Shown: positions 1-38,922 of the stretch, piece by piece
How the letters are laid out: each line of letters opens with the position of its first letter
Numbering within the stretch: position 1 is the stretch's first letter
Source: Gammaproteobacteria bacterium
Lineage (GTDB): Bacteria > Pseudomonadota > Gammaproteobacteria > DAOVJZ01
Reading direction: 5' to 3'
Length of the DNA: 38,922 bases
Assembly (NCBI GenBank): GCA_029882995.1
Contig: JAOUJV010000011.1
Coordinates: 1 to 38,922 of the forward strand
The notes under the pieces: generated by a model
What the model saw: only the letters and a program-made list of their open reading frames with translations
Databases searched by the model: none
Told to the model about the DNA's origin: nothing
Made by a program: the position numbers and the translations under genes

Positions 1-1078
1 GAATTACAACGGGGACAACCCTGTCACCATTCTTGTCACCGGAGCGCTCCTGTCTGGCACGCGCTGATCCCTCAACAACCGGCCCTACAATTTCGAGGTG
101 TGACGGGTTAAAGGCCAGTGCAAGATGCACCCGACCGCCTGGTGTCTGAATATTGGATGAAAAACCCATGTGATACTTCACATCACCGGAACGACTGCCG
201 TTATTATTGTTCTTGCCTTCAAACTCAAGAAACAATTCAGAAGGCACTTTACCCATAATGTTGACCAGTACATTCAGGCGGCCACGGTGCGCCATCCCCA
301 AAACGACTTCTTTCACGCCCTGATGACCACAGCGCAAAATGATTTCATCCAGCATTGGGATCAGGCTTTCAGCCCCTTCCAGTGAAAACCGCTTTTGTCC
401 GACGTAACGGGTATGCAAATATTTTTCCAGCCCTTCGGCTGCGGTTACGCGATTCAGTAATCGCTTCTTTTCTTCAGCGGAATATTTCGGTATGCCGCAG
501 GTTCTTTCCAGTTGTTCCTGCAACCAGCGTTTTTCTTCCGTATCAATGATGTGCATATACTCGGCACCTACATTGCCACAGTAGGTGCGCTCCAAAACAT
601 TCAGAATTTCCTTCAGTGGTGCACGCTTAACACCGGAAAGAGAACCTGCGCTAAAAATATTTTCCAGATCGGATTCATTCAAGCCATGATGTTCAAGGTG
701 CATATCCGGCACATCCGGTAACTCACGCCGACCTAACGGATCAAAATTGGCGCGCTGATGACCTCGAAAACGATATGCATTGATAAGTTGTAAAACACGA
801 ATCTGTTTGTCTTCACTGGACAGTGTGCCTGAGTGACAGGGTTTTCTTTGTCGTGACAACTGACGGAAGGATTCACGAATTTCTGAATGGGGTGTATCGA
901 CAGCATAGCCATTCACACGCGGTAAGCTGTCAAAATAATTTCTCCAGCCGGTATCGACTGAAGCCGGATCATGCAAATAATCCTCGTAGAGTTGTTCAAG
1001 ATAAACTGCATTGCCACCCATCAAGCATGAGCTGGCCCATTTTTCCTGTATGGATTTTTTATGCTGTTTTTCTCCCAT
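1..1078 (-). CDS. sucA: 2-oxoglutarate dehydrogenase E1 component, N-terminal part (truncated by window start)
   Basis: Reverse-strand translation from ATG at 1078 is open to base 1: MGEKQHKKSIQEKWASSCLMGGNAVYLEQLYEDYLHDPASVDTGW... to GMAHRGRLNVLVNIMGKVPSELFLEFEG and GGRVHLALAFNPSHLEIVGPVVEGSARARQERSGD, characteristic SucA motifs. Not in the ORF track because it runs off the window. Confidence 0.96.
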   Translation of the reverse strand, partial: MGEKQHKKSIQEKWASSCLMGGNAVYLEQLYEDYLHDPASVDTGWRNYFDSLPRVNGYAVDTPHSEIRESFRQLSRQRKPCHSGTLSSEDKQIRVLQLINAYRFRGHQRANFDPLGRRELPDVPDMHLEHHGLNESDLENIFSAGSLSGVKRAPLKEILNVLERTYCGNVGAEYMHIIDTEEKRWLQEQLERTCGIPKYSAEEKKRLLNRVTAAEGLEKYLHTRYVGQKRFSLEGAESLIPMLDEIILRCGHQGVKEVVLGMAHRGRLNVLVNIMGKVPSELFLEFEGKNNNNGSRSGDVKYHMGFSSNIQTPGGRVHLALAFNPSHLEIVGPVVEGSARARQERSGDKNGDRVVPVVI

Positions 1079-1515
1079 GTCTCCGATCCCGGCTTCCTTT
1101 GGCTCAATCTAGCCTCTATACGGAGTAGGTCGGCCAAATTAGAAAATTCTGCAGAATTTCTTTCAATTTCGGGGGATTAGCATACAAAATGCAGGCTGAT
1201 TCCCTTGCCGGGAACCGGAAACAGGCGAGTCGGTAGATTTAGGGTGTTATTCAGGCCGTTTTTCACATTAGTTTGGCCTGTTCATTGACCAAATGCCGGA
1301 TCATGTCCGGCTTCAGGTCGACACCATTGTCCAGCTCAGGGTTAATGGAAAAACCCGTTTCGGATGCTATTGAACAGAATTATGCCCCTGATTCGTGACT
1401 ATCAGGGTCACTGGCCAGCATGTGTTCAACGGCACCTGTCATCGCTGGACTGTCTTTACGCCTCGATTGTTAATTAAGGATATAATAACGGCGCAACGTC
1501 TTTGGCTATAAGAGA

Positions 1516-1728
1516 ATGAGCAGTATGGAAAACCGTGTAATTGAACTGGAAACCCGCCTTTCGTTTCAGGAAGACACAATCCACCAGCTGAACGAGGTGA
1601 TCACGCGTCAACAGAATCAAATCGATTTGTTACAGGAACAGGTTGATGACCTTAAAAAACGGGTTCAGACAGTACAGACTTCAAACATAAAAGACGAATC
1701 AGAAGAAACACCACCACCGCATTATTAG
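1516..1728 (+). CDS. slyX: SlyX family protein
   Basis: Short coiled-coil protein, MENRVIELETRLSFQEDTIHQLNEVITRQQNQIDLLQEQVDDLKKRV, with PPPHY C-terminus typical of SlyX. Confidence 0.9.
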   Translation: MSSMENRVIELETRLSFQEDTIHQLNEVITRQQNQIDLLQEQVDDLKKRVQTVQTSNIKDESEETPPPHY

Positions 1729-1764
1729 AAATTCAGATAACCACGGTAACTATTGAAATCATGG

Positions 1765-2325
1765 TTAATCATGATAATAAAAATAGTCCCATTCACTGCC
1801 AGTCATTTTCCGCAAAGCTGACATTAATTCATCTGATGGCACTGCCTCATTTGGAAAAACATTATTTACCTCAATAAAAAAACTGGCCACACCGGCTGAA
1901 TGACGCCAGTTCAGATCTTGTGCTTTCCCGGTAAATCCACATTCAGGACATGACAACTGAACATCCTTTTCCTTTTGCCATTGCGCTACCACATCTGTTT
2001 TAGAGGAAATTTCCTTGCGACAAGAGGAACAACGCGGGTTGTTAGTGTGTTTTGATGTTATCAGAAGCGGGCCATTTTCTGGTTGAAGAAAACGAATATA
2101 ACAAAATGGTTTATCTTCTTCTGTTGGTGCCAATTCCACACTTGGTGAACAACCCAGAAAAATAATTAATTGCAGAAAATCATCTCCCGCAAGATAACTG
2201 TTTGCCTCCTTATCCAGCGGTGCATCAATAAACCTTAACTGGTGTAATGCGTGTTGCAATGCCTTTGCATCCGGCAATTCATGACAATCTGGTGGATGCA
2301 GGATGAGGCTTTTATTCTTTATCAT
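1765..2325 (-). CDS. Hypothetical protein with a CxxC...CxxC zinc-ribbon-like motif
   Basis: 186-aa ORF with CSSCRKEISSKTDV...LSCPECGF; stop side abuts the sco1-like gene upstream. Confidence 0.7.
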   Translation of the reverse strand: MIKNKSLILHPPDCHELPDAKALQHALHQLRFIDAPLDKEANSYLAGDDFLQLIIFLGCSPSVELAPTEEDKPFCYIRFLQPENGPLLITSKHTNNPRCSSCRKEISSKTDVVAQWQKEKDVQLSCPECGFTGKAQDLNWRHSAGVASFFIEVNNVFPNEAVPSDELMSALRKMTGSEWDYFYYHD

Positions 2326-3059
2326 TTGGGTGGTGCAATTCTGGCCAACGTCTGAACAAGGTTATCCGCTTCTATTGGCGGTGAAAAACTGGCAAAAAGC
2401 TCGCCTTTGGGTGATATCAATAAAACCGAACCGGAATGTTTTATTTCCAGCATGGGTTTTTTCATACCGGCATGATTACTGTGATCCATTTGGCTCATAT
2501 CATGATCATTGGCCATGGGTTCTGACATATGAAACAAACCCAGATCTTTTGTCAGGTCAGATATATTGTCCATCGGGCCGGTAAGACCGATGAAATCCCT
2601 GTTAAACGATCCTGTAAACTGATTCAGTTTTTCCGGTGTATCGTTTTCCGGATCAATGGTTAATAAAACAAAACTAATATCCTTCATGCCCAGTCTTTCG
2701 AACTGCTGTGCCGCCAGTTTGAATGCAGTCATGGTCGGCGGGCAAATATCCGGACAACTGGTGTAACCGGCAAACAGTAATGTCCATTTCCCCTGCAAGT
2801 TTTGTTCGGTAAATTTGTTCCGGTTATGGTCTGTTAATAAAAATGGCAGAATCGGTTTGGGTGGTGACAGGATCGTGGCATGCTGGAAATTATCAACACC
2901 GGCAGGTTGTGTCCCGCCGGTAAACAGCTTCATGGTCAAGACCAGCATCACGCCAACAAAACCAATAAGAATAAAAGGGAAATACAGCTTGAACTTCTGT
3001 GATGACATTTTAATACCGCCTGAAAATTTCTGTTTTGTTATCAATAGGGCCAGTGACAC
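2322..3059 (-). CDS. SCO1/SenC family copper chaperone-like protein (start may be the internal MSSQKFKLYF Met)
   Basis: FAGYTSCPDICPPTMTAF CxxxC motif, thioredoxin-like fold, conserved IKHSGSVLLISP histidine, N-terminal TM segment. Confidence 0.92.
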   Translation of the reverse strand: MSLALLITKQKFSGGIKMSSQKFKLYFPFILIGFVGVMLVLTMKLFTGGTQPAGVDNFQHATILSPPKPILPFLLTDHNRNKFTEQNLQGKWTLLFAGYTSCPDICPPTMTAFKLAAQQFERLGMKDISFVLLTIDPENDTPEKLNQFTGSFNRDFIGLTGPMDNISDLTKDLGLFHMSEPMANDHDMSQMDHSNHAGMKKPMLEIKHSGSVLLISPKGELFASFSPPIEADNLVQTLARIAPPK

Positions 3060-3082
3060 TGACCCTATTATACTATGCAGAT

Positions 3083-5680
3083 TTACGCGGCGGCGGCGTT
3101 TTTATCGCCTTTCTTGAAAATAATATTGTCACCTTCAACATCAACACGAATCGTCTGACCCGGCTCAAAGGTGCCGGACAGTATTTCCTGTGCCAACGGG
3201 TTTTCGATTAACTGCTGGATTGCGCGCTTCAATGGACGTGCACCATAGACCGGGTCAAAACCGGCTTCACTGATTTTATCCAGCGCTGCTTCTGATAATG
3301 TCAGTCCCATATCACGTTCCTTGAGACGGTTACGCAGGAAACCAACCTGTATATCCGCAATAGCATGGATTTGTTCCCTGCCCAACGGATGGAACACAAC
3401 AGATTCATCAACACGGTTAATGAATTCCGGACGGAAATGCTGACCCACTACTTCCATGACCGCACTTTTCATTTGATCATAATTTTCTTCACCTGCCAGT
3501 GTCTGAATCATTTCAGATCCCAGATTTGAAGTCATCACAATCACGGTATTACGAAAATCAACGGTACGTCCCTGACCATCAGTCAGGCGACCGTCATCGA
3601 GTACTTGCAATAAAACATTAAACACATCGGTATGTGCCTTTTCGATTTCATCCAGCAGGATCACGGAATAAGGTTTGCGACGTACAGTTTCGGTCAAATA
3701 ACCACCTTCTTCATAACCCACATAACCGGGTGGTGCGCCAATTAAGCGTGCCACTGAATGTTTTTCCATAAATTCGGACATGTCGATACGCACCATGGCT
3801 TCTTCGGTATCAAACATGAATGAGGCCAATGCCTTGCACAGTTCGGTTTTACCTACACCGGTAGGACCAAGAAACAGGAACGAACCATTCGGGCGATTCG
3901 GGTCGGAAAGACCGGCACGTGAGCGACGAATTGCATCACTCACTGCGCGCACGGCCTCATCCTGACCGACAACACGTGTATGCAGTGCCTCTTCCATGCG
4001 TAACAATTTGTCGCGCTCCCCTTCCAGCATTTTGGAAACCGGGATACCGGTCCATTTGGATACGACTTCCGCAATTTCTTCATCTGTCACCTTGTTGCGT
4101 AACAGTTTCTTTTCATGCATTTCGGCCTGCGCTGCCATATCGAGTTCTTTTTCGAGCTCCGGAATACGACCATATTGCAGTTCAGACATGCGTGCCAGAT
4201 CTCCGGCGCGACGTGCTGTTTCCATATCCAGACGTGCACGCTCCAGTTCTTCCTTGATGTGTTGTGTACCTTGCAAGGAAGCCTTCTCAGCCTTCCAGAC
4301 TTCATCCAGATCAGAATATTCCTTTTCCAGATGACTGACTTCATCATCAAGAACAGCCAAACGCTTTTTGGATGCTTCGTCTGACTCTTTCTTTAACGCC
4401 TCACGTTCAATCTTCAACTGAATCAAACGGCGATCCAGTTTATCCATGTCTTCCGGCTTGGAATCGATCTCGATACGTAAACGGCTGGCTGCCTCATCCA
4501 CCAGGTCAATCGCCTTGTCCGGCAGATTACGATCAGTAATATAACGATGCGATAACATGGCCGCAGCGACAATCGCCGGATCGGTCACATCAACACCGTG
4601 ATGCACTTCGTATTTTTCTTTCAGTCCACGCAGAATGGCAATGGTATCTTCAACGGAAGGTTCATCAACCAATACTTTCTGGAATCGACGCTCCAGTGCA
4701 GCATCCTTTTCAATAAACTTGCGATATTCATCCAGTGTGGTCGCGCCGACACAATGCAGTTCTCCACGAGCCAGTGCCGGCTTTAACATATTGCCGGCAT
4801 CCATAGCACCTTCGGCCTTACCAGCACCAACCATGGTATGCAGTTCATCAATAAATAAAATTATCTGTCCTTCCTGTTTGGCCAGATCATTCAGTACTGC
4901 CTTTAATCTTTCTTCAAACTCACCACGGAATTTGGCACCAGCAATCAGCGCACCGAGATCAAGTGATAACAGGCGTTTGTTTTTTAATCCTTCCGGTACT
5001 TCACCATTAATAATGCGTTGCGCCAGCCCTTCAACAATCGCGGTTTTACCGACACCGGGCTCACCAATCAACACCGGGTTATTTTTTGTGCGACGTTGCA
5101 ATACCTGAATGGTGCGACGAATTTCATCATCACGCCCAATCACGGGATCGAGTTTGCCCTGCTCGGCACGTTCGGTTAAATCAATAGTGTATTTATCGAG
5201 CGCCTGACGCATGTCTTCGGCATTCGGATCTTCCACACGCTGGCCTCCGCGCATCTCTTCGATCGCCTTTTCAATCAGGCTTTTGCTGGCACCGCTTTTG
5301 CGCAACAGCTCACCGACCTGACATTTATCATCGACCACAGCCAGTACAAACAACTCACTGGAGATATATTGATCCTTACGCTGTTGTGCCAGTTTGTCGG
5401 TCATATTGAGTAACCGACCCATATCACTGGAAAGGTGTATATCACCTGCTGCACCACTGACCGATGGCAAGTGATCGAGTGCATCACCCAGCTGGGAACG
5501 CAGGCTATTAATATTTACATCGGATTTCACCAGTAACTGGCGTGTTGTACCGCCTTCCTGATCCAGTAAGGCGGTCATCAGGTGTACCGGTTCTATAAAT
5601 TGATTATCACGTCCAACCGCCAGACTCTGGGCATCGGCAATGGCCATCTGGAACTTACTGGTCAGTCTATCCATTCTCAT
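3083..5680 (-). CDS. clpB: ATP-dependent chaperone ClpB
   Basis: 865 aa; two AAA+ modules ([33 protein letters not shown]), ClpB middle coiled coil, N-terminal Clp_N repeats. Confidence 0.98.
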
Positions 5681-5819
5681 AAGTCGTTATCCCCTTGAGG
5701 AAATTTTTATACATTACCCATAAGATAGGGGCAGATTGGCATGTTTCAAACATTTTCTGCTCTCATTGCACTTCTCCGTCAGGGAAAATTCAGAGATCAG
5801 ACGAGCAAATAGCCTTTAT

Positions 5820-6515
5820 TCAAGGCCTTACCTTCCGATCAATGATTTCAGCCAGTTTTTCAAGACAGCGATCAATATCCGAGCTATCACAGTGCATTAC
5901 CGGGAAAGTCTGGATAAATGCATGACTGCGCTTGTATACAGCGGGCAATACATGCCCCATCCCGGCAATACCTGAAATATGAAACGGAAAAACAGGTACA
6001 CCGGCGAGGGCTGATAATCGCACAGCACCTGCCTTGGGTTTTCTTGGTGGATCAGTCGGCAGGTGCAATTTGCCATGTGGAAAAATTACAATCACCTCCC
6101 CGGCTTTCAGGTGGTTCAGTGCTTCACGAAAGGCAATCTCGGGGCGAGAATCACGATCAACCGGAATACATTGGGTAATACGAAAAAACCAGCGCAATCC
6201 AAAACGTTCATATTCTTCACGTGCCACCATAAAGCGCAAGGGGCGTTTCACACACGCACCTATTAGTAGTGGATCGAGGCCGGAGATATGATTTGCAACA
6301 ATAATGGCGCCGCCTGTTTCCGGTAACTGGATTGGCTCATGGTTAAGTCGATGGTATTTGTAACAAAGCAAACGATTCAATCCATCCAGCCGATTTACCC
6401 ATTTGCCACCCCAGTCGGTTTGATTGGCCTGTTCACAGGCAAGGCGCAATTTGTGGAGCAGGAACCACAGGATTAAAACAAGGAAAAACAGGAATAAATA
6501 GATTTCCATTTTCAA
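5820..6515 (-). CDS. 1-acyl-sn-glycerol-3-phosphate acyltransferase-like (PlsC family)
   Basis: NHISGLDPLL (NHxxxxD) and IFPHGKLHLP-type acyltransferase motifs with N-terminal TM. Confidence 0.88.
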   Translation of the reverse strand: MKMEIYLFLFFLVLILWFLLHKLRLACEQANQTDWGGKWVNRLDGLNRLLCYKYHRLNHEPIQLPETGGAIIVANHISGLDPLLIGACVKRPLRFMVAREEYERFGLRWFFRITQCIPVDRDSRPEIAFREALNHLKAGEVIVIFPHGKLHLPTDPPRKPKAGAVRLSALAGVPVFPFHISGIAGMGHVLPAVYKRSHAFIQTFPVMHCDSSDIDRCLEKLAEIIDRKVRP

Positions 6516-6519
6516 TGAT

Positions 6520-7023
6520 TTATTTTTTATAAACCTTGCGTCTGAACAGATCCTTTTTACGACTTACCAGACGATCAAGAAACAATAAACCATCCAGATG
6601 ATCAATTTCATGCTGTACTGCACGGGCTTCATAACCTTCACACTCAAATTCCCTTTTAATACCATGCTCATCTAATGCTTCCAGCTTTATTTTTTCAGCA
6701 CGCATAACATTACCGGTATAATCCGGCACTGACATACATCCCTCACGCCCTATCTTGTAGCCTTCCCATTCTGTGATTTCCGGATTAACAAGAATCATGC
6801 AACCATTGTGTTTTATTTTTGGTTTGCCAGATACATCAACAATCACAATACGTTCAAAACGTGCAACCTGTGGGGCTGCAATCCCGACACCACCCGGCCC
6901 TGCCCGCATGGCTTCCTCAAGATCGGTAATAAAAGAGCGTAATACATCATCAAATACCACTACTTCATTTGATATTTGTTTCAAACGCTCATCCGGATAT
7001 TTCAGAATCTCAAGCAACGGCAT
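6520..7023 (-). CDS. def: Peptide deformylase
   Basis: GVGIAAPQV, EGCMSVPDY and QHEIDHLDGLLFLDR motifs. Confidence 0.97.
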   Translation of the reverse strand: MPLLEILKYPDERLKQISNEVVVFDDVLRSFITDLEEAMRAGPGGVGIAAPQVARFERIVIVDVSGKPKIKHNGCMILVNPEITEWEGYKIGREGCMSVPDYTGNVMRAEKIKLEALDEHGIKREFECEGYEARAVQHEIDHLDGLLFLDRLVSRKKDLFRRKVYKK

Positions 7024-7034
7024 GACAAGAACGC

Positions 7035-7556
7035 TTACCCAATCAGGGTTTCAATTTCTTCAACATCAACATCAATACCTTCGGTGCGCAAGGCTTCCAG
7101 TGCTGTTCGCAAGGCTTCTATACCATCCTCGGCCAACCCTTCCATATACATAATATAAATTGGCTTATCTTCGGTACCACCGACATCCGATTCCAGATCC
7201 AGAATATTCATTCCTGATTCAGATAACACACCGGTTACCTGTGCCACAATCCCGGCACGATCAGCGCCAAAAACGGTTACCCGTACGTTCGGTTCTACAT
7301 GCTGATGTAACCTGCCTTCAATTGAATCAATGTGCACATGTAACTCCAGTTTTTCCGCTACCGGTTTTACAATTTTTTCCAGATCAGTCTCCGTACCATC
7401 CAGACTCGTCATCATCATCATGGTGAAATTACCACCCAGTCGCATCATTGATGTTTCACCCAGATGACAACCCCCCTTGTACAATGCGTTAGTCACCTGC
7501 GCCACAATACCGGATTGATCATTTCCAATGAGATTGAGCATGAACCAGTTACTCAT
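7035..7556 (-). CDS. gcvR: Glycine cleavage system transcriptional repressor-like, tandem ACT domain protein
   Basis: Two ACT-like modules (NLIGNDQSGIVAQVTNALYKGGCHLGETSMMRLGGNF; VTVFGADRAGIVAQVTGVLSESGMNILDLESDVGG). Confidence 0.8.
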   Translation of the reverse strand: MSNWFMLNLIGNDQSGIVAQVTNALYKGGCHLGETSMMRLGGNFTMMMMTSLDGTETDLEKIVKPVAEKLELHVHIDSIEGRLHQHVEPNVRVTVFGADRAGIVAQVTGVLSESGMNILDLESDVGGTEDKPIYIMYMEGLAEDGIEALRTALEALRTEGIDVDVEEIETLIG

Positions 7557-7772
7557 GACAGATTCCTCTTTTACGGGGTTATTTGAATACTAATCTTGAG
7601 GGGTATCGGGGAATAAATCAAATCTTGCCCTGTAACTCCATTTTGACAGGATATACAAGACAGAATTTCCCGAGTTTGATATCAGAGTATGATATGTATT
7701 ACTCCTTCCTCCTGAATGGAGGAAGGTTAGGCGGGAGTATAAGAGCGATCAAAACCTGCCCGAGAATTACAT

Positions 7773-8387
7773 CTACCGCCTTAACTGTCGTACATTATTT
7801 TGTGCAATGTATTTCAGATTTTTTACTGAACGATATTCATTTTTACCGGAAAGGAAAGCCCGTATTTCCTCTCTTGTTACGGTATCTACAATATCCCATA
7901 ACGGTTGTTTGACGCCTTGTAAATTTTTTATCGCCTCAAGTACTTTTAAATCCCATGTCTCGGCGTAATTGTCAACGTCTGATGGTAATAATGTTTTCCT
8001 GCAATCAATACATCCACAGTTAATATCTATTGGATAGGGAATATTAAATAACCCGTATTCATCTGTAATTTCTTCATCTGGCAGAATATCCCTGATAGCA
8101 ACTTCGAATCCATAACCGGTACTCATGGAATTACATTCACACCGGTGGTTAACATATTTTGCGTGGTCCCAACTGACAATGCGTATCCCACGTTCATCAA
8201 TATAGGAAAATTTTTCAACAATCTCACGGTATGCCTTATCCAGCTTCCTGAATTTATATTTCGATATTTCTATCTCAAGGTTATCTTTGACATACACAAT
8301 AGTTCCTTTTGGAATGATTGCTGTTGCAAAAACACCATAACCGATTTCATCACTTACATATCTGAGTTCAGTATCAGGATGTATCAC
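7773..8387 (-). CDS. SET domain-containing protein (putative lysine methyltransferase); start revised to GTG at 8387 from track start 8441
   Basis: GYGVFA (GxG), YVNHRCECNS (NHxCxxN-like), ILPDEEITDEYG (EEI-x-DEY) and post-SET-like NCGCIDC. GTG at 8387 is preceded by AGGGGGA; the longer ORF start sits inside a terminator hairpin. Confidence 0.85.
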   Translation of the reverse strand: MIHPDTELRYVSDEIGYGVFATAIIPKGTIVYVKDNLEIEISKYKFRKLDKAYREIVEKFSYIDERGIRIVSWDHAKYVNHRCECNSMSTGYGFEVAIRDILPDEEITDEYGLFNIPYPIDINCGCIDCRKTLLPSDVDNYAETWDLKVLEAIKNLQGVKQPLWDIVDTVTREEIRAFLSGKNEYRSVKNLKYIAQNNVRQLRR

Positions 8388-8421
8388 GCTTCCCCCTATT
8401 TTGTAATTATTAATTAACAAA

Positions 8422-8448
8422 AAAGGCCGTGAGTTATTCACGGCCTTT
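8422..8448 (-). terminator. Rho-independent terminator downstream of the 72-aa secreted protein gene
   Basis: AAAGGCCGTGA-gttat-TCACGGCCTTT, 11-bp arms, loop 5; minus-strand reading continues into TTTTTTGTT. Confidence 0.85.
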
Positions 8449-8476
8449 AAATTATAGAATGATGGCTATATGCCTG

Positions 8477-8695
8477 TCATTCCGATTTTTCCTCACCTCC
8501 GGCTGCCGGCGCTTCCATGTTTGCCGCAACACACTCAGTCACATAATCAGCCAGATCCTGACCTTTCAGGCCAATATCGGTGCCCGTCTGTCTGCAATCA
8601 GACTCAATACTGGCATTGTCTGAAGCATCACCTTCTGCCATTAATGAAAATGGTGATAAAAACAACACTGCTGCCAATAGTAAAATTCGTTTCAT
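8477..8695 (-). CDS. Small predicted secreted protein, two Cys in mature part
   Basis: MKRILLLAAVLFLSPFSLMAEG signal peptide-like N-terminus; mature part acidic with 2 Cys; followed by a terminator. Confidence 0.8.
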   Translation of the reverse strand: MKRILLLAAVLFLSPFSLMAEGDASDNASIESDCRQTGTDIGLKGQDLADYVTECVAANMEAPAAGGEEKSE

Positions 8696-8946
8696 TTAGG
8701 TTTTCTCCATCTAAAAAAGTATTTAAATAACCTCTAAAAAAAGGCTATTGCCGGATGATTAGATACGATATTTTTTATTTATCACATCAATATTTTTCAA
8801 TCGTCACTATGAAAATTAATGATTTGCATAATATTTACACGATTCATTTATTCGATTGTAACAATCGATTTTTTTACTAATGAGAATGGGAAATTTTATG
8901 CTAAAAATTACCTGAAATATTGTCTTGATCGAGGAAGTTTAGATTT

Positions 8947-9126
8947 ATGACTGATGACACTGATGACATGCTGGATGATCTGGAGCCAGAAGAGGAAGAA
9001 CTGGATATTAACGAGCCTGTTTCTGATAAACACAATACGAAACGCAATATCCGCCGACTGCTTGAACAGAGAATGGAAGAAAAGAGACTGAAACAGGAAA
9101 TAGAAGATGACTATGCAGATAATTAA
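8947..9126 (+). CDS. Small acidic/charged protein resembling the PA3496 family
   Basis: Below the length cut of the ORF track: MTDDTDDMLDDLEPEEEELDINEPVSDKHNTKRNIRRLLEQRMEEKRLKQEIEDDYADN*, acidic N-terminus then RNIRRLLEQRMEEKRLKQEIEDD as in PA3496-like proteins. Confidence 0.75.
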   Translation: MTDDTDDMLDDLEPEEEELDINEPVSDKHNTKRNIRRLLEQRMEEKRLKQEIEDDYADN

Positions 9127-9135
9127 TCTGCGTAT

Positions 9136-9975
9136 TTATATTTTAAAGTAGGACAGCAGATTATTAATGGTTTTGCCCTTTTCTTCATTTTCCGGAAACA
9201 CAGCATAGGCAACGCGCTCTATTACAGGAGAATCTTTAACAATAAAGAGTTTCTTCTTTTTGACATGTTCGGCCACCATTGATTCAGGCATGTAGGCACT
9301 GCCACCACACTTCAACAGCAAATCCAGAGCAATACGCCCAAGACCAACATGCGTGGTCGATGATGTCATGTCCGGAAATAATCGCGCATGTGAAACAGAG
9401 AATGAAGTACCCCAGTCAACCATAATATAATCACTCTGCATGGCATCATTGACTGATGCCCCCTTGAGGTTGGTTACCAATACTAATGGGACACGGGCAA
9501 TCTCAATGACACTATGCTCCCAGGACAGGGGAATATCAAAAACAAAGGCCAGATCAAGTGACCCTTCCGATAAACGCCGCTGTATACTTTCAAAATCCAG
9601 CACTTCAACCCTTAGCATCATATCCCTGTGCTGTTGATAGGTGTGGTTCAACCAGTCCTGGAGAATAATATCCCACAGACTCTGCATACCTGCGATCGAT
9701 AACAGCATTGAGACATCCTCACCAACCGCAATTTCCTGTCTGGCTCGATTCCATGTCATCAATACATTCTCGGCATAGCGCAACAGACGCTGACCGGCAT
9801 GTGTAAGCTGAATATCATTACGTGAACGTGTGAATACCGGCACACCCACCGCCTCTTCCAGCAAACGAATTCGTGCACTCACTGTGGACTGTGTGACAAA
9901 AAGATTCTCTGCCGCCTTGCCGAAGTGGTGAGTCCTGTTCACTTCCAGAAATGTACGTAAAACTTCAGTATCCAT
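9136..9975 (-). CDS. LysR-family transcriptional regulator
   Basis: MDTEVLRTFLEVNRTHHFGKAAENLFVTQSTVSARIRLLEEAVGVPVFTRSRNDIQLTHAGQRLL, classic LysR wHTH followed by substrate-binding domain. Confidence 0.95.
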   Translation of the reverse strand: MDTEVLRTFLEVNRTHHFGKAAENLFVTQSTVSARIRLLEEAVGVPVFTRSRNDIQLTHAGQRLLRYAENVLMTWNRARQEIAVGEDVSMLLSIAGMQSLWDIILQDWLNHTYQQHRDMMLRVEVLDFESIQRRLSEGSLDLAFVFDIPLSWEHSVIEIARVPLVLVTNLKGASVNDAMQSDYIMVDWGTSFSVSHARLFPDMTSSTTHVGLGRIALDLLLKCGGSAYMPESMVAEHVKKKKLFIVKDSPVIERVAYAVFPENEEKGKTINNLLSYFKI

Positions 9976-10130
9976 GCAAACACCCTGCTATATGCAGTTC
10001 CGTTCATCAAGGCTCATAAGATAGGGGGGAAACGAGGGGGAAATCAACAGAAATTTTCGTGCTTTACTGTACATGCATCCATATTACGGGGTATAAACAT
10101 ACTTGTTTGAAAATCCGTAAAACCGGTACC

Positions 10131-10808
10131 GTGACTGAACCGCCAAAACGCCTCATCGACCTGCTTCTCAAGCCCTCCCTGCTCTGGCAGGCTATGCGTG
10201 AATACTTCACTTTGAAGCAGCTTTCACGACTGGAACCCGTCAAGAATCGCGATTCCCTCACGCAATTTTTAAATACACGTGCCAGCTTCGTTGCACAGAC
10301 CTCTCTGTATGGTTATTTACGCACTCGCGCCGGTATGCGTTATCCGGAACTTTTTGAGGATGATGATTTTGTCAATTCCATCAATATCGCAAAATGGCAA
10401 ATATGGCTCGACTGCCTGTCAGATCTGACAATCTATTGCGGCGGGTTATTAATGCGTCATCCGGATGTCAGCGAAACAACTGTATCAAGCCTGATGGAAG
10501 ATATCGTTGAGAATATTCTGGCAGAAACAGGAATACCGCAGGATGCAGGTGAAAAATTTTCGATATCCGCCAACCATGTTCGCCAGCGTGTAGCAACGTG
10601 TGACTGGAAAACGGTTACTGACGATGAGCAACCTTTCTCTGACAGTCCGCCATCTCTCGTACGCTGGGCTCCCATTATTGATGAACTTAAACAACTGGAT
10701 GAAGATATTGTAATTAACTCTGTACGCTTTCGTTGGCAAAAGGTACGGCGTGAAATAAGACGTGCACTTGATACAACGGCTGTTCTTAATGACATAGCAC
10801 CTGCCTGA
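10131..10808 (+). CDS. Conserved hypothetical protein (track start 10059; GTG at 10131 preferred)
   Basis: Internal frame begins V/MTEPPKRLIDLLLKPSLLWQAMREYFTLKQLSRLEPVKNRDSLTQFLNTRASFVAQTSLYGYLRTRAGMRYPELF; the upstream 24 codons look non-coding. Lies beside the DUF294/symporter locus. Confidence 0.75.
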   Translation: MTEPPKRLIDLLLKPSLLWQAMREYFTLKQLSRLEPVKNRDSLTQFLNTRASFVAQTSLYGYLRTRAGMRYPELFEDDDFVNSINIAKWQIWLDCLSDLTIYCGGLLMRHPDVSETTVSSLMEDIVENILAETGIPQDAGEKFSISANHVRQRVATCDWKTVTDDEQPFSDSPPSLVRWAPIIDELKQLDEDIVINSVRFRWQKVRREIRRALDTTAVLNDIAPA

Positions 10809-10823
10809 AACTGATAGCCATTT

Positions 10824-12923
10824 CTAGTTTGATATAAGACTTTGTATTTGCCCTACCATCGTATCCAGATGGCGTAATTCATGCAGTAAACGGGAATATT
10901 GCCTGCGACTGAATTGCTTAATCTCAACGCTGCTATTCACCGGAAGTCCTTCATTAATATCCTGAATTTGTTGTTTGAGAATCAAAGATAACAGCTCCTT
11001 GTGCAGCTCAATCAATCGCGCAGTATCTCCTTCCGATAGCCTGCCGCTGGCCAATACATCCCGTAATCGCTCCGGAGTAGCACGCGAAACAGAACCAATT
11101 CGGATAGCAAGCGTACGCGCAAAACTGACTAACGGTAATAATCCATCCCGTTTCAGATCAAGGCGTCCCTCTGACAGCTTCAGACGACCAAACAAGCTAA
11201 AGCGCGGTGCAACAGACTGTACCGAATGTGCCAAAAGATTGGTGAATGCATGTGATTTTGCGGCCAGTGCTATCGCTTGCTGGTGCAATTGACGTGCAAG
11301 TTCCGCACTGCCCGCGACCGGCACCATATCGAAAAAGATATCCACACTTAATAAGTCTTCAGGATGTGCACGACTTACCCAATTGCCGACACGCTCTTGC
11401 CATTCCTCAACACTGCCACGCCATTGACGGCTCGATACCATAACATTGCCTGTACACAACGGCAGACCGGCACCGTCCAGCATCTCGGCAAGATAAGTAC
11501 CGAACTGTGCAAACCAGTCATCATCCTCTTTTGTTCCAGTATGAATCAAGGCATTGTCCTGATCGGCACTTAACAGGCTTTCTGCCCGGCCTCCCGAACC
11601 CAATACCATGACACACCAATCTGCCGGTGGCTTGTCTTTACCTTCCGCTTCCATTCGTTCCATACACAATTGGGTTGCGCGGCCGGTTAATGCCTGTAAT
11701 TCACTGGCAATCACGCGCGCCACATCGGTACCATCCAGATCCTCAGTCACCAGACGCGCTGCAATTGAAGTCACTCGTGCATAGGCATCTGCAAGCGTGG
11801 CCGTATCATGTGCCACCTGCAATGCATCACTAAGCATGTGTGGGCCACGTGCACGATAGCGTAACAAGTCACGTTGTGAGATAACTCCCACAGGCAGGCT
11901 GTTGTCATCCACCACACACAAGTGACTTACAGATAACCGATCCATACGTGCCAGTGCACGATATAAAATTTCATTCTGATGCATACACTGCACCGGTGTA
12001 CTCATGATTTGACTTGCCGGTGTATTGTCCAAATCAAAACGTGCATCTGCCATCACACGTAATAAATCATTCTCGGTAATGATCCCTTTTTGTTTTGTAC
12101 CTTCATCTGAAATTAATAAACAACCAATGCGATTCTTCATCATGGTTTTTGCAGCGGTACGCAATGATGCACCGGATTCAAGTATCTTTGGGGGTTGTGT
12201 CATGACATCTGCCAGGCGATGTTCAAACACATAACTGTCAATACGAGATGTTGCTGTCAGAGTCGATGAAACCAGTCCATCCGGCGGAGATAACCAGCCC
12301 GACTGTATCTGCTGTAAAATCAGATCCTGACGTTGATTGGAAAGTGTCAGTGCCTCACCCAAGGTCCGGATATCCCTTTCACGTAACAAAGCAATCAGTT
12401 TGATCCATGACTGTGCTGCGGCCAGACAATCACCCATTGCAGTATGACGATCCTGAATCACAACACCCAGAAAATCAGTAACAGATTCCAGTGACAATTC
12501 CGGCAGTGTCGGCTTCAGTGCACCAACTAACTGACTCACATCAAGAATGGTTGGTTCATGCCAGACAAGACCATTGCGTGCAAATTCATGGCGCAATATC
12601 GCAATATCAAATGCAATGTGCTGACCCACAACAACACGGCCGGCCATGGCGGTCTTTAAATGTTCAGCAACCTCGATAAAACGTGGTGCATCTACTACAT
12701 CCTGATCAAATATTTTATGAATAGCCGATGATGTGGCGGGAATGGGCATACCCGGGTTGAGCAAATGATTTAACTGCGGCTGGCCGATAATGGTATCGCC
12801 CTGCATCCCGGTAGCCCCGATTTGTATTACACGATCATTTTTAACATCCAGTCCGGTAGTTTCCAGATCCAGTACCAGAACAGGCAAGGCAATAAGTGGA
12901 GTGTGGGAAGGTGGTGGTAACAT
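10824..12923 (-). CDS. Multidomain protein: DEDD 3'-5' exonuclease + CBS pair + DUF294 nucleotidyltransferase-like
   Basis: VLVLDLETTGLDVKNDRVIQIGA (Exo I), HTAMGDCLAAAQSWIKL (Exo III), two CBS repeats (IGCLLISDEGTKQKGIITENDLLRVMAD; VSHLCVVDDNSLPVGVISQRDLLRYRA), VLGSGGRAESLLSADQDNALI (NT motif). Confidence 0.9.
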   Translation of the reverse strand: MLPPPSHTPLIALPVLVLDLETTGLDVKNDRVIQIGATGMQGDTIIGQPQLNHLLNPGMPIPATSSAIHKIFDQDVVDAPRFIEVAEHLKTAMAGRVVVGQHIAFDIAILRHEFARNGLVWHEPTILDVSQLVGALKPTLPELSLESVTDFLGVVIQDRHTAMGDCLAAAQSWIKLIALLRERDIRTLGEALTLSNQRQDLILQQIQSGWLSPPDGLVSSTLTATSRIDSYVFEHRLADVMTQPPKILESGASLRTAAKTMMKNRIGCLLISDEGTKQKGIITENDLLRVMADARFDLDNTPASQIMSTPVQCMHQNEILYRALARMDRLSVSHLCVVDDNSLPVGVISQRDLLRYRARGPHMLSDALQVAHDTATLADAYARVTSIAARLVTEDLDGTDVARVIASELQALTGRATQLCMERMEAEGKDKPPADWCVMVLGSGGRAESLLSADQDNALIHTGTKEDDDWFAQFGTYLAEMLDGAGLPLCTGNVMVSSRQWRGSVEEWQERVGNWVSRAHPEDLLSVDIFFDMVPVAGSAELARQLHQQAIALAAKSHAFTNLLAHSVQSVAPRFSLFGRLKLSEGRLDLKRDGLLPLVSFARTLAIRIGSVSRATPERLRDVLASGRLSEGDTARLIELHKELLSLILKQQIQDINEGLPVNSSVEIKQFSRRQYSRLLHELRHLDTMVGQIQSLISN

Positions 12924-12952
12924 GCTGGTTACACAATATACTCCTGCAAATG

Positions 12953-13309
12953 TCAGTTCACAAACTGCCTGATGATCCAGGTAACACCCTGTGCAACTTC
13001 ACTTTCGAGTGGAAAGGATAACATCCCCATCACCGAATACCCCAGTAACCAGGGCATAACATAAAACCGTGCCATATAAAAAAACCACGCTACATATAAA
13101 GGCACCATTATCTCGACAAGAAAACCAGGCGTAATCGGTCTAAAAACCTTTATCAGGGGATCAGTAACGCGAATAAAAAAACGTGAGAAGAAGAACCGGC
13201 TCTCTTCCGGTAAAAAAAGCCGCATCCCAAAACGCCCGATCAATGTCCACATGACAACACCAAGCGCATAATCAATAACAATCACCCATAAGGGAAATGC
13301 TTCTGTCAT
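12953..13309 (-). CDS. Small membrane protein, YggT-like
   Basis: 118 aa, hydrophobic; RVTDPLIKVFRPITPGFL resembles the YggT DPLxxPxRRxxP pattern. Confidence 0.55.
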   Translation of the reverse strand: MTEAFPLWVIVIDYALGVVMWTLIGRFGMRLFLPEESRFFFSRFFIRVTDPLIKVFRPITPGFLVEIMVPLYVAWFFYMARFYVMPWLLGYSVMGMLSFPLESEVAQGVTWIIRQFVN

Positions 13310-13362
13310 TCAAATACCTTGTCTAGTTAAATATAATTCTAGTTTAACAACTTATCAGTACA

Positions 13363-13392
13363 CAAAAAAATACCGGGGCGAAAACGCCCCGG
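13363..13392 (-). terminator. Rho-independent terminator downstream of the symporter gene
   Basis: CCGGGGCG-aaaa-CGCCCCGG; minus-strand reading continues TATTTTTTTG. Located just after the 13410 stop. Confidence 0.92.
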
Positions 13393-13409
13393 CATTGATC
13401 TTCTAACGG

Positions 13410-15236
13410 TTAGTGGCTTGCACCAAGTACCGTTTCACCTTTCGGTATACGTATTTCATCAACCATGGCTTGTGTTTCAGCATCCGGCGCCTTGGTCATC
13501 AGGGTGACAACCACCATTGCCACCAGACTTGCTGTTGCTCCGACAATACCAAAACGCAAATGGTCAAGCTCAAACCAGGGTGCCATACCGACAAACTTCA
13601 CCTGATACAAATACCATGATCCAACACCCAGACCGACAGCCATACCGGCAATTGCACCCGCACGATTGGCGCGCTTCCACCAGACACCGAGTACCAGCGG
13701 GAAGAACAAACCGGACATGGCAAAACAGAACGCCCATGCCACTGCACCAAGAATACCGGTGAGTTTCATACTCGCCACAAATGCACCCAATGCACCAATC
13801 ACTATCAGTAACACGCGGGCCACGATCAGGCGTTTTCTGGTTTCTGCTTTAGGGTCGATGATCTTGTAGTACAAATCATGTGACAAGGCATTTGCTATCG
13901 CCAGCAACAAACCATCTGCTGTAGACATCGCTGCTGCCATACCACCGGCTGCCACCAGACCGGAAATGACATAAGGCAGACCGGCAATTTCCGGTGTTGC
14001 CAACACAACGATATCTGCTCGCATGAAGAACTCGTTCAGCTGCACTATCCCATCCCCGTTGGCATCAACAATCGCCAACATCTTCACATCATGCCATTTC
14101 TGCACCCAATCCAGCGCCATGACATCCTGCAACGACTTACCGATGATACTGGTTGCCAGATTCGGATCCAGAATCTGCAACTTGGTAAATGTAGCCAGAG
14201 CCGGTGCTGTGAAATACAGCAGGAAAATAAAGAATAACGACCATGCAACCGAGTTACGTGCTGAACGTACAGAACGCGTTGTGAAATAACGCATCAGAAT
14301 ATGCGGCAAGGAAGCGGTACCCAGCATCATACATGCTGCCAATGTAACAAACTTCCACGCATCTCCCGCCGAAGCATGGGCAACCGACAATGCCTTCAAG
14401 CCCGGAAAGTCAGCAGGGGCATTCACTGCCTCAAGCGCACCCAATCTCAACGCCGCTTCCAGTTCACCAATACGCGCTACTGCATCACCATAGGAGAACT
14501 GCGGTATCATTCCAAAATTCTGTTTATTTGACATCCAGAACACCGGTACCAGATAGGCAATAATCAGTACGATGTACTGAGCAACCTGTGTCCAGGTCAC
14601 CGCTCGCATTCCCCCCAGCATGGCGCACAACAAAATACCGACTAAACCAAACCAGACACCCATTTCAAACGGTATCTGCAAGGCACGTGCTGCAATGGTA
14701 CCCGTCGCATTGATCTGTGCAGTTACATAAGTGAATGAGGCAACAACCAGTACCAGCACAGCGAGCAGGCGTGCAAAGTTACCTCCGTAACGTGTACCGA
14801 TGAAATCAGGTACTGTGTAACAACCAAATTTGCGCAGGTACGGTGCCATTAATACTGCTACCAGTACATAACCACCAGTCCAGCCCACAACAAATGCGAG
14901 ATAACCATGACCACCCATGTATATCCCGCCTGCCATGGCGACAAAGGAAGCACCTGACATCCAGTCCGCTGCCGTTGCCATACCATTGAATACCGGTGGC
15001 ACCTGTCGACCTGCTACATAATAGGCATCCACCTGCATGGTGCGTGACAACCAGCCAATGGTGGCATAGATAATAATGGTGAAGGAAACAAACAGGATAC
15101 CAATCGTATCTGCACTGACTCCGTTTTGTTCCAGCACCGCCATCAATAACACGAATATTAAAAAGCCTCCGGTATAGAGGCCATAAATTTTGGGCAGATT
15201 ACTGATGAAATCTCCCTGCATTCTGAATAAGCTCAT
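13410..15236 (-). CDS. Sodium:solute symporter family protein (VC_2705-like, ActP-related)
   Basis: 608 aa multi-TM; MSGASFVAMAGGIYMGGHGYLAFVVGWTGGYVLVAVLMAPYLRKFGCYTVPDFIGTRYG and MSTADGLLLAIANALSHDLYY; adjacent to DUF4212. Confidence 0.93.
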   Translation of the reverse strand: MSLFRMQGDFISNLPKIYGLYTGGFLIFVLLMAVLEQNGVSADTIGILFVSFTIIIYATIGWLSRTMQVDAYYVAGRQVPPVFNGMATAADWMSGASFVAMAGGIYMGGHGYLAFVVGWTGGYVLVAVLMAPYLRKFGCYTVPDFIGTRYGGNFARLLAVLVLVVASFTYVTAQINATGTIAARALQIPFEMGVWFGLVGILLCAMLGGMRAVTWTQVAQYIVLIIAYLVPVFWMSNKQNFGMIPQFSYGDAVARIGELEAALRLGALEAVNAPADFPGLKALSVAHASAGDAWKFVTLAACMMLGTASLPHILMRYFTTRSVRSARNSVAWSLFFIFLLYFTAPALATFTKLQILDPNLATSIIGKSLQDVMALDWVQKWHDVKMLAIVDANGDGIVQLNEFFMRADIVVLATPEIAGLPYVISGLVAAGGMAAAMSTADGLLLAIANALSHDLYYKIIDPKAETRKRLIVARVLLIVIGALGAFVASMKLTGILGAVAWAFCFAMSGLFFPLVLGVWWKRANRAGAIAGMAVGLGVGSWYLYQVKFVGMAPWFELDHLRFGIVGATASLVAMVVVTLMTKAPDAETQAMVDEIRIPKGETVLGASH

Positions 15237-15248
15237 TTTCAGGTCCCC

Positions 15249-15518
15249 TTATTTATCGTCTTCTTCGGCCATACCGAATTCACGGTCAATATTGTCCTGC
15301 TGTTTTACAAATACAAACAGCTGGATCACAAACGCAAACAATGAACCCTGCGCCGCCATGTAATAACCCAACGGAAAGTCCAGAAAACTAATACTGTTTA
15401 AATTGTTTGCGAACCAGTGAACAACGAAAGAAAAGATGAACCAGATAGAAAGATGAATAATCATGAGTGACCGGGTTTTTCTCCAGTGCGCCTCACGCTG
15501 TTGTTGAATATCCGACAT
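15249..15518 (-). CDS. DUF4212 domain-containing small membrane protein
   Basis: AHWRKTRSLMIIHLSIWFIFSFVVHWFANNLNSISFLDFPLGYYMAAQGSLFAFVIQLFVFVKQQDNIDREFGM, typical two-TM partner of these symporters. Confidence 0.92.
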   Translation of the reverse strand: MSDIQQQREAHWRKTRSLMIIHLSIWFIFSFVVHWFANNLNSISFLDFPLGYYMAAQGSLFAFVIQLFVFVKQQDNIDREFGMAEEDDK

Positions 15519-15825
15519 GACTTCCCCCTTTAGGTGGTTGTAGGGATTGAACTCTTGTCCTTATTGTTTTTTTCTCCCTTAAGAGCACCAGCAACAGCAA
15601 GATACCGGAATACAGCAAGTGTAGAATCTACCCTGTTGTTTCAATCTCGTCAAATAAGTCTGTACTATTTGGACGCATAAAATTTTTACAACAAATCAGG
15701 CTTATTCAAATGGTGAAATAGAGAAATAATGATGCGGAAAATACTTAATTAGTAAAAATTAATATACTAATATGAATGGCAATAACCATTTTTCAGGCAG
15801 GTATTTTTTACGGAGTGACAAAAAA

Positions 15826-16611
15826 TTAATGTAATGTTGAGTGTGCAAAAAAGATCACAATAACACCGGCAGCAATCAATGAGATCTGTTTTGCTGTTGC
15901 GCTCGCTTCAGCGTGTTTATGCAATCCGGGAATCAAATCGGCGACTGCAATGTAGATGAAGCTCGCTGCCGCAACTGCCAGCACATAAGGAACGATATGT
16001 TCGGCACCACTCAGACTGTAATAGGCAATGATGCCGCCAATCACTGTACCGAGTGTGGAAAGTAGATTAAAGAACAATGCCTTTGCGCGACTAAAGCCAC
16101 TGTGTAGCAGAACAGCAAAATCCCCGACTTCCTGTGGAATTTCATGTGTTGCAACCGCAACAGCGGTGACAATACCCAAATCAATGTCTGTCATGAAGGC
16201 TGCAGCAATTAAAATTCCATCAACAAAGTTATGCATGGCATCGCCAATCAACACCATGGAACCGGCGGCATGATTATGATCATGGGTTTGGGTTTCAGTG
16301 CCGTGCGCTTCACAAGTCTCATGATGACAGTGACGCCATAACAATACTTTTTCCAGGAGGAAAAAGGCCAGCACACCCAATAGTATGGTCAAACCGATTT
16401 CATGCACTTCCGGTGCATCAGGTGCAGTAATTGCATGTGGTAACAAGGCAAGAAATGCCGCCCCCAGCAATGCACCTATCGCAAAACTGACAAAGTGAGG
16501 CAGATTATTAATCCGTACCCTTTCCGGTAATAATAAAAATACCGAAGCAGCCAACACACTGAGTATTCCACCCAGCAAACAAAAAATAATAATCCAGCTT
16601 AATAACGGCAT
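15826..16611 (-). CDS. ZIP family metal transporter
   Basis: DAMHNFVDGILIAAAF and ATHEIPQEVGDFAVLLHSG metal-site motifs; His-rich loop CHHETCEAHGTETQTHDHNH. Confidence 0.95.
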   Translation of the reverse strand: MPLLSWIIIFCLLGGILSVLAASVFLLLPERVRINNLPHFVSFAIGALLGAAFLALLPHAITAPDAPEVHEIGLTILLGVLAFFLLEKVLLWRHCHHETCEAHGTETQTHDHNHAAGSMVLIGDAMHNFVDGILIAAAFMTDIDLGIVTAVAVATHEIPQEVGDFAVLLHSGFSRAKALFFNLLSTLGTVIGGIIAYYSLSGAEHIVPYVLAVAAASFIYIAVADLIPGLHKHAEASATAKQISLIAAGVIVIFFAHSTLH

Positions 16612-16623
16612 TGTCTTTTATAC

Positions 16624-17355
16624 TTATTCAATCCAGATCAAACTCGCCATCCGACCAGTCTTTCCATCACGACGATAGGAATAGAAGCGCACACTATCAC
16701 TATAGGTGCATTCGCCACCACCAAAAACCTGTGTCACACCTTTTGTTGCCAGACGCTGTCTGGCCAATTCATACAAATCCGCCAACCAGTGGCCAGGCTT
16801 GCTGGCTCTGAATGCAGATTCAGCCTGCACATTGTTGCGCAAGAAAATATCACGCACTTCATCGCTGATTTCAAAGACTTCCGGACCAATGGCAGGACCA
16901 AGCCAGGCTAGAATATTCTCATTCTGTTCGGCTAATGCATCAATTGTGGCCTCAAGCACACCCTCGGCGAGTCCGCGCCAGCCAGCATGAGCGGCCGCCA
17001 CTTTACTGCCAGCACGGTTACAAAACAAGACTGGCAGACAATCCGCGGTCATTACCGAGCATACAACCTTATTATTACCGGTATAACTGGCATCAGCCCT
17101 GTGATCTGTCTCAATCGCCGCATCAATCACACGCACACCATGTACTTGTTCCAGCCACACCGGTTCTGCAGGCAAGGCCAACACCTCTTTTAACAATTGA
17201 CGGTTTTGCCTGACGGATTCAGGCTCATCTTCAACATGGCTGGCAATATTAAATCCACCATATGGTGACTGACTAACACCACCAATGCGCGTGGTCACAG
17301 CAGATTTTATATTTCTCGGTGCTGGCCAATCAGGGAAAATAAATTCAGGCTTCAT
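16624..17355 (-). CDS. pgeF: YfiH-type purine nucleoside phosphorylase / multicopper polyphenol oxidase-fold protein
   Basis: VWLEQVHGVRVID, VMTADCLPVLFC, AAAHAGWRGLAEGVLE. Confidence 0.94.
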   Translation of the reverse strand: MKPEFIFPDWPAPRNIKSAVTTRIGGVSQSPYGGFNIASHVEDEPESVRQNRQLLKEVLALPAEPVWLEQVHGVRVIDAAIETDHRADASYTGNNKVVCSVMTADCLPVLFCNRAGSKVAAAHAGWRGLAEGVLEATIDALAEQNENILAWLGPAIGPEVFEISDEVRDIFLRNNVQAESAFRASKPGHWLADLYELARQRLATKGVTQVFGGGECTYSDSVRFYSYRRDGKTGRMASLIWIE

Positions 17356-18304
17356 TGTCTTTTCTTAACACATCCAGTAACTGTGTCATGTCTTCCGGTA
17401 ATGGTGACTGCCATGACATTTCATCACCGGTTTCCGGATGTTGTATGGTCAGTTGTGCGGCATGCAGGGCTTGTCTCTTAAAATTGCGCAACATTTCCCT
17501 GAGTTCTTCATTACAGCCTTTAGGTAATTGCAGACGCCCACCATAAACAGGATCACCCACCAACGGATAATGAATATGCATCATGTGCACACGAATCTGA
17601 TGTGTGCGTCCGGTTTCAAGTTGCACCCTGATATGGGTGTGGGAACGAAAACGTTCTATCACGCGGTAATGACTGACCGCCGTTTTACCATTACTCACTA
17701 CGGCCATGCGTTTACGGCTTTTGGGATGACGTCCCAATGGTGCATCCACACTACCACCGGCAGTCATGGTACCAACCGTCACGGCTTCATATTCACGTTT
17801 TACTGTTCTGGCCTGTAATTGTTCTACCAGTGAAGTCTGTGCCTTTAAAGTACGTGCCACTACCATTAAGCCACTGGTGTCTTTATCCAGTCGATGCACA
17901 ATACCGGCACGAGGCACATGTTGTAATTCCGGATCATAATTCAACAAGGCATTGAGTACAGTTCCTGCCCGGTTACCGACTGCGGGATGAACAACCATGC
18001 CAGCCGCCTTGTTAATAACAATAATGGACTTGTCTTCATACACAATTTCAATTGGCAGTGATTCTGCCTCCCAGTCACCGGCGGGCTCCAGTTCGGCTTC
18101 GATAGTGACCTGTTCCCCTCCTTTCACCTTGTCCTTGGGGCGCCATTTACCACTTTCGCCATCCAGTAATACCTGCCCAGCCTTAATCCATTGCTGTAGA
18201 CGGCTGCGAGAATAATCCGGAAACAGCTCTGCCAGTACGGTATCCAGACGCTTGTCGGCCATTTCTTCGGGAATTTGGGCTGTGAGATGGATAGTTTCCG
18301 GCAT
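17345..18304 (-). CDS. rluD: 23S rRNA pseudouridine synthase RluD
   Basis: S4 domain N-terminus, GIVHRLDKDTSGLMVVAR catalytic motif, HQIRVHMMHIHYPLVGDPVYGGR. Confidence 0.96.
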   Translation of the reverse strand: MPETIHLTAQIPEEMADKRLDTVLAELFPDYSRSRLQQWIKAGQVLLDGESGKWRPKDKVKGGEQVTIEAELEPAGDWEAESLPIEIVYEDKSIIVINKAAGMVVHPAVGNRAGTVLNALLNYDPELQHVPRAGIVHRLDKDTSGLMVVARTLKAQTSLVEQLQARTVKREYEAVTVGTMTAGGSVDAPLGRHPKSRKRMAVVSNGKTAVSHYRVIERFRSHTHIRVQLETGRTHQIRVHMMHIHYPLVGDPVYGGRLQLPKGCNEELREMLRNFKRQALHAAQLTIQHPETGDEMSWQSPLPEDMTQLLDVLRKDNEA

Positions 18305-18362
18305 CAGTTCAAGTCAGTGTATTTCGTGTATAATCAATCGCTAAACAACAAGGGTATCTCAA

Positions 18363-19148
18363 TTGATGCTTGATATGAAAAAAATTATCGTTTTATTGCT
18401 CCTGACCTCACTCTTTACCGGCTGCGGCATGTTGCCGGAAGAAATCGATGAAACCAAGGACTGGCCGCCCAGCCGGCTCTATTCCGAAGGCAAAGCAGCA
18501 ATGCAAGAGGAAGATTATGAGCTCGCACTGGCATTATTTGGTGCGATTGAGTCCCGTTATCCCTATGGCCGCTATGCTCAGCAGGCTCAAATGGAAACTG
18601 CCTTCACCTATTATAAATATGAAGAACCGGAAGCGGCAGTGGCTGCCTGTGATCGGTTCATACGATTGCATCCACGTCACCCGAATGTGGATTATATGTA
18701 TTACCTGAAAGGACTGGTCAATTTTGAGCGTGATCGTGGTTTTCTGGATCGCTATTTGCCACAGGATCCCACTCATCGTGATCCGGGATCTGCACGCCAG
18801 TCGTTTTATGATTTTGCCGAACTGGTCAGAAAATTTCCTAATAGCAAGTATTCCAAGGACGCTATCGCACGTATGCGTTATTTGAGAAATAATCTGGCAC
18901 AGTATGAAGTCAATGTTGCAGACTATTACATACGCCGTGGTGCTTATGTAGCAGCAGTGAATCGAGCCAAATATGTAGTTGAGAATTTCCCCAATACACC
19001 AGCTCGTGATAATGCACTGGGTATCATGGCTTTAGGTTACAAGATTTTAAACATGGATGACTTGTCATCAGATGCATTACGCGTTCTGACTAAAAATAAT
19101 CCGGATCATCCTGCGATAGAAGAAGTCATTAATTTTAAATTTCAGTAA
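18363..19148 (+). CDS. bamD: Outer membrane protein assembly factor BamD
   Basis: Lipoprotein signal LLLLTSLFTGCG, TPR-like repeats, LALFGAIESRYPYGRYAQQAQMETAFTYYKYEEPEAAVAACDRFIRLHPRHPNVDYMYYLKGL. Confidence 0.96.
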   Translation: MMLDMKKIIVLLLLTSLFTGCGMLPEEIDETKDWPPSRLYSEGKAAMQEEDYELALALFGAIESRYPYGRYAQQAQMETAFTYYKYEEPEAAVAACDRFIRLHPRHPNVDYMYYLKGLVNFERDRGFLDRYLPQDPTHRDPGSARQSFYDFAELVRKFPNSKYSKDAIARMRYLRNNLAQYEVNVADYYIRRGAYVAAVNRAKYVVENFPNTPARDNALGIMALGYKILNMDDLSSDALRVLTKNNPDHPAIEEVINFKFQ

Positions 19149-19187
19149 GTCCCTTCGCCTTTAAGCAGGAAGGACAATGAAATTTTT

Positions 19188-21214
<2,027 letters not shown>

Positions 21215-21270
21215 ATTAAATATTATTGCTTGTGGAAGATATTGTACCGTAAGTTATGATTTACGCTGGA

Positions 21271-21412
21271 TTAAACCCATCAAGCGGATGATGGCAAGGC
21301 GCAAATCTGTGAAAAAACGGAGTTTACACGCTAGTAAATGAGCACCCAATATACGGGCACCCGTATTTTGAACAGATTTGCAACACCGCCAGCGCCGCTT
21401 TGAGGGGTTTAA
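21271..21412. repeat. 142-bp imperfect palindrome with two nested internal inverted repeats (MITE/extragenic-repeat-like)
   Basis: Left arm TTAAACCCATCAAGCGG...GCGCAAATCTGTGAAAAAACGG mirrors the reverse complement of the right arm TTAAACCCCTCAAAGCGG...TTGCAAATCTGTTCAAAATACGG; inside are TTTAC-acgcta-GTAAA and ATACGGG-ca-CCCGTAT. Confidence 0.85.
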
Positions 21413-21416
21413 GACA

Positions 21417-22286
21417 TTACTGGAAGAATTCCAGCATTCTCTCACCTATATCTGCCGGCGATTTCGCAACCGAGACTTCAGCCTTTTCAAGAGCCGAGAC
21501 CTTATCACGTGCCTTGCCCTTGCCACCTGAGATAATCGCACCGGCATGTCCCATGCGTTTACCGGGAGGTGCAGTCATGCCGGCAATATAGGCCACCACT
21601 GGCTTGCGCACATTGGATTTAATATATTCAGCCGCCGCTTCCTCATCCGTGCCGCCAATTTCGCCAACCATAATAATGCCCTTGGTCTGTCGATCTTCTT
21701 CAAACATTTCCAGACAATCAATAAAGCTCAAACCATGAATCGGGTCGCCGCCGATCCCCACACACGTACTCTGACCAAGACCGGCGATGGTGATTTGATT
21801 AACAGCTTCATAAGTCAACGTACCGGAACGCGACACAATCCCGATATTTCCCTGCTTATGAATAAAGCCGGGCATGATACCAATCTTGCATTCACCAGGA
21901 GTAATGATGCCAGGACAGTTTGGTCCAATTAGCACAGCATCATTTGATTTGATCGCTGCCTTCGCACGTAACATATCCTGTGTCGGGATACCTTCGGTGA
22001 TACACACGATCACCTTAATACCAGCATCAGCCGCTTCAAGGATAGAATCTGCGGCATAGGCTGCCGGTACATAAATAACACTGGCCTCAGCGCCCGCTTG
22101 GTCTACCGCTTCACGTACCGTGTTAAACACAGGACGATCAAGATGTGTCTGTCCGCCCTTACCCGGGGTTACACCACCAACCAGCTTGGTGCCGTATTCA
22201 ATCATTTGTTCAGAGTGGAATGTGCCTTGCTTGCCGGTATAACCCTGCACAATGACTTTGGTTTTTTTGTTAACAAGTATGCTCAT
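21417..22286 (-). CDS. sucD: Succinate-CoA ligase subunit alpha
   Basis: [57 protein letters not shown]. Confidence 0.98.
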
Positions 22287-23449
22287 TTCTTCAGTGCCGC
22301 CTTGACTGATTTTTCAGCAGCATCAGTGAGTCCATCGGCAGTAATAATATTCAAACCGCTTTCTTCCAGCATTTTACGTCCCAGTTCAACATTGGTTCCT
22401 TCCAGACGCGCAATGATCGGCACACCGATATGCACTTCCTTTGCCGCAGCAATAATGCCTTCTGCGATCAAATCACAACGCACAATACCGCCAAAAATGT
22501 TGACCAGAATGGCTTTGACTTTTTCATCTGACAAAATCAGTTTGAAGGCTTCGGTTACACGTAGCGCGGTAATACCACCACCCACATCCAGAAAGTTGGC
22601 CGGTTCACCACCATGCAGTTTAATAATGTCCATGGTTGCCATCGCAAGTCCGGCACCATTAACCATGCAGGCAATATTGCCATCAAGCCGGATGTAATTC
22701 AGATCCAACTGTGCGGCCTGATATTCCTTTTCATCTTCCTGTGAGGCATCGCGTAATTCGGCAATGGCTTTTTGGCGGAACATGGCGTTGTCATCAAAAT
22801 TAAGCTTGGCATCAACAGCCATTAAATGTCCGTCGGTAGTGACTACCAGCGGATTGATTTCAAGCAGGCTGGCATCTTTTTCATTAAACAGGCGGTAGGC
22901 GGCATTCAAAATACTGGATAATTCCTTCACCTGTTCACCTGCCAGTCCCAAACCAAAAGCCAGCTCGCGGCATTGGTAGCCCTGTACACCTACTACCGGA
23001 TCAATTCTTTCGGTCAAAATCTTTTCCGGTGATGAAACTGCCAGCTCTTCAATATTCATACCGCCTTCGGCTGATGCAATAACCACGATACGTTCACTGG
23101 TACGGTCAACGAGCATGCTGAAATAGATTTCGCGATCTATCTGGCTGGGTTTTTCCACCAGAATATGATGGATGGGCTGTCCACTGGCATCGGTTTGATG
23201 CGTCACCAGATTCTTACCCAGCATGTCACTGGCAAATCGACCCACCTCATCACTGGAATCCACGATCTTGACCCCGCCCGCCTTGCCGCGCCCGCCGGCA
23301 TGCACCTGCGCCTTAACGACCCAGCGATCACCACCCAGCACTTGCGCGGCTGATATGGCCTCTTCTCTGGATGTGGCGGATTTACCCTCGGGAACCGGAA
23401 TGCCAAAATCGGCAAAAAGCTGTTTAGCCTGAAATTCGTGTATGTTCAT
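22283..23449 (-). CDS. sucC: ADP-forming succinate-CoA ligase subunit beta
   Basis: [51 protein letters not shown]; 4-nt overlap with sucD. Confidence 0.98.
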
Positions 23450-23621
23450 GTCGGTATATTGTGGTTCATCAGTTCAAATAAGGCAAAAAAGATTACATTC
23501 AGATCACCATGACAAGTGCTGTATGCCATTCCAAACAGTGTCGTGCAATCTCCAGCTTGGTGTTACTATTAATCCGTATTGGATACATTCGTCTACTTAC
23601 AGGAAAATTTAAGGTTTATCT

Positions 23622-23849
23622 ATGGGGCTTTTTCGTTTAATTCTTCTTGGGCTTGTGATTTGGCTACTTTTTCGCCTGTATCAACGATTCATCAAGGGCC
23701 GATCCTCCCAACAACAGAAAACACACCAGATTGAAGACAATATGGTGCGCTGTAAACATTGCGGGATCCATGTGCCGGAAAAAGAGGCCCTTAAAAAAAA
23801 TAACCACTATTATTGCAGTCAGGCCCATCTTGAGGATGACACCAGATAA
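23622..23849 (+). CDS. PP0621 family protein (TM + Cys-rich zinc-finger-like tail)
   Basis: N-terminal TM; MVRCKHCGIHVPEKEALKKNNHYYCSQAHLED; directly upstream of pilS. Confidence 0.85.
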   Translation: MGLFRLILLGLVIWLLFRLYQRFIKGRSSQQQKTHQIEDNMVRCKHCGIHVPEKEALKKNNHYYCSQAHLEDDTR

Positions 23850-23851
23850 CA

Positions 23852-25465
23852 ATGCCGGAAACTATTCAGGACACAACTGAGCTGTCTGAAAAATCTCCCT
23901 GGCGCGCGCTGGAATATTTAAACTATTACCGGCTGGTGCTTACCGGTTTAATCCTGATCTTTATCGTTATCGAATTATTACCGGTACCATTCGGGAAAAA
24001 TGATCCCACCCTGTTTGAACGGGTGATTTATTTTTATTTTGCAATTGCCATTGGTTTTGTTTTCACCAATCACTACCGTAAACCCGGCTATATAGTACAA
24101 ACCTATATTCAGGTGCTAGTTGATATCGTGGCTATCACCCTGATGTTTCATGCCAGTGGGCCCGACAGCGGTATTGGCCTTTTACTCATTGTTGCTATTG
24201 CCGGCGGCAGTTTGCTGGTACCCGGACTTACCGCCTATTTTTTTGCTGCAGTAGCAACCTTGTCTTTGTTCTTTGAACAATTCTATTCACAGCTTAACAG
24301 CCTATTTGAAAGTACCTATTATTCACGTACCGGCATGCTGGGGGTTGTGTTTTTTGCCACTGCCATTCTTTCACATGCACTGGCATCCCGTATCAGAAAA
24401 TCGGAAGCCCTTGCCGCACAACGTGGCATCGATGTTGCCAATCTGGCTGAATTGAATGAGCATATTATTCAACGTATGCAAGTCGGTATTCTGGTAGTTG
24501 ATGATGATAATAAAATCCGGCTGGGTAATGCCGCCGCCAAAGTTCTACTCGGTATTTACAACTTTGAGCAACAACCTTCTCTGGAGACAGCCGCACCACA
24601 AATATTCGTGCAATTACAAAAATGGCAAAAAAATCCGGATACAGAATCAATGATTATTCAGTCAACTGAAACTACTGCTTCGATTATTCCACGCTTTGCC
24701 CGACTGGGACAATCGCGTAAACAGGGTGCACTGATTTTTCTGGAAGATGCGGCCGCGATGAAACAACAGGCGCATCATCTCAAACTGGCCTCGTTGGGAC
24801 GACTCACCGCCAGTATTGCCCATGAAATCAGGAATCCGTTATCCGCCATCAGTCATGCCGGTCAATTACTGGAAGAATCTGCTGATATTGCAGAAAAGGA
24901 TAAACGCCTGACTGAAATTATTCGCAACCATGCAAAACGCATGAATGGCATTATTGAAAATATTTTACAATTAAGCCGACAGGATCGAGCGCAACCCGAA
25001 CTATTCAATCTAAAACCATGGTTAAAAGAATTTGTTTCTGAATTCACCCTTACCAATCATATTGCTGATAAAGAAATACTACTAACCATTGAAGATGAAA
25101 CCGAAGTCCGCTTCGATCCGGAACACCTGCATCAAATCCTGTGGAACTTGTGCCAGAATAGTTTGCGTCACAGCACCGATTATGCAGGCAACCCGAAACT
25201 GGAACTCACTGCTGGTGTAGAACCGGAAACAAAACGCCCGTTCCTTGATGTCAGGGATCATGGTTCCGGTATTGACCCTGCAACGGTTAACCAGATATTC
25301 GAACCCTTCTTCACCACTGAATCAAAAGGGACGGGGTTAGGATTGTTTATAGCCCGTGAATTATGCGAGACCAATCGTGCCAGACTCGATCTGGTTCAGG
25401 GAAATGACAGGGGTGCCTGTTTTCGCATTATCTTTGCGGACCCAAGGAGAAGACAGGGGATATAG
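23852..25465 (+). CDS. pilS: Sensor histidine kinase PilS
   Basis: Multi-TM N-terminus, PAS-like region, LASLGRLTASIAHEIRNPLSAISHAGQLL H-box, DHGSGIDPATVNQIFEPFFTTESKGTGLGLFIARE; adjacent to pilR. Confidence 0.93.
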   Translation: MPETIQDTTELSEKSPWRALEYLNYYRLVLTGLILIFIVIELLPVPFGKNDPTLFERVIYFYFAIAIGFVFTNHYRKPGYIVQTYIQVLVDIVAITLMFHASGPDSGIGLLLIVAIAGGSLLVPGLTAYFFAAVATLSLFFEQFYSQLNSLFESTYYSRTGMLGVVFFATAILSHALASRIRKSEALAAQRGIDVANLAELNEHIIQRMQVGILVVDDDNKIRLGNAAAKVLLGIYNFEQQPSLETAAPQIFVQLQKWQKNPDTESMIIQSTETTASIIPRFARLGQSRKQGALIFLEDAAAMKQQAHHLKLASLGRLTASIAHEIRNPLSAISHAGQLLEESADIAEKDKRLTEIIRNHAKRMNGIIENILQLSRQDRAQPELFNLKPWLKEFVSEFTLTNHIADKEILLTIEDETEVRFDPEHLHQILWNLCQNSLRHSTDYAGNPKLELTAGVEPETKRPFLDVRDHGSGIDPATVNQIFEPFFTTESKGTGLGLFIARELCETNRARLDLVQGNDRGACFRIIFADPRRRQGI

Positions 25466-25563
25466 AAAAAGCTTCGCAGCCCTTGATATCACGACCAGAT
25501 ACAAAACACGCAATGACTATTATTACGTTTATAATTAACACCAGATAAAAACTGATAACCATA

Positions 25564-26895
25564 ATGACTCAATACACCGCCCTTATTGTTGATGACGAAC
25601 CCGATATTCTGGAACTGCTGGAAGTGACCTTATCACGTATGGAAATCAACACCATCACAGCGGGGACATTGAATGAAGCCAAACAGGCTGTGACCAACGG
25701 TGGTTTTGATCTTTGCCTGACGGATATGAAACTCCCCGATGGTGACGGTATTGAACTGATCGAGTTTCTGCAAAAACAACACCCGGAAATTCCCATTGCC
25801 ATGTTTACTGCGCACGGCAACATGGATACTGCTATCAAGGCACTTAAATCCGGTGCCTTTGATTTTGTTTCCAAACCAGTTGATATCAATGTATTACGCA
25901 ACCTGATTACCACTGCACTCAAACTGGCTAATAAACAGGATGCCATCACTTCTGATTCCCCTGCTTTGCTTGGCAACTCGCCTGCCATTGAAAAGGTGCG
26001 CAAACAAATCGATAAACTGGCACGCAGTCAGGCACCGGTTTACATTAGTGGTGAATCCGGCAGTGGCAAGGAACTCGCTGCACGCATGATCCATGAAAAT
26101 GGCGCACGCAGTGACAAACCCTTTATGCCAGTCAACTGTGGCGCTATTCCGGAAAACCTGATTGAAAGTGAATTATTTGGTCACAAGAAAGGCAGTTTTA
26201 CCGGCGCAACCTCTGACAAGGAAGGTTTGTTTAAAGCCGCTGACGGCGGTACGTTGTTTCTGGATGAGATCGCCGATCTGCCATTACATATGCAAGTCAA
26301 ACTGTTACGCGCCATTCAGGAAAAGAAAATCCGACCTGTCGGTCATGAAAAAGAAATCCCGATTGATGTACGCATTTTGAGTGCCACACACAAAGACCTG
26401 AAACAAATGGTGGATGCAGGCGAATTCAGACAGGATTTGTTTTACCGGTTAAATGTGATTGAACTTCCTATTCCGGCCTTACGTGAACACACGCAGGATA
26501 TCCCTCTTCTGGCCGAACACTTTCTTGCTCTTTTGGGACAGGAGACCAATGAGACAATGCCTGTTTTATCACAAGAGGCCATCACTGCACTGCAATCATA
26601 TCCCTTCCCGGGCAATGTACGTGAGCTGGAAAACATCCTTGAGCGTGCCATGACATTGTGTGAGAACAACCAGATTACTGCACAAGACCTGCAACTACCT
26701 GAAAATAGTCAGGTAGAGATACAGCAAGAAATGAATGATACTAAACCACTGGACTCCAAGCTTGATAACATTGAAAAAGAACAGATAGTGAAGGCCCTAC
26801 AGGAAACCAAATACAACCGTACCAAGGCAGCTGAGTTACTGGGGATGAGTTATCGCTCTCTAAGGTATAGGTTGAAGAAGCTAGGGATAGAATAA
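25564..26895 (+). CDS. pilR: Sigma-54-dependent response regulator PilR
   Basis: Receiver domain ([14 protein letters not shown]), AAA+ [31 protein letters not shown]-type [14 protein letters not shown]-terminal Fis HTH. Confidence 0.95.
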
Positions 26896-26930
26896 GTTCC
26901 TTCTGGCTATATATACAGTATATGAAATCC

Positions 26931-26953
26931 AAAGTGACACAAATTGTCACTTT
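26931..26953. promoter_or_regulatory. Palindrome upstream of pilA, candidate PilR/enhancer site
   Basis: AAAGTGACA-caaat-TGTCACTTT, perfect 9-bp arms; a further TGTC at 26965-26968; about 160 bp upstream of the sigma-54 site. Confidence 0.45.
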
Positions 26954-27111
26954 CTAACAATCAATGTCATAAAAAGCCTCTAAATACAGGCTAAAACCCT
27001 ACTTAAATTCGTTCAAGAAGCCTCCAAACCCTACCGATATGTGAATCAGTTCACGCTGTAATGAGCTAAATGCAGGAAAAATGGACATGTCTTGGCGCTG
27101 TCCTAAACTCT

Positions 27112-27125
27112 GGCATGAATCATGC
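27112..27125 (+). promoter_or_regulatory. Sigma-54 (-24/-12) promoter of pilA
   Basis: tGGcatgaatcatGCa: GG-N10-GC spacing matches the -24/-12 consensus, between pilR and pilA. Confidence 0.85.
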
Positions 27126-27209
27126 AAAAGTAGTGACAGGCAACATCAGATTTCAGGTCATTTAATCAATCTGGCAAGCCTGAAAAATTTAAATAACAGG
27201 AGAAACATC

Positions 27210-27665
27210 ATGAAAAAAGTACAACAAGGTTTTACATTGATCGAACTCATGATCGTTGTTGCGATCATCGGTATTCTAGCAGCCATCGCGATTCCGGCTT
27301 ATCAGGATTACATTGCACGTGCTCAGGTAAGTGAAGCTATGTCACTAACTTCAGGACTTAAAACACCAATGGCTGAATACTATGCTGATCAAGGCGCGTG
27401 GCCTGCAGCAGTATCTACTGTAAGTGACATCCGGAATGGTAAGTATGTCTCCTATATAACCATAAATACTGGCGCAGGGGCGACATCGTCCTCTGTAATT
27501 TTAGAAGCTGTTATGAAAAATTCAGGTGTGTCTGCTCAATTGCAAGGCTTAAGTTTTGCTGTTGCTTCAGATGATGGCGGTAGCGCATGGGATTGTGGTG
27601 AAGTTGGTAGTGCCGCCGGTACTACAGACATACCTGCTAACCTGTTACCAGGTGCTTGTAAGTAA
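27210..27665 (+). CDS. pilA: Type IV major pilin PilA (start corrected from 27081)
   Basis: AGGAG RBS then [44 protein letters not shown], prepilin peptidase site G/FTLIE; C-terminal Cys pair. Confidence 0.96.
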
Positions 27666-27697
27666 CAAATTATTATTTGTCAGTAATTATGTAATCG

Positions 27698-27721
27698 CCC
27701 CGGCATTAGCCGGGGTTTTTT
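27698..27721 (+). terminator. Rho-independent terminator of pilA
   Basis: CCCCGGC-atta-GCCGGGG followed by TTTTTT. Confidence 0.95.
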
Positions 27722-27849
27722 ATTGTTTATTGTAAGCATTATTTTTATTCATATCGCTATAATCACATATCTTTATGTGATGTATTATACTGAATCAATT
27801 GTTAACTCAAACAAGACATATAAATTCAGGTATCCACTAATATATATTT

Positions 27850-29811
27850 ATGTTCCATATAGAAAACAAAAATCAGAGTCATACCTACTTATTAATCATT
27901 CTCACCATGATGAGTGTCTGGGTATTTTACCCTGGTCTTCTGGGTAGTTTTTTACTTGATGACTTTGCCAATCTACCCGCATTGAAAAAAATTGAAGGCA
28001 TTACCGATTGGGAGAATATATTATCCTTCATATTATCTGGAGAATCAGGGCCTTCTGGTCGTCCCATCAGCCTGCTAACATTTGCTTTACAAGCCAGTGC
28101 ATGGCCAACAAATCCGTTTCCCTTTAAGCTGGTCAATGTCCTTATTCACTTTATTAATGGTTTTTTAATTTATTTGCTTGTAGAACGTTTGCTCATATTC
28201 ATTAATTTTACTCATAATCAGGCAAAAAAATATTCGCTATTTATAACAGCAACTTGGCTGCTCCACCCCTTACAAATCAGTACAGTTTTCTATGTAGTAC
28301 AGCGCATGACCGAACTCTCTGCTCTGTTTACACTCAGCGGGCTTTTAATTTATCTGAAAGGAAGAACATATACGGAACCATGCGACAGGAATAAATCCTA
28401 TCTTTTAATGACTAGCGGTATTGGGATTGCTCTTTTACTAGGCACACTAAGTAAGGAAAATGCAATTCTTGCCTGCCTCTATATTGCAGTAATTGAGAGC
28501 ACTCTATTAAGACATATCCCGCGCCCAAGATATTGGTCTTTATGGGCCAGTATTTTTATTGCATTGCCTCTTATTATCCTTGCGGCATATTTGTTGCCAT
28601 CAATAATTAATCATATAGATACTAATTATCCTAACAGACCATTTAATGCATTTACCCGGCTTTTAACGGAATCCCGAGTAGTCACAGAATATTTAAAAAA
28701 TTTTTTCATCCCGCAACCATCACAAATTGGAATATTCCATTCGGACTATACCGTTTCACAAAATCTGTTCAATCCTGTCAGCACTCTGTTTTCTAGTATT
28801 TTTTTATTATCCCTGATTTTAATTGCCTTCGTCATAAGAAAAATATTTCCATTAATTTCTTTTGGTATTCTGTGGTTCTTTGCAGGGCACCTGCTTGAAT
28901 CAAGTGTAATTAGTCTTGAGTTATATTTTGAACATAGAAATTATATTCCACTATTAGGACCTGTTTTTTCCCTTATTGGTGTATTTACATACGCCAGAAA
29001 CTTTCTAAATAAGAAAGAACTCCCTATTGCTATAAAAACTATTCTGGCAGGCAGTGTGGTATGGATTGTGTTTCTTGTGGCTATAACTGCCAATGAATCA
29101 CGACTTTGGGGGAATCCAGTTCTGCAGGCAGCATCGTGGGCTGAACATCACCCCCACTCATATCGTGCACAGGGACACTATGCAGATATTTTAATAAGAT
29201 TAAAATACTATCAACAAGCAAAGAAGGTGCTAGAGGATAATTCCAAATCCTTTTCAGAAAACGCGACACACCTTCTTTTATGGTTGGACCTAACATGCCA
29301 AACAAATGAAGTTGAACCCCCAAATAGAGAACGATTGCTTAAAAGCCTTAGTAAATCAAAACATTTTAATGCCACATTTACTATATTGGATGAAATTATT
29401 ATTTTAAAAAATACTAATAAATGTGACAATGTATCTGAACAGTTCATAGAAAAAATAATACATATATTAAAAAACAACACTAATTACCAATCTCAAAAGG
29501 CCAGGCTGGCATTGCATACACTTGCAGCAAAGTTTTATGCTGGCTTCGAAAAATACCCGCAAGCTATTCAAGAAGCTAGCAACGCTTATCAAATCGCCCC
29601 CTCGGTGAACACATTGTTATTTACTGCTAATATACACCTCAAAAATAAATCTAAAATGTGGTATTTGCAAACACTTGATATTTTAGACCACTTTTGTCAG
29701 GAGTCTTTGATAAAATGCCTGCCTTTCAAGCAAGAAATAAGAAAACACCATATTATTCGTGATAAAATCAATAATATGGAAGGTAATTCAAAAGCTATAT
29801 CTAAATCCTGA
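27850..29811 (+). CDS. Multi-TM protein, candidate GT-C/TMTC-like glycosyltransferase with TPR-like C-terminus
   Basis: LLGSFLLDDFANLP (DD motif in first loop), FKLVNVLIHFINGFLIYLLVERLL, WLLHPLQISTVFYVVQRMTELSALFTLSGLLIYLKGR, LGTLSKENAIL as in TMTC-like proteins; C-terminal helical repeats. Confidence 0.7.
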   Translation: MFHIENKNQSHTYLLIILTMMSVWVFYPGLLGSFLLDDFANLPALKKIEGITDWENILSFILSGESGPSGRPISLLTFALQASAWPTNPFPFKLVNVLIHFINGFLIYLLVERLLIFINFTHNQAKKYSLFITATWLLHPLQISTVFYVVQRMTELSALFTLSGLLIYLKGRTYTEPCDRNKSYLLMTSGIGIALLLGTLSKENAILACLYIAVIESTLLRHIPRPRYWSLWASIFIALPLIILAAYLLPSIINHIDTNYPNRPFNAFTRLLTESRVVTEYLKNFFIPQPSQIGIFHSDYTVSQNLFNPVSTLFSSIFLLSLILIAFVIRKIFPLISFGILWFFAGHLLESSVISLELYFEHRNYIPLLGPVFSLIGVFTYARNFLNKKELPIAIKTILAGSVVWIVFLVAITANESRLWGNPVLQAASWAEHHPHSYRAQGHYADILIRLKYYQQAKKVLEDNSKSFSENATHLLLWLDLTCQTNEVEPPNRERLLKSLSKSKHFNATFTILDEIIILKNTNKCDNVSEQFIEKIIHILKNNTNYQSQKARLALHTLAAKFYAGFEKYPQAIQEASNAYQIAPSVNTLLFTANIHLKNKSKMWYLQTLDILDHFCQESLIKCLPFKQEIRKHHIIRDKINNMEGNSKAISKS

Positions 29812-29865
29812 TTATGCTATTGTTAAATAATTACAATATTCAAATAACTATATCCATGAGTTTCT

Positions 29866-30735
29866 ATGTCAAAAAATAAAAGAATCAATATCATTATTCC
29901 TGCGAAAAATGAGGAGGCAGGTCTAAAAAAGATTCTCCCCATAATCAGAGGAGTTGTACCCAATGCTGAGATTATTGTGGTTGATGACGCTTCTGATGAC
30001 TCTACTGCAAAAGTAGCAATAGAATCTGGCTGTAGAGTTATTACACACCCAAGAAATATGGGGAATGGTGCCAGCATTAAAACTGGTGCACGTAATGCAA
30101 ATGCAGACATACTTGTTTTTATGGATGCAGATGGGCAACATAATCCTGAAGACATACCCCTTCTTCTTGAAAAGCTGGAAGAAAATTATGATATGGTGAT
30201 CGGAGCAAGAAGCTTTGGTGGTCACAGTTCAATAGCTCGATTTACTGCTAATAATTTTTACAACAAACTTGCTTCCTTTATGACAGGATTCAAAATTGAT
30301 GATTTAACTTCTGGTTTCAGAGCTGTAAAAGCAGATAAATTCAAAAAATTTCTTTATCTCCTGCCGAACGGATTTTCATATCCAACTACTTCAACAATGG
30401 CTTTTTTTCGCTCGGGTTTCCCTGTAGCATATATTCCTATTAAAACATCACGCCGCGCAGGAACAAGTAAAATAAAATTACTTAAGGATGGTACTCGATT
30501 CTTTATCATTATCCTCAAAGTGGGAGCATTATTTTCTCCCATGCGCTTATTCCTCCCGATTAGCGCCTTTTTCTTTGCGATTGCCTGTATGTATTATGGC
30601 TACACTTATTTCACCGAGGGAAGATTTACCAATATGAGCGCGTTACTCTATATCACGTCAATTCTAACATTTCTTATTGGGATCGTTTCTGAACAAATTT
30701 CATCTCTTCACTATAAAAACACAGATGATATCTGA
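29866..30735 (+). CDS. GT2 glycosyltransferase, dolichyl/polyprenyl-phosphate sugar synthase-like, with C-terminal TM helices
   Basis: INIIIPAKNEEAGLKKILPII...EIIVVDDASDDST...DILVFMDADGQHNPEDIPLLLEKL...DMVIGAR; RAGTSKIKLLKDGTRFFIIILK; two TM helices at the end. Confidence 0.9.
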   Translation: MSKNKRINIIIPAKNEEAGLKKILPIIRGVVPNAEIIVVDDASDDSTAKVAIESGCRVITHPRNMGNGASIKTGARNANADILVFMDADGQHNPEDIPLLLEKLEENYDMVIGARSFGGHSSIARFTANNFYNKLASFMTGFKIDDLTSGFRAVKADKFKKFLYLLPNGFSYPTTSTMAFFRSGFPVAYIPIKTSRRAGTSKIKLLKDGTRFFIIILKVGALFSPMRLFLPISAFFFAIACMYYGYTYFTEGRFTNMSALLYITSILTFLIGIVSEQISSLHYKNTDDI

Positions 30736-30816
30736 TATATAATCAAGCATATACATCTATATTAAAGACAAGAATTGCACAAGTAATATCTTAAAAAGAT
30801 GAGATGTTTTTTTAAT

Positions 30817-32034
30817 ATGAAGAAGCTAAAAGTGCTGATGCTGACTTCCAGTTATCCAAAGAATGAGGATGACAATTCATCAATATTCCTGAAGTATTTA
30901 GCTGAATCCATAGCTGACAAGGACATTGACGTTACTATTCTTGCACCTGATCATGCTGACATTGCGAATAGAGACAGCGATTTTATAAATCACAGTATCA
31001 AGATTCACCATTTTCATTACCTGCCAAAGAAATTACAATTACTTGCATATGGCTCTGGAATCCTGCCAAATATTAAAAAACATCCTTTGTTAATTTTTCA
31101 GATACCGTTTTTTTTCTTCTCCATGCTATTTAGCCTGATAAACATTTGCATTAAATCAAAACCTGATATTATTCATGCTCACTGGATTATACCCCAAGGA
31201 CTAATCGCTGTTATTGTTGGTTCAATATTACGTATTCCTGTCATTACTACAGCACATGGTGCTGATGCTTATGCACTAAACAACAGGTTACTTAGCTCAA
31301 TAAAAAAATATGTTATTTCCAAAAGTCAGATCTGGACTTCCAATACCGCTTCTACGGCTAATGTTATCCAAATGGAAAAATCCAAACTAGTAATTATCCC
31401 TATGGGTGTGGATATTCAACAATTCTCTTCTGGAGATGCGACGGTATTACGAAGAAATATTGAGGAGGAGAATATTATTCTTTTTGTTGGTCGGCTAGTA
31501 GAAAAGAAGGGGGTACGATATTTAATAGAAGCCTTCAATAATCTAACTAATTCTGTTAAGTCACAATCCAAGCTATGGATTGTTGGAAGTGGCAATGAAT
31601 TATCTCTCCTACAAAAAATCATTGAGGATTATAAATTATCTGATTACATTAAGTTCTTTGGTGATATTAGTAATAAAGACCTTCCCAGCTACTATGCAGC
31701 AGCAGATATCTTTGTAGCACCATCCATTATAGATTCATCTGGTGATACAGAAGGGCAAGGAGTTGTGCTCATCGAAGCACTGGCAAGTAGAACTCCTGTT
31801 ATATCTACGAATACTGGTGGTATTCATGAGGTGATATCAAATAACAAGACGGGATTATTAGTGGAACCTGCACAACCAGAACAATTAGCAAAAGCGATAG
31901 AACAGCTTCTAAATAACTCCTTTCTTAAAAATAAAATGATTAAAAATGGATTTGATCATGTAACAAAAACATATGGTTGGTCTAATATCGCTGATAAATT
32001 TATATCTACATACTACTCAGTCGTAAATAAATAG
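30817..32034 (+). CDS. GT4 family glycosyltransferase (start 30817 preferred)
   Basis: MKKLKVLMLTSSYPKNEDDNSSIFLKYLAESIADKDIDVTILAP; ILFVGRLVEKKGVRYLIEAF; EGQGVVLIEALASRTPVISTNTGGIHEVI. Confidence 0.92.
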   Translation: MKKLKVLMLTSSYPKNEDDNSSIFLKYLAESIADKDIDVTILAPDHADIANRDSDFINHSIKIHHFHYLPKKLQLLAYGSGILPNIKKHPLLIFQIPFFFFSMLFSLINICIKSKPDIIHAHWIIPQGLIAVIVGSILRIPVITTAHGADAYALNNRLLSSIKKYVISKSQIWTSNTASTANVIQMEKSKLVIIPMGVDIQQFSSGDATVLRRNIEEENIILFVGRLVEKKGVRYLIEAFNNLTNSVKSQSKLWIVGSGNELSLLQKIIEDYKLSDYIKFFGDISNKDLPSYYAAADIFVAPSIIDSSGDTEGQGVVLIEALASRTPVISTNTGGIHEVISNNKTGLLVEPAQPEQLAKAIEQLLNNSFLKNKMIKNGFDHVTKTYGWSNIADKFISTYYSVVNK

Positions 32035-32035
32035 C

Positions 32036-32974
32036 CTAATCATCCTGCATATCCCTTCTTGAATAGAAAGTTCCAATCATAAATGAAGATGCGCTGACCG
32101 CCTTAACCAGGAACCGCTTAAAACTATTACTGTAATATTTACTCGAAATCACCATGCTACTCATGAAAATAAATGTCGGGAGTAGCATAATCATGATTTT
32201 GGACAATAATAGAAAACCAATTGGATGAATTCGCACATCAATTTTACTATAGGGCATTTCCAGATACCTCTTCAGATGGCTATCTATAAAATATTGTGAA
32301 GTATACCTTCCTGCTTCCATCATTTTTCTGGAGACAACTCTTAGATTTGAGTCTCCATCATGTAAAACAACAATATCAGGATTAAACGAGATATTTGCAT
32401 TTGTATCAAGAAGTCTTGCTATAAGATCACGATCTTCGAATCCATATTTTTTATATCTCTTATCAAACCCACCTAGTCTTTCAAACACACTACGCTTGAT
32501 AGCAAGATTTGCACTGGTAAGAACCAAGTAATTACACTCTTGCCCAGCCTCTCTAATCCGATTATGCTCGAGAAATCTAGTATAATCTCCCCAGAACCCC
32601 TTCTTTTCTGAAGACACTACACCAAAACTTACATCTGCACCTCTTTCTAGCGCCTGAATATGCGCGTATATAGCATCTTTGTCATAGAAAACACAATCTG
32701 AATCCATAAAAATAATATAATCAGAATCTGATTTTGATACACCGGTATTTATCGAATTCCCTCTACCCATATTTTCTTCATGTGTCACAATCTGTGCAAC
32801 ATCAGCCACTTTGGTATTTATATAATCAAGTGAATCCTTGCTGGAACCATCATTGACGACTATGATTTTCAAAATATATTCATCGCGTAATTGCTGTGAT
32901 AAAGCTGAGTTTACAGCCATCACAGCATTATAATGATTATTATAAAACGGAATAACTAAGGTAATTATCTGCAT
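32036..32974 (-). CDS. GT2 family glycosyltransferase
   Basis: VIPFYNNHYNAVMAVNSALSQ...IIVVNDGSSKDSLDY...IIFMDSDCVFYDKDAI; FGGFDKRYKKYGFEDRDLIARL-type motif. Confidence 0.9.
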   Translation of the reverse strand: MQIITLVIPFYNNHYNAVMAVNSALSQQLRDEYILKIIVVNDGSSKDSLDYINTKVADVAQIVTHEENMGRGNSINTGVSKSDSDYIIFMDSDCVFYDKDAIYAHIQALERGADVSFGVVSSEKKGFWGDYTRFLEHNRIREAGQECNYLVLTSANLAIKRSVFERLGGFDKRYKKYGFEDRDLIARLLDTNANISFNPDIVVLHDGDSNLRVVSRKMMEAGRYTSQYFIDSHLKRYLEMPYSKIDVRIHPIGFLLLSKIMIMLLPTFIFMSSMVISSKYYSNSFKRFLVKAVSASSFMIGTFYSRRDMQDD

Positions 32975-33000
32975 TATTCATCACTAGCAAAATGGATACA

Positions 33001-33951
33001 CTATGTCTTATTAGAACTCATTATGTATCTAATTTCACAAAATAGAGAATATAAATATTTTGCAATATATTTTATAACAAAAAATAAAAAGTCCATTATT
33101 ACGAACGGATTCTTTGCAAGGAGAGATATCGCCTTCATTCTATCACCATGTCGCATAATGAATATTTGACTTAGGCTCTTGATCGCATATGGAGAATTCC
33201 GCTTTAAGCCGTCATCTATAATATTAAAATATTCTCTCTTAAATCTATTATAGAAATTATTAGATAATTGGTTTGCATCACTGAATAGTTTTATTTGTTT
33301 GCTATATGAAAATGATGATGCATGGCATCTATATTTAAAAAGCACTTTATCTATATTAAAATAATTGTGAGGTATATATGCCGCCACCCAGAGCGCATAA
33401 TCTTCTGCGGCGCACCACTCACCAACAGTGCTGTATAAATATTTATCAAATACAGATCGCCGTATCATAACAGAGGCATGTGCGAATGGGACTGAGTAGG
33501 TTAATTTAAATAAAATATCATCTTTCTCTACTGGTGAAATTTCTATACCAATTTTATTTCCATTTGCGTCTATTTTTTCAAAATGACACCCCACAATATC
33601 TATATCTCTATTTTTATATAGAATACTGCATTGTTCTTCAATTCTTGTAGCATAAGAAACATCATCTGCATCCATTCTTGCAATATATTCGCCTTTCGAT
33701 CTCAATATCCCCTCATCAAGTGACTTTAACAACCCTTTATTACCTCTATCAATTACAGTAACACGCTCATCTCTTTTTATGTACTCGTTTATTATATGAA
33801 TGCTTCGATCTTTGGAACCATCATTGATAATAATAAATTCAATATTTTTATATGTCTGTCCTAAAATACTCTCAATTGCTTCTTTCAAATACTTTTCTCC
33901 GTTGTATACAGGCATTATTACCGATACAAGTGGAGAATTACCATTATCCAT
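33001..33951 (-). CDS. GT2 family glycosyltransferase
   Basis: PLVSVIMPVYNGEKYLKEAIESILGQTYKNIEFIIINDGSKDRS...GEYIARMDADDVS. Confidence 0.93.
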   Translation of the reverse strand: MDNGNSPLVSVIMPVYNGEKYLKEAIESILGQTYKNIEFIIINDGSKDRSIHIINEYIKRDERVTVIDRGNKGLLKSLDEGILRSKGEYIARMDADDVSYATRIEEQCSILYKNRDIDIVGCHFEKIDANGNKIGIEISPVEKDDILFKLTYSVPFAHASVMIRRSVFDKYLYSTVGEWCAAEDYALWVAAYIPHNYFNIDKVLFKYRCHASSFSYSKQIKLFSDANQLSNNFYNRFKREYFNIIDDGLKRNSPYAIKSLSQIFIMRHGDRMKAISLLAKNPFVIMDFLFFVIKYIAKYLYSLFCEIRYIMSSNKT

Positions 33952-34979
33952 TAAAACAACCCAATCTCTCTGAAAATATCATTAAAACGAATCTTATACG
34001 TATCGAAAGCGAGTACTTTCCTATTCCCCTGTTCTGCTATCTGCAATCTCTCAGCATCATGACTCAGGTAATAATTTATTTTAAAAATAAGATCTTCAAC
34101 CCCATAATACACTTGCAAGTCTTTTCCAATTAAAAAATGATCTTCAAGAAAAGGGACATAGTTCGTGAGCTGAAAGCCACCAGCACCACATATTTCAAAA
34201 TTTCTTGCCTTAATCTGTTCCCTTGATTTGTATTTGCCTTTGATTATATTCACCAGATAGCTTACCAATGGATATATCCCTGAAACCAAATAGTTTATAT
34301 TCTGACTCTGACTATTTGATATGTTCATATTTATTTTACTCTTTCGAAAGATATCTTCCATTTCCGGCATTGTTACTCGACCATTCTCCCACCCATACCC
34401 AAAGCAATTTACATGGATACCATTTCTCTCAAGCTGTTTCACAACCCAACTTCTATAATTATTCTTCTGCCCAATAAAACTTACTTCATAATCATAATCT
34501 GTTTTATGGACAGTTCGATCCGTATCGAATTTCGTACATCCATATGCCCATTGTGAAAGAATCGCATTGCCAATTCCATTAAGTTGATATTTTTTATATG
34601 CCAGCTTATCGGTTGTGATTGCATAATTCAGATGTGGTGCATATTTTTTTGAAAAATATTCAAATCGATATTGGTCGTCACAAAACCAATTCACTAAAAT
34701 GGTATCATCTTTGCTTTTTATATAATCCAAGGTGTCTGTGGTAATTTCGTCTTCAAACAAAACACAAAATACTAGTTCAGGTTTCTCAGTATCAACCATC
34801 TTAATAAAACGATCATTTGCTTCATTTTTTCCATATTTATTAAAAATAGATAAGACATCATATGTAATAACAATATCAAAATACTCGCGAAATACTGGCA
34901 GCAACGTTTCAGCCTCAAAGGACATTCCTCTGCTAGCATCGCCATAATCAATGAGAGGTGCGACAAATATAACTTTCAT
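33951..34979 (-). CDS. CgeB-like / group 1-type glycosyltransferase
   Basis: KPELVFCVLFEDEITTDTLDYIKSKDDTILVNWFCDD..., C-terminal NYVPFLEDHFLIGKDLQVYYGVEDLIFKINYYLSHDAERLQIAEQGNRKV as in CgeB-like proteins. Confidence 0.75.
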   Translation of the reverse strand: MKVIFVAPLIDYGDASRGMSFEAETLLPVFREYFDIVITYDVLSIFNKYGKNEANDRFIKMVDTEKPELVFCVLFEDEITTDTLDYIKSKDDTILVNWFCDDQYRFEYFSKKYAPHLNYAITTDKLAYKKYQLNGIGNAILSQWAYGCTKFDTDRTVHKTDYDYEVSFIGQKNNYRSWVVKQLERNGIHVNCFGYGWENGRVTMPEMEDIFRKSKINMNISNSQSQNINYLVSGIYPLVSYLVNIIKGKYKSREQIKARNFEICGAGGFQLTNYVPFLEDHFLIGKDLQVYYGVEDLIFKINYYLSHDAERLQIAEQGNRKVLAFDTYKIRFNDIFREIGLF

Positions 34980-35062
34980 TTTGGGTAAGTAATATTATAT
35001 TAATAATATAAATTTAATTATTATTGCTTCTATGTCAATTTAACATAGTCTTAACAATGCGA

Positions 35063-35764
35063 TTATTTCTTTTCAGCAACTACAAAATAACCAAAACACA
35101 ATGTATTCACAGCAACCTGATCATTATATTTTTGCTTAAGATAATAAAAACACATTGCGGGAAGTAGAAATAATTTTGCAAACAGACCATTTATTCCCAT
35201 TGTTCTGTAAATCTCAACCATCATCCATTTATAATAACTACCATAAGATATGATTTTGTAATTGGTGAAATTATATTTATCTAAAAAAAACTCCAGATAT
35301 CGGTCGCTATAACCGCTAGAAAAAAAATATGGATCCATATGACGCAAACAATTTGAAGGGACAGTCAGAATAAGCTTCCCACCAGACCTTAAGAGTCTTG
35401 AAAATTCATATAATGTTTCATTTGGATATGGAATATGCTCAAATACTTCTGTACATAATATTACATCAAAAAAATTATCTTCAGCATTGATATTCCAGAT
35501 ATCTGAAATGTAGTCAATTTCACCATACTGATACATTTCTTTATTTCCCGAAAAAGATCCTTGCTCATCTGTTGTATAAGCAGCAAAATCCTGAGCGTGA
35601 TATTCAAGATGTTCGCAGAACTGTCTATATCTCTGACTACCACATCCCGCATCAAGGATTTTAGAGCCATTAGCCAAACTTGATAACTGACTAGTAACCC
35701 AATTATCACGTTCATACTGATTATCCATGAATCGATTTATTCTGGATCTAGTATTCTTTAGCAA
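35063..35764 (-). CDS. Class I SAM-dependent methyltransferase
   Basis: SKILDAGCGSQRYRQFC...DVILCTEVFEHIPYPNETLYEFSRLLRSGGKLILTVP. Confidence 0.9.
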   Translation of the reverse strand: MLKNTRSRINRFMDNQYERDNWVTSQLSSLANGSKILDAGCGSQRYRQFCEHLEYHAQDFAAYTTDEQGSFSGNKEMYQYGEIDYISDIWNINAEDNFFDVILCTEVFEHIPYPNETLYEFSRLLRSGGKLILTVPSNCLRHMDPYFFSSGYSDRYLEFFLDKYNFTNYKIISYGSYYKWMMVEIYRTMGINGLFAKLFLLPAMCFYYLKQKYNDQVAVNTLCFGYFVVAEKK

Positions 35765-35794
35765 ATTATATATTCCCTTAGTAAAAAACAGATG

Positions 35795-37246
35795 TTATGA
35801 GAGTAATGCTTTCGATTTTTTAATAACAATAGTTGAATATGAGAAATATAAAATACTAGCCAAAACAATGAATATAACCATATAAGTCTTATCGTCTATT
35901 AGTAAATTAAATATGAGTAACATTGATATTGCTATAATTATAAACTGCAATATTTGTGGGAAATGTTGTAGTCTAATCTTTATATCCATATGTCTGCATA
36001 TCACCAAATGAAATACCCCTACGAACAATATCCCGGACACAATTAAGCCATAAAAAATACCTGCCTCACCATAAACAGATATCATGATTATCAGACCACC
36101 TATAATTGCTATTGAGCCAAGGATATAGGGAACCAAAATATATCTGGTTTCCATTGAGGCATGCACTCCAAGACCATATATTCCGCCTATTATCCGAAAT
36201 AATTCAACAATACAGCCTAACAGGAAATACTTCCATGCGGGGAAATATTGTTCTGTCATAAAAATAATAAATAATGGCTTTGATATTATTATAAGAAATA
36301 TGGATGAAAAAATTGTTAATGTAATTAAATGTTGTGAGTAGTCAGCCCATACTCTAGCTATATGCGATGGCCCATTGCTACTATTATTGACAGGTTTTTC
36401 TCCTAGCATCTTAAAAAAGGATGGATGATATAGTTGGCTAAGTGCTGATTCAAATGCTCCCATTATTCCTGAACTTAATGTGTAGCCAACCATAAAAAAA
36501 CCTAGCATTTCTAATGAAAACATATCTTCAATAATGAAACGATATGACTGGAACTGTATCCAGTGAAGTCCTATTGCTAATGCTAAAGGTCCAGAAAATA
36601 TTAGCATCTTTTTAATAATTGAAAAATTTATCTGATACTTTATGTTATCGCTACATATTACTTTTACATCAGTGTAAAAAAAATAATACGCAAAAATACT
36701 TCCTGCAAACATTCCAATGAATTGACCACCAATCCAAAAAAATGCACTAGGCGAATATTCTGTAGCTATCCAGGCAAAAAATAAACCTACCCATATTGTT
36801 ATCAACACAGATATCAGCCATTCAGTCCTCTTTTTTAACATGTTTACAAAATATGCAAGAATCTGACTGGCATTAGTTAAAAAAACACCCAACCCGACTA
36901 ATATAACCAATAAAACAAGTTCCACTCCCCAATTTTCACCCATAATTTTGCTTGTCGTATAAGTAATGCATGCCGCCAGTAAGGCAATCACAGCAATATA
37001 AATACCGAGGTAGTTCAAAAACCTGAAAGCAAAGCCAGAATCACGCAATGAAAAAAATCTCCTGTTATAATAGGCTGAAACAGGATTTATCATAAACATA
37101 GAAAAGAATGAAATTATTGTTGTTACTATAGCCACTACACCAATTTGTTCAGGACTCATCTGTATAGTTAAAACACGGACGACAAATAGAGAACTAATTG
37201 CTACGACAACCCTTCCCCCGACAACTCTAATAAGATCATTCCACAT
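35795..37246 (-). CDS. Polysaccharide/oligosaccharide flippase (Wzx-like, MOP superfamily)
   Basis: 483 aa, many TM segments; N-terminal VVVAISSLFVVRVLTIQMSPEQIGVVAIVTTIISFFSMF pattern typical of Wzx/oligosaccharide flippases. Confidence 0.82.
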   Translation of the reverse strand: MWNDLIRVVGGRVVVAISSLFVVRVLTIQMSPEQIGVVAIVTTIISFFSMFMINPVSAYYNRRFFSLRDSGFAFRFLNYLGIYIAVIALLAACITYTTSKIMGENWGVELVLLVILVGLGVFLTNASQILAYFVNMLKKRTEWLISVLITIWVGLFFAWIATEYSPSAFFWIGGQFIGMFAGSIFAYYFFYTDVKVICSDNIKYQINFSIIKKMLIFSGPLALAIGLHWIQFQSYRFIIEDMFSLEMLGFFMVGYTLSSGIMGAFESALSQLYHPSFFKMLGEKPVNNSSNGPSHIARVWADYSQHLITLTIFSSIFLIIISKPLFIIFMTEQYFPAWKYFLLGCIVELFRIIGGIYGLGVHASMETRYILVPYILGSIAIIGGLIIMISVYGEAGIFYGLIVSGILFVGVFHLVICRHMDIKIRLQHFPQILQFIIIAISMLLIFNLLIDDKTYMVIFIVLASILYFSYSTIVIKKSKALLS

Positions 37247-37264
37247 TATTACAAAATAATTTAT

Positions 37265-38062
37265 TTATGCTTTTTTCATTTCAAAAATACCGCAACCATA
37301 ACTACAACCATAATTTTCTTTTATCTTATCCTGATTAATTTCCACATCTTCGTAAAACCTACCGTTATCATCTATATATGAAAATTTGTCGATAAAAAAT
37401 TTTTCTGAAAGGATATTAAATAAATAATTTACAGAAAATACTCTGTGAGCATTAAACTCTATTCTCATATGGCCAATCGGTACTGATAAGTAAAACACTC
37501 CATCCTCTTTCAACATTCTATAAATATTATTTATGGCCTTAATATGCCCATTCAAATCGATTGGGTCACCATAACGACCCAGCCCAAAATGCTCAATCGC
37601 ATGTAAAGATGAAACTGAATCACAATAATTGGATAATGAAAGCTCATCACTAGTAACATCGGCTTTCTTTATGATTATATTTCTTACCACATCGTCACTA
37701 TCTCTAATATCAATATATTCTATCTCTCTGAAAACGGCTACATGAGAAACAAACCCATAAACCGATGAACCGATATCAACATGTTTAATCGGCTTATTAT
37801 TATAAATTCTCCTTGCCACATATAAATCCTGATGAAAATAATGTCCTGACATCTCTCCTGATAATTCATAACGATCATTCATAATTGGAAATATTTTTAG
37901 CATTCCACTAAATTCAGGAGAATCTTTTATCTGCTTCTTTATACGTATAAGATCCTTCAGATATGCGAACAGCCCTCGACATGAATAAATAAAACGACGA
38001 AAATCTAAGCCAACGTGCTTTAAAATCAGGACTGGTGCTCTAAGTATCATGGTTCTCCTCAA
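37265..38062 (-). CDS. DUF268-like protein / methyltransferase-like
   Basis: IKHVDIGSSVYGFVSHVAVFREIEYIDIRD...SSLHAIEHFGLGRYGDPIDLNGHIKAINNIYRMLKEDGVFYLSVPIG. Confidence 0.7.
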   Translation of the reverse strand: MRRTMILRAPVLILKHVGLDFRRFIYSCRGLFAYLKDLIRIKKQIKDSPEFSGMLKIFPIMNDRYELSGEMSGHYFHQDLYVARRIYNNKPIKHVDIGSSVYGFVSHVAVFREIEYIDIRDSDDVVRNIIIKKADVTSDELSLSNYCDSVSSLHAIEHFGLGRYGDPIDLNGHIKAINNIYRMLKEDGVFYLSVPIGHMRIEFNAHRVFSVNYLFNILSEKFFIDKFSYIDDNGRFYEDVEINQDKIKENYGCSYGCGIFEMKKA

Positions 38063-38374
38063 GGTAATGGGTATATTGTGTTTTATACCAATAATGAATC
38101 ATATAGCTCTATCGTCACCCAAACCTAATCCCATGAACAATACGAATAAGATTCTGTTTAGGCTTCAATTATTTCTAAATCTACCGATATAGCCAATAGA
38201 AACAGGGACTCCTTCTGGCTTACATTAATATGCAGGAGAATGCGACATAAGCAACAACTTACTGTATTTACAATGGCAATATGGAAATAATCCCTTAATA
38301 AACTAACATTTAGAGGATAATTTTGATGTGTATCACAGATTTTGGACAAAAAATAAACTATATAAATCAATAAT

Positions 38375-38922
38375 ATGGCAACCCCGAGTACAAATATACC
38401 CCTGAGCGGTCTGGCTCGGCGTCTGGTTCAGGATGGACTCCTGACTGATACAGATGCCCAGGAAGCCAATGATCAGGCTCTGAAGAAGAAAATCCCGTTT
38501 GTGACCTATCTGGTCCAGAACGATATCCTGAAAAGCCCGGATATCGCCGCCTCAGCCTCCCATGAATTTGGGGTACCGATCTTTGATATCACGGTTATGG
38601 ATACCGAATCCATGGCTACCTCATTGGTGGAAGAGAAGCTGGTTCGCCGCCACCACGCCCTGCCCCTCTACAAACGTGGTAATCGCCTGTTTGTGGCGGT
38701 AGCTGACCCGACCAACCTGCAGGCGCTGGATGAAATCAAGTTCCATGTTGGTACCAATACCGAAGCCGTACTGGTAGAAGAAGACAAGCTTGCTGCTGCC
38801 ATTGAAAAGGCAATGGATGCACAGGATACCAGCATGAGTGATCTCACTGATGCGGATCTGGATGATCTGGATATCACCTCTGATGATGATGAAGGTGGCC
38901 CGGATGTACGGGAATCTGAAAT
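38375..38922 (+). CDS. pilB: Type IV pilus assembly ATPase PilB, N-terminal part (truncated by window end)
   Basis: MATPSTNIPLSGLARRLVQDGLLTDTDAQEANDQALKKKIPFVTYLVQNDILKSPDIAASASHEFGVPIFDITVMDTE...YKRGNRLFVAVADPTNLQALDEIKFHVG; open to window end. Confidence 0.95.
   Translation, partial: MATPSTNIPLSGLARRLVQDGLLTDTDAQEANDQALKKKIPFVTYLVQNDILKSPDIAASASHEFGVPIFDITVMDTESMATSLVEEKLVRRHHALPLYKRGNRLFVAVADPTNLQALDEIKFHVGTNTEAVLVEEDKLAAAIEKAMDAQDTSMSDLTDADLDDLDITSDDDEGGPDVRESE

Follow-up and report, generated by a model that had tools for sequence, protein, structure and literature searches.

The window analysed here, a 38,922-nucleotide stretch of gammaproteobacterial DNA, carries behind its pilin gene pilA a module that is probably a pilin-accessory glycosylation cassette, in which a DPM1/ArnC/GtrB-type GT2 would make a polyprenyl-phosphate sugar that, once flipped across the membrane, would be transferred to pilin by a GT-C protein with a TPR domain. 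With less confidence, but still on balance, we favour the wider reading that this module represents a widespread and undescribed pilin-specific class, characterized by a GT-C enzyme with a pilin-recognising periplasmic TPR domain, a dedicated synthase and interchangeable third genes that diversify the glycan, and forming a bacterial counterpart of the eukaryotic TMTC proteins. Pilin sugars control the binding of phages, recognition by the immune system and the assembly of pili, and sugar coating of pili by the GT-C/GT2 route probably occurs far more often than the handful of described cases suggests. If true, this would mean a further pilin glycosylation route in between about one fifth and one third of the sampled gammaproteobacterial genomes, with carriers that include environmental sulfur and methane oxidisers, some Acinetobacter and Pseudomonadaceae. 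The module would also offer a bacterial model for how GT-C enzymes that carry TPRs, human TMTC among them, choose their client proteins, and a compact two-gene tool to attach sugars to chosen proteins.

Organization of the pilA locus

Following sucC/sucD, pilS and pilR, the plus strand of the window holds, in order, pilA, a terminator, and open reading frames for the 653-aa protein, a GT2 and a GT4 (Table 1). The start of pilA was placed at 27210 and not at 27081 on account of the sigma-54-type site and, following it, the Shine-Dalgarno-like AGGAG at approximately 27198. The pilA terminator is the strongest one in the region, and a gap of 54 bases separates the GT-C frame from the GT2 frame. 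The reading frames, their coordinates, the motifs, the GT2 with two C-terminal TM helices and the pilA terminator are all as the initial annotation had described them. On the minus strand, positions 32036–37246 are occupied by a separate glycan cluster, possibly for surface polysaccharide, that encodes three glycosyltransferases, two of them GT2s, along with a methyltransferase and a Wzx-like protein.

Table 1 Features of the pilA locus in the window and loci of the sibling subfamilies
Feature	Position	Strand	Evidence or remark
Sigma-54-type (-24/-12) promoter element of pilA, TGGCATGAATCATGCA (GG-N10-GC)	27111..27126	+	Consensus match only; pilS/pilR just upstream
pilA, major pilin of type IVa, 151 aa with a leader, C-terminus GACK; proposed acceptor	27210..27665	+	Pfam Pilin 2.8e-17, N_methyl 1.5e-10
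Rho-independent terminator separating pilA from the accessory genes	27697..27725 (stem-loop 27697-27716 and T run)	+	GCCCCGGCATTAGCCGGGGT-TTTTT
GT-C glycosyltransferase with periplasmic TPR domain (predicted), 653 aa; residues 1-424 GT-C, 425-653 TPR, conserved C483/C525	27850..29811	+	Profiles, predicted structure
DPM1/ArnC/GtrB-type GT2, 289 aa, VVDD...DADGQH, with two TM helices at the C-terminus; putative synthase of a polyprenyl-phosphate sugar	29866..30735	+	
GT4 glycosyltransferase, possible third module gene	30817..32034 (ORF from 30799; ATG at 30817 likelier)	+	Pfam Glycos_transf_1 2.1e-48; putative role
Pseudomonadaceae sibling subfamilies	L188, L189, L193, L196 and L190-L192, L194, L195, L197		pilA-adjacent

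Predicted GT-C fold and invariant residues

Pfam and NCBIfam scans of the 653-aa protein named nothing beyond a sub-threshold TPR, the C-terminus of this one protein scoring E 0.0057 in the Pfam scan. Matches to Cas9 and topoisomerase in the HMM scans were sub-threshold and spurious, and identity with PEP-CTERM/PrsT was rejected, the match being merely generic TPR (13 bits against a cut-off of 312). As phmmer with the single 653-aa sequence found no match in the PDB, profiles and fold comparison were used instead; a plasmid tblastn search also returned no match. The family alignment comprised 60 sequences, with relatives 28–37% identical to the window protein, and served as input for a full-length AlphaFold model (pLDDT 92.9, pTM 0.91). 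Foldseek with this model retrieved mostly TPR proteins at E > 0.001, OST/STT3, PglB and PilF also appearing, and since the search was swamped by TPR proteins it was redone with the N-terminal domain alone (residues 1–424; AlphaFold pLDDT 92.1). The top 13 PDB matches of the modelled domain were all GT-C enzymes at probability 0.99–1.00, the best folds being yeast and human STT3/OST, PglB and Pmt4 (TMq 0.52), and the first match outside GT-C stood at E 0.22 and probability 0.11. The fold-match E-values are modest (best GT-C match 8e-4, TM 0.40–0.52), so that the predicted GT-C class of the domain, as initially proposed, is secure and closer assignment within GT-C is not.

The motifs of the protein (FLLDDFANL, HPLQ...VQRMTELSALF and LSKENAIL) are not products of chance, since D37, D38, R71, H100, Q151, R152, K202, E203, E350, E361, H362, R363 and Y365 are invariant in 60/60 sequences at this low identity, D37 and D38 forming the acidic DD-type motif of the first extracytoplasmic loop. 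By comparison with the published analysis of TMTC proteins (PMC7801869), the positions of D37, D38, R71, K202, E203, E361, R363 and Y365 match TMTC contacts with donor, metal and phosphate, and the invariant DD, R, QR, KE and EHRxY positions correspond to TMTC motifs M1, M2, M4 and M7. The 653-aa protein could instead lack catalysis, its GT-C domain being a relic, and act like TfpY as a pilin chaperone or assembly factor: it holds the same cassette position as TfpX/Y/Z (PMC11841053), and TPR proteins such as PilF, which came up in the fold search, act in type IV pilus assembly. This is very unlikely, however, given that D37, D38, K202, E203 and R363, all residues of catalytic type, do not vary among 60 divergent sequences and that conservation extends to a GT2 of the type that makes donors.

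TPR domain and membrane topology

The TPR-like C-terminus, which had been recognized initially from its pattern, was recovered by the family profile, which matches TPR proteins of the PDB at E 1e-24, and TPR_19 is matched in 20 of the 60 members. Helices were counted on the model with helix 267–286 taken as juxtamembrane, and this count places the TPR domain and every conserved motif on the periplasmic side. Over the 60 sequences, net positive charge is found in all six cytoplasmic loops and in no periplasmic loop, and the cysteines C483 and C525 of the TPR region occur together in 55/60 sequences and singly in 2/60. Helix parity, the loop charges and this cysteine pattern, which is that expected of a periplasmic disulfide, led us to take the TPR region as periplasmic, where it would probably serve as a platform for pilin recognition.

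The GT2 partner and third genes

The GT2 belongs to PF00535 (E 1.9e-29), carries a DADG motif and two hydrophobic C-terminal helices, and by phmmer matches ArnC, DPMS and sll0501 in the PDB at 1e-14, so Pfam, NCBIfam and phmmer all support its annotation as a DPM1/ArnC/GtrB-type enzyme, with DPMS/ArnC/GtrB as its PDB relatives. It reaches no curated NCBIfam equivalog cut-off that would name its sugar (best AglJ, 111 bits against 325; PgfS, 80 against 500). There is no close paralogue in its own genome (next matches at E 1e-7 to 1e-8). The GT2 most likely makes the lipid-bound sugar of the GT-C protein.

In roughly twelve further loci the gene after the GT2 is a homologue of the window GT4 (cluster c3), and SAM methyltransferases and a WecB-type epimerase occur as other third genes. 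Next after the GT2 in three Acinetobacter loci and in Zhongshania (L077, L086, L095, L104) lies a PglK-like ABC exporter, whose best NCBIfam match, below the cut-off, is PglK, a lipid-linked oligosaccharide flippase. This exporter is a possible dedicated flippase of the module, and its presence as a third gene supports a lipid-linked donor; no GtrA-type flippase (PF04138) was matched in the window's own genome. The variety of third genes suggests a variable glycan, perhaps longer than one sugar. Accordingly, of the lipid-linked monosaccharide envisaged in the initial annotation, the DPM1-type GT2 is present, but further glycan genes are frequent and a single monosaccharide is not established. 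The same genome encodes four Wzy_C proteins of 420–481 aa, which were rejected as PglL-type enzymes, all being without the PglL_A/Wzy_C_2 domain, and the Wzy_C domain is matched neither in the 653-aa protein nor in the 60 family members.

From the computed fold, conserved residues, topology and co-conservation with pilin and GT2, we infer the donor, its flipping, the acceptor, TPR docking, the site and the sugar as follows. At the cytoplasmic face of the membrane, the GT2 would load polyprenyl phosphate with a sugar taken from a nucleotide donor, and the lipid-linked product, which the GT4 may lengthen, would be flipped to the periplasm. There the GT-C/TPR protein would transfer it to an internal Ser/Thr of the adjoining pilin before assembly, by means of D37/D38 of the first loop, while K202/E203 and the EHRNY loop would bind the donor phosphate and metal.

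Distribution and linkage to pilin genes

The family was found in 29 of 94 relatives (~30%) sampled at nearly one genome per family of Gammaproteobacteria, in approximately 41/195 Pseudomonadales with a match covering the GT-C domain (E below 1e-70) and in approximately 17/399 Pseudomonadaceae. A scan of GTDB genomes found 584 relatives, from which 80 loci were kept, including those of Thiotrichaceae, Woeseiaceae, Methylococcales, Acinetobacter, Microbulbifer, Hahella, Rhodanobacter, Magnetococcales and Gallionellaceae. The samples lean towards the best-scoring relatives and share a few members, and the following counts are estimates. Immediately upstream of the GT-C gene and on its own strand, a pilin is present in 83 of 117 testable loci (46/71, 16/20 and 21/26 by sample, for loci with room) against 8 of 546 control ORFs of the same loci, and an orthologous GT2 lies directly downstream in 62 of 110 (~56%; 35/75, 7/10 and 20/25). 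Absence of a GT-C fold and absence of an association with pilins, two outcomes that the initial annotation named as counting against it, were thus looked for and not observed. Terminator-like hairpins occur in 35 of 63 pilin/GT-C gaps, against 1.2 expected from shuffles. About 29% of the testable loci are without a pilin directly upstream and about 44% without a GT2 directly downstream, the exceptions to pilin adjacency including isolated copies and those of Woeseiaceae, which still lie beside other pilus genes. These gaps weigh against the glycosylation reading, as do the GtrA-type flippase not matched in the window's genome and the lack of an obvious conserved Ser/Thr in the window pilA.

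In Woeseiaceae (L049, L052, L069, L072, L075) the GT-C gene is convergent and stands not behind pilA, but beside an apparent pilB-pilC-pilD/coaE/zapD region, in which pilB-pilC-pilD were identified from gene size and order. In one further locus (L029, G035) the GT-C copy has many stop codons, the adjoining pilin being intact and the GT2 partly open, which is a natural loss of the system.

The linkage counts bear on two other readings of the cassette. Modification of lipopolysaccharide or exopolysaccharide by the GT-C/GT2 pair, with pilA adjacency arising from the clustering of glycan genes, would fit the GT4 and the opposite-strand glycan cluster with its Wzx-like protein that follow in the window, and DPM-type GT2/GT-C pairs elsewhere modify lipoteichoic acid (PMC5836110). 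We consider it unlikely, since pilin is the constant neighbour across genomes whereas other glycan genes vary, the layout is that of a terminator-spaced cassette, sibling GT-C families of Pseudomonas lie directly behind pilA, and a TPR docking domain fits a protein acceptor. A second role in surface polysaccharide, alongside that in pilin modification, is nevertheless possible given the opposite-strand cluster. The close linkage to one pilin gene, the tandem GT-C copies beside pilins and the substrate specificity of the known pilin-linked OTases TfpO, TfpM and PglS (PMC12645811) likewise make it distinctly improbable that the protein is a general periplasmic O-glycosylation enzyme, like PglL or TMTC, with pilin as one of many substrates, even though TMTC and PMT enzymes serve many clients, a TPR domain could bind varied ones and some copies lie away from pilin.

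GT-C/TPR genes in tandem, two or three behind one pilin (L050, L073, L078, L091, L097, L110 and others), suggest several sites or sequential transfers. A C-terminal Ser is found in only 5 of 78 family-linked pilins, the window pilin ending in GACK, and TfpO-type attachment is therefore unlikely, as had been argued initially. No conserved internal Ser/Thr site was found among the linked pilins, and none is obvious in the window pilA, so that GAGATSSSV, named earlier as a likelier site, is only a possible one.

Comparison with known glycosylation systems

TfpW, the D-Araf pilin GT-C transferase of Pseudomonas aeruginosa/paraeruginosa group IV, is likewise a pilin-adjacent GT-C protein with an acidic first-loop motif, and its gene, as described, also follows pilA immediately, within a terminator-spaced pilin-accessory cassette. 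It uses a lipid-linked donor and modifies several internal Ser/Thr sites, and it is the only pilin GT-C transferase known to us. Unlike the window module, its D-Araf donor is made by a distant gene island and its cassette is without a DPM-type GT2. In Pseudomonas, a hallmark of pilin-accessory cassettes is the terminator that follows the pilin gene (PMC11841053).

The eukaryotic O-mannosyltransferases TMTC1–4 are likewise built of a GT-C domain and then TPRs that face the lumen or periplasm, and their motifs DD (first loop), RP, KE and E(H)RxxY recur in part, whereas the window family is bacterial, pilin-linked and provided with its own GT2 in the operon. In the family, DD and KE are invariant and RP nearly so, M7 reads EHRNY and not ERxxY, and the DW of M5 was not seen, column 298 being D/E in 57/60 sequences and S in the window protein. 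The initial description as TMTC-like holds for the GT-C/TPR layout and in part for the key motifs, but the Pfam TMTC/DUF1736 family is matched in none of the 60 members at E 0.01. Uncharacterised prokaryotic full-length TMTC homologues have been mentioned in the TMTC analysis (PMC7801869).

CsbB-GtcA-YfhO, GtlA-GtlB and GtrABS are comparable systems of paired genes, in which a GT2 makes a polyprenyl-phosphate sugar and a GT-C protein transfers it outside, but their acceptor is teichoic acid or O-antigen, a GtrA-type flippase is present and TPR is lacking. The Pgf system of Streptococcus mutans (PgfS, PgfM1/M2) also combines a DPM-like GT2 and membrane proteins in one operon to modify surface proteins, its substrates being Gram-positive adhesins and not pilin; the window GT2 matches PgfS of NCBIfam at E 2e-22, below the cut-off. 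TfpO/PilO, TfpM, PglS and PglL glycosylate pilin in the periplasm, often from within the pilin cassette, but are Wzy_C/WaaL-like enzymes transferring oligosaccharides en bloc, and TfpO/TfpM use a C-terminal Ser/Thr that is absent in the window pilin. A 2025 review of O-glycosylation lists four O-OTase classes, namely TfpO, TfpM, PglS and PglL (PMC12645811). In the open literature searched, the TPR-bearing family and its pairing with a GT2 were not found described. GT-C glycosylation of pilin is already known from TfpW, and what is new here, as far as the literature was searched, is the TPR-bearing family and the GT2 pairing.

Sibling families in Pseudomonadaceae

The weaker matches in Pseudomonadaceae (mostly E 1e-9 to 1e-20) are further pilA-adjacent GT-C proteins that fall into two subfamilies (Table 1), with a TPR C-terminus detectable in most and hhalign probabilities of 99.5–99.6 against the 653-aa family. 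No GT2 was detected beside their genes within the short flanks examined. The 653-aa family thus stands alongside other subfamilies of pilin-linked GT-C proteins, and the pilin-linked GT-C/TPR enzymes hence make up a broad group. The initial annotation, which had seen a candidate for an undescribed system in a single window, is overall partly supported: the observation is confirmed, but the family is one of several such subfamilies across many genomes. TfpW may belong to this broad group, and the siblings are candidates for a wider TfpW group.
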